NCBI GenBank assembly: GCA_947456955.1
Contig: CANGTQ010000001.1
Location: 1 to 64,000, forward strand
Direction of reading: 5' to 3'
DNA: 64,000 nucleotides
From: Flavobacteriaceae bacterium
Lineage (GTDB): Bacteria > Bacteroidota > Bacteroidia > Flavobacteriales > Flavobacteriaceae
Shown here: piece by piece, positions 1 to 64,000 of the stretch
How the letters are laid out: the number at the start of each line of letters is the position of its first letter
Numbering within the stretch: the first letter of the stretch is position 1
Made by a program: the position numbers and the translations under genes
The notes under the pieces: generated by a model
Databases searched by the model: none
Told to the model about the DNA's origin: nothing
Seen by the model: only the letters and a program-made list of their open reading frames with translations

Positions 1-330
1 GATGGCAAAGGAGATATAGCTTACAGTTGTGAGGAGTTGATTATAGAAAATGTTCAAATCATCGATTACCCACATTACTTCACTCCAAATGGAGACGGTA
101 TTCACGACACCTGGAATATTGTTGGACTAGTAGGACAACCGGGAGCTAAAATCTTCATCTTTGACCGTTATGGGAAACTATTGAAACAAATCAGTTCAAC
201 AGGAGCAGGTTGGGATGGAACGTATAACGGCTATCTTATGCCATCAGACGACTATTGGTTTACGGTTGATTATGCAGATGAAAACGGCGTAAAGAAACAG
301 TTTAAAGCGCACTTTGCAATGAAGCGATAA
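1..330 (+). CDS. C-terminal end of a large secreted protein with T9SS type B (gliding motility-associated) sorting domain; 5' end outside window
   Basis: Open frame runs from base 1 (DGKGDIAYSCEELIIENV) into YFTPNGDGIHDTWNI...IFIFDRYGKLLKQI...GWDGTYNGYLMPSDDYWFTV, the classic type B sorting domain. Confidence 0.9.
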   Translation, partial: DGKGDIAYSCEELIIENVQIIDYPHYFTPNGDGIHDTWNIVGLVGQPGAKIFIFDRYGKLLKQISSTGAGWDGTYNGYLMPSDDYWFTVDYADENGVKKQFKAHFAMKR

Positions 331-488
331 ATAATTTATTAACACGAAAACGTTTGCGTAATATTGTTTTAATAAAAACTATTATATTTAACCCCCCTAT
401 ATCGATTTAGCAAATTTATAAGTAACTAAAACCTACATGATTATGAGTACCATTTGAAATAGAATTAACTAACCAACTAAAATACAGA

Positions 489-3400
489 ATGCTTATGAAA
501 AATAATACCATATTATTTGATTTTTTATGCATTAATTCATTAAGAAGATTTGCAAACAAAAAATCTTTTGTAGAAAAAAAAACAATAACTGCTAAGAACA
601 TTCATAAGTGTTGGATTCTGATGCCATTGATGGTGTTGGCGTTTTTGTTCGGTAATGTTAATGTGAGTGGACAGACTACTGTCACTTACACTATGCAAAC
701 GGGTAATTTTAATTCTCTTCAAACTGAAAGGAATAATAATCCTCCATATTCAGGATCTTATAATAATGGTGCAACTGAATTGGCACAGTATGCCAATGGA
801 GGCTCTTTTGGAAATACACCTGGAGCCGCTGCTTTTCAAACCTTTAGTAGTAGTGGCGCTGGTTCTGGAACAGCCAGAACTTTGAAAGTAGGCGATAGAT
901 TTACGGTAACCTGTTATGTTTCTTCAAATCCTTCATCCGGAGGTTATATTGGAATTTCATTTAGAGCAAGTACCACTTACACAAATTTCTTTAGTGCAAC
1001 AGATGCCAGCACCGTTGCGCGTTTTCAACTAGATAACACAGGGAATTGGAAAGTATATAGTGGTTCATCGGTTGTAGCTACTAGTTCATCCGGACCAAAC
1101 GCGGACCGAACATTTTCTATAGAAATTACATCATCAAATACTTTTAATGCTACAATAGGCAGCGAAACGTTTTACGATTTATCTTTTGGTACTGCAGGTC
1201 CAATTTCAAGTTTTTCTATTTATACCTTTGGAGATTCAAATGCCAACTCTTTTTGGAAGAACGGATCATTAACTAATTTTGGTCATTCCGCAGCAGATGG
1301 ATTGCGGTTTGGATATGGGTTAAGCGGATCAAGCAGTTCCTCAATATCAGGAATTATTTCTGATGGGATTAACACCAATTCTACGGCAACTTCTTTAGCA
1401 AATGTTGTCAGAATAGGAGGGGCTTCCGGTACATCAGTTACACTTTCAGGCGCAAATACATTTACAGGATTAACTACAGTAAATGCGAATGGAACTCTGA
1501 GATTAGGAGCTAGTTCAACGTCAAGTAGCAGTGGGCCATTAGGGACAACTGGAGCAGGCACAACTATTACCTCGGGTGGTGTTTTAAATATGAATGGATT
1601 TTCACTCACCTCATCAGCAACTGAAGGATTAACAATTAATGGTACAGGTATTTCAAGTGGAGGTGCCCTAATAAACTCAAGTGGTACTGGTACAACCTGG
1701 GCTGGTACGGTAGCTTTGGGGTCTGATGCAAGTGTTGGAGGGACTGGGAATACTACGCTTAGCGGTGTAGTTTCTGGCGCAAATAGCTTAACAAAAGTGG
1801 GTGCTGGTACTGTAACTTTAAGTAATACAAATACTTTTGGGGGTGCTAGTAAATCACTAACAATTGCCCAAGGGACAGTTTCTATCAATAGCTTTACCAA
1901 CGCATTAGGAAATAGTTTAAACACATTTACCTTAGGTACTTCTTCAACTTCTGGAACATTATCTACTACTAGCGTTACAGGAAACGTTTCTAGAAGCTTT
2001 ACAGTAGCTGCAGGAGGAGGAACACTTCAAATTGCAAGTACTGGAACGCCGACTTTTTTAACAAGTGCAGGTACATATACGGGAACACTTAACGGAGAAT
2101 TTACCGTTAATTGTTCGAGTACAGGAGGGGCACAGTTTAATTTAGGATTATCTGGAGCAGGTGGAATGACTATCAATAGTGCTGGTTCTGGGGTAGTAAC
2201 TATGGGTACTGCAGGTGCAGCCCCTGCTACTTATACAGGAGATACCAAAATTACGGCAGGTACACTTGAACTTGGCGTTGCGAATATGCTTCCCAATTCT
2301 TCAAAACTAGTTTTGAATGGAGGTACTTTTAGTACTGCAGGATATGCAGAAACGATTGGTACTTTACAATTAACAGAGAATTCGACTATTTTATTAGGAA
2401 TAGGGTCTCATAATTTAAATTTTAGCGCGAGTAATTTGACTGCATGGACAGCGGGTAAAACATTAACTATAACAGGTTGGACAGGAACTGCATCTGGAGG
2501 AACCGCGGGTAGAATATATGTGGGGGGTTCTGGATTAACACAAGCACAGTTGGATGCGATTAATTTTACTGGTCAACAGACTGGAGCTCAAATTATTTCA
2601 GGGACAGGAGAAATTGTTCCTAACTTTACTGTAACTATAACTTCTGCCCAATCGGGTGATTGGAATAGTACTAATACATGGGTAGGAGGAGTAGTTCCTG
2701 CTACTATTGATAACGTAGTGATTGCTGCTGGACATACCGTAAACGTAACAGCAGATGCTACTTGTAAAAAAGTAAATTTTACTGGCACGGGAGGGGTGGT
2801 CTCTGTAAATACTGGTATTACATTAAGCGTAAGCACTTCTGTTAACGTAGATCAGGCAGATCAAAATAATGCAGGTACAATTTCAGGATTAGGAACTTTG
2901 ACATGTACTTCTATTAATGTTGGCACAAGTACACCTTCTTTAACTGCAGGTAGAACCACTACTTTAACATCTTCAATATCCACTTTAACCTCAACAGGTT
3001 CTATTACTTTGACTTCGCGAAACTTCAGTTCAAATAATAATAATCCATTATTTTACCTTCAAAGTGGAACACTTACTTGTACAGATGTAACCACAGTTCA
3101 TCCGTCTGGAACAAATACTGCGACTATCTCTTTGACAACTGGTGCCGCAACTGGAACTTTAAAATTAACAGGTGCAACACCATTTACACTGGATGCAGAT
3201 GGAACAAATACCATTAGCCTTAATGGTACCGGTGCAACGGTAGAGTATAGTGGTACCGATCAAACAGTTAGAAATACATCATACACCAACTTAACGCTCT
3301 CCGGTAGTGGTAATAAGACATTAGCAGCATTTAGCATTAGCGGTACGCTCTCTATACAAGGTTCTGCAGTTGGAATCACGACAGCTCCAACCTTTGGCGC

Positions 3401-6400
3401 AAGTAGTACATTAGAATTTAAAAATGTTGGCACAAAAACTACCAATGCTATTGAATGGCCAGCAAGTAGCGGTCCTTCTAATTTGATTATTGATAATAGT
3501 GGAAGTATAGTAACGATGCCTGTATCTTCAGCCAGAACATTATCAGGTAATCTTACTTTAACCGCAGGAACACTGGCTGATGCAGGAAATATATTGACTG
3601 TTCAGGGTAATATAGCTGGAACTGGTTCACATACAGGTGCAGGAAGCATTACCATGACAGGTGCAAGTAAAACAATTTCTGGTGCTACTTTAACAAATCT
3701 TACTCTGAATAATGCAAGCGGATTTACTTTGAATGGTTCGCCTACTATTAATGGTGCACTTACTTTTACCACCGGTAGATTAAGTATTGGTTCTAATACC
3801 TTAAATCTTGCTGGTACAGTAGCTTCAATGACTACATCAAATAACATTACAGGCTCTTCAACCTCCAATATTTCTATTACTGGAAGTGGTACTTTAGGAG
3901 TTTTGCTACTTAATCAAACCACTGCAGGTACTACCAATGTTCTTAACAATTTAACGATTAACAGATCTTCTACAGGTGTTGTTAACTTAGGAAGTGCCTT
4001 AAATCTAGCCGGTAATCTTACTGTAACAAACGGCTCATTGAGAAGTAGTGGTGCGAATACGCTGACAATGGCTGGAACTACGCAGTCTTTTACAATCAGC
4101 AATACCTCTGGAGGTTCCGTTTTAGGTACAGATAATTCTGCTGGAAATGATTTGACCTTAGCGATTGCCACTGGTTCTACAACAACCCTAACAGGTGACG
4201 CTACATCTACTAATGATGATGATAAGAAGTTTTTTAACGTAACTGTCAATACGGGAGGAACTTTAGTGCTAAGCAGAGGTATACTATGTAAATATGGTAC
4301 TTTTGCTGTCAACGGTACGTTACAAATAAATGCGAATGGTTATCTTCAAACAACACCAAATGGAGGAGGCACTGCTATCGCTCCAACCTATGGATCTTCT
4401 TCACTATTGCGATATAATTCTGCAACTACATATGGTAGAGGCATAGAGTGGAGTACGACATCTGGCGCTGGTTATCCTAATAATGTGCAAGTTTCTAATA
4501 ACACGACATTAAATGTTCGCAATGGAGCAGACGTTGCTCGTCAAATTGCAGGAAATCTCACTGTTGATTCTGGCAGTACGTTGTCACTTGAAGGAATGAC
4601 CATCGTAAGTCCAACTGAGATCGGATTGACTGTTGTTGGAAATGTGATTAATAATGGTAGTATTTTGCTCGCTACATCGACTGAACGTTTGAAATGTGTT
4701 GACTTTAGCAATAATGCTGGAGCTACGACCACATTGTCCTCAAATGTTGGTGGTGATCTTGAATTGACAGGTAGTCTTATAGATAACGCTACTTTTAATT
4801 CAAATAACAGAGCTGTATTCTTTACCGGTAGTGGTGTTCAGGATGTAAGCGGAACGGGGACCTTCAATATTGATTATATCGTATCAAATAAAGCTTCTGG
4901 TTCTATTCGTATGCTTACTAATCTATTGGTTGAAGGGCCTAACGGTGGCAATGCCATAACGCTCACCAATTCCACTGACATACTCAATTTAAATGGTTTC
5001 TCCCTTACTTTGGGTAAAGCAACTGTAGCTTCTACGATTTCAGGTAATGGTTTGATTCTTGGTAGTTCAGCATCTTCGATGTCTATTTTAGGTACAGGAG
5101 CGTTAGGTACAATTCGTTTTGACCAAACGACACCAGGTACAACCAATGTTTTACAAAACTTAACCATCAATCGTACTTCAACAGGTACAGTTACCCTGGG
5201 TAATGCCTTAACATTAGGAGGTAACTTAACGCTTACTGATGGTACGTTTACTGTGGGTGGCAATACATTGACATATGCTGGTAGCTCCATTGCCCGCACC
5301 AGCGGTGCGATCGATGCTAGCAATGCCAATGCAACACTTGCCTTGACCAACACATCTGCGCTCACTTTACCAGCTTCCTTATTCAGCGGTAATGTCAACA
5401 ACTTGACGATGAATGGGGCAGGAGGGGTAACCCTTGGTTCGGCTACTACAGTAGCTGGAGTGTTAAATCTTTCAAGCGGAGACATTATCACTTCTTCAAC
5501 CAATACGCTGACTCTTTCCTCTACGGCAAGTATTACAAACGGCGGAAGTTCAAGTTACATTGAAGGTCCATTAGATCGCACATTAGCAAATGGATTAAGT
5601 TTCTCATATCCAATTGGAGGTAATTCAACAAATTACCGTCCATTAAACCTAAATTCAGTTGTTGCAACAGGCAACCCGGTGGTTCGTGTAACGGTTGCTG
5701 AAACGAGTGCAACAACAGTTGATGGAACTACCTTGGAATCTTTGCTTAATTCAAGAAACTGGCGTGTTGAGCAAATTAGTGGTACGTTCACCTCTGCAAC
5801 ATTGGTCATTACAGAAAGTAGCATGACGGATGGTACGCATGAAATTGGTAAATCCAACAATAATCAAGTAGGAACGTATGTTTCTGTTGGTACTCCTCAA
5901 ACAGTGAGTTCAGGTTCAGTTACTTCTCCATCAGGACAGGGAGTAGGGTTTTATGCTATTGGTGTGAAAGCCAGCTGTACAAATCCGACAGCTGGTGGTA
6001 CAATAGCTGAAACTCAAACTATTTGTTCGGGTGGAGATCCGGCTACATTTACAAGTTCTGTCGCCGCAAGTGGTAACGTGGGTACGTTGGAGTACAAGTG
6101 GCAATATTCGTCAACCAGTGATTTCTCATCTGATATAAACGATATTGCTTCTTCAAATGCTGAAACTTATGATGCACCTTCAGGTCTTACTGCAACCCGT
6201 TACTACAGAAGATTGGCTCGTGTTTCCTGTAAAGCAGATTGGACTGGAGCCGCTGAAAGTAATATATTGACAGTAACTGTTCCTACTGCCTTTACAACCG
6301 GAGGGATCAGTTCAACAGGTCAAACCATTTGTTCTGGTGGAACACCAACAGAAATTGGAAGTACAACTGCAGCGAGTGGAGGAGATGCTAGTATAACTTA

Positions 6401-9254
6401 CAGTTGGAGATCATCATCAGACAGCTATTCAGCTGCAATTGATGGAGCAACTTCAGCAACGTACACTCCACCATCAGGTTTAACATCTACAACAAGCTAC
6501 CGTCGTTATGCCAATGACGGAACATGTAACACAACTGCAACGGTATCAACAGGAACGTGGACAGTAACTGTTTATGATAGTTTTACTTCTGGAACAATCA
6601 GTTCAACAGGTCAAACCATTTGTTCTGGAGGAACACCAACAGAAATTGGAAGTACAACTGCAGCTAGTGGAGGAGATGGTAGTATAACTTACAGTTGGAG
6701 ATCATCATCAGATAGCTATTCAGCTGCAATTGAGGGAGCAACTTCAACAGCGTATACACCGCCATCAGGTTTAACAGTTACAACAAGCTATCGTCGTTAT
6801 GCCAATGACGGAACATGTAACACAACCGCAACGGTATCAACTGCAACGTGGACAGTAACTGTTTATGATAGTTTTACTTCTGGAACAATCAGTTCAACAG
6901 GTCAAACCATTTGTTCTGGAGGAACACCAACAGAAATTGGAAGTACAACTGCAGCGAGTGGAGGAGATGGTAGTATAACTTACAGTTGGAGATCATCATC
7001 AGATAGCTATTCAGCTACAATTGATGGAGCAACTTCAACAACGTATACACCGCCATCAGGTTTAACAGTTACAACAAGCTATCGTCGTTATGCCAATGAC
7101 GGAACATGTAACACAACCGCAACGGTATCAACTGCAACGTGGACAGTAACAGTATTTGATACTTTCACCTCAGGAGCTATTGAAACTACGGGTGAAACAA
7201 TTTGTAATGGAGGTGATCCTGTTACTATTGGAAGTGACACTGATGCTAGTGGAGGAGATGATTCAATTACCTATAAATGGAAAGCTAATGGAGTTGATAT
7301 AGAAAGTACCAATAGTGCTACCTATAATCCACCATCAGGATTGACAACTACTACTACTTATACTCGTTATGCAAAAGATGCAAATTGTAACACAACCTTT
7401 GAATTATCATCCGGAAGTTATGTGGTAACAGTTACAGCAACACCAGCCAGTGCTGGTAATAATGGTTCTATACTATTATGTGCTGGAATAACGTTAACTG
7501 AAACTTTGTTATACAATGCGTTAACGGGTTCACCAGCAGCAGGAGGAACGTGGTCGCCAACAATACCTACTTCAGGTTCGGTTGCAGGTACTTATACATA
7601 TACTCAGGGATCTTCACCTTGCGCGGTTAACACAGCAACAGTAACGGTAACTGATAGTGAAATAGTTACATGGAACGGAAGTTGGTCTCCGAGTGCTCCA
7701 ACAGCTTCGACCTCAGCGGTTATACAAAGTACTTACCAATCTTCTGAAAGTATTACTGCTTGTTCTTTGAGAGTAACTAGTGGTGCAACTGTAGTTATTT
7801 TATCTGGTACTGTTTCTTTAAACGGACCAATAATAGCTGAATCAAGTAATAGTTTTGTTACTTTTAATAACAACGCTATATTGTTACAAAATGGTTCTGG
7901 ATATGTGAATACTGGAAATATTAATTATAAAAAAGCGAGCTCTCCAATATTTCGTCTTGATTATACGCTTTGGTCGTCTCCTTTGACAGCCGATAGTCAA
8001 CCTATTTTTAGTTTTTCACCACAAACCTTGACCAATCGTTTTTATACTTATAATGAAGCGACTAATTTTTACTCTACTAATGATATGTATTCATCTGGAA
8101 CTCCGGCATTGAGTGCTAGTAGTAGTTTTAAGTTAGGTAGAGGTTATTTGATACGTAGCCCTAATAATTGGGTAAGTAACCCTAGTTCAGCAGCAGCTTG
8201 GACAGGAACTTTTACAGGAGTTCCAAATAATGGTGATATTTCTGTCGCTATTAATAGATCAACAGGTGATGTTTATGGTTATAATGCTGTGGGTAATCCT
8301 TATCCATCTCCAATAAGTATTACAAGCTTTCTAAGTGATAATAGTGGAGTTATTGGTTCTACATTGTGGTTTTGGAGAAAAACTAATGGCGTAAGTGGAA
8401 GTGCTTACATTACTTATAGTGCAGGTACATATAGTTCAGGATCACAAAGTGTTTATAATATTCAGCCTGGACAAGGATTTTTTGTAAGAGCTACTAGTTC
8501 AGGATCGTTGCAATTTAAAAATTCGCAGCGTGTTGGAACTAATGGTTCATTCTTTAGAAACAATTCACGAACAACAGCTGAAGGAGAAGGTAGATTATGG
8601 TTAAATTTAAAAAGTAATGCAATAGTGGTTGGTAATATGGCTTTGGGTTATAAAGAAGGTGCTACTAATGACTTAGATTTAGTATATGATGGTGAATATC
8701 TTAATGATAGCTCACTTGCTTTAACTTCTTCTTTGCCAGGAAAAGAGTTATCTGTTCAGCATCGTGCCGCACCATTTGTTGATACAGATGTGGTGCCATT
8801 ATCTTTTAAAACAGATGTTGCCGGAACTTATAGTATTGATTTTAATGGAACTGATGGGGTATTGGATACTCAGGATATATATCTGGAAGATTTATTATTG
8901 GGTCAATCTGTCGCTATAAAAACTACTCCATATACGTTTGCAAGTGCAGCAGGAACTTTTTCTGATCGTTTCAGAATAGTTTACATTAATAATGCTCTTG
9001 GTACCGATGTACCTGTATTTAATGCTAATCAAGTGGTGATTTACAAAAATGAAATAAATGACTTTGTTATTAATTCAGGAAATGTAATCATGTCTAATAT
9101 AAAAGTATATGATGTTAGAGGAAGATTGCTTCAAGAGTATAAAAATGTTAATGATTCTCAAACTACTATAAATGTTGGCTTAGTTAATCAAGTACTTTTG
9201 GTTCAAATTACTTCTGAAGACGGAGTAATGGTAACCAAGAAAGTAATACGATAA
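489..9254 (+). CDS. Giant secreted/surface adhesin-like protein (2921 aa) with autotransporter-type beta-strand repeats, Ig-like repeats and C-terminal T9SS type A sorting domain
   Basis: N-terminal hydrophobic signal (MPLMVLAFLFGNVNVSGQ), long Ser/Thr/Gly/Asn-rich beta-repeat region (SGANTFTGLTTVNANGTLRLG), C-terminus NIKVYDVRGRLLQEYKN...VTKKVIR typical of type A sorting signal. Confidence 0.9.
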   Translation: MLMKNNTILFDFLCINSLRRFANKKSFVEKKTITAKNIHKCWILMPLMVLAFLFGNVNVSGQTTVTYTMQTGNFNSLQTERNNNPPYSGSYNNGATELAQYANGGSFGNTPGAAAFQTFSSSGAGSGTARTLKVGDRFTVTCYVSSNPSSGGYIGISFRASTTYTNFFSATDASTVARFQLDNTGNWKVYSGSSVVATSSSGPNADRTFSIEITSSNTFNATIGSETFYDLSFGTAGPISSFSIYTFGDSNANSFWKNGSLTNFGHSAADGLRFGYGLSGSSSSSISGIISDGINTNSTATSLANVVRIGGASGTSVTLSGANTFTGLTTVNANGTLRLGASSTSSSSGPLGTTGAGTTITSGGVLNMNGFSLTSSATEGLTINGTGISSGGALINSSGTGTTWAGTVALGSDASVGGTGNTTLSGVVSGANSLTKVGAGTVTLSNTNTFGGASKSLTIAQGTVSINSFTNALGNSLNTFTLGTSSTSGTLSTTSVTGNVSRSFTVAAGGGTLQIASTGTPTFLTSAGTYTGTLNGEFTVNCSSTGGAQFNLGLSGAGGMTINSAGSGVVTMGTAGAAPATYTGDTKITAGTLELGVANMLPNSSKLVLNGGTFSTAGYAETIGTLQLTENSTILLGIGSHNLNFSASNLTAWTAGKTLTITGWTGTASGGTAGRIYVGGSGLTQAQLDAINFTGQQTGAQIISGTGEIVPNFTVTITSAQSGDWNSTNTWVGGVVPATIDNVVIAAGHTVNVTADATCKKVNFTGTGGVVSVNTGITLSVSTSVNVDQADQNNAGTISGLGTLTCTSINVGTSTPSLTAGRTTTLTSSISTLTSTGSITLTSRNFSSNNNNPLFYLQSGTLTCTDVTTVHPSGTNTATISLTTGAATGTLKLTGATPFTLDADGTNTISLNGTGATVEYSGTDQTVRNTSYTNLTLSGSGNKTLAAFSISGTLSIQGSAVGITTAPTFGASSTLEFKNVGTKTTNAIEWPASSGPSNLIIDNSGSIVTMPVSSARTLSGNLTLTAGTLADAGNILTVQGNIAGTGSHTGAGSITMTGASKTISGATLTNLTLNNASGFTLNGSPTINGALTFTTGRLSIGSNTLNLAGTVASMTTSNNITGSSTSNISITGSGTLGVLLLNQTTAGTTNVLNNLTINRSSTGVVNLGSALNLAGNLTVTNGSLRSSGANTLTMAGTTQSFTISNTSGGSVLGTDNSAGNDLTLAIATGSTTTLTGDATSTNDDDKKFFNVTVNTGGTLVLSRGILCKYGTFAVNGTLQINANGYLQTTPNGGGTAIAPTYGSSSLLRYNSATTYGRGIEWSTTSGAGYPNNVQVSNNTTLNVRNGADVARQIAGNLTVDSGSTLSLEGMTIVSPTEIGLTVVGNVINNGSILLATSTERLKCVDFSNNAGATTTLSSNVGGDLELTGSLIDNATFNSNNRAVFFTGSGVQDVSGTGTFNIDYIVSNKASGSIRMLTNLLVEGPNGGNAITLTNSTDILNLNGFSLTLGKATVASTISGNGLILGSSASSMSILGTGALGTIRFDQTTPGTTNVLQNLTINRTSTGTVTLGNALTLGGNLTLTDGTFTVGGNTLTYAGSSIARTSGAIDASNANATLALTNTSALTLPASLFSGNVNNLTMNGAGGVTLGSATTVAGVLNLSSGDIITSSTNTLTLSSTASITNGGSSSYIEGPLDRTLANGLSFSYPIGGNSTNYRPLNLNSVVATGNPVVRVTVAETSATTVDGTTLESLLNSRNWRVEQISGTFTSATLVITESSMTDGTHEIGKSNNNQVGTYVSVGTPQTVSSGSVTSPSGQGVGFYAIGVKASCTNPTAGGTIAETQTICSGGDPATFTSSVAASGNVGTLEYKWQYSSTSDFSSDINDIASSNAETYDAPSGLTATRYYRRLARVSCKADWTGAAESNILTVTVPTAFTTGGISSTGQTICSGGTPTEIGSTTAASGGDASITYSWRSSSDSYSAAIDGATSATYTPPSGLTSTTSYRRYANDGTCNTTATVSTGTWTVTVYDSFTSGTISSTGQTICSGGTPTEIGSTTAASGGDGSITYSWRSSSDSYSAAIEGATSTAYTPPSGLTVTTSYRRYANDGTCNTTATVSTATWTVTVYDSFTSGTISSTGQTICSGGTPTEIGSTTAASGGDGSITYSWRSSSDSYSATIDGATSTTYTPPSGLTVTTSYRRYANDGTCNTTATVSTATWTVTVFDTFTSGAIETTGETICNGGDPVTIGSDTDASGGDDSITYKWKANGVDIESTNSATYNPPSGLTTTTTYTRYAKDANCNTTFELSSGSYVVTVTATPASAGNNGSILLCAGITLTETLLYNALTGSPAAGGTWSPTIPTSGSVAGTYTYTQGSSPCAVNTATVTVTDSEIVTWNGSWSPSAPTASTSAVIQSTYQSSESITACSLRVTSGATVVILSGTVSLNGPIIAESSNSFVTFNNNAILLQNGSGYVNTGNINYKKASSPIFRLDYTLWSSPLTADSQPIFSFSPQTLTNRFYTYNEATNFYSTNDMYSSGTPALSASSSFKLGRGYLIRSPNNWVSNPSSAAAWTGTFTGVPNNGDISVAINRSTGDVYGYNAVGNPYPSPISITSFLSDNSGVIGSTLWFWRKTNGVSGSAYITYSAGTYSSGSQSVYNIQPGQGFFVRATSSGSLQFKNSQRVGTNGSFFRNNSRTTAEGEGRLWLNLKSNAIVVGNMALGYKEGATNDLDLVYDGEYLNDSSLALTSSLPGKELSVQHRAAPFVDTDVVPLSFKTDVAGTYSIDFNGTDGVLDTQDIYLEDLLLGQSVAIKTTPYTFASAAGTFSDRFRIVYINNALGTDVPVFNANQVVIYKNEINDFVINSGNVIMSNIKVYDVRGRLLQEYKNVNDSQTTINVGLVNQVLLVQITSEDGVMVTKKVIR
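6309..7181 (+). repeat. Three tandem near-identical 291-bp (97-aa) repeats inside the adhesin, with a degenerate further copy downstream
   Basis: AGTTCAACAGGTCAAACCATTTGTTCTGG recurs at 6309, 6600 and 6891 (period exactly 291 bp); protein unit SSTGQTICSGGTPTEIGSTTAASGGD.SITYSWRSSSDSYSA.I.GATS..YTPPSGLT. Confidence 0.95.
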
Positions 9255-9304
9255 TTTTTTGCGATATAAATTAGAGTATTTAAAATACATTAAAATAATT
9301 TTAA

Positions 9305-9336
9305 AGTCCCTGCGTTGCGCGGGGATTTTTTTTTAT
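9305..9336 (+). terminator. Rho-independent terminator of the adhesin gene
   Basis: TCCCTGCG-TTG-CGCGGGGA hairpin followed by a T run, about 50 bp after the stop. Confidence 0.75.
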
Positions 9337-9408
9337 CTTATAGTTGCCCGCATTTTTGCCCACTTTTTATTACACTACCAGTTTTCTGTTTTCATAAAAT
9401 ACATCATT

Positions 9409-9444
9409 AAAAAAATCCGATTTGCTTTCACAAACCGGATTTCT
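9409..9444 (-). terminator. Terminator downstream of lpd (minus strand)
   Basis: AAATCCGGTTTG/CAAATCGGATTT hairpin plus T tract on the minus strand. Confidence 0.65.
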
Positions 9445-9493
9445 TATAAATCGTATACTTTTTAATTCGTATATGGTACTTCAAACTTCGTTC

Positions 9494-10882
9494 TTACAAA
9501 TGTATCACCTCTCCATAAGCATCTGCCACAGCTTCCATAACGGCTTCGCTCATAGTTGGGTGCGGGTGAATTGATTTAAGAATTTCGTGTCCCGTAGTTT
9601 CTAGCTTACGTGCTACAACAGCTTCTGCAATCATATCGGTAACACCAGCTCCAATCATGTGACAACCTAACCATTCGCCATATTTGGCATCAAAAATTAC
9701 TTTTACAAATCCATCCGGAGTTCCAGCAGCTTTTGCTTTTCCGGATGCTGAAAACGGGAATTTTCCAATCTTCAATTCGTATCCTTTTTCTTTAGCTTGT
9801 TTTTCAGTTAAACCAACAGAAGCAATTTCCGGAGTAGCATAAGTGCAACCAGGAATATTTCCATAATCGATTGGATCTACATGTAAACCTTTGATTTTTT
9901 CCACACAATTAATTCCTTCTGCCGAAGCAACATGAGCCAATGATTGTCCCGGAGTTACATCACCTATTGCATAATATCCCGGAACATTGGTTTGATTATA
10001 AGCATTCACTAAAATTTTATCTTTATCGGTTGCGATACCAACTTCTTCTAAACCGATATTTTCGATATTGGTTTTGATTCCAACTGCCGAAAGTAAAATA
10101 TCAGCTTCTAGAATTTCTTCACCTTTAGCAGTTTTCACAAAGGCTTTAACACCTTTGCCTGAAGTATCGATTTTTTCTACCGATGAATTGGTCATTATTG
10201 TAATCCCGGCTTTTTTCAACGAACGCTCAAATTGTTTTGAGATATCTTCGTCTTCCACAGGAACCACATTAGGCATAAACTCAACAATAGTAACTTCAGT
10301 TCCCATAGCGTTATAAAAATGAGCAAATTCCACTCCGATAGCTCCCGAGCCTACAATAATCATTTTCTTTGGCTGTGTTGGCAATGTCATCGCCTGACGG
10401 TAACCAATTACTTTTACACCATCTTGTGGCAAGTTAGGCAATTCACGTGAACGCGCACCGGTAGCAATGATAATATGATCAGCTGAATATTCAGTTACTT
10501 TTCCGTCTGCAGCAGTAACATCCACTTTTTTACCTGGTTTAATTTTACCAAAACCATCAATAACGTCAATATTATTTTTTTTCATTAAGAACTGAACACC
10601 TTTGCTCATTCCGTCAGCAACGTCTCTGGAACGTTTTACTACCGCAGTGAAGTCTTTGTCAAATTCTTTTATGGTTAATCCATAATCAGAAGCATGTTTT
10701 AGGTAATCAAAAACCTGAGCCGATTTTAGTAATGCTTTAGTTGGAATACAACCCCAATTTAGGCAAACTCCGCCAAGACTTTCTTTTTCGATTACGGCTA
10801 CTTTAAAACCCAATTGTGAGGCACGAATGGCAGTAACGTAACCGCCCGGACCACTTCCTAAAACAATAATATCGTATTTCAT
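9494..10882 (-). CDS. lpdA: Dihydrolipoyl dehydrogenase
   Basis: MKYDIIVLGSGPGGYVTAIRASQLG...GGVCLNWGCIPTKALLKSA redox-active CxxxxC; C-terminal HPHPTMSEA motif. Confidence 0.95.
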   Translation of the reverse strand: MKYDIIVLGSGPGGYVTAIRASQLGFKVAVIEKESLGGVCLNWGCIPTKALLKSAQVFDYLKHASDYGLTIKEFDKDFTAVVKRSRDVADGMSKGVQFLMKKNNIDVIDGFGKIKPGKKVDVTAADGKVTEYSADHIIIATGARSRELPNLPQDGVKVIGYRQAMTLPTQPKKMIIVGSGAIGVEFAHFYNAMGTEVTIVEFMPNVVPVEDEDISKQFERSLKKAGITIMTNSSVEKIDTSGKGVKAFVKTAKGEEILEADILLSAVGIKTNIENIGLEEVGIATDKDKILVNAYNQTNVPGYYAIGDVTPGQSLAHVASAEGINCVEKIKGLHVDPIDYGNIPGCTYATPEIASVGLTEKQAKEKGYELKIGKFPFSASGKAKAAGTPDGFVKVIFDAKYGEWLGCHMIGAGVTDMIAEAVVARKLETTGHEILKSIHPHPTMSEAVMEAVADAYGEVIHL

Positions 10883-10910
10883 TTTGTTCTTATTAATTTA
10901 TTATTTGTAC

Positions 10911-11050
10911 AAAATGCAGTCGGCAAAGCCTCTTGTCATTTTTTCGTAATTTTTTATTTTATGTAAAAATGCAGTCGGCAAAGCCTCTTGTCATTTTCTC
11001 GTGTTTATTTGTTATTTGTACAAAATGCAGTCGCTGTCGCTCGTGTCATC
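10911..11050. repeat. Three imperfect intergenic direct repeats with 55-56 bp period upstream of lpdA
   Basis: AAAATGCAGTCGGCAAAGCCTCTTGTCATTTT at 10911 and 10966; variant AAAATGCAGTCGCTGTCGCTCGTGTCAT at 11022. Confidence 0.85.
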
Positions 11051-11139
11051 TGTGTTTGATTTCTAAATTAATTGAGACTGCGAATTTAAGGATTTATTTT
11101 AAAATAAAATAAGAAGTTGAAGCCACTTTAAAATATACT

Positions 11140-11787
11140 TTATTTATCAGTTACATTCCAAATTCTTTTAACAATAGTTACAATTGTCGTAGCAATTATG
11201 GAGCCTATAAAGGCCAAGAAAATGTCTTTTTGAGCATCCCAAATATCGCCTTGTGTTCCAAGATACGCATCGCCTTGTGCTTTAAAAAACACATCGGCAA
11301 CAGCCCATTCGATCAATTCATAAAAGGCACTAATGGAAAGTGTAATTTCTATTGGTAAGGTCCATGCCACCCAACTTGGAAATTTTAACCATTTTAAAAA
11401 CATTTCCCGCATTGGATAGGCCAATAAAAATCCGAAGCTAAAATGGACAATCCGATCGTAATGATTGCGTGACAAATCAAATGCGTCTTTTAACCAATAA
11501 CCAAATGGATTTTCGGCATAGGTATATTTGGAGCCATAAACATGCAGACACAAATAGATACAAATCAACAAATAACTTAAATCGCTGAATATAAATTTTT
11601 TATAGGTAAAAATTAGAAACCCTAAAAAGATAAAAACCAAGGTGTTTTCTAAAATCCAATTGGCGGTATCGGTATTTCCAACATAGGAATTTATCCAGTT
11701 TACAAGAAAAAATACGATAAAGGTTTTTTGCCAAATATTATTTTTTAAATGAGTTCTTTCTTTTGAAATTGCTATGGTAAATGCCAT
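11140..11787 (-). CDS. DUF2238/YjdF-like integral membrane protein
   Basis: Multiple TM helices; YDRIVHFSFGFLLAYPMRE and EWAVADVFFKAQGDAYLGTQGDIWDAQKDIFLAFIG. Confidence 0.8.
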   Translation of the reverse strand: MAFTIAISKERTHLKNNIWQKTFIVFFLVNWINSYVGNTDTANWILENTLVFIFLGFLIFTYKKFIFSDLSYLLICIYLCLHVYGSKYTYAENPFGYWLKDAFDLSRNHYDRIVHFSFGFLLAYPMREMFLKWLKFPSWVAWTLPIEITLSISAFYELIEWAVADVFFKAQGDAYLGTQGDIWDAQKDIFLAFIGSIIATTIVTIVKRIWNVTDK

Positions 11788-11816
11788 TGTAAATCGATTT
11801 TATAGTTGCAAGCAAA

Positions 11817-13577
11817 TTATGAATTGTTTTCTACAGAAAACTGCGAATCGTATAATTTTTTATAATAACCTTCTGCTTTGTTTACCAATTCCTGATGGGT
11901 TCCTTCTTCAACAATTTGACCTTTGTCCATTACAATTATTTTATCTGCATTGATTACAGTTGCCAATCGATGTGCAATAACTATAGATGTTCTGCCTTTG
12001 GTAATGGTTTCGGTAGCTTTTTGAATTAATTCTTCACTGTAGGTATCAATTGAAGAAGTGGCTTCATCCAAAATTAAGATACTCGGATTGCTAAGATAAG
12101 CACGAAGAAAAGCAATCAGTTGGCGCTGTCCTGAAGATAGCATCACTCCGCGTTCTTTTACATCATAATCATAACCGTTAGGCAAGCTTTCGATGAATTT
12201 ATGAACGCCAATTTCTTTCGCGGCAGCGATAACTTCTTCACAAGAAATGGCTGGATTATTCAGGGTAATGTTATTGTGAATAGTATCTGCAAAAAGAAAA
12301 ACATCCTGTAAAACAATAGCAATTTGTTGCCTAAGACTTTCCAGTTTAAAATCGTTTATATTTTGATCGTCAATATAAATCGCACCCGAATTGATTTCAT
12401 AAAAACGATTGAGGAGGTTAATGATTGTCGATTTTCCGGCACCGGTAGCTCCAACTATAGCTATAGTTTCTCCTGCATTTACTTTTAAATTAATACCCTT
12501 TAAAACTTCTTCTTTTTCGATATAACTGAATCGAACATTTTCAAAAAGAATGTTACCGTTAAAATGATTGGCTATTTTTTCGCCATCCGTCTGAACATCG
12601 TTATCCGAATCTAAAATATCAAAAACGCGATTAGCGGCTATCATACCCATTTGCATTTCGTTGAATTTATCCGCAATTTGTCGCAACGGATTAAACAGCA
12701 TTCCGATGAACATTGTATAGGATGTCATTTGTCCAATAGTTGTAAATGGATTACCATTAATAATCTGAAAACCACCATAAAGTATAATAACACCTAATGT
12801 AATAGAAGAAATAATATCGGCAATAGGAAAGAAGATAGAGTTATAGAAGATGGTTTTTATCCATGCTTTGTTATGCTTTTGGTTAATTTCTTTAAACTTT
12901 TCATATTCAATATCTTCGCGGTTAAAGAGCTGTACAATTTTCATCCCGGTAATACGTTCTTGAACAAAAGTATTCAAGTTGGCTACCTGAGTCCTCACTT
13001 CTTCAAAAGCTATTTGCATTTTTCGTTGAAAAATACGGGTGAAATAAACCAAAATCGGCATGGCAACTACAACAATCATTGAAAGTTGCCAGTTCATATA
13101 AAACATCACAATCAAACATATGAGCATTTTCATCAAATCACTAAAAATCATGAATAATCCTTGACTGAATATCCGTGCAATTTGCTCAATGTCAGAAACG
13201 GAGCGCGTTACTAACATTCCAACCGGTGAATTATCAAAATATTTCATTCTGAAAGTCAGCATGTGTTGAAACAATTTGATTCGGATGTCTTTGATAATAT
13301 CTTGCCCTAACCAATTGGCCCAATACACAAAAAAGAACTGTGATATAACTTCTAACAAAAGCGCAATTCCCATGATAAGCGCATAGATTAAAAGGCCTGT
13401 TTTACTTGCCGTTTTAATGTAGTTGTCGACTGTAATTTGAAGTAGAAAAGGTCTTAATGCAGCAAAAAAGGAAAGTAAAATTGCAAATAAAATCACCCCA
13501 TAATACCTGAATTTATATGGTTTGGTGTATTTTAAGATGCGTTTAAATAAATGGGTATCGAATGCTTTTGCTTGCAT
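11817..13577 (-). CDS. ABC transporter ATP-binding/permease protein (MsbA-like exporter)
   Basis: N-terminal TM domain, Walker A GATGAGKST, signature LSSGQRQ, Walker B ILILDEATSS. Confidence 0.9.
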   Translation of the reverse strand: MQAKAFDTHLFKRILKYTKPYKFRYYGVILFAILLSFFAALRPFLLQITVDNYIKTASKTGLLIYALIMGIALLLEVISQFFFVYWANWLGQDIIKDIRIKLFQHMLTFRMKYFDNSPVGMLVTRSVSDIEQIARIFSQGLFMIFSDLMKMLICLIVMFYMNWQLSMIVVVAMPILVYFTRIFQRKMQIAFEEVRTQVANLNTFVQERITGMKIVQLFNREDIEYEKFKEINQKHNKAWIKTIFYNSIFFPIADIISSITLGVIILYGGFQIINGNPFTTIGQMTSYTMFIGMLFNPLRQIADKFNEMQMGMIAANRVFDILDSDNDVQTDGEKIANHFNGNILFENVRFSYIEKEEVLKGINLKVNAGETIAIVGATGAGKSTIINLLNRFYEINSGAIYIDDQNINDFKLESLRQQIAIVLQDVFLFADTIHNNITLNNPAISCEEVIAAAKEIGVHKFIESLPNGYDYDVKERGVMLSSGQRQLIAFLRAYLSNPSILILDEATSSIDTYSEELIQKATETITKGRTSIVIAHRLATVINADKIIVMDKGQIVEEGTHQELVNKAEGYYKKLYDSQFSVENNS

Positions 13578-13590
13578 GTTTTTTTCTTTT

Positions 13591-13622
13591 GCCTAATGCC
13601 TAATGCCTAATGCCTAATGCCT
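13591..13622. repeat. Heptanucleotide tandem repeat (GCCTAAT)x4.6 overlapping the truA stop and abutting the ABC exporter leader
   Basis: gcctaatgcctaatgcctaatgcctaatgcct. Confidence 0.97.
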
Positions 13623-14352
13623 CGAAATTGTATTCGATTTTGGTTAAATATAATCCATGCGCCGGTACTGAAAAACCGGCATTGCTTCGGTCTTTGCTAT
13701 CAATTATTTTTTCGAAATCTTGTAAACTGATTTTTCCTGTTCCGATATTTAACATGGTTCCGACTATAGCACGAACCATATTTCTCAAAAACCTGTCGGC
13801 AACAATAGTAAAAACCAGTTTGTTTCCGTCTTGTTGCCAATGTGCTTCAAAAATAATACAATTAAAGGTTCTTACATCCGTATTAACTTTTGAAAAACAT
13901 TCAAAATCAGTATGTCTGAAAAGAATTTGACACGCTTCATTCATTTTATCAATATCCAATGGCAATTGAAACTGATAACTTGCTTCGTTTTCAAATACAT
14001 CTTTTATGGTATGTATGTGATATTCGTAAGTGCGCTTCGTTGCATCAAAACGAGCATGTGCTGCATGCGCAACTTTTAGGATATCGAAAATAACAATGTC
14101 TTTGGGTAAAAATGAATTGAGTTTGTGCACTAATTGCGGTATGTCAATTTCGGTTTCGTAATCAAAATGAGCAAACATTTGTTTGGCATGAACACCGGAA
14201 TCAGTTCTACCGGCACCAACAATATCAATTTCTGTTTTTAGTAATAGTGACAATGCCTTATTGAGAGTTTCCTGCACAGTGTCAGCACCGGGCTGATATT
14301 GCCAACCGTGGTAATTTGTTCCTTTGTATGCTAATTTGATAAAGTATCTCAA
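13600..14352 (-). CDS. truA: tRNA pseudouridine(38-40) synthase; probable start TTG at 14352 (track ORF extends to 14382)
   Basis: RYFIKLAYKGTNYHGWQYQPGADTVQETL; GAGRTDSGVHA catalytic motif; the upstream 10 aa are encoded by a low-complexity leader. Confidence 0.9.
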   Translation of the reverse strand: MRYFIKLAYKGTNYHGWQYQPGADTVQETLNKALSLLLKTEIDIVGAGRTDSGVHAKQMFAHFDYETEIDIPQLVHKLNSFLPKDIVIFDILKVAHAAHARFDATKRTYEYHIHTIKDVFENEASYQFQLPLDIDKMNEACQILFRHTDFECFSKVNTDVRTFNCIIFEAHWQQDGNKLVFTIVADRFLRNMVRAIVGTMLNIGTGKISLQDFEKIIDSKDRSNAGFSVPAHGLYLTKIEYNFEALGIRH

Positions 14353-14479
14353 TGTTGAAGTTGCAAAGTTTGAAAGCATCAAAGTTACAAAGTTTTTATG
14401 TAGTCAATATCTAAAGTTTTCATAACATAAACCTATTTATTTACTTTGTAGCTTTGCCTACACGCAACTTTACTACTTA

Positions 14480-14974
14480 ATGAAAAAAATCCTTTTACTT
14501 TCTGATACACACAGTCATATTGATGATGCCGTTTTGAAATACGTTCACCAAGCGGATGAAGTATGGCATGCCGGCGATATAGGTGATTTAATTGTAACCG
14601 ATTCCATAAAATCATTGAAACCATTGCGTGCGGTTTTCGGCAATATTGATGATGACAAAGCCCGATTGGAATTTCCGTTGCATAATCGTTTTCTTTGTGA
14701 AGATGTAGATGTTTGGATTACGCATATTGGTGGTTATCCCGGGAAATACAATCAAAGCATTCGAGCTGAAATCCAAAATAATCCACCCAAGCTTTTCATC
14801 TGTGGACATTCGCATATACTAAAAGTGCAATTTGATAAAAGTTTAAACCTATTATACATGAATCCCGGAGCTTGTGGTATTTATGGTTTTCATCAAGTGC
14901 GAACGATGCTGCGTTTTGAAATAGATGGCGATAAGATTCAGAATTTGGAAATCATAGAATTAGGGAAGAAGTAA
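14480..14974 (+). CDS. YfcE/MJ0936-type metallophosphoesterase
   Basis: MKKILLLSDTHSHIDD, HAGDIGD, FGNIDDD, ICGHSHILK metal-binding motifs. Confidence 0.9.
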   Translation: MKKILLLSDTHSHIDDAVLKYVHQADEVWHAGDIGDLIVTDSIKSLKPLRAVFGNIDDDKARLEFPLHNRFLCEDVDVWITHIGGYPGKYNQSIRAEIQNNPPKLFICGHSHILKVQFDKSLNLLYMNPGACGIYGFHQVRTMLRFEIDGDKIQNLEIIELGKK

Positions 14975-15005
14975 AAGAGAATCTGAAACGAGTTCAGATT
15001 AAATA

Positions 15006-15037
15006 AAAAACCCGTCTGTTTAACGAGACGGGTTTTT
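15006..15037. terminator. Bidirectional-type terminator
   Basis: AAAAAACCCGTCTGTTTAACGAGACGGGTTTTT. Confidence 0.9.
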
Positions 15038-15066
15038 CGCAGCACTAAAAAACTAAGTTTATAGGT

Positions 15067-15474
15067 TTATCGCAATCGATCCACAGATTTTACGAGATCT
15101 TCGTCCTTTTTTATGGCTTTGTTGGCCAAAACCAAAATTACGATAGAAAAAATAGGTAAGAACATCCCAACACCCTTCTCAGAAATAGCTGTTTCTCCAG
15201 ATGCAGTTAGTGTTCGATACACAAATAATCCTAATAAAATTAAATTCAATATCATATTCAATCTGCCCATGACAAATTGTTGTTGTCTTTTTTTGTGAGA
15301 TAAAATGCTTAAAAGCGATAGTGTTGTGCTTAGCCCAAACAGCGAAACAAAAGCCATATCCTTCATAAAATAGAAAGCACTTCCGGATGCATCTTTCCAC
15401 AATGGAAACACAAACGGTAAAACTCCTGTTATAATAAAGCAAGCAATCAGGTAATAGGTTTGTATTCTAAACAT
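15067..15474 (-). CDS. DUF4293 family membrane protein
   Basis: MFRIQTYYLIACFIITGVLPFVFPLW..., four TM segments, divergent from rho as commonly seen in Bacteroidetes. Confidence 0.75.
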   Translation of the reverse strand: MFRIQTYYLIACFIITGVLPFVFPLWKDASGSAFYFMKDMAFVSLFGLSTTLSLLSILSHKKRQQQFVMGRLNMILNLILLGLFVYRTLTASGETAISEKGVGMFLPIFSIVILVLANKAIKKDEDLVKSVDRLR

Positions 15475-15663
15475 TTGTTTTTTTGAATAATGAGTTACAA
15501 AAATAAAATTTCTTTTTAAAAAAATACTATTGTATGATAAAATATTATTTGTATTATTGCATTATATATCCGCAAGAACTTCATCATTCGGATTATTCTA
15601 AGAATTAAAATCTACCCACATTTTTTACATTCCATTATAACGATTACGATATAAATACTATTC

Positions 15664-17430
15664 ATGTTTAACATTTCTGCCCTCAAAGAAATGAAGCTTG
15701 CTGAGCTTCAGGAAATTGCCAAATTAGCGAAAACAATTAAAGTAACAGGTGCCAAAAAAGATACGCTTATTGCTGAAATTCTGGAACACCAAAACAAAAA
15801 TTCTTCCCAAGCTGAGCCAATAGCGGCTTCCGATTCAAGCGATAGCGAACCGGCGAAGCAGAACCCACTAGATAATAAGACTAAACGAGTTCGTATCTCA
15901 CCTGAAGCTAAAAAAAATGCTGAAAACAATCAGAGTGACTTATTTGCCGAAGAACTAGAAGTTGTTGCAAAACCGATTATTGAAAATCAAAATCCAAAGT
16001 TTAAAAAACCACTTTTTGCAAAAAAGAATTACAATACACCTAATATAACTTCAGAAGAGCAACCATTAGAAAGTGATTCAGAAGTGATAAACACGAGCGT
16101 TAGCGAACAGTCGCAGCAAACAGAAGCTAATCCAAACCAAAATAATGATGAAAATCAGGTTCAAAAGCCAAGACATCATAACCCACATGAGCGTAAGCGA
16201 ACTGACGAAGTAAATCAAAATGGGAACAATGGGAATGGAAACACCAATGCAAATAACAACAACCCAAATTTTAAAGGCAAAAAGCATAATAACTTCAGAG
16301 ATTCCGATTTTGAGTTTGATGGCATTATAGAAAGTGAAGGCGTACTAGAAATGATGCCTGATGGCTATGGTTTCCTGCGTTCTTCGGATTACAACTATTT
16401 GGCTTCGCCGGATGACATTTATCTTTCAACTTCACAAATCAGATTGTTCGGTTTAAAAACCGGAGATACTGTTAAAGGTGTAGTTCGTCCTCCAAAAGAA
16501 GGAGAAAAGTTTTTCCCTTTGGTTAGAGTTTTGAAAATAAATGGACATGACCCACAAGTGGTTCGTGACAGAGTTTCTTTCGAACATTTGACTCCAATAT
16601 TTCCAAAGGAAAAATTCAATATAGCCGAAAAGCAAGCAAGTGTGTCTACTCGTATTATAGATTTATTTTCTCCAATAGGAAAAGGACAACGTGGAATGAT
16701 AGTGGCGCAGCCAAAAACAGGTAAAACAATGTTGTTAAAAGACATTGCGAATGCCATTGCTGCCAATCATCCTGAAGTTTATCTAATCGTTTTACTTATT
16801 GACGAACGTCCGGAAGAGGTTACCGATATGCAGAGGAGTGTACGTGGTGAAGTTATTGCGTCTACTTTTGACAGAGAACCTTCAGAGCACGTAAAAATTG
16901 CGAATATCGTTCTAGAAAAATCAAAGCGTTTGGTTGAATGTGGTCATGATGTAGTAATATTGCTAGACTCAATTACGCGTTTGGCGAGAGCTTACAATAC
17001 GGTGCAACCAGCATCCGGAAAAGTGCTTTCGGGTGGAGTGGATGCCAATGCGTTACAAAAACCAAAACGTTTCTTTGGTGCAGCCCGTAATGTTGAAAAT
17101 GGAGGTTCGTTAAGTATTATTGCTACGGCCTTAACCGAAACAGGTTCAAAAATGGACGAAGTAATCTTCGAAGAATTTAAAGGAACAGGAAACATGGAAT
17201 TACAATTGGACAGAAAAATTGCCAACCGTCGAATTTTCCCTGCTATCGATTTGACATCATCAAGTACGCGTCGCGACGATTTATTACTAGATCCAAACAC
17301 ATTAAAACGTATGTGGATACTGCGTAAATTTCTTGCCGATATGAATCCGGTGGAAGCTATGGACACTATTAACGATAAGATTAAGAAAACCCGAAACAAC
17401 GAGGAATTCCTCATTTCGATGAATGATTAA
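15664..17430 (+). CDS. rho: Transcription termination factor Rho with long disordered N-terminal insertion
   Basis: [74 protein letters not shown]. Confidence 0.97.
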
Positions 17431-17436
17431 CAATAA

Positions 17437-17468
17437 GAATCCCAACGTAACGGTTGGGATTTTTTTTG
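17437..17468 (+). terminator. Rho-independent terminator after rho
   Basis: AATCCCAAC-GTAAC-GGTTGGGATTTTTTTT. Confidence 0.9.
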
Positions 17469-17526
17469 GCATTTACATTTTTTAAATGATTATTATTTCT
17501 ACTAATATTATATTATTCAAGACAAA

Positions 17527-17553
17527 TAAATCCCAAATCCTAAATCCTAAATC
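17527..17553. repeat. Short heptamer repeat (AAATCCY)x3.7 between rho and dnaK
   Basis: AAATCCCAAATCCTAAATCCTAAATC. Confidence 0.85.
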
Positions 17554-17612
17554 AAAATGTCATGTTGTCATATTTTTTTGCCTAAAACTGACAATTAATT
17601 TCCATTTGCCGC

Positions 17613-17629
17613 TTGGCATAGTAGTTGAC
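17613..17629 (+). promoter_or_regulatory. Possible sigma54-like -24/-12 element upstream of dnaK
   Basis: TTGGCATAGTAGTTGAC resembles TTGGCAY-N5-TTGC with one mismatch (TTGA); located 62 nt upstream of the ATG. Confidence 0.35.
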
Positions 17630-17690
17630 TTTTGAGAAAACAAGTTTTAAAAAAACTAAACACACAAATAAAAAATAAAACTAAAAAAAA

Positions 17691-19577
17691 ATGGGAAAAA
17701 TAATTGGAATTGATTTAGGTACAACCAACTCGTGCGTTTCTGTAATGGAAGGTCAAGAAGCTGTAGTTATACCAAATTCAGAAGGAAAAAGAACAACACC
17801 ATCTATCATTGCATTTGTTGAAGGTGGAGAAATTAAAGTAGGTGACCCTGCAAAAAGACAAGCTGTAACTAACCCAACGAAAACGATTGGTTCTATTAAA
17901 CGTTTTATGGGACACACTTTTGCTGAAACTCAGGATGAAGCTAAAAAAGTGCCTTACAGTGTAGTAAAAGGAGACAACAATACACCACGTGTTGATATTG
18001 ACGGTCGTTTATATACACCACAAGAATTGTCAGCAATGACACTTCAAAAAATGAAAAAAACAGCTGAAGACTATTTAGGTCAAACCGTTACTGAAGCAGT
18101 TATCACGGTTCCTGCTTACTTTAACGATTCGCAACGTCAGGCTACAAAAGAAGCCGGTGAAATTGCAGGTCTTAAAGTAATGAGAATCATTAATGAGCCT
18201 ACTGCTGCGGCATTAGCTTACGGGTTAGACAAAAAAGGAACAGATCAAAAAATTGCAGTTTACGATTTAGGTGGTGGTACTTTTGATATCTCTATCCTTG
18301 AATTAGGAGATGGAGTTTTCGAAGTATTGTCTACAAATGGAGATACGCACTTAGGTGGAGATGACTTTGACCAAACAATCATCGACTGGTTGGCTGACGA
18401 ATTCAAAGCAGAAGAAGGAATTGATTTGAGATTAGATCCAATGTCATTACAAAGAATTAAAGAAGCTGCTGAAAAAGCGAAAATCGAATTGTCATCCTCT
18501 GCTGAAACAGAAATCAATTTGCCATACGTTACCGCTACGGCTTCAGGACCAAAACACTTAGTAAAAAAATTAACTAGAGCTAAATTTGAGCAATTGTCTG
18601 ATAAATTAGTAAAACGTTCAATGGAACCAGTTGCTAAAGCATTGAAGGATGCAGGTTTGTCAACTTCTGATATCGACGAAGTAATTTTAGTTGGTGGTTC
18701 TACAAGAATGCCAAGAATTGCTGACGAAGTAGAAAAATTCTTTGGTAAAAAAGCATCAAAAGGAGTGAATCCTGATGAGGTTGTTGCTATTGGAGCTGCT
18801 ATTCAAGGTGGCGTTTTATCTGGAGATGTAAAAGATGTGTTGTTGCTTGACGTTACACCTTTATCTTTAGGTATCGAAACAATGGGGAATGTGATGACAA
18901 AATTAATCGAGTCTAACACAACGATTCCAACCAAAAAATCACAAGTATTCTCAACTGCTGCGGATAACCAACCAAGTGTTGAAATCCATGTACTGCAAGG
19001 AGAAAGAACCATGGCTGCAGATAACAAAACTATCGGTCGTTTTCACTTAGATGGAATTCCACCAGCACCAAGAGGTGTTCCTCAAATTGAAGTTACTTTT
19101 GATATTGATGCTAATGGTATCATCAAAGTTTCGGCTACTGATAAAGGAACAGGAAAATCACATGACATCCGTATTGAAGCTTCATCTGGCTTGACTGCTG
19201 AAGAAATCGAAAGAATGAAAAAAGATGCTGAGATGAATGCTGATGCTGACAGAATAGCAAAAGAAAGAGCAGAAAAATTGAACGAAGCTGACAGTATGAT
19301 TTTCCAAACAGAAAGTCAATTAAAAGAATTGGGAGATAAAATTTCTGATGATCATAAAGTAGCTATCGAATCAGCTTTGACTGAATTGAGAATGGCACAC
19401 CAAAATCAAGATTTGGAAGCTATCCAAAAAGGTCTTGATAATGTGAACGCAGCATGGAAAACAGCGACTGAAGCAATGTATGCTCAAGGCGAAGCAGGTC
19501 AGGCTCAAGAAGCACAACCACAAGCGGATGCTCAAGGCGATAATACACAAGATGTAGAATTCGAAGAGGTTAAGTAG
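17691..19577 (+). CDS. dnaK: Molecular chaperone DnaK
   Basis: [38 protein letters not shown]; full Hsp70 motifs. Confidence 0.98.
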
Positions 19578-19619
19578 GTTAGCCAACCAATTTTGTAAAA
19601 CAAATTGTGTGAATAACCT

Positions 19620-19640
19620 ATTCCGAGCTTGACTCGGAAT
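19620..19640. repeat. Palindromic dispersed-repeat-like element
   Basis: ATTCCGAG-CTTGA-CTCGGAAT, perfect 8-bp arms. Confidence 0.7.
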
Positions 19641-19667
19641 CCATAACAGAAAACCAGGTAACTTTAG

Positions 19668-19860
19668 ACTGCCCCCAATAAGTTAGACACTATTTGGGGG
19701 TATTTTTATGGAAAGAAAAGTCAGATATGATTATGCGTTTAAACTTGAATGCGTAAAACTAGTATTAGAAAAATATTATTCTTGCAATTATGTTTCTAAT
19801 CAAAAAGGTCTAAATGAATCTAACATTCGTAAATGGGTAGTTTTTGATTCGGATTTGTGA
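19668..19860 (+). mobile_element. Truncated IS3-family element: terminal-repeat-like end plus OrfA (HTH) remnant
   Basis: ACTGCCCCCAATAAGTTAGACAC end followed by ATG 19708: MERKVRYDYAFKLECVKLVLEKYYSCNYVSNQKGLNESNIRKWVVFDSDL*, an IS3 OrfA-like HTH N-terminus that is cut short; no OrfB follows. Confidence 0.75.
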
Positions 19861-20176
19861 CTTTTATTGAATTTGAAAAAGCTAGAATAATTAGTTATTG
19901 ATATCTCATATTTGAAAATTTACATGAGAATGTGATATTGCAGATTGAAGCACTAATTATAGAAAATAATAGTCCTTTATACGAAATTCATGAATTGAAG
20001 CCAAAAACATTATAATTATTTTAAACCTTTCAGAGATGAGAGGTTTTTTAATACTTAAATAATAGAATTAGTTAAATAAGTTAAGTTTTCTCTGCTAGGT
20101 GAATAAAATAAATATTCACTTTAATTCATGATAAAAGTACACTAATTGTCACCTAAAATGCTGTCTTTAACAACAA

Positions 20177-20206
20177 AACCTTGTAAATCAATAATTTACA
20201 AGGTTA
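20177..20206. terminator. Perfect hairpin (orphan terminator-like)
   Basis: AACCTTGTAAAT-CAATA-ATTTACAAGGTT. Confidence 0.5.
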
Positions 20207-20263
20207 AAGTTGAAAAGAGGGGAATCATTTCGAACTATTTTATGTCGGATTTACAACTTTTAA

Positions 20264-20300
20264 ATAAAAAAATAACCTCTAAATTTCTATAGAGGTTATT
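20264..20300 (-). terminator. Terminator downstream of tmRNA
   Basis: Minus strand AATAACCTCTATAGAAATTTAGAGGTTATTTTTTT. Confidence 0.7.
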
Positions 20301-20310
20301 GTTACGATTG

Positions 20311-20705
20311 TGGAGTCGCCGAGAATCGAACTCGGGTCCAAACAAGCAACTAAAGAGTTTTCTACACGCTTATTTTCTGATTGGATTTTCGATATAGTGA
20401 TAGGCCAGAAACAGCCACACCATACTTATCTTCTTAAATTTTCGTAACAGCCCCGAAGCTTCACTGTTCTTAGGTTTATTTTTACGATTCACCTAAACCG
20501 ACCGCCACAAACCAAAGCTATCGAGGTGAATCCTGCTTTCCTACCTTGTAGGACGAGGCTAATCTTACTATAATTCAGATTATGCAGCAAGAGCGTAGTT
20601 TCCTTCGCCGTTTATGTTTTTGTGAATTTGGATTTACGAGCAAAAAACACAATGCTCGACGTGCTTACAATTCAATTCGACTTGCTGTCAAAACCAGTCG
20701 ACCCC
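20311..20705 (-). ncRNA. ssrA: Transfer-messenger RNA (tmRNA); tag ORF (complement 20580..20609) reads GEGNYALAA*
   Basis: 5' GGGGTCGACTGGTTTTGACAGC, 3' T-arm GGACCCGAGTTCGATTCTCGGCGACTCCA, tag GGC GAA GGA AAC TAC GCT CTT GCT GCA TAA. Confidence 0.97.
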
Positions 20706-20782
20706 AAATTTGGATTTTTGAGTTAACAAAAATTGTTCCGCAAAAGTAATGTAAAGTTATTGGGTTTAAAAATCAAATGCAT

Positions 20783-21532
20783 TTAATATTTTCCATTCAA
20801 CAATTCCCCTCCAATAGCTGATTTTGCTTCGATGCCTAATTTCTTCATCATTTCATAAGTAGTACAAACGGCTGCCGAAGTGACAGGAATCCCACATTCT
20901 GCTTGTATCAAATCGATAGCTTCCAATGATGGCATTTGCACACAAGCCGATACAACTAAAACATCTACATCGGTTAAGTCTAATTGTTTGTAGATTTCCA
21001 ACAAGTTCATTGGATTTTGAGCGGCAACTTCTAAGTTATCCGGAATTTCTAGCGCAATACTTTCTTTTACTTTGATCCCTTGGTGTTCAATATAATCAAC
21101 CACCATATCCGTTAACGGACGCATATACGGTGTAATGATTGAAATTTGTTTGGCCCCTAGTACTTTCAATCCATTAATCAATGCGCCTGCTGAAGTTACA
21201 ATAGGAGTAGGGAAGTCATTGGCAATGGTTTCTTGATGCAGATTCACTTCCGAAACGCAATGATAGCCTCTTCCCATGCTCATAATAGCCACCAAACATG
21301 CATAACCCATTACATCTACATGCGCATCAGATAATTCCTGAGCACATTTCAAACTCATGGCATCCATGGCTTTGAGTTCTTCTTTGGTTACCTTCTTCAT
21401 GCGCATTCTACTGCTGTGAAACGTAAAACGCTCGGGCAATATAGTTTCTCTGGCTCTAAAGATGGCAGGTATTTCTGTTTCCATCGTTACATTGGAAGAC
21501 GGAACTATTTGTCCAATTCTAAATTTTCTCAT
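20783..21532 (-). CDS. Maleate cis-trans isomerase (Asp/Glu racemase superfamily)
   Basis: IGQIVPSSNVTMETEIPAI; catalytic Cys contexts DVMGYACLVAIMSMG and VLVVSACVQMPSL. Confidence 0.85.
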   Translation of the reverse strand: MRKFRIGQIVPSSNVTMETEIPAIFRARETILPERFTFHSSRMRMKKVTKEELKAMDAMSLKCAQELSDAHVDVMGYACLVAIMSMGRGYHCVSEVNLHQETIANDFPTPIVTSAGALINGLKVLGAKQISIITPYMRPLTDMVVDYIEHQGIKVKESIALEIPDNLEVAAQNPMNLLEIYKQLDLTDVDVLVVSACVQMPSLEAIDLIQAECGIPVTSAAVCTTYEMMKKLGIEAKSAIGGELLNGKY

Positions 21533-22458
21533 ATATTATCATGCATTGAATCCCAAAAATCACTATCTAATTTTTTAATTTCAATTGTTTTTTCAGTTTG
21601 CATTCCTAAATTAAAATCGTAGATATATTGAGCTAATTTTTCTCCGTTAATTAATACAATTTTAGTTGATGAATTTAAACTATTTACATAATCATATGCA
21701 CCTTTGGTAAAATTTGAAGTAGTGATGAAAACTCCTTTATCTGATTGTGCAACAGCCAAAGCACCTACAAATTTTTGAATATCTTCTCTAGGAACATTAT
21801 TATCTATATTATATCTTTTTGCTTGAATATTAATTCTACCAAAACCAAGTATATCTTCTTTAATTATTCCGTCAATACCCTTATCATTTGAATATTGAGT
21901 TACTGTACCTGAGTTTTCAATTTCACCGCCATATCCCATTTTTTGCAAAAGTAGAACTACTAGTTTTTCAAATTCTCTTGGGTTTTTACTTAATATAGTA
22001 TCTATGATTTCTCTATATACTGATTTTGTTATACCTTGAAATGAAATATACAATGCTTCTTCCGGTGTTAAATCTTCTGTTATTTCATTTGGAGATTCTT
22101 TTATATCATTATCACCCTTCTTTTTTCTTGTTATTTCTCTTACATCAATTTTTTCAGCAATAAACTTTTTGAAATCTAAATTTGAAGACAATACTTTTAT
22201 TCCCTCATCATTTATTTTATAGATTCCTCTTTTTGGTTTTTGAACTAATCCTGCCATATTTAAATAACTAAGTGCCCAATTTATTCTGTCAACAAAAACA
22301 GGTCCATTTCCAGAATCATACATTAATGAAATTTGTTCATCTGTAAGATGAAAAATTTTCCCCAAAGGCACTTCCATATCTTTAGCTTTCCATTCATTAC
22401 CATCGCTTAACAATTTTAAAGCTGGTAATTGTATTTCATCATATTTTGGTAATTTCAT
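21529..22458 (-). CDS. Mrr-type restriction endonuclease (Mrr_N + Mrr_cat)
   Basis: N-terminal wHTH (YDEIQLPALKLLSDGNEWKAKDMEVPLGKIFHLTDEQ) and nuclease core FEKLVVLLLQKMGYGG...GIDGIIKEDILGFGRINIQAKRY...QKFVGALA. Confidence 0.9.
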   Translation of the reverse strand: MKLPKYDEIQLPALKLLSDGNEWKAKDMEVPLGKIFHLTDEQISLMYDSGNGPVFVDRINWALSYLNMAGLVQKPKRGIYKINDEGIKVLSSNLDFKKFIAEKIDVREITRKKKGDNDIKESPNEITEDLTPEEALYISFQGITKSVYREIIDTILSKNPREFEKLVVLLLQKMGYGGEIENSGTVTQYSNDKGIDGIIKEDILGFGRINIQAKRYNIDNNVPREDIQKFVGALAVAQSDKGVFITTSNFTKGAYDYVNSLNSSTKIVLINGEKLAQYIYDFNLGMQTEKTIEIKKLDSDFWDSMHDNI

Positions 22459-22468
22459 AATATATATT

Positions 22469-23380
22469 TTAAATCTCTTTAACCGTATTCACGATTGTTC
22501 CAATTCCTTCTACAGTAGCTTCAACCACATCACCATCGTGCAACCATTCTTGTGGATTTCTTCCTGCGCCAACGCCAGCTGGTGTTCCTGTAGCAATGAT
22601 ATCGCCAGGTTCTAATGTAAACACAATGCTTAAATCTTCAATTAAATCGTTTATCTTAAATAAGAGAAATTTAGTATTAGAGTTTTGCTTTTCAACCCCA
22701 TTTACTTTTAATGACAGATTCAAATTATGTGGGTTTTCTATTTCGTCTTTGGTCACTAAAATTGGTCCCATTGGAGCAAAAGTATCTTGTCCTTTAGAAA
22801 CTATCCATTGGCCTTCTCTACGGCAATCACGCGCTGAAATGTCATTGATTACTGTATAACCAAATACATAGTCCATCGCATTGACTTTGGGAACGTATTT
22901 TCCTTTTTTTCCAATTACAACAGCTAATTCCACTTCCCAATCTAATTGACTTGTAAGTTTGGTGTTTTTGATAATGTCTGTATTGGTAGCAGTAACCGTT
23001 GTTGGTGGTTTTGAAAAAATAATTGGTTTTTGAGGTAATTTTCCAGTGGTGTCTAAGGTTCGAGCACTTTCGGCAACGTGTTCAGTATAATTTAGTCCAA
23101 TTCCAATAATGTTTTTTCTAGGTTTTGGAATAGGAGCAAGGAAAATTACTTCATCCATTTCATAAGCGATTTCTTCGAGGAATGCAGGTTCTGTTTCGGC
23201 TAACATATCATTGAGTTCTTCCACCAATTCAAATCCCATATCAATCAATTCGAGCATTGTGGACGGTAATGGGAAATTAGATATTTCACCAAAATCTTCC
23301 ATATCGATGACTTGATTATTGTGAATGAATCCGAGTCGTGGTTCGTAATTTTCCTTTAATGTATAGGTAAGTAATTTCAT
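22469..23380 (-). CDS. Fumarylacetoacetate hydrolase family protein (probable maleylpyruvate/fumarylpyruvate hydrolase)
   Basis: NIIGIGLNYTEHVAES...KPIIFSKPPTT...DWEVELAVVIGKKGK...GDIIATGTPAGVGAGR. Confidence 0.9.
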   Translation of the reverse strand: MKLLTYTLKENYEPRLGFIHNNQVIDMEDFGEISNFPLPSTMLELIDMGFELVEELNDMLAETEPAFLEEIAYEMDEVIFLAPIPKPRKNIIGIGLNYTEHVAESARTLDTTGKLPQKPIIFSKPPTTVTATNTDIIKNTKLTSQLDWEVELAVVIGKKGKYVPKVNAMDYVFGYTVINDISARDCRREGQWIVSKGQDTFAPMGPILVTKDEIENPHNLNLSLKVNGVEKQNSNTKFLLFKINDLIEDLSIVFTLEPGDIIATGTPAGVGAGRNPQEWLHDGDVVEATVEGIGTIVNTVKEI

Positions 23381-23457
23381 TTTTATAGATTTAAACCATT
23401 AAGGTATTAAGGTTCATTAAGTTTTTTTGAAATTGATTTTTGAAATTGTTATTGCAA

Positions 23458-24555
23458 TTAATACCCGTTATTTTCTTCAAATTCTCTTTCTTGATACAAT
23501 CCCAGTTTTTCAATTACTGGCAAATCATTAAAGTTGAATAAGCTAGCATCTTCTGTATCAGAAAGATTATGATGCTCGTGCCATGCCCACGAAGGCACGC
23601 AGAAAATATCTCTTTCTTTCCAGTCAAATCGTTTACCATTAATGATAGAATACCCTTTTCCTTTGACACATTGATAAACGAAAGAACCGGTGTGTTTGTG
23701 TGCTTTTCCTTTGAAACCAGCTGGTAACAATTGAATTGAAGCACTCATGGTTTGCATTACATGTCCACCAGTTAACGGATTGGAATATTGCATAAGTAAG
23801 CCATCAAATAAATTGACTTTATTCACTTTAAGAGCTTCTAATAGGGCTGGATAAACGTTCTTCCAAGAATATTTAAACAAAGGTGAATAAGGTTTGTCCC
23901 AAGTTTTATCTGCTGGAATCAATCCAGCGCAACCATAGGTTATTGGTGAAAAATTGACTTCGTTTATCAAAGGTTGTTTGCCATCATAAACGGCATAATC
24001 ATTGGCTTCTAAAGCATTTACCAATGGAATATCCAAACCGTCTTGCCAAATGCAGGTTTTGCCATTAGCATCAACGCCATGTTCGTGCCATGTTGAATTG
24101 GGTGTAATCACAAAATCATTGACTTCGAAGGTAATTTTGTTTCCATCAACAACAGTGTAGCCACCTTCACCTTCCATAATAAAACGCAGAGCCGAAGCCT
24201 TGTGTCGGTGTGCCGAAGTGCTTTCACCCGGACGTGTTACTTGTATTCCGGTATACAGCCATCCTACAGCGGCCGATACATCTTTACGTTTGTCATTCAC
24301 TAAATATACTACTCTTCGTCCTGCCTGTTCAGGTGTAACTAATTCCGATGATTTTAAAACCAAGCTGCGTAAATCTTCATATTTCCATAGCATTGGAACA
24401 GAGGAACTTCTTGGTTCCCATGGCTCAATGTCGTTAGCAACAGTCCATAAGGCACCAGCTCCAAGTGCTTCCAATTCTTTATAATACGCTTCGAGTTCGG
24501 GTGAATCCTGAACTCTTGCTCTTCCTATTTGGTCGTCTGAATAATTCTCGTTCAT
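23458..24555 (-). CDS. Gentisate 1,2-dioxygenase-like bicupin
   Basis: ALWTVANDIEPWEPRSSSVPMLWKYEDLR; cupins HRHKASALRFIMEGEGGYTVVDG and HKHTGSFVYQCVKGKGYSIINGKRFDWKERDIFCVPSWAWHEHHN. Confidence 0.88.
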   Translation of the reverse strand: MNENYSDDQIGRARVQDSPELEAYYKELEALGAGALWTVANDIEPWEPRSSSVPMLWKYEDLRSLVLKSSELVTPEQAGRRVVYLVNDKRKDVSAAVGWLYTGIQVTRPGESTSAHRHKASALRFIMEGEGGYTVVDGNKITFEVNDFVITPNSTWHEHGVDANGKTCIWQDGLDIPLVNALEANDYAVYDGKQPLINEVNFSPITYGCAGLIPADKTWDKPYSPLFKYSWKNVYPALLEALKVNKVNLFDGLLMQYSNPLTGGHVMQTMSASIQLLPAGFKGKAHKHTGSFVYQCVKGKGYSIINGKRFDWKERDIFCVPSWAWHEHHNLSDTEDASLFNFNDLPVIEKLGLYQEREFEENNGY

Positions 24556-24568
24556 ATTACAAATATTT

Positions 24569-24632
24569 ATTTAACCATTAAGGCATTAAGTTTCATTAAG
24601 TCTTAATTTTCTTAATAGCTTAATGGTTTAAT
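24569..24632. repeat. Degenerate CTTAATG/CATTAAG 7-10 bp periodic spacer between nitrilase and gentisate dioxygenase genes
   Basis: taaccattaaggcattaagtttcattaagtcttaattttcttaatagcttaatggttta; ends also form an inverted repeat. Confidence 0.85.
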
Positions 24633-25614
24633 TTCTTTTTTTGTTAAATTCTTCGTGATTGTCTATAAAAGTAATGTTTTTAGTTGGTGCGGTATTGACA
24701 CGTAAATCAAAAATATCAAAACGATTATAATGACCTAGAATGTCATGCATTTGTTTTGGTTGTATGCATTTTTCCAAATCGATATCGGCGTAAATAATCC
24801 CTTCCTCATCAATTAGTGGTTCACCTATCACAGCACCATTCGGACCAATAAATCCGGAGAAAGCTGAGTTTTTTCGGGTAAGTAATTCATCTACATTAGG
24901 AACATCAGCTCGTAAAGCATCTTTTATTTCCTGTGAAATCGTTGAACATGAAACTATAGTAAATAATTTTCCTTCAAACGAATGTGCTGCTGCCCGAATC
25001 TTAATCGCTTCCGCCATATTATAATCGGGTGGGGCAACAGGCAATGAAATATAATTGGCGATGTGAATTAATTCGCCTTGCGATAGCAACGTGAAACGCG
25101 CTAAAGTATTGGTATTTTCGCCACAAGCCAAAGTACCTATTGGTCCAACTTCGGTATCATAGACTTTCAAAGAAGAACCATCTCCAGAAGTCCAAGTTAG
25201 TTTCTCTGCCCATGTTGGGACTAACTTTCGGTGTTTTCCAATAAGATTACCGAGATTATCTATAATGAGATTGGTGTTGTATATTTCTCCATAACTAGTA
25301 CCACGTTCGTTAATTCCAATAACAATGTGAATGTTGTTATCTTTCGCTGCCTTAAACAATGGCTTTATAGATTCATCAGTAACAGCAACTGAGTTTTTAT
25401 ATAATTGCTCATACCATTTACTACCTTGTACTGGTGTCATAATCCAGTTCCAATAAGGATAACCGGCTACGAAAACTTCAGGGAAGGCAATAAGTTGTGC
25501 GCCATTATTACTAGCTTCTTTTACAAAAGAAATCGCTTTGGCTATTGTTTTTTCTACATCAAGAAAAACGGGTGAGGTTTGTACGGTGGCTGCTTTGAAT
25601 TTTTTGAAATCCAT
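24628..25614 (-). CDS. Nitrilase-family carbon-nitrogen hydrolase
   Basis: KAATVQTSPVFLDVEKTI; FPEVFVAGYPYWNW (Glu); RKLVPTWAEKLTW (Lys); GTLACGENTNTLARF (Cys). Confidence 0.88.
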   Translation of the reverse strand: MDFKKFKAATVQTSPVFLDVEKTIAKAISFVKEASNNGAQLIAFPEVFVAGYPYWNWIMTPVQGSKWYEQLYKNSVAVTDESIKPLFKAAKDNNIHIVIGINERGTSYGEIYNTNLIIDNLGNLIGKHRKLVPTWAEKLTWTSGDGSSLKVYDTEVGPIGTLACGENTNTLARFTLLSQGELIHIANYISLPVAPPDYNMAEAIKIRAAAHSFEGKLFTIVSCSTISQEIKDALRADVPNVDELLTRKNSAFSGFIGPNGAVIGEPLIDEEGIIYADIDLEKCIQPKQMHDILGHYNRFDIFDLRVNTAPTKNITFIDNHEEFNKKRN

Positions 25615-25620
25615 TTTGAT

Positions 25621-25656
25621 TAAGGAATTAGAAATTAGGAATTAGGAATTTCGAAA
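25621..25656. repeat. (GGAATTA)n heptamer-like repeat overlapping thioesterase stop, abutting nitrilase start
   Basis: taaggaattagaaattaggaattaggaatttcgaa; encodes C-terminal ...FLIPNF* of the upstream gene. Confidence 0.9.
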
Positions 25657-26056
25657 TCTTCTCTTTCATGGTGTCATTGAAAGCTTCCGCTTTAATGTTA
25701 CCTCTGTCATCTGAAATGCCAACATTTACCAATGTTACTTCTCCTTCTAAACAAGTTTGATCATTTTCATTCTCAAATCTGAAACCACAATGAACAGAAG
25801 CGCCTCCCAGTTTAATTACCCATAGTTTTTTGGTTAACATTTCTCCTAATCGTGCTGGTTGTTTGAATTGTACTTTCAAATCAACCGTTGGTATTCCGTT
25901 TGTCTCGTGTATTTTTGAAAATGGTCTATCGAGGGCTTCTTCAAACCAATCTTCGACTAAATCATTTAGCATTTCCAGAAAACGCGGATAGAAGACTATA
26001 CCAGCGTAATCGACGTGTTTGAAACGTATTTTTTCTTGTTTTGTAAATTGACTCAT
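25628..26056 (-). CDS. Hotdog-fold acyl-CoA thioesterase (4-hydroxybenzoyl-CoA thioesterase family); probable start 26056
   Basis: MSQFTKQEKIRFKHVDYAGIVFYPRFLEMLNDLVEDWFEE, the characteristic D-Y-A-G-I-V-Y/F-P motif. Confidence 0.88.
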   Translation of the reverse strand: MSQFTKQEKIRFKHVDYAGIVFYPRFLEMLNDLVEDWFEEALDRPFSKIHETNGIPTVDLKVQFKQPARLGEMLTKKLWVIKLGGASVHCGFRFENENDQTCLEGEVTLVNVGISDDRGNIKAEAFNDTMKEKISKFLIPNF

Positions 26057-26148
26057 TTTGTTTTTAAATAATTTATGAGATTCCTCCATACGTCGGAATG
26101 ACAAGATTGTGTATATTTTACAGTTAATTACTTTTCATTATTTAATTT

Positions 26149-27768
26149 TCACTTCAACTTAAACCGTTGTATTTTTCCAGTCTCTGTTTTAGGCAAAGCT
26201 TCAGTAAAATTTATTACTCTTGGATATTTATATGGTGCAGCTACTTCCTTGAACCAATGTTGAATATGGTTCTTCATATTATCTGTAGCTTTACTTTTAT
26301 CTTTCAATACGATGTGGGCGCAAACTAACATTCCGCGTTCCTCATCTGGCAGACCAACTACGGCACATTCCAACACATCTTCATGTGTTAATAGTACACT
26401 TTCTACCTCGACCGCACCTATGTTATATCCAGAAGAAATAATCATATCATCACCACGAGCTACAAACCAAAAATAACCCTCTTCATCTTGGCGAAAAATA
26501 TCACCGGTAGAATTCCAGCCGTTTACGACATATTCTTTTTGCTTTTCAATCCGATTCAAATATTTACAACCAGTGATGCCTCGAACAACTAATCTTCCTG
26601 GTTCGTTTGTTGGAACTTGATTTCCATTGTTATCAATAACTTTAGCTTCATAGCCAGTAATAGCAACACCAGTGGCGCCAGGCTTCATATTTTTTTCATT
26701 AGACGATATAAAGATATGCAACATTTCGGTTGCGCCAATACCGTCAATTATTTTTAGTCCTGTTGCATCATACCAATCCTGCCATACTTTTAACGGCAAG
26801 TTTTCGCCTGCTGAAACACATTTACGTAAACTGGATATATCAAATTCGTTTACCTTGGTTGTAATGATTCTCCAAGCCGTTGGAGCTGTAAAGCAAATCG
26901 TTATTTTATGTTCTTCAATTGCTTTTAGAAGTGAATCAGGCGAAGGTTTTTCGATTAAAAAGGTGGAAGCTCCAAAATACATTGGGAACAACACCAATCC
27001 GCCTAAACCAAAAGTAAAGCCTAATGGTGGACTTCCAGTGAAAATATCGTCAGCGGTTGGTTGTAATGAATATTTTGGGAATGCTTCGCAAATGTTCAAA
27101 ATATCTTTATGAAAGTGTGCCGTCATTTTGGGTAACCCCGTTGTTCCTGAGGTGAATCCGATTAAGGCAACTGCATCTGATTTGGAATTATAATTATCAA
27201 ATGTTTTTGGTTTTGAAGCCATCAATTCTTCTAATTGCGAATTGCCATAATAACAAATAGATTTTATAAAATCAGACTTTACTAATTGCATTTCTTCGGC
27301 TAAATCAATATCGCATAAGGCATGACTGATTTCGGCACAATCAATTATTGTTGTTAGTTCTTTGGAACGCAGTAACGGCATAGTTGCTACGACAATTCCA
27401 CCTGCTTTTAATATAGCAAACCAACAGGCAACCATCATGGGATTATTGGCAGACCTAATCAAAACTCGATTTCCGGTAACTAATCCCAAATCGTTTACTA
27501 AAACATGCGCAATTTGATTCGACTTATCATATAAATCTTGATATGTCCATGTGGTTTCAAAAGTTCGTATGCAAATAGTATCACCGCGTCCTTCTCTTAT
27601 GTGTTGGTCCAAAAGCTGATCCACACAATTCAACATTTCCGGTCTTTTGAATTGTGGTAAATTCAAGAAAACATAGTCAGGCTGCAAGTCGAGATTTGGT
27701 AAATTGTCGTAAGCGAAATTGTCTGCGTAATTTTTCATTTTTGAAGTAGCTGAGTTCCTAAGTGACAA
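26149..27768 (-). CDS. Benzoate/salicylate/anthranilate-CoA ligase family (AMP-binding); likely start M11 at 27738
   Basis: ALIGFTSGTTGLPKMTAHFHKD; DGIGATEMLHIF; NSTGDIFRQDEEGYFWFVARGDDMIISSGYNIGAVEVE; PKTETGKIQRF. Confidence 0.88.
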   Translation of the reverse strand: MSLRNSATSKMKNYADNFAYDNLPNLDLQPDYVFLNLPQFKRPEMLNCVDQLLDQHIREGRGDTICIRTFETTWTYQDLYDKSNQIAHVLVNDLGLVTGNRVLIRSANNPMMVACWFAILKAGGIVVATMPLLRSKELTTIIDCAEISHALCDIDLAEEMQLVKSDFIKSICYYGNSQLEELMASKPKTFDNYNSKSDAVALIGFTSGTTGLPKMTAHFHKDILNICEAFPKYSLQPTADDIFTGSPPLGFTFGLGGLVLFPMYFGASTFLIEKPSPDSLLKAIEEHKITICFTAPTAWRIITTKVNEFDISSLRKCVSAGENLPLKVWQDWYDATGLKIIDGIGATEMLHIFISSNEKNMKPGATGVAITGYEAKVIDNNGNQVPTNEPGRLVVRGITGCKYLNRIEKQKEYVVNGWNSTGDIFRQDEEGYFWFVARGDDMIISSGYNIGAVEVESVLLTHEDVLECAVVGLPDEERGMLVCAHIVLKDKSKATDNMKNHIQHWFKEVAAPYKYPRVINFTEALPKTETGKIQRFKLK

Positions 27769-27781
27769 AGTAACAGAGTTT

Positions 27782-30076
27782 TTAATCTTTCTTATTACTT
27801 TTTGGTTTCAATGTTTTTTTCATTCCTTCAAGCTGCTTTCTTTCAGCAGCTTTTAACGGATACAAATGTGAGCTTCCCATTTTATATTGTTTTGGAATAT
27901 CAGTAGGTTCATATTGTTCGTATGCTTGGGCATTTCGAACAAAATTAGCGTCGGCTAATAAAGGTCGGCCAAGCGCTACTAAATCAGCTCTGCCATTTAA
28001 TATTATGGCATTGATTTGATCAATATCTTGAATATATCCCGCTGTAATAGTTGGAATGTGAATCGTATTTCTAACCAAATCTGAGAATGGTGTTTGCCAC
28101 ATTCTTCCTGTTTGTGGGTTTTGATCAGCCACAGTATTTCCAGTTGAAACATTGATGATGTCTACACCTGCATTTTTAAATGCTTCTGATATTTTTAATA
28201 CATCGTCTTCAGAAATTCCGTTTGCTGCCCAATCGGAAGCAGAAATCCGAACAGACATAGGTTTTTCTTTTGGAAATACACTTCGCATTTCGTTAAAAAC
28301 TCGTAACGGAAATTTCAATCGGTTTGCAATGCTACCACCAAATTCATCAGTTCTAATATTGGTTAAAGGTGATAGGAAAGAAGCTAATAAAAATCCATGA
28401 TGCGCTTGTAATTCAATTAGGTCAAAACCAGCTTCATCAGCATTTTGTGTTGCCTTAACGAATTGGGTTGTAATCAAATCCATATCAGCTAAAGTCATTT
28501 CACTTGGGGTAGAAAAATTTTCATTAAAAGCAATTGGAGATGCCGAAATCAATTCCCATGGATTTTCAATTGGTTCCGTTTCCCAAGGTTTTTTGGCAGC
28601 GCCTTTTCGACCCGAATGACCAAGCTGAATTCCGATTTTTGTTTGTGTAGTTGCATGAATAAAATCTGTTATTCTTTTCCAGTTAACTATTTGTTTTTTA
28701 GTATATATTCCGGTACAACCTAAAGTAATACGTCCTGTTTCTGAAACAGCAGTCATCTCCGTCAATATCAATCCAACGCCACCTGTTGCTCTACTTCCGT
28801 AATGCACCAAATGCCAATCATTAACTTCTCCGTTTTCGGCAGAATATTGTCCCATAGGTGCCATTACGACACGGTTGTGTAAAGTCATTTTACGCAGAGA
28901 ATAAGGCGTAAAAGCGGCAGATACTTCGACAGGCTCAGTGTGACAAAGTGTATTGAATTCTTTTAAAACTTTATCCGTAAACGATTTATCGCGTAAGCGT
29001 AAGTTTTCATAAGTAACTTTTTTGGCTCGAGTCATACAACCGAATGCAAACTGATAAAACGGATGTTGGTTGTTTCTATCCATATTTTCAAACCAATCGA
29101 GCGAAACCAAAGCAGCGTGCTGAATCATTTCAACCGTGTTTCTTCGGGTTTTGTCATATTGTTCAAAAGCTGCCTGTACATTGGTTGGATTAGCAATAAC
29201 AGCATCAGATAAACCGATGGCTGAATCCATTGCCAATTTAGTTCCCGAACCGATAGAGTAGTGGGCTGTGGCTTTGGCATCACCTAAAAGAACTATGTTG
29301 TTATGAAACCATTTTTCATTAGTAACATGTGGAAATTGACGCCAATGCGATTTGTTCGTGATTAAGCTGTGACCGTCTAATTCTTCTTTGAATATTTCAG
29401 ATATTTTGGCAATTGTATCTTCTTCGTTGGTAATTTCAAAACCATGTTTTTGCCAAGTTTCATCACTACATTCGAAAATCCAGGTGCTCATTCCAGATTC
29501 ATATTGATAGGTGTGTGCTGCGATGACACCGTGAGGCGTTGTTTTGAAAAAATAGGTAAAAGCATCAAGAGGTTTAGTAGAACCAAGCCAGACAAATCTG
29601 TTTTTCTTTAACGAAATTTTGGTTCCAAAGTTTTCTGCAAATTGTGTTCTGATTGCACTTCCAATTCCGTCACAAGCCACAATAATATCAGCATCTTGAA
29701 ATTGTTTTAAATTTTCAACATTTTGTTCAAAGTGAAGATTTACACCTTCCTCGGTACATCTTTGCTGTAATAATTGCAGTAATGTTTTTCGTGAACAACC
29801 GCAAAAACCATTACCGGCAATGCTTACCGTTTGTCCGTCGCGTGCAATAATGATATCGTCCCAATAGGCAAAATTACTTCTGATTAACTCGTAGGATTTT
29901 AAATCTCTCGAAAGAAATTCGCCCAAAGTCTCATCGGAAAATACAACTCCAAATCCAAAACTATCATCGGACTTGTTACGTTCATAAATATCAATTTGGC
30001 ATTCAGGCATTGCCTTCTTAGTTAGTATGGAAAAGTATAATCCCCCGGGACCGCCACCAATTACTGCTATTTTCAT
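27782..30076 (-). CDS. Bifunctional salicylyl-CoA 5-hydroxylase-like FAD monooxygenase / Old Yellow Enzyme fusion
   Basis: N-terminal FAD monooxygenase MKIAVIGGGPGGLYFSILTKKAMP...VLLGDAKATAHYSIGSGTKLA; C-terminal OYE RVVMAPMGQYSAENGEVNDWHLVHYGSRATGGVGLILTE...GIQLGHSGRKG...SFLSPLTNIRTDEFGGS. Confidence 0.9.
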   Translation of the reverse strand: MKIAVIGGGPGGLYFSILTKKAMPECQIDIYERNKSDDSFGFGVVFSDETLGEFLSRDLKSYELIRSNFAYWDDIIIARDGQTVSIAGNGFCGCSRKTLLQLLQQRCTEEGVNLHFEQNVENLKQFQDADIIVACDGIGSAIRTQFAENFGTKISLKKNRFVWLGSTKPLDAFTYFFKTTPHGVIAAHTYQYESGMSTWIFECSDETWQKHGFEITNEEDTIAKISEIFKEELDGHSLITNKSHWRQFPHVTNEKWFHNNIVLLGDAKATAHYSIGSGTKLAMDSAIGLSDAVIANPTNVQAAFEQYDKTRRNTVEMIQHAALVSLDWFENMDRNNQHPFYQFAFGCMTRAKKVTYENLRLRDKSFTDKVLKEFNTLCHTEPVEVSAAFTPYSLRKMTLHNRVVMAPMGQYSAENGEVNDWHLVHYGSRATGGVGLILTEMTAVSETGRITLGCTGIYTKKQIVNWKRITDFIHATTQTKIGIQLGHSGRKGAAKKPWETEPIENPWELISASPIAFNENFSTPSEMTLADMDLITTQFVKATQNADEAGFDLIELQAHHGFLLASFLSPLTNIRTDEFGGSIANRLKFPLRVFNEMRSVFPKEKPMSVRISASDWAANGISEDDVLKISEAFKNAGVDIINVSTGNTVADQNPQTGRMWQTPFSDLVRNTIHIPTITAGYIQDIDQINAIILNGRADLVALGRPLLADANFVRNAQAYEQYEPTDIPKQYKMGSSHLYPLKAAERKQLEGMKKTLKPKSNKKD

Positions 30077-30092
30077 TCTTTAATTGATAATT

Positions 30093-30698
30093 TTAGTTTC
30101 TTTTAATAGAGAAAAGTTCTCCGATTTTAGCATAATTTGAACCAGCTAATCGAGCAATAGGCTTGTAACTTTCTAGATTAATTTTATAGTTATCCATTAA
30201 TACGTTTTCGTCAAAATGCATCATTACTATGCGTCCAATAATTATACAAGCTCCGCCGTTTTTATGGTCCTCAAGAAAGTAATGATGAACCAATTCGCAT
30301 TCAAAAGTGATTGGACTTTCTTTTACTCGTAGTGGTTTTACTTTTATGGATGGGATGGAATCAATATGCGCTAGTGCAAATTCGTCGACATGGGATGGTA
30401 CTGATTGCGCAGTTAAGTTCATTTTTTCAGCCAGAGCTTCGGTGACCATGTTTAATACAAATTGCTTGGTATTGAGCACATTGTTTAGCGTGTCTTTATT
30501 TATGTTGTTACCTCTTCCTGCAGAAAACATAACATGTGGTGGATCATCGCCAACAGCGTTGAAATAAGAGAAAGGAGCTAGATTATTAATGCCATCTTCG
30601 CTAATGCTTGAAATCCAGCCAATAGGTCTTGGAATAATAGCTCCAGTCAAAAGTTTATAAACGGCAGAATAATCTAATTCGTTAGGGTCAAATTGCAT
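30093..30698 (-). CDS. Flavin reductase-like domain protein (DIM6/NTAB family)
   Basis: YKLLTGAIIPRPIGWISSISEDGINNLAPFSYFNAVGDDPPHVMFSAG. Confidence 0.88.
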   Translation of the reverse strand: MQFDPNELDYSAVYKLLTGAIIPRPIGWISSISEDGINNLAPFSYFNAVGDDPPHVMFSAGRGNNINKDTLNNVLNTKQFVLNMVTEALAEKMNLTAQSVPSHVDEFALAHIDSIPSIKVKPLRVKESPITFECELVHHYFLEDHKNGGACIIIGRIVMMHFDENVLMDNYKINLESYKPIARLAGSNYAKIGELFSIKRN

Positions 30699-30837
30699 AG
30701 TATTTATTTTAATACAAATTAAATAAAAATTAACTAAGAACTATTCGTTTTAGCAAATAAATAGCTTGCTTATTTTGAGAATTAATTTCTTTTTAAATTG
30801 TAATAAAGTACTATTTTTATAAAAATATTTACAATAT

Positions 30838-32745
30838 ATGAGCTACTACAAAATACTCAATTTAGAGCATTACTTTAAAATGTACAAAAAGTCGGTTCTT
30901 GAGCCTAGAAAGTTCTGGGATAAGATTGCTGAAGAAAACTTTACTTGGTATCAAAAATGGGATAAAGTATTTGAAGTTAATTTTCAAGAAGCCAAATTCA
31001 AATGGTTCATTGATGCCAAAGTAAATATAACCAAAAACTGTATCGATAGGCATTTGGCTCGACGTGGTGATAAGACCGCTATTATTTTTGAACCTAACAA
31101 TCCCGACGAAAAAGCACTTCATATTACTTACAGCGAACTTTATGATAGAGTAGCTCGAATGGCAAATGTATTACGTGAGCAAGGCGTTCAAAAAGGAGAC
31201 CGAGTTTGTATTTATTTACCGATGATTCCCGAATTGGCAGTTGCAGTTTTAGCTTGTGCCAGGATTGGAGCGATACATTCGGTTGTATTTGCCGGATTTT
31301 CAGCTTCAGCAGTGGCAGCGCGTATTAATGACTGTGAATGTAAAATGGTTATCACGTCAGATGGAAGTTATCGCGGGGATAAAACCATTGACTTAAAAGG
31401 AATTGTGGATGAAGCTTTGCTAAAAACTCCTTGTGTAGAAAAAGTGTTGGTTGTAAAAAGAACTAATACTCCGGTTACCATGAAAGAAGGGCGTGACCAA
31501 TGGTTACAACCCTTACTAGATGCTGCCATTCCAAATAACGTTGCTGAAATCATGGATGCTGAAGATCCGTTATTCATACTTTACACTTCAGGCTCTACCG
31601 GAAAACCAAAAGGAATGGTTCACACTACAGCTGGTTATATGGTTTACACTGCTTACACTTTTAAAAATGTTTTTGCCTATGAAGAAAATGATATTTTTTG
31701 GTGTACTGCTGATATTGGTTGGATAACTGGACATTCCTATATTCTTTATGGGCCATTATTAAACGGAGCGACCACGGTACTATTTGAAGGCGTTCCTTCG
31801 TATCCAAACTATAGTCGTTTTTGGGAAGTAATTGAAAAGCATAAGATAACTCAATTTTATACAGCTCCAACTGCAATTCGTGCTTTAGCAAAAGAAAACT
31901 TAGACTACGTACAAAAATACCCTTTGAAATCATTAAGGGTTATTGGTTCCGTTGGCGAACCTATCAATGAAGAAGCTTGGCATTGGTATAATGATCACGT
32001 TGGTGGTAAACGTTGCCCTTTAGTTGATACATGGTGGCAAACTGAAACGGGAGGTATAATGATTTCTCCAGTAGCTTTTGTAACTCCAACAAAACCAACT
32101 TATGCATCGTTGCCATTGCCTGGAATTCAACCCGTTTTGATGGACGAATTGCGCAACGAAGTTGAAGGGAATCAAGTAACTGGTAGTTTGTGTATCAAGT
32201 TCCCATGGCCATCTATTGCTAGAACCATTTGGGGAGATCATCAGCGTTATAAAGAAACCTATTTTACCGCTTTTCCGGGCAAGTATTTTACTGGCGATGG
32301 GGCTTTACGCGATGAAGTGGGTTATTACAGAATTACGGGAAGAGTAGATGATGTGATTATTGTTTCTGGGCACAATCTGGGCACAGCACCTATTGAAGAT
32401 GCCATCAATGAACATCCGGCGATTGCTGAAAGTGCTATTGTTGGATTTCCTCACGATATTAAAGGAAATGCCTTGTATGGTTTTATTATTCTGAAAGAAA
32501 TTGGAGAAAGCAGAGATAAAGATAATTTGAGTAAAGAAATAAACCAATTAATCTCTGACCAAATTGGTCCAATTGCTAAACTCGATAAAATTCAATTTGT
32601 ATCGAATTTGCCAAAAACACGTTCCGGCAAAATCATGCGACGTATATTGAGAAAGATAGCCGAAGGCGATTTTAGTAACTTTGGAGATACTTCTACTTTA
32701 TTGAATCCGGAAATTGTTGATGAGATTAAAGAGGGAAAAATTTAA
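30838..32745 (+). CDS. acs: Acetyl-CoA synthetase
   Basis: HLARRGDKTAIIFEPNNP; LFILYTSGSTGKPKGMVHTTAGYM; DTWWQTETGGIMISP; SGHNLGTAPIEDAINEHPAIAESAIVGFPHDIKGNALYGF; LPKTRSGKIMRRILRKIAEG. Confidence 0.95.
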   Translation: MSYYKILNLEHYFKMYKKSVLEPRKFWDKIAEENFTWYQKWDKVFEVNFQEAKFKWFIDAKVNITKNCIDRHLARRGDKTAIIFEPNNPDEKALHITYSELYDRVARMANVLREQGVQKGDRVCIYLPMIPELAVAVLACARIGAIHSVVFAGFSASAVAARINDCECKMVITSDGSYRGDKTIDLKGIVDEALLKTPCVEKVLVVKRTNTPVTMKEGRDQWLQPLLDAAIPNNVAEIMDAEDPLFILYTSGSTGKPKGMVHTTAGYMVYTAYTFKNVFAYEENDIFWCTADIGWITGHSYILYGPLLNGATTVLFEGVPSYPNYSRFWEVIEKHKITQFYTAPTAIRALAKENLDYVQKYPLKSLRVIGSVGEPINEEAWHWYNDHVGGKRCPLVDTWWQTETGGIMISPVAFVTPTKPTYASLPLPGIQPVLMDELRNEVEGNQVTGSLCIKFPWPSIARTIWGDHQRYKETYFTAFPGKYFTGDGALRDEVGYYRITGRVDDVIIVSGHNLGTAPIEDAINEHPAIAESAIVGFPHDIKGNALYGFIILKEIGESRDKDNLSKEINQLISDQIGPIAKLDKIQFVSNLPKTRSGKIMRRILRKIAEGDFSNFGDTSTLLNPEIVDEIKEGKI

Positions 32746-32802
32746 TAATTAAAAAATAATAATAACTTTGTTTTATAAATTTAACTTAAATAATTGATTA
32801 CT

Positions 32803-33576
32803 GTGAAAAACTTTAAAACATTAATTGGAATTATTGTTCTATTAATCATGATGGGATCTTGCTCAAATGATAGTAGTTCAAACACAAACAAAATGAGAAT
32901 ATTTGGTAAAGCTACCTACACAAATGCTGCAAAAACTAATGTAACATTATCTCCTCTTACCAGTGGGGTAGTATTAACAAGTTTTAAAATAAACATCAAA
33001 GAAATCGAATTTGAAATTGCTGAAGGAAACGAAGATGGAGAAGATAATGATAACGATAATGATAGCGATGATAACGATGATGGAGTTTATGATGGTGAAG
33101 ATGAAGTAGGTTTATTTGGTCCATGGGAATTGGATTTGCTAAATCAAACTACTCCTGTAACTACCGTAAATATTGCAAACGGAACATATGAAGAAGTAAA
33201 ATTCAAATTAAATAAAAGTTTAGAAAGCTCTTCGGATTTATTCAATAAAACAGTAGAAATTAGAGGAACTATAAATGGAACACCTTTTGTTTATTGGCAT
33301 AACTTCGAGAGTGAATTTGAAATTGATTACGAAGATACTGCCCAAAACTTAGTGGTAAGCAATGGTTCATTCGATTTAATTATCAATATAAATATGGATG
33401 AAGTATTGAGCAATGTTGATTTAACCACTGCGGTTGATGGTAACGGAAACGGAATTATAGAAATTGGTCCAGATGATACCGATGGAAACAACGCTTTAGC
33501 AGAACAACTTAATGACGAAATGGATGATGCCACTGACATGGATGATGATCAGGATGATGATCAAGATGACGATTAA
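32803..33576 (+). CDS. Lipoprotein with acidic Asp-rich regions (possibly DUF4382-like); GTG start likely at 32803
   Basis: VKNFKTLIGIIVLLIMMGSCSND lipobox; EDNDNDNDSDDNDDG insert; C-terminal DMDDDQDDDQDDD; calcium-loop-like DGNGNGIIEIGPDD. Confidence 0.7.
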   Translation: MKNFKTLIGIIVLLIMMGSCSNDSSSNTNKMRIFGKATYTNAAKTNVTLSPLTSGVVLTSFKINIKEIEFEIAEGNEDGEDNDNDNDSDDNDDGVYDGEDEVGLFGPWELDLLNQTTPVTTVNIANGTYEEVKFKLNKSLESSSDLFNKTVEIRGTINGTPFVYWHNFESEFEIDYEDTAQNLVVSNGSFDLIININMDEVLSNVDLTTAVDGNGNGIIEIGPDDTDGNNALAEQLNDEMDDATDMDDDQDDDQDDD

Positions 33577-33598
33577 ATAATTTAAAAATTACAATAAA

Positions 33599-33634
33599 CA
33601 AAAGCCTAATAGTTTAAACTATTAGGCTTTTTTA
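33599..33634. terminator. Bidirectional terminator between convergent lipoprotein and clpB
   Basis: AAAAGCCTAATAGTTTAAACTATTAGGCTTTTTT. Confidence 0.92.
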
Positions 33635-33663
33635 GTAGTACTAATTACTATTTATAAAAAAAC

Positions 33664-36267
33664 TTATGTCACAAGTTCACTTTGGTTTCTAAAAACCAAT
33701 TGACCGTCAAAACTATCCAAAAGGACAACACTATCTGTTGTCACTCTACCAGCTAAAATTTCTTTGGAAAGCTGATTCAAAACTTCTCTTTGAATGACTC
33801 TTTTTACCGGTCGAGCTCCAAATTGTGGATCATAACCTTTCTGAGCTAAGTATTCAATAGCTTCCGGAGTAGCATCTAAGGTAATGTTTTGATGTGCCAG
33901 CATTTTGATAACGCTCTTTAACTGTAAGCCTACAATCTCCTTGATATTGGCATTAGTTAATGGTGTAAACATTACAATTTCATCAATTCTGTTTATAAAC
34001 TCCGGACGAACGGTTTGTTTTAATAAGCCTAGAACTTCTACTTTGGCAGCTTCGGTTGCTGCTTCTACAGAACCTTTCAGATTTTCAAATTTATCCTGTA
34101 TAATGACACTTCCCATATTTGAAGTCATAATAATAATAGTGTTTTTGAAATCGGCTAAACGACCTTTGTTGTCTGTTAAACGGCCTTCATCTAATACTTG
34201 TAACAAGATATTAAATGTATCAGGATGTGCTTTTTCAATTTCATCTAAAAGCACAACTGAATAAGGTTTTCTACGAACCGCTTCAGTCAACTGACCGCCT
34301 TCATCATAACCCACATATCCCGGAGGCGCACCAACTAATCGGCTCACACTATGACGTTCCTGATATTCACTCATGTCGATACGTGTCAAAGCATTTTCAT
34401 CATCGAATAGATATTCAGCTAATGCTTTGGCTAATTCGGTTTTACCAACTCCGGTTGTTCCTAAAAATAAGAAGGTTCCAATTGGTTTTTTCATATCTTG
34501 TAATCCGGCGCGACTTCTACGAACTGCGTCACTTATAGCTTCAATCGCTTCTTCCTGGCCCACAACTCTGCGGTGCAATTCATCTTCTAATTTTAAAAGT
34601 TTTTCTCTTTCACCTTGTAGCATTTTCATTACTGGAACTCCGGTCCATTTGGCAACAACTTCTGCAATATCTTCCCGAGTTACTACTTCTTTTATCAAGG
34701 AAGTACCCGCTTGGTTTTCTTGTAATTGTTTCAATAAAACCTCCAAGCGTTCTTGTGCTTCTTTTATTTTTCCGTAACGAATTTCAGCTACTTTGCCATA
34801 ATCACCATCACGTTCTGCGCGTTCAGCTTCGTATTTAAAATCCTCTATTTCAGTTTTCACTATTTGAATATTGTCGACTACATCCTTCTCCGATTTCCAT
34901 TTGGTGAAAATCTCATTTCTATCTTCTTTAAGATTGGCCAAATCTAGTTTCAGCACTTTCATTTTACTTTCGTCATTTTCACGTTTAATGGCTTCCAACT
35001 CGATTTCTAATTGCATAATTTTTCTATCCAAAACATCTAATTCTTCTGGTTTTGAATTGATTTCCATACGCAGTTTAGAAGCCGCTTCGTCAATCAAGTC
35101 AATGGCTTTGTCCGGAAGAAAACGATTGGTAATATAGCGTTGGGATAATTCTACGGCCGCAATAATCGCTTCGTCTTTGATTTGTACTTTATGATGTGTT
35201 TCATATTTTTCTTTAATACCACGAAGAATAGAAATAGCACTTTCGGAATCAGGCTCGTCAATCATAATTTTTTGAAAACGACGCTCCAATGCTTTGTCTT
35301 TTTCGAAGTATTTTTGATACTCATCTAAAGTTGTTGCGCCGATGGCACGCAATTCGCCACGAGCTAAAGCTGGTTTTAGAATATTGGCCGCATCCATTGC
35401 ACCCTCGCCACCGCCAGCACCAACCAGTGTGTGGATTTCATCAATGAAAAGTACAATATCTCCTTCTGCAGAAGTTACTTCTTTTACCACCGCTTTCAAT
35501 CGTTCTTCAAATTCACCTTTGTATTTCGCACCTGCAATCAATGAACCCATATCAAGTGAATAAACTACTTTGTCTTTAAGATTTTCAGGCACGTCTCCAT
35601 CTACAATTCGATGAGCCAAGCCCTCAGCAATAGCTGTTTTACCAACACCGGGTTCACCCACAAGCATCGGATTGTTTTTTGTACGGCGCGTTAATATCTG
35701 TAAAACTCTTCTAATTTCTTCATCTCTTCCAATAACAGGATCAAGTTTTCCCTGACGTGCTAGTTCGTTGAGGTTTTTAGCATACTTATTCAAGGCATTA
35801 TAAGTTTCTTCAGCAGAAGCAGAAGTTACTCTTTCTCCTTTTCGGATTTCGGCAATAGCGGATTCTAATCCGTTGTATGTTACGCCTTGGTCTTTTAAAA
35901 TTTGGGCAACCTTACTTTTAGATTTGAATATGGCCAAAATTAAATGTTCGATAGAAACATATTCATCGTTCATTTTTTTTGCAATTATATTGGCTTCGTT
36001 TAGTGCTGTATTAGCTTCACGAGACAACATGATTTCGCCACCCGAAACTTTTGGAAAACTTTGAATGGTGCTGTCTAAAATCTTTTTGAATAAATCTACA
36101 TTTACATTGAGTTTTTTCAATATGAATGGAGTTACGTTTTCATCTACCTCTAGAATTCCCTTAAAAATGTGTTCGTTCTCGAGCTGTTGTTGACCAAAAC
36201 TTTGTGCAATCTGCTGTGCTTGTTGCAACGCTTCTTGCGATTTTATTGTTAAGTTGTTTATGTTCAT
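33664..36267 (-). CDS. clpB: ATP-dependent chaperone ClpB
   Basis: [37 protein letters not shown]; two AAA+ modules ([34 protein letters not shown]) with middle coiled coil. Confidence 0.97.
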
Positions 36268-36332
36268 TGTTCTTAGTTGTTTTGTTTATATTTGTTCACA
36301 TTTGGTCAATTTGCATTCCAATATAAATTTAC

Positions 36333-36345
36333 AGACAAAATGTCT
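36333..36345. promoter_or_regulatory. Palindrome AGACAAAATGTCT, copy 1
   Basis: Perfect AGACA-AAA-TGTCT inverted repeat in the divergent clpB/ytxJ-like intergenic region. Confidence 0.6.
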
Positions 36346-36374
36346 TTTATTATATGATTTCCATCATGTTCACA

Positions 36375-36387
36375 AGACAAAATGTCT
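36375..36387. promoter_or_regulatory. Palindrome AGACAAAATGTCT, copy 2 (42 bp from copy 1)
   Basis: Identical 13-mer; an extra AGACA half-site at 36395. Confidence 0.6.
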
Positions 36388-36402
36388 CAAAAACAGACAA
36401 TT

Positions 36403-36789
36403 ATGAGTTTTTTAAAGAATATGTTTGGTTCTAATGAAGAAAAGCAATCGGTTTCAAAAGTGGGATGGAGAACACTAACTGATTTAGGACAGTTGAACGA
36501 AATCATTGATTTATCAACGGAGAAACCGGTTATTATTTTTAAACACAGCACTCGTTGCAGTATCAGTAGAATGGTGTTGAAACAATTTGAAAACGAATTT
36601 GATTTACAAGATAAAGTTATTCCTTATTTCTTAGACTTGTTGGAATTCAGAAATGTATCTAATGAAATTGCCAGTCGATTTGGAGTAATGCATCAATCAC
36701 CTCAAATCATTCTTGTTAAAGATGGTAAAGCAGTTTATAATGCTTCTCATGAGAGTATTGATATTAGTAAATTAGCACAGTTTGTTTAA
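36403..36789 (+). CDS. ytxJ: Bacillithiol system redox-active protein YtxJ-like; preferred start 36403 (track start 36382 lies inside palindrome copy 2)
   Basis: MSFLKNMFG...LNEIIDLSTEKPVIIFKHSTRCSISRMVLKQFE...PYFLDLLEFRNVSNEIASRFGVMHQSPQIILVKDGKAVYNASHESI. Confidence 0.88.
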   Translation: MSFLKNMFGSNEEKQSVSKVGWRTLTDLGQLNEIIDLSTEKPVIIFKHSTRCSISRMVLKQFENEFDLQDKVIPYFLDLLEFRNVSNEIASRFGVMHQSPQIILVKDGKAVYNASHESIDISKLAQFV

Positions 36790-36939
36790 AAAATAATAAA
36801 CCTAACAAGTTCTAAAACGAGTCGGGTATTATTTTATCGTATAATCTAACTAACGAAAATGATTCAATTAGTTAATTCGTTTTAAGGTTATGAAATCTAT
36901 CCATTTTATAGGATATATAATTTTTATAACAGTTTAGAG

Positions 36940-38229
36940 CTATTGCATTAAAAAGGATTTAAATTCCTCATAATTTTTAATTCTTGTGCTCACTTTTTCT
37001 TTGCCAAGCACACTTTCAATTTGTGTTGGAATAGGTAATTTCAAATTTAATAAAGGTTCAACAGTATCCAAGAATTTTATAGGATGTGCTGTTTCCAAAA
37101 ATACTCCAACACTGTTTGGTTGTTTCGCCATTTCTTTTTTCAAGCCGAGATAACCCACAGCGCCATGAGGTTCGGCTATGTATTTTGTTTTATTATAAAT
37201 GTCTTTGATAGTAATCTCTGTTTCAGCATCAGTAAAAGAATACGAAGAAAAATCTTTTTCAAATTCAGATAAATTGTTATGATATAACTCCTGAATTCTT
37301 ATGAAATTACTCGGATTACCAACATCCATAGCGTTTGATATTGTTGCAACGGATGGTTTTGGGTCATAGATTCCTTCTTCTAAAAATCGAGGTACGGTAT
37401 CATTAGTATTCGTAGAAGCCACAAAATGAGCAATAGGCAATCCCATTTTTTTTGCCATAATACCGGCACAAATATTTCCGAAGTTTCCACTCGGGCATGA
37501 TAAAATTATTGGTTTGTTATGTTTCTTCAATTGTTGGTAGGCAAAGAAAATATAGAACATTTGCGGCAGCCAACGTGCTATATTTATAGAATTGGCTGAG
37601 GTAAGATTCTTGTGTTTCAAACTTTCATCTAGAAAAGCTTTCTTCACCATGTCTTGACAATCGTCAAAAACTCCGTCAACTTGCAATGCTTTTATATTTC
37701 GACCTAAAGTTGTTAACTGTCTTTCCTGGATATCACTAACTTTTCCGGAAGGGTAAAGAATGATAACTTCTACACCTTTTATGCTTAGAAATCCACTGGC
37801 AACTGCTCCTCCTGTATCACCTGAAGTAGCAACTAAAACAGTAACATGCTTATCGTCATTACGATTAAAATAACCAAGGCAGCGTGACATGAATCGGGCA
37901 CCAACATCCTTGAATGCCATTGTTGGTCCGTGAAATAGTTCTAAAGAAAACACATTGTCTTCTACCTGAACACAAGGAAAATCAAAACAAAGCGTTTCAG
38001 TTATAATACGTTTTAGTTCCGTTTCCGGAATCTCATCACCAACGAATTGTTTAATAGCCTCATAAGCTATTTCTTCATGAGTCAGTTTTTCGATGTTAGC
38101 AAAGAAAGAATCGGGGAGAGGAGTAATAGTTTCCGGGAAATACAAACCGCGGTCAGGTGCTAGGCCTTCAACAACGGCTTTTTGAAAATTTACTTTATGG
38201 GAGTTATTGTTTAAACTATAATACTTCAT
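36940..38229 (-). CDS. thrC: Threonine synthase
   Basis: FHGPTMAFKDVGARFMSRCLGYF; VLVATSGDTGGAVASGF; SCPSGNFGNICAGIMAKKMGLP. Confidence 0.95.
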   Translation of the reverse strand: MKYYSLNNNSHKVNFQKAVVEGLAPDRGLYFPETITPLPDSFFANIEKLTHEEIAYEAIKQFVGDEIPETELKRIITETLCFDFPCVQVEDNVFSLELFHGPTMAFKDVGARFMSRCLGYFNRNDDKHVTVLVATSGDTGGAVASGFLSIKGVEVIILYPSGKVSDIQERQLTTLGRNIKALQVDGVFDDCQDMVKKAFLDESLKHKNLTSANSINIARWLPQMFYIFFAYQQLKKHNKPIILSCPSGNFGNICAGIMAKKMGLPIAHFVASTNTNDTVPRFLEEGIYDPKPSVATISNAMDVGNPSNFIRIQELYHNNLSEFEKDFSSYSFTDAETEITIKDIYNKTKYIAEPHGAVGYLGLKKEMAKQPNSVGVFLETAHPIKFLDTVEPLLNLKLPIPTQIESVLGKEKVSTRIKNYEEFKSFLMQ

Positions 38230-38232
38230 TTT

Positions 38233-38294
38233 AAGTACGATTTACGAAGTCGGAAGTACGAAATATAATTTGTATATCGTACTTCGTACTTCTA
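38233..38294. repeat. Intergenic repeat/hairpin rich in AAGTACGAA between thrC and thrB
   Basis: AAGTACGA..ACGAAGT..GGAAGTACGAAAT...ATCGTACTTCGTACTTC; arms GAAGTACGA/TCGTACTTC. Confidence 0.75.
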
Positions 38295-38297
38295 ACT

Positions 38298-39218
38298 TTA
38301 TATAATTTTAGTTCCTTGATCATTCACTTTTGAAATATGCATATCAAAGGCAATACCTGTATCTAGGTATGCGTTACTCATAGCATAGGCAACTTTTTCG
38401 GCTATTGCTTGTCCTTTGCATAAAGCAAAAATCGAAGGTCCCGCACCTGAAATTCCGGAACCTAAAGCTCCGTTTTCTAAAGCAGCATTTTTCACTAAAT
38501 CAAAATTGGGAATCAAATGTTTTCTGGCTGGCTCGACTATTACATCGTTAAGCGATCGTCCAATCAATTCGTAATCTTTAGTATACAAACCGGCAATTAA
38601 TCCTCCTAGGTTTCCCCATTGTGTAATAGCATCCTTCAAAGCTACCGTTGGTGATAAAACCGCGCGAGAATCAGAAGTTTTTACTTCAATATGAGGATGT
38701 AAAACTACAGCGTATAGCTCACTCGGACTTTCAATCTTAATCACATCCAACGGATTATAGCCACGAACTAAAGTGAATCCTCCTAATATACATGGAGCCA
38801 CATTATCGGCGTGCTCACTTCCGCTGGCAATAACTTCTCCTTTCATTGCAAAATAAACCAGTTCATGTTTTGAAAATGGTTTACCCAAAAGCTCGTTGAT
38901 TCCAAAAACAGCTCCGGCAGCACTAGCCGAAGAACTTCCAATTCCACTTCCGGCTTTTATTTTTTTATGGATTTCAATTTCGAAACCAAAGTCGGATTGC
39001 GTCGCATTTAACAAAGCCAAACCAGCAACTCCGGCCACGTTCTTCTCTGTTTCCAATGGTAAGTCTGCACCAGTTATTTTAGTAATCTTGATGCCTTTTT
39101 CAGCAACTTTACGAATAATCATTTCGTCACCGATTCCTTCGAGGCACAATCCCATAACGTCAAACCCACAATTTAGATTGGCAATAGTGGCAGGGCAGAA
39201 TATTTTTAATTCGTTCAT
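38298..39218 (-). CDS. thrB: Homoserine kinase
   Basis: IFCPATIANLNCGFDVMGLCLEG; KIKAGSGIGSSSASAAGAVFGIN GHMP kinase motif. Confidence 0.95.
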   Translation of the reverse strand: MNELKIFCPATIANLNCGFDVMGLCLEGIGDEMIIRKVAEKGIKITKITGADLPLETEKNVAGVAGLALLNATQSDFGFEIEIHKKIKAGSGIGSSSASAAGAVFGINELLGKPFSKHELVYFAMKGEVIASGSEHADNVAPCILGGFTLVRGYNPLDVIKIESPSELYAVVLHPHIEVKTSDSRAVLSPTVALKDAITQWGNLGGLIAGLYTKDYELIGRSLNDVIVEPARKHLIPNFDLVKNAALENGALGSGISGAGPSIFALCKGQAIAEKVAYAMSNAYLDTGIAFDMHISKVNDQGTKII

Positions 39219-39280
39219 AAAGTCTAAAGTCTAAAGTCATAAAGTCTAAAGTCGTAAAGTCGTAAAGTCTAAAGTTATAA
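39218..39280. repeat. (AAAGTCT/AAAGTCRT)n 7-8 bp tandem repeat abutting thrB start codon
   Basis: ataaagtctaaagtctaaagtcataaagtctaaagtcgtaaagtcgtaaagtctaaagtt. Confidence 0.95.
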
Positions 39281-39319
39281 ATTTTTCTTTTGACATTCGA
39301 CTTTAAAACTTTCGACTAA

Positions 39320-41767
39320 TTAAACATTTCCAATTCTAATTACGTCGGCAAAAATCCCTGATGCTGTAACCGCTGCACCTGCGCCAGCACCTTTAATGAT
39401 TAAGGGTTGGTCAATATAACGTTCGGTGTAGAATTCAACGATATTGTCTTTTCCTTCCAGATTGTAAAACGGACTTTCTTTAGGAATGAATTGCAAACCA
39501 ACCGATGCTTTTCCGTTATCAAACTTGGCCACAAATTTAATGCGACTGTCTTTTGATTTGGCATCCTCTAATAGCTTGTTGAAATGCGCGTCATGCTTCG
39601 TTAGTGATTTAAAAAAATCGTCATTGTTAGTTGTGTCCATACATTCTTTTGGTAGGAAACAATTGTTTTCAATTTCTTCTATATCCATTTTATAACCGCT
39701 TTCGCGTATAAGGATTAATATCTTTCGAGCCACATCAACACCACTTAAATCGATTTTTGGATCAGGCTCTGTAAAGCCTTGAACGCCTGCCTCTTTAACT
39801 GCATCGTGAAAATTATAAGTTTCACTAAAATTATTAAAAATAAAGTTCAAACTTCCTGATAAAACGGCTTGGATTTTATTTACTTTATCACCCGAAGCAA
39901 TCAAATGTTTTAGTGTATCAATGATTGGTAATCCGGCACCAACATTCGTTTCAAATAGGAAAGGAGCATTGTATTTTCGGGAAAGATTTTTAAGGTTTTT
40001 ATAATTGTCATATTCAGATGAACAAGCAATTTTGTTACACGTAACTACCGCGATATTTTGGCTTAAGAACTTATCATAAATGTTTGCAATATCATAGTTT
40101 GCGGTAATATCAACAAAAATACTATTTCGTAAGTTGAGGTCTTTTACTTTGGCAATAAAATTTTCTACGTTTGTTTTTTCTCCTCCGGCAACAGCAGCTT
40201 TCCAATCTTTTAGATTGATTCCTTCTTCGTCAAAAACCATAGTTCTTGAGTTTGCCATTGCTATGACACGAAGGTTGATTTTCAGATTTTCTTTTAGGAA
40301 TTTTTTCTGCTGACTGATTTGGTCAACAAATTTTTCTCCGACATTTCCAACACCCATTACAAATAGATTCAACTGCTTGGTATTGTCTTCAAAGAAACGT
40401 TCGTGAAGCGTATTTAGTGCTTTTTTCACATCTTTTTCATTGATAACTACAGAGATGTTTCTTTCTGATGCACCTTGAGCTATAGCTCTAATGTTTACGT
40501 TGTTTTTTCCAAGTGTGCTAAACATTTTACCGCTGATTCCCTGATGATTTTTCATGCTTTCGCCAACTAAAGCAACGATGCACAAGTCTTTTTCCACAAT
40601 GGTTGGATCAACTCTGTTTTGAGTAATCTCAATTTCAAAAGTTTTATCGATGGCTGCTTTGGCTCTGTCGGCTTCGGCATTAAGAATTCCAATACAAATG
40701 GAATGTTCTGAAGAAGCCTGGGTAATAAAAATTACATTTATATTATTTTGCGAAAGCACTTCGAATAAACGTTTGGAAGAACCTGCAACTCCAATCATTC
40801 CAGAGCCTTCGAGTGTAAGTAAGGCAATGTTGTCGATATGCGAAATTCCTTTGATGGGGTTGGCTGTTGCTTTTGGAGTATCAGAAATTAATGTTCCATA
40901 TATTTCTGGTTCAAAAGTGTTTTTAATGAAAATAGGAATGCTGTCTTTTAAGACGGGCTGTATGGTTGGTGGATATAATACTTTGGCACCAAAATGCGAG
41001 AGTTCCATAGCTTCCTGATACGATATGGTTTCTATTGGCTGTGCTTGTTTTACTATCTTCGGATTGGCGGTAAACATTCCGTTTACATCGGTCCAGATTT
41101 CTAAAACTTCAGCTTTTACAGCTGCAGCAATAATTGCAGCAGTATAATCAGAACCGCCACGACCAAGCGTTGTAATATTACCATCTAGTGAAGAAGCAAT
41201 AAAACCGGGAAATAACACAACCTGATTGGTATTGGACTTGAAATAATCGGAAATCAATTTATTGGTTACTGAAAAATCCACACTTGCTTTTCCGAAGTTG
41301 GAATCGGTTTTAATTAGCTCTCGACTGTCTTTAAAAGTTGAATTGCTTACTTTTTGTTTCAGTGCTACGGCAATAATTTGAGAGGATAATAATTCACCAA
41401 ATCCTGCTACAATATCAGCGGTTCTATTTGACAATTCGCCCAACAGATAACAGCCGTCTAATAATGTTTTTAAGTGATTGATATGGCTATTAATTGTTTC
41501 AATAATTTCGCTTTGTTCACTTAAGAGAATTAATTCGTCAATAGCATCTTTGTGTTTTTTTTCTATCTGACTAACAATATCTTTATAGTATTTGTCTTTT
41601 GCAGAAGCTGTTTTCCCGGCTAATAGTAACATATCGGTTATGCCACTAAAAGCGGAAACAACTACGGCCAGTTTATCTTCCTTGCTTTTGTTTGTTACAA
41701 TTGCTATTGTTTTTGAAATATTTTCTGAATTGGCAACTGAGGTTCCGCCAAATTTTAATACTATCAT
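39320..41767 (-). CDS. thrA: Bifunctional aspartate kinase/homoserine dehydrogenase I
   Basis: MIVLKFGGTSVANSENI; ACT region; homoserine dehydrogenase FVMGVGNVGEKFVDQI..., LSGSLNFIFNNFSE, GFTEPDPKIDLSGVDVARKILILIRESG. Confidence 0.96.
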   Translation of the reverse strand: MIVLKFGGTSVANSENISKTIAIVTNKSKEDKLAVVVSAFSGITDMLLLAGKTASAKDKYYKDIVSQIEKKHKDAIDELILLSEQSEIIETINSHINHLKTLLDGCYLLGELSNRTADIVAGFGELLSSQIIAVALKQKVSNSTFKDSRELIKTDSNFGKASVDFSVTNKLISDYFKSNTNQVVLFPGFIASSLDGNITTLGRGGSDYTAAIIAAAVKAEVLEIWTDVNGMFTANPKIVKQAQPIETISYQEAMELSHFGAKVLYPPTIQPVLKDSIPIFIKNTFEPEIYGTLISDTPKATANPIKGISHIDNIALLTLEGSGMIGVAGSSKRLFEVLSQNNINVIFITQASSEHSICIGILNAEADRAKAAIDKTFEIEITQNRVDPTIVEKDLCIVALVGESMKNHQGISGKMFSTLGKNNVNIRAIAQGASERNISVVINEKDVKKALNTLHERFFEDNTKQLNLFVMGVGNVGEKFVDQISQQKKFLKENLKINLRVIAMANSRTMVFDEEGINLKDWKAAVAGGEKTNVENFIAKVKDLNLRNSIFVDITANYDIANIYDKFLSQNIAVVTCNKIACSSEYDNYKNLKNLSRKYNAPFLFETNVGAGLPIIDTLKHLIASGDKVNKIQAVLSGSLNFIFNNFSETYNFHDAVKEAGVQGFTEPDPKIDLSGVDVARKILILIRESGYKMDIEEIENNCFLPKECMDTTNNDDFFKSLTKHDAHFNKLLEDAKSKDSRIKFVAKFDNGKASVGLQFIPKESPFYNLEGKDNIVEFYTERYIDQPLIIKGAGAGAAVTASGIFADVIRIGNV

Positions 41768-41802
41768 TCTTTCTATTTTTTTTATGGAAATGTAAGGTTA
41801 TT

Positions 41803-41829
41803 ATTTTTCTTCTTTCATCATGAAAGAAC
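41803..41829. promoter_or_regulatory. Palindromic hairpin between thr leader ORF and thrA
   Basis: TTCTTTCATCATGAAAGAA inverted repeat. Confidence 0.5.
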
Positions 41830-41852
41830 AGGTCACAGGATTATATGAAAAA

Positions 41853-41981
41853 TTATACCCCAAACGGGGTTGTAGTTGATGTGGTAGCAACAGTAGTTAC
41901 AGCTAATAAATTAGCTGCTGAAGTTAAAGTAACTATGTTTTCTTTATTCGACATGTTTTTCAAAAATACTACTTTTTGCAT
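41853..41981 (-). CDS. Candidate Thr-rich leader peptide of the thrABC operon: MQKVVFLKNMSNKENIVTLTSAANLLAVTTVATTSTTTPFGV* (alternative start at 41954)
   Basis: 42-aa ORF upstream of thrA, 9 Thr in total, 7 within TTVATTSTTT; ACCCC-GTTT-GGGGT hairpin overlaps its last codons, followed by ATAATTTTT. Confidence 0.6.
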   Translation of the reverse strand: MQKVVFLKNMSNKENIVTLTSAANLLAVTTVATTSTTTPFGV

Positions 41982-42163
41982 AGTAAAAAAGTATTAATAC
42001 CATTTTTATTAAAGTCGTAATAATATCGATAGTAGTCAAAAAAAATAAACATTTTTCTAATTTAGAGAGACTTTCATTATTAAATTCTCAATAAAATACT
42101 ATGAACAAAACTTGTTTTTTAACTATTGTTTATTGAATTTTGAACACAATTTGTAAACTAAAA

Positions 42164-43666
42164 ATGGAAAACACGCATTATATCAGTTCGGAAGTATTGA
42201 CATTAGAGACTTTACAGGAAATTATATCTCTACATAAATCAATTTCACTTTCTGAGGAATCTAGAATTAATATTCAAAAATGCAGAGAATATTTGGATAA
42301 AAAGTTGGTAAACAACGACAAACCAATTTATGGCATAAATACTGGTTTTGGGTCTTTATGCAATGTGAAAATTTCTAATGAAGATTTATCACAACTTCAG
42401 GAAAATCTGGTAAAATCTCATGCTTGTGGTACTGGAGATATTGTGCCAAATGAAATTGTAAAGATTATGCTATTGCTTAAAATTCAGTCTTTGAGCTACG
42501 GGCATTCCGGAGTGCAATTGCTGACAGTGGAACGTTTGATCGATTTTTATAACAACGATGTTCTTCCTATAATTTATACTCAAGGTTCCCTTGGTGCCAG
42601 TGGTGATTTAGCTCCATTAGCACATTTGTCATTGCCATTGTTGGGTCTAGGTGAAGTAAATTTTCAAGGTACTAAAATACAGTCTTCTGAAGTGTTGAAG
42701 AAGTTTAATTGGGAACCAATAGTTTTACAATCAAAAGAGGGTTTGGCCTTGTTAAATGGTACTCAGTTTATGAGTTCTTATGGCTGTTATATCTTGTTGA
42801 AAGCTATCAAGTACTCTTATTTTGCTGATGTAATTTCAGCCGTTTCTTTAGAAGGATTTGACGGAAGAATTGAACCCTTTCATGAACTAATTCATATGGT
42901 TCGTCCTCATAAAGGACAAATAGTAACGGCAAGAAGGATTAAAGAGATTCTGGAAGGCAGCCAAATTATTTTGCAACAAAAAGCACACGTTCAAGACCCT
43001 TATTCTTTCCGTTGTATACCACAAGTACATGGCGCTTCAAAGGATACAATTGATTATGTTAAAAAAGTTTTCAAAACCGAAATCAATTCGGTTACAGATA
43101 ATCCAAACATATTTGTTGGCGAAGATGTCATTATTTCTGGAGGAAATTTCCATGGGCAGCCTTTGGCTTTAGCTTTGGATTTTCTTGCCATAGCTTTAGC
43201 CGAATTAGGAAGTATTTCCGAAAGAAGAACCTACCAACTCATTTCAGGTTTGCGAGGTTTGCCAGCATTTTTGATTGACAATCCGGGACTAAACTCAGGC
43301 TTTATGATTCCGCAATATACGGCGGCCAGTATTGCCAGTCAAAACAAACAATTAGCTACTCCGGCATGTATAGATAGTATTGTTTCAAGTAACGGGCAAG
43401 AAGATCATGTAAGTATGGGAGCCAACTCGGCTACTAAGTGCTTAAAGGTTATGGAAAACCTTGAAAGAATTCTGGCGATAGAATTAATGAATGCTTCTCA
43501 AGCCATTCATTTCAGAGAACCATTGCAATCAAGTGCCTTTATTGAAATGTTCTTGAAGTCTTACAGAGCTGATGTGCCATTGGTTAAAGAAGACAGAATT
43601 CTACATTACGACATTGAAAACTCGGTTGCCTTTTTAAATAGTTTTATAGTTGAATTGGAAGATTAA
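42164..43666 (+). CDS. hutH: Histidine ammonia-lyase
   Basis: YGINTGFGSLCNVKIS; TQGSLGASGDLAPLAHLSLPLLG MIO motif (ASG); start M9 of the track ORF preferred. Confidence 0.95.
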   Translation: MENTHYISSEVLTLETLQEIISLHKSISLSEESRINIQKCREYLDKKLVNNDKPIYGINTGFGSLCNVKISNEDLSQLQENLVKSHACGTGDIVPNEIVKIMLLLKIQSLSYGHSGVQLLTVERLIDFYNNDVLPIIYTQGSLGASGDLAPLAHLSLPLLGLGEVNFQGTKIQSSEVLKKFNWEPIVLQSKEGLALLNGTQFMSSYGCYILLKAIKYSYFADVISAVSLEGFDGRIEPFHELIHMVRPHKGQIVTARRIKEILEGSQIILQQKAHVQDPYSFRCIPQVHGASKDTIDYVKKVFKTEINSVTDNPNIFVGEDVIISGGNFHGQPLALALDFLAIALAELGSISERRTYQLISGLRGLPAFLIDNPGLNSGFMIPQYTAASIASQNKQLATPACIDSIVSSNGQEDHVSMGANSATKCLKVMENLERILAIELMNASQAIHFREPLQSSAFIEMFLKSYRADVPLVKEDRILHYDIENSVAFLNSFIVELED

Positions 43667-44028
43667 ATCTGCAGCATAAAACTCAACAAGCCCAATACAG
43701 CAGGAACAGCTTGTACAAAGAAAATTCTTTTAGAAGCAGTCATAGCGCCATAAACTCCAGCTATCAAAACACAGGACAGAAAAAAAACGGCGGTGTTTTT
43801 GCTCCAATCAAGATCTGTGATACAAAGTGACCAAATCAATCCCGCAGCGAGAAAGCCGTTATATAAGCCTTGGTTTGCGGCCATGACTTTGGTTTTTTCA
43901 AATTGATCTTCGGGAATGTTTTTAAACACATTTCTGCCCCGGGTTGTCCAGGCAAACATTTCGAACCAAAGGATGTAAAGGTGTAATAGCGCAATAAATC
44001 CGACGATGAGTTGAGATAAAATGTTCAT
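43663..44028 (-). CDS. DUF1304 family membrane protein
   Basis: HLYILWFEMFAWTTRGRNVF...MAANQGLYNGFLAAGLIW...GVYGAMTASKRIFFVQAVPAVLGL. Confidence 0.85.
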   Translation of the reverse strand: MNILSQLIVGFIALLHLYILWFEMFAWTTRGRNVFKNIPEDQFEKTKVMAANQGLYNGFLAAGLIWSLCITDLDWSKNTAVFFLSCVLIAGVYGAMTASKRIFFVQAVPAVLGLLSFMLQI

Positions 44029-44108
44029 AATTATTCTTTTAAGATGTTACACAATGCAGTCTCTAAATGTTTCGAGTCTGTTCTTATTCATAATCTAATT
44101 AGCATTCA

Positions 44109-44318
44109 TTATTTATTTAGAAAATCAGACTTGTTATCTTTTGTTATTTTAAGTATTAATAGCACAATAACAATGGCTTCAGATACTAATCCAATAGAAA
44201 GCAAAGTGTTTTCGGTTATTCCTGCATATGTCCAATGCATAATTTTGAATAAAGCTCCAATGACAACCAGTATCATCGCTAAAAAAAATAGAATTAAAAG
44301 ATGCTTGTTTTTTATCAT
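44109..44318 (-). CDS. Small GldL-like two-TM membrane protein
   Basis: LILFFLAMILVVIGALFKIMHWTYAG resembles the GldL N-terminal membrane segment. Confidence 0.65.
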   Translation of the reverse strand: MIKNKHLLILFFLAMILVVIGALFKIMHWTYAGITENTLLSIGLVSEAIVIVLLILKITKDNKSDFLNK

Positions 44319-44332
44319 TGTATTTGAAATTA

Positions 44333-44360
44333 AAAAGCCACGAATAAATCCGTGGCTTAA
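44333..44360. terminator. Terminator
   Basis: AAGCCACG-AATAAATC-CGTGGCTT. Confidence 0.8.
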
Positions 44361-44377
44361 AGTTACTTTATTATTTT

Positions 44378-46921
44378 TTAACTCGCAGATTTTTTAGCTT
44401 TTTGTATGGCAACAGTTAGCTCTTGTGCAGTTTCGTCTAAATCCATAAAGATAATATCTCCCGATGCAATTTTGGAAGTGATTATTTCCTCTGCTAATGC
44501 ATCTTCAACATATTTTTGAATAGCTCTTTTGAGTGGACGCGCTCCAAATTGTTTGTCAAAACCTTTTTCAGCTATGAATGCTTTAGCTTTATCTGAAAGA
44601 TTTAATGTGTATCCTAATTCTGAAACTCTACCAAATAGTTTCTTTAATTCGATTTCGATAATCAAATCGATATCGTGTTTTTCTAACGGATTAAAGACAA
44701 TTACGTCGTCTATTCGGTTTAAGAATTCAGGAGCAAAGGTTTTCTTCAAAGCATTTTCGATAATGCTCTTTGAATTATCATCAGCTTGCGCAATTTTTGC
44801 CGCAGTTCCGAATCCAACACCTTGTCCAAAATCTTTCAATTGACGTGCACCAACATTAGAAGTCATAATGATTATCGTGTTTTTGAAATCGATTTTTCGA
44901 CCTAAACTATCAGTAAGATAACCATCATCTAAAACTTGCAACATCATGTTAAAAACATCGGGATGTGCTTTTTCAATTTCATCTAAAAGGACTACACAGT
45001 ATGGTTTTCTTCTGACTTTTTCTGTTAATTGCCCACCCTCTTCATAACCTACATATCCCGGAGGAGCACCGATTAATCTGGAAATTGCGAATTTCTCCAT
45101 GTATTCGCTCATGTCAATTCTAATCAAAGCATCTTCAGAGTCGAATAATTCTTTGGCTAAAACTTTAGCTAACTGTGTTTTTCCAACACCGGTTTGTCCT
45201 AAGAAAATAAACGAACCAATTGGGCGATTTGGGTCTTTCAAACCGGCACGATTTCTTTGAATCGAACGAGAGATTTTTAATACAGCTTCGTCTTGACCAA
45301 TTACTTTTCCTTTGATTAAATCAGGTAAGTGAGCCAATTTGTTACTTTCTGTTTGTGCAATACGATTCACAGGAATTCCTGTCATCATTGATACAACATC
45401 GGCAACATTATCTTCAGTTACCTGAATACGATTGCTTTTAGAATCTTCTTCCCATTGTTCTTGCGCAATGGCTAAGTCTTTTTCTAAACGCTTTTCATCG
45501 TCACGAAGTTTTGCAGCTTCTTCATATTTCTGTTTCTTAACTACTGAATTTTTTAAATCGCGCACTTCTTCCAACTGACGTTCTAAATCCAAAATTTGTT
45601 TCGGAACATCAATATTGGTAATGTGAACTCTTGAACCAGCTTCATCCAAAGCGTCAATAGCTTTGTCCGGAAGAAAACGCTCTGACATGTACCTGTTGGT
45701 CAATTTAACACAGGCTTCAATTGCTTCGTCAGTGTATGTTACGCTATGGTGATCTTCGTATTTGTTTTTGATGTTATTTAGAATCGTAATAGTTTCTTCA
45801 ACCGAAGTTGGTTCAACAATTACTTTTTGGAAACGTCTTTCTAACGCACCGTCTTTTTCAATATACTGTCTGTATTCATCAAGTGTAGTAGCACCAATAC
45901 ATTGGATTTCGCCTCTTGCTAAAGCAGGTTTGAACATATTGGAAGCATCAAGTGAACCTGTTGCGCCACCAGCACCTACGATAGTGTGAATTTCGTCAAT
46001 GAAAAGAATAATATCGTCATTCTTTTCTAATTCGTTCATCACGGCTTTCATTCTTTCTTCAAATTGTCCACGGTATTTTGTTCCGGCAACTAAAGACGCT
46101 AAATCTAAAGTCACCACTCTTTTGTTGAATAAAATTCGGGATACTTTCTTTTGAATAATTCGTAACGCTAAACCTTCGGCTATGGCAGATTTACCAACAC
46201 CAGGTTCACCGATTAATAGTGGATTGTTTTTCTTTCTTCTGCTAAGGATTTGAGAAACTCTTTCAATCTCTTTTTCACGACCAACCACTGGGTCGAGTTT
46301 TCCTTCTTCTGCCATCTCGGTTAAATCACGCCCAAAATTATCCAAAACAGGCGTTTTAGATTTTTTATTGGTCTTATTTGCCGGATTATTAAAACTGCCT
46401 TCTTTCAAACTGTCATCTTGACCTGAGTCGTCATTATATGATTCGTTTGTTGGCAAATTATCATTAAAATCTTCTTCGCTTGGTGTCATGTTTAAATATT
46501 GTTCTTTAACTACATTATAGTCTATTTTAAGACGATGCAGTAGTTTGGTTGTTGGGTCATTCTCATTTCTTAAAATACACAATAATAGATGTGCCGTACT
46601 GATAGACGAACTTTGAAATACTTTAGCTTCAAGAAAAGTAGTTTTCAATGCGCGTTCCGCTTGACGAGTCAAGTGTAGATTCTTCTTTTCGTTACTGATT
46701 TCCACATTTGGATTTGCCGGGCTGAGCACTTCAACCTTTTTTCGTAAATGTTCTAAATCAATAGAAAGATTATTGAGAATAGTAATTGCTTTACCATTTC
46801 CGTCTCTTAAAATACCAAGCATTAAATGCTCAGTTCCAATGAAGTCATGACCTAAACGCAAAGCCTCTTCTTTGCTGTAGGTTATCACATCTTTAACTCT
46901 TGGTGAAAAATTATCATCCAT
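44378..46921 (-). CDS. clpC: ATP-dependent Clp protease ATP-binding subunit ClpC
   Basis: [41 protein letters not shown]; two AAA+ modules; UVR-type middle motif [19 protein letters not shown]. Confidence 0.95.
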
Positions 46922-47184
46922 AAATATAGAATTGGTGATGTAAATTTAGTTGTTAAGGACAATTCTAACAAAAATCATTCCCTCTAAATGTACTGTCAGC
47001 TAATAGACAAAAAAAATGCCAATAATGAAAGCGGTTATACAAGTAATTTATTAACCAAAAACAACCCCTATTTTGTTAATAAATCATTGAAATTTATGAG
47101 CAAAAAAAGATATTAAAATTTTTAAATATTCTATATTAGCACGTTTTGAAATTGAACTAATTTTTATTAAATAATTTATAATAT

Positions 47185-49806
47185 ATGTCTGACGGAGAAA
47201 GGTTAATTCCGATTAACATCGAAGATGAAATGAAATCAGCTTACATCGATTATTCGATGTCGGTTATTGTCTCAAGAGCATTGCCAGACGTGCGTGATGG
47301 TTTAAAACCAGTGCACCGAAGAGTGTTATACGGAATGTATGATTTAGGAGTTTTTTCAAATAGAGCTCACAAAAAATCCGCAAGAATTGTTGGAGAGGTT
47401 TTAGGAAAGTATCACCCACATGGAGATACTTCGGTTTATGATGCTATGGTTCGTATGGCTCAGGAATGGAGTTTACGTTACTTATTGGTTGACGGTCAAG
47501 GTAACTTTGGTTCTATTGATGGAGATAGTCCAGCCGCTATGCGTTATACGGAGGCTAGAATGAAAAAAATGTCAGAAGACATTATGGCAGATATCGACAA
47601 AGAGACAGTTGACTTTCAATTGAATTTTGACGATACATTGCAAGAGCCCACAGTAATGCCAACTCGTGTTCCAAATTTATTAATAAACGGAGCATCCGGA
47701 ATTGCAGTTGGTATGGCTACTAACATGGCGCCACATAATTTAACTGAAGTTATCGACGGAACTTTAGCTTACATTGATAATAATGATATAGAGATTGACG
47801 AATTAATCACACATATCAAAGCACCGGATTTTCCAACTGGAGGAACGATCTATGGTATGGAAGGAGTTCGTGAAGCATTCAAAACAGGAAGAGGAAGAAT
47901 TGTTATTCGAGCAAAAATAAGTTTTGAGGAATCAAACGGAAGAGAGGCTATCATAGTTTCTGAAATTCCATATCAGGTGAACAAGGCAGAAATGATTAAG
48001 AAAACTGCCGATTTGATTAACGATAAAAAGATTGAAGGTATTTCAAACATCCGTGACGAATCGGATAGAAACGGTATGCGTATCGTTTATGAATTAAAGC
48101 GTGATGCTGTTCCTAATGTAGTTTTGAATACGCTATATAAGTTCACGCAATTGCAATCTTCCTTCAGTGTTAATAATATAGCGCTGGTAAAAGGAAGGCC
48201 ACAAATGTTGAATGTAAAAGATTTAATTCACTATTTCATAGAGCATCGCCATGAAGTTGTAATTAGAAGAACACAATTCGAATTGCGCAAAGCAGAAGAA
48301 AGAGCTCATATTTTAGAAGGTTTAATTATTGCTTCAGATAATATAGATGAAGTAATTGCTTTGATCCGTTCTTCTAAAGATGGTGATGAAGCTAGAGGTA
48401 AATTGATTGAAAGATTTGGTTTATCAGACATTCAAGCTAGAGCGATAGTAGAAATGCGTCTACGTCAGTTAACAGGTTTAGAGCAAGACAAGTTAAGAGC
48501 AGAGTATGAAGAAATCATGAAATTAATTCAACGTTTGAGAGATTTGTTAGCAAACAAAGAATTGAGAATGGAATTGATTAAAGAAGAACTAATCGAAATC
48601 AGAGATAAATATGGAGATGCTCGTCGTTCGCTTATTGAATATTCTGGTGGCGATGTAAGTATTGAAGATTTAATTGCTGATGAGAATGTAGTTATCACAA
48701 TCTCTCACGCAGGATATATCAAGCGTACAAACCTTACCGAATACAAAACACAGAATAGAGGAGGAGTTGGACAAAAAAGTGCCGGAACAAGAGATCAGGA
48801 TTTCTTAGAGCATATGTATGTGGCCACAAACCATCAATACATGATGTTCTTTACGCAAAAAGGAAAATGTTTCTGGATGCGTGTATATGAAATTCCGGAA
48901 GGTAGTAAAACCGCAAAAGGAAGAGCATTGCAAAACCTTATCAATATAGAATCTGATGATAAGGTAAAAGCATTTATCTGCACCCAAGATTTAAAAGATA
49001 AAGAATATACCAATAGCCACAACCTTATTATGGTTACCAAAAAAGGGCAGGTTAAGAAAACTTCTTTAGACAAATATTCTAAACCAAGAGTTAACGGAGT
49101 TGCGGCAATTACTATCAGAGAAGATGACGAATTGTTGGGCGCACAATTAACAAATGGTCAAAGCCAAATTATATTGGCTGTTAAGTCCGGAAAATTAGTT
49201 CGTTTCGAAGAGACTAAAACACGTCCGATGGGAAGAACAGCTTCCGGTGTGCGTGGAATTACCTTAAAGGATGAAACCGATGAAGTAATTGGGATGGTAA
49301 CTGTAAACGACATGGAAAGTGAAATTCTGGTAGTTGCTGAAAACGGTTACGGAAAACGTTCTTCACTTGATGAATACAGAATTACAAACCGTGGTGGAAA
49401 AGGAGTTAAAACACTTAACATTACGGAGAAAACAGGTAAACTGATTTCAATTAATTCGGTTACAGATGCTGATGATTTGATGATTATCAATAAATCTGGA
49501 TTAACAATTAGAATGGCGGTTGAAGATTTGAGAGTAATGGGAAGAGCAACGCAAGGTGTGAAACTTATTAATATTAAAGGAAACGACTCCATTGCTGCAG
49601 TTACCAAAGTGATGAAAGATGATGTCTCAGAACCTGAAATTGACGAAGATGGAAATATTATTGAAGTTGAAACTATCGAAAGAGTAAAACCAGTTTTAGA
49701 AGTTCTTGAAGATGATGGTTCAGACGATGATGACGATGATGATGATGACGAAGTAATTGAAGATGATGATGCTGATACTGAAGATGATACTGAAGACGAT
49801 GAATAA
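47185..49806 (+). CDS. gyrA: DNA gyrase subunit A with acidic C-terminal tail
   Basis: [93 protein letters not shown] GyrA-box-like. Confidence 0.95.
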
Positions 49807-49814
49807 AAAACAAA

Positions 49815-49851
49815 AAAATCACCAATTAGAATTTTTTAATTGGTGATTTTA
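49815..49851 (+). terminator. Terminator after gyrA
   Basis: AAATCACCAATTAGAATTTTTTAATTGGTGATTTT. Confidence 0.85.
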
Positions 49852-49874
49852 ATTATAAATTAAAAATAAATAAA

Positions 49875-51200
49875 ATGAGAATTAAACACATTATACTTGC
49901 TTCTGCAGTATTAGTTTCTGTTTCGTCTTTTGCACAAAAAGATGAGTTAAAAAAATTGAAAAAGATTTATGAAAAAGATGAAATCAGAGGAAATGATTTA
50001 GCTGAATATAAAGCTTTAGTAAATAAAGTTGAGCCACTCGCAACTGAAGAAAGTGATAAAATTTATGCTGCTTTTTACAAAGCAATGACACCTGTTTTAG
50101 AATCAAATGCTATTGATCAAACAATGTCTCAACAGCAAATCCAGATGGCTTATGCAAAATTAGTAAACCCAAAAGCAATTTCTGATTTGGTAACGGGTCT
50201 AAATGCTACTCTAGATTATGAGAAAAAGTCAGGTAAAAAAGTTTATACAGATGATATTAACGAAACAATTACTGCTTTTAAGCCTGTGTTTATAGAAATG
50301 GCCTTAGCACTTGCAGATGCAAAGCAATACAAGCAAGCTTCAGATGTTCTTTATGGAGCATACCAATTAGACAAAAAAGATCAAGATAAGTTATTTTATG
50401 CAGCAAGTTATTCAGTTAATGCTCAAGATTTTGATAAAGCATTGGAATATTATACTGAGTTAAAAAGACTAAAATATACTGGAGAAGGCACCTTATATTT
50501 TGCTTATAATACTACTTCTAAAACAGAAGAAAATTTCGGTGGGAATAAAACTTTACGTGATGTGGCCGTAAAAGCAGGTTCTCACAATAAACCAAGGGAG
50601 GAGAAAATCCCATCTAAAGTGGGTGAAATATATAAAAATATTGCATTAATTCTTGTTGAAGATGGAAAAATTGAAGAAGCCAAAGCTGCTATTGCTGATG
50701 CAAGAACTGCCAATCCGGAAGATAGCGGTCTGATTTTAACGGAAGCTGATTTATATTTAAAAATTAATGATTTTGATAATTACACAAAACTAATTAATGA
50801 AGCATTGGCAAAAAACCCAAATAACGCGGATTTAGTTTATAACTTAGGAGTAATAAGTACTAGTGCAAACAAACTTGCTGAAGCGGAAATGTATTACAAA
50901 AAAACATTAGAAATTGATCCAAATTATTTTAATGCACTTTTAAATCTATCGGAATTAAAATTAAGAGCAGACGAAAAATACGTTACTGAAATGAATAAAT
51001 TAGGAACTTCAGAAAAAGACAACAAGCGATATGAAGTTATAAAAGCTGAAAGAGAAAAGTGTTTCAAATCAGTCTTGCCTTATCTTGAAAAAGCTGTAGA
51101 ATTAAAACCAGAAGATGATGCTGCAAAGAAAACCTTATTGAGCGTTTATAATGCACTTGAGATGACTGATAAATACAAAGCATTAAAAGCTAAACAATAA
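49875..51200 (+). CDS. Secreted/periplasmic TPR-repeat protein
   Basis: Signal peptide MRIKHIILASAVLVSVSSFAQ; TPR units NADLVYNLGVISTSANKLAEAEMYYKKTLEIDPNYFNALLNLSEL. Confidence 0.85.
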   Translation: MRIKHIILASAVLVSVSSFAQKDELKKLKKIYEKDEIRGNDLAEYKALVNKVEPLATEESDKIYAAFYKAMTPVLESNAIDQTMSQQQIQMAYAKLVNPKAISDLVTGLNATLDYEKKSGKKVYTDDINETITAFKPVFIEMALALADAKQYKQASDVLYGAYQLDKKDQDKLFYAASYSVNAQDFDKALEYYTELKRLKYTGEGTLYFAYNTTSKTEENFGGNKTLRDVAVKAGSHNKPREEKIPSKVGEIYKNIALILVEDGKIEEAKAAIADARTANPEDSGLILTEADLYLKINDFDNYTKLINEALAKNPNNADLVYNLGVISTSANKLAEAEMYYKKTLEIDPNYFNALLNLSELKLRADEKYVTEMNKLGTSEKDNKRYEVIKAEREKCFKSVLPYLEKAVELKPEDDAAKKTLLSVYNALEMTDKYKALKAKQ

Positions 51201-51228
51201 CATGTGATTATATTAAAATTGAAAGCAT

Positions 51229-51260
51229 AAAAAAGTCCCGAATTAAATCGGGACTTTTTA
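51229..51260. terminator. Terminator
   Basis: AAAAAAGTCCCGAATTAAATCGGGACTTTTT. Confidence 0.9.
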
Positions 51261-51295
51261 ATTATCTAAACTAAACAAAATATATGAAAAAATAA

Positions 51296-51670
51296 TTATG
51301 CAATACCGTTTTCTTGATTAGACATTTTTTTCAAGAACGATCTGATTAATACACTATTGGTAATAATACCAGAGTTAATCAATTGTTTTTTACTAAAAGT
51401 TCCGTTTGATGGAGTAGTATTACTAGTTTTTTTAGAACCCATAAACCAAACAGCAAATTCCATTGCAGAAGAAGCAAAAGCTCTGTCATTAGTGATAACC
51501 ATTTTAGCATCATTAGATGCAGATACCTCAGTTGAAGTAGTTACAACAACACTATTTGTATTTGCTTGAGCAAATGATCCAGTTGAAGATAATAGTAACA
51601 AAATGAATAAAATAAATAATTTTAAGTTTGTTACATTTCCAAGGATCAAAGTGTTATTAGGTGTTGTCAT
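51296..51670 (-). CDS. Small exported protein of unknown function (MEFAVWFMGSK motif)
   Basis: Hydrophobic segment LKLFILFILLLLSSTGSFAQ followed by AMEFAVWFMGSKK...KKQLINSGI...RSFLKKM. Confidence 0.65.
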   Translation of the reverse strand: MTTPNNTLILGNVTNLKLFILFILLLLSSTGSFAQANTNSVVVTTSTEVSASNDAKMVITNDRAFASSAMEFAVWFMGSKKTSNTTPSNGTFSKKQLINSGIITNSVLIRSFLKKMSNQENGIA

Positions 51671-51970
51671 AAATTCGGATTCTTTGTTATTTCTTCACCA
51701 AAACTACGGCAACACATTTCTGACTGAAAATATTTTCGATGATTAACCTTAAAAGTCGTTTAATCGACAAAATCAATGAATTCAAGGGTTTTAGACGTTT
51801 TTTTTGTGCATTTCGTCTATGAAATGATAAAAAAACAGGTCTTTTATCGATGAAAAGCCATAATTTTCCATGAACTACATCTTCTAATTGATTATCCTAG
51901 TAAAAAATCAATGAATAGTAACAAAATCTTAGTAAATTAGCATCTTAAATATTTTATTCATCTTCTAAAA

Positions 51971-52303
51971 ATGAAAGTAGAACAAAAAGGACATACCACA
52001 ACTATTAGAAATACGCAAGGTAATACTGCCGAGTTTTATCAGAAGTTACATCATGAGTATGCCAGTTTTAAATCTCAAAACTTGATAATTGATTTATCTC
52101 ATGATAAAGTGATGAAAATGGATGATATCAAACTTTTTAATGACTTGATTAAAACGCACACTGAAGGAAAGAAGTCGATTGTATTTGTAACCAATAGTGT
52201 CAATTTTAATAAAGTCCCAAAAAACATTATTCTTGTTCCTACAATTTTAGAAGCTCATGACATTATTGAAATGGAAGAAATTGAGCGCGATTTAGGATTT
52301 TAG
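51971..52303 (+). CDS. Small STAS-like protein adjacent to rnz
   Basis: MKVEQKGHTTTIRNTQGNTAEFYQKL...NLIIDLSHDKVMKMDDIKLFNDLIKTHTEGKKSIVFVTNS. Confidence 0.6.
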   Translation: MKVEQKGHTTTIRNTQGNTAEFYQKLHHEYASFKSQNLIIDLSHDKVMKMDDIKLFNDLIKTHTEGKKSIVFVTNSVNFNKVPKNIILVPTILEAHDIIEMEEIERDLGF

Positions 52304-52342
52304 CCAATAGAATAATTATCAATTATTCATTATCAATTATAA

Positions 52343-53248
52343 ATGAAATTAACCATTCTTGGCTGTTATGCAGCAACTCCACGAACCATAACCAATCCAA
52401 CTTCGCAAGTTTTAGAAATTCGAAACCATATGTTTTTGATTGATTGTGGTGAAGGTACCCAAGTTCAACTTCGAAAAAATAAACTTAAGTTTTCTAAAAT
52501 CAATCATATTTTTATTTCGCATTTACATGGTGATCACTTTTATGGACTTGTAGGTTTGATTTCAACTTTTATGTTGCTAAACCGTCAAACCGATTTGCAT
52601 GTGTATGGGCCAAAAGGCATAAAAGAAATTATATTACTTCAATTGCGCTATTCTAATTCGTTTACAGGATATAATTTATATTTTCACGAATTGACGTCTA
52701 AAGAGAGTGAGATTATATATGAAGATGAAAAAGTACTGGTAAAAACAATTCCGTTAAAACACAGAATATTTACTAATGGATTTTTGTTTCAGGAAAAGAT
52801 TGGAGATAGAAAACTAAATATTGATGCTGTTCAGAAATATAAAATCGATACGTGTTATTATCAAAAAATTAAAAACGGAAAAGATATAACGCTTGATAAT
52901 GGAATCGTAATTTCAAATGAGGAACTAACCTTTGATCCAATCCAATCGAAAAGTTATGCCTTTTGCAGTGATACGATGTATGATGAATCAATTATTCCTA
53001 TAATTGAAAATTGTGATGTATTGTATCACGAAACTACATTTTTAGAATCGGAAGCTGATAAAGCCGAGAAAACAATGCACAGTACAGCCAAGCAAGCAGC
53101 AACTATTGCAATAAAGGCAAATGTAAAACATTTACTTTTGGGCCATTACAGTACAAGATATGATTCGATTGATTTATTCAAACAAGAAGCAGAAACAATA
53201 TTTTCAAATTTGCTACTTGCGGATGATGGGAAAACATTTGAATTCTAA
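52343..53248 (+). CDS. rnz: Ribonuclease Z
   Basis: FLIDCGEGTQVQLRK; HIFISHLHGDHFYGLVGLISTF; YHETTFLESEADKAEKTMHSTAKQAATIA; LLLGHYSTRY. Confidence 0.95.
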   Translation: MKLTILGCYAATPRTITNPTSQVLEIRNHMFLIDCGEGTQVQLRKNKLKFSKINHIFISHLHGDHFYGLVGLISTFMLLNRQTDLHVYGPKGIKEIILLQLRYSNSFTGYNLYFHELTSKESEIIYEDEKVLVKTIPLKHRIFTNGFLFQEKIGDRKLNIDAVQKYKIDTCYYQKIKNGKDITLDNGIVISNEELTFDPIQSKSYAFCSDTMYDESIIPIIENCDVLYHETTFLESEADKAEKTMHSTAKQAATIAIKANVKHLLLGHYSTRYDSIDLFKQEAETIFSNLLLADDGKTFEF

Positions 53249-53301
53249 TAAATTAGTTTCAAAAGTAATTATCTTAATTTTGTAGCTCTAATAAAGTAAA
53301 A

Positions 53302-53946
53302 ATGGAAGACTTAAGCAATTATAGAAAGTCCTATGAAAAAAGCCAGCTTCTGGAAGATAGTATTCCGGAAGATCCAATCAATTTATTTCACAAATGGTTT
53401 TATGAAACGCAGGAGTTTGGTGGAGTAGATGAGGTCAATGCCATGACAGTTGCGACGATTGGTTTGGATGGTTTCCCAAAATCGAGAGTGGTGTTGCTAA
53501 AAAAATTCAATGAAGAAGGTTTTATATTTTATACCAATTATAATTCAGAGAAAGGGAAAGCTATTCAAAACAATCCAAATATTTGTCTCTCCTTCTTTTG
53601 GCACAGTATGGAAAGACAAGTTATTATCAAAGGAATAGCAGAGAAAACGTCGGGAACTATTTCAGATAATTACTTCAGTTCAAGACCAGATGGCAGCAAA
53701 CTAGGAGCTATAGTTTCTCCTCAAAGCGAAGTCATACCTTCAAGACACTATTTAGATAATAAACTTAGAGAACTGGAATCAGCTTATGAAGGAAAAGAAA
53801 TTCTACGTCCAGACTTTTGGGGTGGATTTCTAGTCAGACCAATAGAAGTTGAGTTTTGGCAAGGTAGACCAAACCGATTGCACGACAGAATAAGATACCA
53901 AATACAAGACAATTTGAGTTGGAAGATTGATAGACTTTCACCATGA
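53302..53946 (+). CDS. pdxH: Pyridoxamine 5'-phosphate oxidase
   Basis: AMTVATIGLDGFPKSRVVLLKKFNEEGFIFYTNYNSEKGKAI; C-terminal EFWQGRPNRLHDRIRY. Confidence 0.95.
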   Translation: MEDLSNYRKSYEKSQLLEDSIPEDPINLFHKWFYETQEFGGVDEVNAMTVATIGLDGFPKSRVVLLKKFNEEGFIFYTNYNSEKGKAIQNNPNICLSFFWHSMERQVIIKGIAEKTSGTISDNYFSSRPDGSKLGAIVSPQSEVIPSRHYLDNKLRELESAYEGKEILRPDFWGGFLVRPIEVEFWQGRPNRLHDRIRYQIQDNLSWKIDRLSP

Positions 53947-53974
53947 ATTGTATTTCTACTATTTAAAATTATAT

Positions 53975-54001
53975 CGACCACTCAGAAGAGTGGTTTTTTT
54001 G
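53975..54001 (+). terminator. Terminator after pdxH
   Basis: ACCACTC-AGA-AGAGTGGTTTTTTT. Confidence 0.85.
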
Positions 54002-54167
54002 TTTTATGAACGGATGGATAAGTATAGATAAAATCAGTTAAAGTAAGAAATATACCTATATTATATTAAAAATAGTGCATTTAATCGATTTTATTTGTAC
54101 TTTAAACGGAAAAAGTTGTAGAATTGTTCAACAAAAACAAACAATACGTTCTTATAAATTAAAATAT

Positions 54168-54204
54168 ATAAAGTGTTTGCCCCACATCTACTTTATTAAA
54201 AACT
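54168..54204. repeat. 37-bp direct repeat, copy 1
   Basis: ATAAAGTGTTTGCCCCACATCTACTTTATTAAAAACT. Confidence 0.97.
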
Positions 54205-54220
54205 GTCAAAATTAATCGAA

Positions 54221-54257
54221 ATAAAGTGTTTGCCCCACATCTACTTTATTAAAAACT
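54221..54257. repeat. 37-bp direct repeat, copy 2 (16-bp gap, 53-bp period)
   Basis: Identical to copy 1; ends 12 bp before the ATG at 54270. Confidence 0.97.
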
Positions 54258-54269
54258 TAACCTACTACT

Positions 54270-54770
54270 ATGAAAGCAAAAATGTTTAGAGCATTGTTGC
54301 CGTTAGCAATCGTGTTCACTATGGTATCTTGTTCTTCTGACTCTTCAGAAGGCTCTTCAACTGAAAACAAACTTGTAACTACCTACAATTACAATGAAAC
54401 TGAGTTGAGAATTGTTTCACTTATCAATGATTATCGTGCAAGTATTGGATTGAATAGACTTGAAGTTATCAATCACATCTCTTACAAATCGCAAGAGCAC
54501 AATTTTTATATGATTGATAATGCTGTAATTAGTCATGACTATTTCCAGCAAAGATCAAATAATTTGATTCAAATTTTAGGTGCAGAAAGAGTTGGTGAGA
54601 ACATTGCTTACAACTACCAAACTGCAGAAAGTGCTATGAGTGCTTGGTTAAACAGCCCAGCTCACAAAGATAATATAGAAGGCAATTACACTCATTTGGG
54701 TATATCCGTAACAGTTGATGAAACAACCGGAAAAAAATATTACACCAATATGTTTATAAAGAAAAAATAG
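54270..54770 (+). CDS. CAP/SCP-domain lipoprotein
   Basis: Lipobox VFTMVSCSSD; LINDYRASIGLNRLEV...KSQEHNFYM...SHDYFQQR...VGENIAYNYQTAESAMSAWLNSPAHKDNIEGNYTHLGISV. Confidence 0.92.
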   Translation: MKAKMFRALLPLAIVFTMVSCSSDSSEGSSTENKLVTTYNYNETELRIVSLINDYRASIGLNRLEVINHISYKSQEHNFYMIDNAVISHDYFQQRSNNLIQILGAERVGENIAYNYQTAESAMSAWLNSPAHKDNIEGNYTHLGISVTVDETTGKKYYTNMFIKKK

Positions 54771-54802
54771 TTTGATTATTGTTTTGTTTGATTTTGACAG
54801 AT

Positions 54803-54836
54803 CGAAAAATCCCGATGTATATCGGGATTTTTTTTG
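54803..54836. terminator. Terminator
   Basis: AAAATCCCGATGTATATCGGGATTTTTTTT. Confidence 0.9.
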
Positions 54837-54854
54837 TAATATATTAAAAATAAA

Positions 54855-56252
54855 TTATTTAAGACTACCAACCATGTCTTCCGGTTTTACCCATGCATCA
54901 AAATCTTCTGCTGAAACATATCCCAAACGAACGGCTTCTTCCTTTAAAGTTGTTCCATTTTTATGCGCTGTCTGTGCAATTTCAGCCGATTTGTAATAGC
55001 CGATTTTGGTATTTAATGCAGTAACCAACATCAATGAATTATCAACTAATTCTTTGATTCGTTTATGATTTGGTTCGATTCCGCTAGCGCAATGTTCTTC
55101 AAAAGAAACACAAGCATCACCAAGTAAACGAGCCGATTGTAAAAAGTTAGCTGCCATTACAGGTTTGAAAACATTCAATTCATAATGACCTTGCATACCA
55201 CCGACAGAAATCGCAACATCATTTCCTATAACTTGTGCGCAAACCATTGTCAAGGCTTCGCATTGCGTTGGATTTACTTTCCCAGGCATGATAGATGAAC
55301 CCGGCTCATTTTCAGGAATGAGGATTTCACCAATTCCGGAACGTGGACCAGAGGCCAACATACGGATATCATTGGCAATTTTATTTAAAGAAACAGCTAA
55401 TTGTTTCAAAGCGCCATGAGCTTCAACAATCGCATCGTGTGAAGCCAAAGCTTCGAACTTATTTGGTGCAGTCACAAAAGGGTGACCTGTAAATTTAGCA
55501 ATATATTCGGCCACTTTTATATCATATCCCGCTGGTGTATTTAATCCGGTTCCGACGGCAGTTCCACCAAGGGCAATTTCTGATAAATGCGAAAGCGTAT
55601 TTTTTAAGGCTTTGATTCCGTAATTTAATTGAGCAACATAACCAGAAAGTTCTTGACCTAGTGTCAAAGGCGTGGCATCCATTAAATGCGTTCTTCCAAT
55701 TTTAACCACATTAATATAGGCTTTAGCTTTTGCATCTAAAGTATCGCGTAGTTTTTCTACTCCGGGAATGGTAGTTTCTACAACTGCTTTATAGCAGGCA
55801 ATATGCATTCCTGTTGGGAAAGTATCGTTAGATGATTGCGATTTGTTTACATCGTCATTGGCCTTTACCAGTTGTTCGCCTTCGCCAATTTTGAATCCGG
55901 CTAAAACTTGAGCGCGATTAGCAATCACTTCGTTGACATTCATATTACTTTGCGTTCCAGAACCCGTTTGCCAAATAACCAATGGAAATTCATCAGTTAA
56001 TTTTCCGGCAAGGATTTCATCACAAACAGTGGCAATAGCATCTCGCTTTTCTATTGACAAAACACCTAAATCGCAATTGGCAAATGCAGCTGCTTTTTTG
56101 AGATAGGCAAATCCTTCTATGATTTCATTTGGCATTGATGCTGATGGACCAATTTTGAAGTTGTTTCTTGAACGTTCGGTTTGTGCTCCCCAATATTTAT
56201 CAGCAGGAACTTTAACTTCGCCCATGGTGTCTTTCTCTATTCTATATTCCAT
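54855..56252 (-). CDS. fumC: Class II fumarate hydratase; start preferred at MEYR (56252), upstream 17 aa are repeat-encoded
   Basis: [68 protein letters not shown]. Confidence 0.95.
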
Positions 56253-56296
56253 TTTGTTATTTGTTTGTTGTTTATTGTTTATGGTTTGTTGTTTAA
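56253..56296. repeat. 7-bp periodic leader abutting fumC ATG
   Basis: Coding strand AAACAAC AAACCAT AAACAAT AAACAAC AAACAAA TAACAAA ATG. Confidence 0.9.
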
Positions 56297-56302
56297 GAAT
56301 CA

Positions 56303-56318
56303 CCTTCCTGCAGGTAGG
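56303..56318. repeat. Short palindrome, dispersed-repeat-like
   Basis: CCTTCCTGCAGGTAGG, near-palindrome centred on CCTGCAGG. Confidence 0.5.
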
Positions 56319-56439
56319 GCTTCTAAAAAGTCACTGCAAAATTATGCATAAAAACTATTTAATAAAAATTGATTTTGTTTTTGCATAGCTTAAATATTCC
56401 GCTTACATTTGCTTATAATTCAAAAAAATTCCGGAAAAC

Positions 56440-56610
56440 ATGTTTGAATTTTCACAGTATTTAGGTTTCTTAGCTTTCTTAACCATTTTAACCATTGGTT
56501 TTTGGTTGATGATGTTCTTGGTAACTTTCGTTGTTCCTTATTGGATATATGGTGGTGTTAAAGAATTATTGCAAGAAAGAAAAGCAAATAGAGACGCAGA
56601 ACAAGCTTAA
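56440..56610 (+). CDS. 56-aa small membrane protein (below ORF-track cutoff)
   Basis: MFEFSQYLGFLAFLTILTIGFWLMMFLVTFVVPYWIYGGVKELLQERKANRDAEQA*, long hydrophobic segments plus charged tail, followed by a strong terminator. Confidence 0.8.
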   Translation: MFEFSQYLGFLAFLTILTIGFWLMMFLVTFVVPYWIYGGVKELLQERKANRDAEQA

Positions 56611-56628
56611 TTTTAAGTTTTTATTTAT

Positions 56629-56658
56629 GAAAGAGCCCCAACATTTGGGGCTCTTTTA
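56629..56658. terminator. Terminator
   Basis: AAAGAGCCCCAACATTTGGGGCTCTTTT. Confidence 0.92.
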
Positions 56659-56664
56659 TTTATG

Positions 56665-59118
56665 TTATCCAGGGAAATCTCCTCCGTCTTCTTGTAGTGA
56701 CTTTCTTGGTTTTTCGCGTTCGTTTTTTTGAATATTAAACCTGTAGGTAAACGATAGGTTTATTTGCCTTACTCTCCATTGCATTTCTCCATACGATTCT
56801 ACTAAACCAGGAATATAGGTTTCCATAATTCTTTTTCGAGAATTGAAGACATCACTAACATTTAATGCTATAGTTCCTTTGTCTTTTAAAACATCTTTGC
56901 TGAAAGCTAAATTCATAGAGAAAATTCCAAGACTTCGTCCTTGTGCATTTCTTTGTGAACCATTATAAGTAGCATTAGTTTGCCAATCAATTTTGTATGG
57001 CAAAGTTATTTTTGAAGTTAATCGCGTAAACCATGAAGTAGCGCTATTATCAAAATTTTGAGAAACGGGATTTCCATTAAAATCAATGTAATTAAAATCG
57101 CCATCGGTTTCAACATAGAAAAAATTGAAGTTACTATTTAGCTTCCACCATTTGTATGGTGAATAATTTAAGGTAAACTCAAAACCACCTCTGTATTCTG
57201 TAGCAAGATTTATAGGTGAACTCAAAATTATTGGCACTCCATTTTGAAAATCACCACTTTCTCTTCTGACAAATTGTATAGCATCTGTAGTTCTATTTCC
57301 GTACATAGAAGTGCTAAGTGTTAAATTACTCCATTTTTTTAAATAGCTTAAATCTATGGCATCTGTGAATGACGGATTTAAATCTGGATTACCTACAAAT
57401 ATATTTACGTTACTTGACAAGTTGTTAAAAGGATTTAACTGTCTACCTCTTGGTCTCTGTAATCTTTTACTATAGCTTATAGAAGCACTAGTTTGATTAC
57501 TAAATTCATAAGTTAAAAAGGCGCTTGGAAATAAATTATTATATCTTTTAGTATTAAAATCATTAGTTGCTAATTGATTGACTTCAATGTTAGAATCTTC
57601 CCAACGTGTTCCAAATAAGAACGAAAACTTTTTTACTTTAAATCCATAATTTACATATAAAGCATTTACTTTTTCTTTGTATTCTAAAATATTTGTAAAT
57701 TCAGGAAACGTAATTCCATTATTGATTACACTAAAATCAGTTGTGATGGTTAAAAAATCACCTCTGTAACCTGCTTCAAATTGACTTCCTTTTGCTAATG
57801 GCAAAACATAATCCGTTTGAATCAAGTTTCTGCTTTGATCCTGATTGTTGGTTGTTTCGTCTAATGTTTCAGCAGTTGTATTGGTTGCTTTATCAGATAT
57901 TAATGCTGTATTTCTATCTATATTTGCTGAAAAGGAACCGTCAATAGTTAATTTATGACCTTCTTTTTTGAAGTTTTTCGTAAAATTGGTCGTGTATTCT
58001 ATATTATTACTTTTACTATCTTCTCTATTGATACGGTTTCTGGTATAATCATAAACAAAATCTTGGTCATAATAATTCTGAAATACATTATCCGTATTAT
58101 CGCCAACACTTCTTCTTAAATTCACAATGTTTGTCCAAGTAAGGCTTTTATCTAGAAACCAATCCATTCCGAAACTCCCATTGTAGGCTTTACTTAGTCT
58201 TTCGTTGGTTCGATTTTCATTCATAAAATCTCTAGTAGAATTATCATCGTTCAAGTATCTAGAATTTACTATCGCGTTTCCTGGATTATTTCTATCACTA
58301 TATCCTTGAGTTGTGAACAAATTAAATTCTTTGGTTTTATAGTTTAATGTACCGTTCAAACTATTGTTTTTTGGATCACCAACATTTCCTATAAAAGTGC
58401 CGTTGATTCCTTGATTTTTTCCTTTCTTAAGAATGATGTTAATTATACCACCGCCACCTTCTGCCTCATAACGAGCGGATGGATTGGTTATTACTTCGAC
58501 TTTATCAATGGCATCAGCTGGAATTAAACGTAAAGCTTCGGAAACATTAATAGCATTTGATGGTTTGCCCTCAATCAATACTCTTACATTTTCATTACCA
58601 CGTAAAGCAATGTTACCTTCAACATCAACAGTTACCGATGGAATATTGTCTAAAACATCACTGACAGTTCCGCCCTTTACCATCAAATCTTTGCCAACAT
58701 TGTATACTTTTTTATCTAGCTTAATTTCAACTGTAGTTTTTTCAGAACGAACAATTACTTCGTTCAATTGAGTAAAATCTTCTTCAAGACTTATTTTTCC
58801 AAAATCAGTATTAGATGTTAATTTTTTTTGTGATATTTTAAAGGATTTGAATGATATGAATTCAAATAAGACATCATAAGTTCCGGCAGTACCTTCAATA
58901 GAAAAATTACCTTTATTATCTGTAATTCCCCAAAAAATCAATTTAGGATTTGAAGTGTTTTTTAAAGTAATAGTAGCATATTCCAATGGTTTTTTACTAT
59001 TGCTTTCAATAATATTACCTGTTAAAATAATTTTTGAAGGCGCTGGTTTTTCTTGTCCATAGCTTAGGGATGAAATAAGTACTAAAAGAAAAGTGATAAT
59101 TGGTGTTAATTTTTTCAT
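56665..59118 (-). CDS. TonB-dependent receptor / outer membrane beta-barrel protein with CarboxypepD_reg-like N-terminus; start M25 of the track ORF
   Basis: MKKLTPIITFLLVLISSLSYGQ; LTGNIIESNSKKPLEYATITLKN; plug VLDNIPSVTVDVEGNIALRGNENVRVLIEGKPS; long barrel. Confidence 0.9.
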   Translation of the reverse strand: MKKLTPIITFLLVLISSLSYGQEKPAPSKIILTGNIIESNSKKPLEYATITLKNTSNPKLIFWGITDNKGNFSIEGTAGTYDVLFEFISFKSFKISQKKLTSNTDFGKISLEEDFTQLNEVIVRSEKTTVEIKLDKKVYNVGKDLMVKGGTVSDVLDNIPSVTVDVEGNIALRGNENVRVLIEGKPSNAINVSEALRLIPADAIDKVEVITNPSARYEAEGGGGIINIILKKGKNQGINGTFIGNVGDPKNNSLNGTLNYKTKEFNLFTTQGYSDRNNPGNAIVNSRYLNDDNSTRDFMNENRTNERLSKAYNGSFGMDWFLDKSLTWTNIVNLRRSVGDNTDNVFQNYYDQDFVYDYTRNRINREDSKSNNIEYTTNFTKNFKKEGHKLTIDGSFSANIDRNTALISDKATNTTAETLDETTNNQDQSRNLIQTDYVLPLAKGSQFEAGYRGDFLTITTDFSVINNGITFPEFTNILEYKEKVNALYVNYGFKVKKFSFLFGTRWEDSNIEVNQLATNDFNTKRYNNLFPSAFLTYEFSNQTSASISYSKRLQRPRGRQLNPFNNLSSNVNIFVGNPDLNPSFTDAIDLSYLKKWSNLTLSTSMYGNRTTDAIQFVRRESGDFQNGVPIILSSPINLATEYRGGFEFTLNYSPYKWWKLNSNFNFFYVETDGDFNYIDFNGNPVSQNFDNSATSWFTRLTSKITLPYKIDWQTNATYNGSQRNAQGRSLGIFSMNLAFSKDVLKDKGTIALNVSDVFNSRKRIMETYIPGLVESYGEMQWRVRQINLSFTYRFNIQKNEREKPRKSLQEDGGDFPG

Positions 59119-59176
59119 AATTGTATATTGGTGCAAATGTAAATAGTTTACACAATAATTGATTCCCAACTGAATG

Positions 59177-59518
59177 TTAAATAAAATCATTCAATTTTTT
59201 AATTTCCCTGCCAATAATTGCTTTATTTCCTTTAATGACGATTGGCCTTTCTATTACTATTGGATGTATTGCCATTGCTTTTATGATGTCAACATCAGTT
59301 AGCAATTTACCTTTGTAGTGTTCTATCCAAAAGGCTTCTTTTTGTCGAACTAACTCAATAGGTTTGATATTCAGTTTTTTAATCAACGTTTTTATTTCGT
59401 CAGTTGATAATGGTTTTACTAAATAATTGATGATTTCAAATTCATATTTAGATTCTTTAATGAAAGCCAAACAGTCTCTCGATTTTCCGCATCTTGGATT
59501 GTGAAGTATTTGCAACAT
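59177..59518 (-). CDS. ArsC/Spx-like (arsenate reductase family) protein
   Basis: LQILHNPRCGKSRDCLAFIKESKYEFEIINYLVKPLSTDEIKTLIKKL...MAIHPIVIERPIVIKGNKAIIGR. Confidence 0.9.
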   Translation of the reverse strand: MLQILHNPRCGKSRDCLAFIKESKYEFEIINYLVKPLSTDEIKTLIKKLNIKPIELVRQKEAFWIEHYKGKLLTDVDIIKAMAIHPIVIERPIVIKGNKAIIGREIKKLNDFI

Positions 59519-59582
59519 CTTTTTTTTACAAAGTAATATATTTTAATAGAAAAAACTTAATTTAGGCGAAACAAAAATAAAT

Positions 59583-60542
59583 ATGTTTTTAGAAAAAATA
59601 AACAAGTCGCCCAATATAGGTCTTAAGTATTTACTCGGATTTTTTATTATCGCTTTATTTTATGCAATTGGTCAATTTCCCTTTGCAATTGCTTTAATTG
59701 TAAAATCATTTACATCCGGAAAGGCCATACCAATTACAGAAGCCGGAATAATGAAATTTTTCAGTCCGAATGTTACGTTGTTTTTAATGTTGTTGATTTT
59801 TGTTTTTACCATGTTGGGAATAATCGTTGTGGTAAAATATATAAACAAAATGAGATTGATTGATATTATAACTTCGAGAGAAAAAGTAGATTGGAAAAGA
59901 ATTTTTTTTGCTTTCGTATTATGGGGATTATTCACTTTGTGTTCAACATTAATCGTGTATTACTCAAGTCCTGAAAATTTTGTACTTAATTTTAAACCGA
60001 TTCCTTTTTTAATTCTTGTTCTTATTTCGATAACAATGTTGCCTATACAAACCAGTGCCGAAGAATTTATTTTTAGAGGCTACCTCATGCAAGGGTTCGG
60101 ACTTTTGGCTAAAAATAGATGGTTCCCTTTAATTGTAACTTCTGCTTTGTTTGGCCTAATGCATATAATGAATCCAGAAGTTGAAAAGATGGGTCCAATC
60201 ATTATGGTTTATTATATTGGCACAGGTTTATTCCTAGGAATTATTACCTTAATGGATGATGGAATGGAGTTGTCTCTGGGTTTTCATGCTGCTAATAATA
60301 TTGCAACTGCTTTGTTAGTTACTTCAGAATGGTCGGCACTTCAAACAGAATCTGTTTTCAAAGATGTTTCAGCGCCTTCTGTTAGTTATGAAATTTTGAT
60401 TCCGGTAGTTGTGGTTTTCCCACTACTATTAATTATCTTTAGTAAAAAATATAATTGGAGCAACTGGAAAGAAAAACTTACCGGTAAAATAATAGTTGCT
60501 CAACAAATTGAAAATAATCAAAATCATGGAAGTATTGAGTAA
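59583..60542 (+). CDS. CPBP family intramembrane metalloprotease
   Basis: Multi-TM; QTSAEEFIFRGYLMQGFG; SALFGLMHIMNP; FHAANNIATALL. Confidence 0.9.
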   Translation: MFLEKINKSPNIGLKYLLGFFIIALFYAIGQFPFAIALIVKSFTSGKAIPITEAGIMKFFSPNVTLFLMLLIFVFTMLGIIVVVKYINKMRLIDIITSREKVDWKRIFFAFVLWGLFTLCSTLIVYYSSPENFVLNFKPIPFLILVLISITMLPIQTSAEEFIFRGYLMQGFGLLAKNRWFPLIVTSALFGLMHIMNPEVEKMGPIIMVYYIGTGLFLGIITLMDDGMELSLGFHAANNIATALLVTSEWSALQTESVFKDVSAPSVSYEILIPVVVVFPLLLIIFSKKYNWSNWKEKLTGKIIVAQQIENNQNHGSIE

Positions 60543-61578
60543 TCCTACATACGAAAATGTTCACAATCAATTTAAATTGAATGGTTTTCATCTCAATAGA
60601 GAAGATTTATGTCGCGTGGCATATAGTTTTATCAAAGAAGGAGAAGATTTTGAAAAACCGGTTGGCAATTTTCTTTTAGATTGGTTTGATCATAAAAGTT
60701 ATATCGAAATGGAAACTTCGGGATCAACCGGAGCGCCTAAAACAATATCAATTAGTAAACAAGCTATGGTAGATTCAGCCCTTGCAACGGGTGATTTTTT
60801 TGATTTGCAACCAGGTAATAAAGCATTACAATGTTTGCCAGTGAAATATGTTGCGGGTAAAATGATGTTGGTTCGTGCAATGATTTTAGGACTTGATTTA
60901 GAGTTTGTGGCTCCAAGTTCTCATCCGTTAGACCACAATGAAATTGATTTTGATTTTGTTGCGATGGTTCCTTTACAGGCGCAAAATTCAATTTCTCAAT
61001 TAAAGAAAGTCAAAAAGTTGATTATTGGAGGTGCAGCCGTAAATAAAACTCTGGAGAAGCAATTGTTGAAGTTACCTACCAAAGTTTATGAAACTTATGG
61101 CATGACTGAAACAATAACTCATATTGCTGCGAGAAAATTAGGAGAAAAAGCATTTACTGTTTTGCCATACGTTACTGTTTCGTTCGATGATAGAAACTGT
61201 TTGGTTATTCATGCACCAAGAATTTCACCTGGAGTTATTATTACCAATGATATTGTTGAATTGCTAGATGAAAACCAATTTATTTTTCTAGGCAGGATGG
61301 ATAACGTTATTAATAGTGGCGGTATTAAATTAATTCCAGAGCAAATAGAGCAGAAGTTGGCCGGTAAAATTAGTAAACGCTTTTTTATTGCTTCTAAACC
61401 TGATGATGAATTAGGTGAAAAAGTTGTATTAGTTATCGAAGGTGAGAAACGCGAATTAGATAATTCAATTTATGAGTCTTTAGATAAATATGAAAAGCCA
61501 AAAGAAATTATTTTCATTCCTAAGTTTTTAGATACCGCTACAGGAAAAATTCTGAGAAAAGAAACACTGAATAAATAA
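60526..61578 (+). CDS. menE: O-succinylbenzoate-CoA ligase-like AMP-binding enzyme; start at 60526 overlaps previous gene by 17 bp
   Basis: METSGSTGAPKTISISKQAMVDSA; TYGMTETITHIAARKLGE; NVINSGGIKLIPEQIEQKL; DTATGKILRKET. Confidence 0.8.
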   Translation: MEVLSNPTYENVHNQFKLNGFHLNREDLCRVAYSFIKEGEDFEKPVGNFLLDWFDHKSYIEMETSGSTGAPKTISISKQAMVDSALATGDFFDLQPGNKALQCLPVKYVAGKMMLVRAMILGLDLEFVAPSSHPLDHNEIDFDFVAMVPLQAQNSISQLKKVKKLIIGGAAVNKTLEKQLLKLPTKVYETYGMTETITHIAARKLGEKAFTVLPYVTVSFDDRNCLVIHAPRISPGVIITNDIVELLDENQFIFLGRMDNVINSGGIKLIPEQIEQKLAGKISKRFFIASKPDDELGEKVVLVIEGEKRELDNSIYESLDKYEKPKEIIFIPKFLDTATGKILRKETLNK

Positions 61579-61662
61579 AATTAATCTGTCTTAAATAATA
61601 ATATAGAAGTAATTTAAAATTCAGCATGAGTTACTTTTTTAATTGCGCAACTAAGAAGGTAT

Positions 61663-63300
61663 TTATAACTTTTTGTCCAGATCAACATTAATATAAAAAT
61701 CATTGGTCAATACTTCGATATCTTCTATTTTATTAATATTAGATTTTGTTTTTTTCCAGGCATTTGTTGGATAAAGACGGTATTTTTTATCTTTTATTAT
61801 GATATCAATCGGCATATTGAATATAGATTCATCAGCTTTCCAGCGAAACTCTAATTTCCCTTTGCTTTTTCTCAATTCAAGTTCAGGAATGTTAGCATAT
61901 CTGAGATATTGATTAAAAACGGTAGTTAAATTCATTCCTGTTTCTGTATTGAAAAAGTCGACTACAGTTTTTGTGTCAATAATTTTATGACGGAATGTTT
62001 CGGAATATTTCAATAGTATTTTCCACCATTTAACATCGTTGTCTAAAATGTGTCGCAATGTATTCAACATCAAAGCACCTTTCTCGTACATATCAGTTGA
62101 GCCTTGCTTATTGACTCCATAAGGACCAATTATCGGGCTGGTATTATCAATATTTCCTTTACAGCCGTTTATATATTGTTGTCCTTTTTCATAACCATAT
62201 TGGCATTCAACATAAACAGCTTCAGTATAGGTAGTAAATCCTTCGTGTATCCACATGTCAGCACTGTCTTTGGATGTAATGCTATTTCCAAACCATTCGT
62301 GCCCACTTTCGTGAATGATTATGAAGTCAAAAAGCAACCCAATCCCGGTTTGAGATCTATCGGTTCCTAAATATCCTTTTACATATTTATTGCCATAAGC
62401 CACAGCACTTTGGTGTTCCATACCTAAATAAGGAGTCTCAACCAATTTGTATCCGTCATACGCAAAAGGATAGGGGCCAAATTTACTCTGAAAACAATCC
62501 ATCATAGGTTTTACTTCTTCAAAATGAACTCGAGCTTTGGCTTCATTTTCACGTAAAACAAAGTAATCTAAATCTAGTCCCTTATATTTTTCATGAATTT
62601 TAACATAATCGCCAATGTTTACGGTTACCGAATAAGTGTTTATTGTGTAATTAACTTCCCAATCCCATCGTGTATATCCATTTTTTAAATCTACGCTACC
62701 CATGTATCTTCCGTTGGATACATTCATCAATCCATTTGGAACGGCTACTTTTATCGTTGCACCAAAATCGGGTTCATCACTTTGCGAATCTTTGCATGGA
62801 TACCACAAACTAGCTCCGGTTCCTTGGCAAGCCACTCCAACCCAATCTTTTCCTTGTCTATCTTTTGTAAATACAAAGCCACCATCCCAAGGCGCATTTT
62901 TGGCAATTATCGGTTTTCCGGAATAATAAAAACGAATTGTTTTTCCTTTATTTCCAATATTTTGCAACGCTTCAGGGAAATCAATAAATACGGCATTAAA
63001 TTCTCTTTTATAGGTAAGTTTTTTAGAGTCGTATATAATGGAATCTACTTCCATATTTTCAAATAAATCAAGTTGGATCACATCACTTTTTCCTTCCATT
63101 CCGAAAGTGATATCGTTATAACCAACAATATATTTTTTTTCGGGATTTATTTTAATGTTTAAATCATAATGTAACACATTAAAGCAAGTTCGTTCCGGAC
63201 GAAGCCCACCTTGTAATGTATCTTTTCTTGTGAATGTTTCTTGAGAGGAAAGAATGTAAGAACTGCAAATTATAAATAAGGTTACAATTATTTTTTTCAT
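61663..63300 (-). CDS. M1 family metallopeptidase (aminopeptidase)
   Basis: YLGMEHQSAVAYGN; IIIHESGHEWFGNSITSKDSADMWIHEGFTTYTEAVYVE (HExxH...E). Confidence 0.93.
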   Translation of the reverse strand: MKKIIVTLFIICSSYILSSQETFTRKDTLQGGLRPERTCFNVLHYDLNIKINPEKKYIVGYNDITFGMEGKSDVIQLDLFENMEVDSIIYDSKKLTYKREFNAVFIDFPEALQNIGNKGKTIRFYYSGKPIIAKNAPWDGGFVFTKDRQGKDWVGVACQGTGASLWYPCKDSQSDEPDFGATIKVAVPNGLMNVSNGRYMGSVDLKNGYTRWDWEVNYTINTYSVTVNIGDYVKIHEKYKGLDLDYFVLRENEAKARVHFEEVKPMMDCFQSKFGPYPFAYDGYKLVETPYLGMEHQSAVAYGNKYVKGYLGTDRSQTGIGLLFDFIIIHESGHEWFGNSITSKDSADMWIHEGFTTYTEAVYVECQYGYEKGQQYINGCKGNIDNTSPIIGPYGVNKQGSTDMYEKGALMLNTLRHILDNDVKWWKILLKYSETFRHKIIDTKTVVDFFNTETGMNLTTVFNQYLRYANIPELELRKSKGKLEFRWKADESIFNMPIDIIIKDKKYRLYPTNAWKKTKSNINKIEDIEVLTNDFYINVDLDKKL

Positions 63301-63338
63301 AGAAATCGAATAAAATATTTTGAAATATTTGTTTAATA

Positions 63339-63770
63339 TTATTCGTTCAAAATAAGTTTCAAATTAGCAATCCAGAAAATTTCAGATTTGTAAAATTGAA
63401 GCGATGTTGGCACTACTTTTTCACTAGTATCACGTGGTGATTTTTTGATTAGACGCGCTGTTGACCCAGAAAAATTCAATGTATGTTTTTCATCTAAATC
63501 CGTTTTCTCGGTAGTGAACTTTATAATTTTATTTTCTACTTTCCAAGTGCCTTTTCCATAATTATATTTATCATGTTCTCCTCTTGTGTCTAAAAGCTTT
63601 TGAAAACTGGTAAATTGAAATGTATTATCAGTATTTAAATGAAGTGTATAATCAAGTATGCTAGCGTCTTTCCCTTCTAAATGTAAAATATAAGTTCCAG
63701 CATAATTTTCTGTTTGAGCCGAAAGACTAAAACCTATGGTTATTATAAGTAAAAGGAATAATTTTTTCAT
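63339..63770 (-). CDS. Small exported protein of unknown function
   Basis: Signal peptide MKKLFLLLIITIGFSLSAQ; GTYILHLEGKDASILDYTLHLNTDNTFQFTSFQ. Confidence 0.65.
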   Translation of the reverse strand: MKKLFLLLIITIGFSLSAQTENYAGTYILHLEGKDASILDYTLHLNTDNTFQFTSFQKLLDTRGEHDKYNYGKGTWKVENKIIKFTTEKTDLDEKHTLNFSGSTARLIKKSPRDTSEKVVPTSLQFYKSEIFWIANLKLILNE

Positions 63771-63789
63771 TTGAAATACTTATAAAAAT

Positions 63790-64000
63790 TTATACCTGTA
63801 TCACACCCAAATTAAACTTCTTCTCAATCGGAGCATGATTAGCAGCTTCAATTCCCATCGAAATCCAGGTGCGAGTTTCTAATGGATCAATAATGGCGTC
63901 TGTCCATAAACGTGAAGCTGCGTAATAAGGAGAAACTTGCGCATCATAACGCGCTTTGATTTTATCGAATAACTCTTGTTCTACTTTTTCGTCTACAGTT
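63790..64000 (-). CDS. C-terminal fragment of acyl-CoA carboxylase beta subunit (methylcrotonyl/propionyl-CoA carboxylase type); 5' end outside window
   Basis: Minus strand: TVDEKVEQELFDKIKARYDAQVSPYYAASRLWTDAIIDPLETRTWISMGIEAANHAPIEKKFNLGVIQV*. Confidence 0.85.
   Translation of the reverse strand, partial: TVDEKVEQELFDKIKARYDAQVSPYYAASRLWTDAIIDPLETRTWISMGIEAANHAPIEKKFNLGVIQV

Follow-up and report, generated by a model that had tools for sequence, protein, structure and literature searches.

The threonine operon and its leader

Within the window, the whole stretch of 64,000 nucleotides that was analysed, the genes thrA, thrB and thrC lie on the minus strand, preceded by a short threonine-rich ORF. 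Upstream of this leader there is a divergent histidase-type lyase gene. The features of the locus, all on the minus strand, are the following.

41961..41968: predicted sigma-A -7 promoter box TATTTTTG, consensus TAnnTTTG, conserved in the family, with a start predicted at ~41956
41853..41954: leader ORF, probably of 33 codons, MSNKENIVTLTSAANLLAVTTVATTSTTTPFGV*, with orthologues in the genus
41899..41918: hairpin 1, GCAGCTAA-TTTA-TTAGCTGT, inside the leader and before the Thr run, a pause-hairpin candidate from covariation
41868..41897: Thr codon run TTVATTSTTT, the putative sensing codons
41857..41870: hairpin 2, ACCCC-GTTT-GGGGT, abutting the stop codon and followed across 127 loci
41838..41847: block CATATAATCC, conserved in alignment and spacing
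41810..41828: hairpin 3, TTCTTTCA-TGA-TGAAAGAA, with sequence varying from genus to genus and no U-tract after it
39320..41767: thrA, aspartokinase-homoserine dehydrogenase (Pfam AA_kinase, ACT, Homoserine_dh)
38298..39218: thrB, homoserine kinase of the GHMP family (Pfam and operon position)
36940..38229: thrC, threonine synthase (Pfam Thr_synth_N, PALP)

The 42-codon ORF described in an earlier note was confirmed by reading the sequence at 41853..41981 (minus strand), 85 nt before thrA, as was its density of 7 Thr in 10 residues. Among the 462 short ATG ORFs in the window no other has this density, the next best having 4 Thr, and it is reached by 1 of 21,984 ORFs in Markov controls. The run contains no Ile codons. 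The hairpin ACCCC-GTTT-GGGGT with its ATAATTTTT tail, the palindrome now called hairpin 3 and an antisense ORF of 50 aa, all mentioned in the same note, were also located.

Of 115 Flavobacteriaceae loci, 112 have a TAnnTTTG box immediately 5' of the leader, where shuffles expect about 8, and the published map of F. psychrophilum places such a box at -12 to -5 (PMC9723704). Because of this position and the location of the box in the window, transcription is predicted to start near 41956, around 2 nt ahead of the leader ATG (41954). The first ATG of the 42-codon ORF (41981), being upstream of the box, is probably unused, and the leader then probably starts at 41954 and has 33 codons. A thrA transcript beginning downstream of 41853 had been named as an argument against the leader; instead, the conserved box lies upstream of it, which at the sequence level puts the leader within the predicted transcript.

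In the genome of the window, which is 99.99% complete, no match was found for hisG or ilvD. This points to auxotrophy for His and branched-chain amino acids in an organism that has kept thrABC, apparently under control. The window also carries an ORF with the Rho RNA-binding domain at 15664..17430 (+), the rho gene itself.

Conservation of the leader and its Ile codons

We searched 150 genomes of the same genus with ThrA and read the upstream DNA for 90 loci, including that of the window. A Thr-rich leader was found at 84 of them, usually ending in T(n)PFGV, T(n)PLG, T(n)P or T(n)L, and was absent at 6 (L015, L022, L028, L030, L084 and L085). In other genera of the family, 29 of 29 loci have a Thr-rich leader, mostly with Thr and Ile codons, a few of these being recognised by eye owing to a non-ATG start or a short run. 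In the last set of other genera, the leader is absent upstream of thrA in L254, L255, L264, L267 and L271. Several other families of the phylum also have it (L136 to L149 in part, L156, L159 and L160). Paralogous ThrA genes (L192 to L210), apparently located after a metX-like C-terminus, have no Thr leader upstream. The leader is ancestral to the family and not a local invention.

In the alignment of the thrA upstream regions, orthologous leaders retain the Thr run with a free third base; at position -1, for instance, ACT is used 51 times, ACA 20, ACC 5 and ACG 3. Gaps inside the leader ORF are multiples of three. By these alignment patterns, the leader is a translated sequence under selection. 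Two diverged members of the genus (L089 and L090) have Ser runs before the hairpin, TSSSSSTTSTP and TSSSSSSISTL, which replace part of the Thr run. The distance from the leader to thrA differs greatly among loci, from about 60 to 270 nt. Where it is ~180 nt (L033, L050, L054 and other loci of the genus), an AT-rich insert of ~80 nt separates hairpin 3 from thrA, and such an insert is present in some species only.

The presence of Ile codons follows that of ilvD. Of the 95 loci compared, leaders have Ile among their final 20 residues in 62 of 68 cases with ilvD in the genome and in 6 of 27 without it. On the ThrA tree there are ~10 independent contrasts, of which a mean of 6.2 go as expected and none against, with a median p of 0.03; this value was reached once 15 loci were added, since the first 80 alone gave no significant link after tree correction (median p 0.125), and it becomes 0.03 to 0.06 without the uncertain genome L003. 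Genome incompleteness could add error, for example in that genome. Thr counts were equal in both groups (7.29 and 7.25 in the first 80 loci). As evidence for sensing of the pathway's end products by the leader, this association is of moderate strength. The genome of the window lacks ilvD and therefore should not make isoleucine.

Hairpins and the end of transcription

In 82 aligned leaders, hairpin 1 has changes on both sides at all six counted pairs, a value as high being obtained in 0 of 500 shuffles, and its fold z ranges across groups from -1.2 to -2.7. When hairpins 1 and 2 are counted together, 69 cells show both-side changes, where shuffles give 11.8, and pairing falls from 90% to 49% if the partners are slid by one column. 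Column by column, with a tree-based null, no pair was found at E<1 because indels shift the hairpins; covariation was measured instead by a count over the named structures, with the slid partners as controls.

Hairpin 2, usually ACCC(C)..GGGGT, has the stop codon in the loop or at its 3' edge across 127 loci. In L026, L038 and L076, reading continues a few codons past the usual stop. The loci were chosen partly for possessing this hairpin, so that the fraction paired is not independent evidence; such evidence comes from L156 and L159, where the arms are swapped to ACGGG..ACCCGT with the stop in the loop, and from a C-G to A-T change at pair 4. In most loci the ATAT of the CATATAATCC-type block begins 9-13 nt past hairpin 2, approximately the distance from a hairpin in the exit channel to the active site of the polymerase. 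As a motif common to other leaders of the genome, this block was rejected, its three exact consensus matches being all coding-like.

A plain intrinsic terminator in the hairpin that overlaps the final codons is not supported: the U-tract is weak in the window and missing in several other genera. The terminator scan returned hairpin 2 of the window as a weak candidate of 5 bp, not retained in other genera, and in most Flavobacteriaceae, the window included, neither hairpin 2 nor hairpin 3 has a conserved U-tract after it. The downstream region with hairpin 3 has a fold z of about -1 to -1.6, and hairpin 3 was ruled out as a terminator since its tail is A-rich rather than U-rich. The 3' arm of hairpin 2 paired with the RNA downstream no better than in shuffles (z about +0.3), so no antiterminator was found. 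A pairing of GGGUAUA, from that arm, with UAUAAUCC of the CATATAATCC block looked good by eye and was equalled by shuffles. C exceeds G in the leader and in the stretch after hairpin 2; this bias would suit Rho, which is only suggestive.

Genuine U-tract terminators between leader and thrA occur in a few relatives (L257, L270, L162, L164 and L189). Instead of the common form without terminator, L257 and L270, which belong to two other genera of this family, have a compact attenuator of the classical Thr(/Ile) kind that ends in a strong U-tract terminator. In these two loci and in L189, from another family, the classical arrangement is complete: a hairpin holds the Thr or Thr/Ile codons in its 5' arm and the stop codon within it or close to its tip, and a strong terminator with a U-tract follows. 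The distant Bacteroidota thrA loci L162, L164 and L189 have Thr/Ile leaders together with strong terminators.

A putative attenuator and its alternatives

We consider it likely that thrABC is preceded by a ribosome-mediated leader-peptide attenuator. The control of thrA-thrB-thrC by a leader peptide, as first put forward, gains support from the conserved Thr run, the decay of the antisense ORF and the promoter placed upstream. Transcription would begin ~2 nt before the leader ATG, and hairpin 1 probably pauses the RNA polymerase so that the ribosome catches up. When charged Thr-tRNA is scarce, the ribosome would stall at the Thr codons; as these extend into the 5' arm of hairpin 2, the hairpin would be held open and the polymerase would proceed into thrA. 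With plentiful threonine, it would get to the stop codon at hairpin 2 and then depart; hairpin 2 would close while the polymerase is at the ATAT block, ~10 nt further on, and transcription would be halted before thrA. In species that make isoleucine the leader has Ile codons too, and both end products would be read. Points against this model are that some thrA loci have no leader and that a ribosome that has arrived at the stop codon would sit on hairpin 2.

The stop step is less sure than attenuation as a whole, since no conserved U-tract terminator and no antiterminator pairing were found in the common form. In the lineage of the window, the stop may depend on Rho, or on a pause stabilised by a hairpin, and not on a strong intrinsic terminator; this is the weakest step, and we put its chances somewhat short of even. 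More doubtful is a general picture for most Flavobacteriaceae in which the attenuator has no terminator, the short stop-codon hairpin and the ATAT at a fixed ~10 nt from it form a ribosome-gated polymerase pause, Rho ends transcription, and Ile codons are lost with the isoleucine branch.

Hairpin 2 could itself be a weak intrinsic terminator, with ATAATTTTT as its tail, that a ribosome stalled on the Thr codons blocks at the 5' arm and that is otherwise self-sufficient. The terminator scan of the window chose this hairpin, ~4.4 T per 9 nt follow it in the genus, and the geometry agrees with a stall that opens the hairpin. However, it has just 5-6 pairs with the T-run at the far end of the tail, the hairpin is followed by GGGGTAAGCAACACG or GGGGTAGGCAAAAAC in L098 and L102, from other genera, and a typical terminator of the window (44335..44358) is far stronger, which leaves this explanation rather unlikely. 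A lower probability still is given to a post-transcriptional action, in which stalling alters the processing or stability of the mRNA or the translation of thrA and not termination. It would fit the lack of a canonical terminator, and hairpin 3 could protect a processed thrA mRNA, but the conserved elements track the leader and not the start of thrA, across a spacer of such variable length, and real terminators occupy the equivalent place in relatives.

Repressor control, with CATATAATCC as a DNA operator or with the leader being incidental, is very improbable: the block is indeed very well conserved in sequence, although its exact consensus copies elsewhere in the genome are the three coding-like matches, and the codon run, the link between Ile and ilvD and the covarying hairpin would be left without explanation. 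We give practically no weight to a chance ORF opposite a real gene. The antisense 50-aa ORF does exist; however, the codon patterns speak for the minus-strand leader, most close relatives have lost the start or the frame of the antisense ORF and kept the leader, and the Thr density of the leader is far above controls.

Leader-peptide attenuation belongs to textbook knowledge, with most examples from Proteobacteria. A comparative study of attenuators by Vitreschak and others (2004) reportedly mentions Bacteroidetes/Chlorobi. The codon run, its placement and the stop-codon hairpin match the design of thrL and trpL. The attenuator proposed here resembles E. coli thrL (Rfam Thr_leader, RF00506) in that a leader with Thr/Ile codons directly precedes thrABC, that of the window being without Ile, and in the stop codon near the first hairpin and the reading of both end products. 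On the other hand, the strong terminator and antiterminator of thrL were not found in the common Flavobacteriaceae form, and the sensing codons are here located after hairpin 1 and run into hairpin 2. RF00506 gave no match at its gathering threshold in the window and none for L001 at E<=1; only the distant Bacteroidota loci L189 and L164 score with this model, at 36 bits, below the threshold of 55. The sole Rfam match of the window at gathering threshold is a tmRNA gene at 20308..20705 (-). In tnaC, a Rho-dependent leader-peptide switch, excess free Trp leads to a stall at the stop codon. The thr leader would be similar in that termination depends on where the ribosome stands on a short ORF and needs no intrinsic terminator, whereas its signal would be a shortage of charged Thr-tRNA.

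Bacteroid-trp RNA sits before trp genes and includes Trp codons, so it concerns another amino acid and another operon than the thr leader. It is listed as a Bacteroidetes cis-regulatory RNA (Rfam RF01692; PMC2864571), and this model gave no match at gathering threshold for the window or the leader. The authors of a 2010 survey were aware of no leader-peptide attenuation demonstrated outside Proteobacteria and Actinobacteria before their own case in Firmicutes (PMC2965389). For amino-acid operons of F. psychrophilum, leader-peptide attenuation is stated in general terms (PMC9723704); that proposal concerns a closely related organism and the same proposed mechanism, and the main text of the paper names no operon, peptide or structure. 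The idea of attenuation in flavobacteria is thus not new, having been hinted at there, and the thr element is not a member of Rfam Thr_leader. Our literature search returned no paper describing a thrA element in Bacteroidota, its conservation across the family, the stop-codon hairpin or the link between Ile and ilvD.

The element would represent a deeply conserved Bacteroidota version of such control, with a nearly leaderless leader ORF in a group mostly without Shine-Dalgarno signals. As the stop-codon hairpin is not a recognisable terminator, it raises the question of how transcription stops. An Rfam model of the element could serve to annotate thr operons throughout the phylum, and the loss of Ile codons along with ilvD suggests that leader sequences can tell which products a genome is still able to make.
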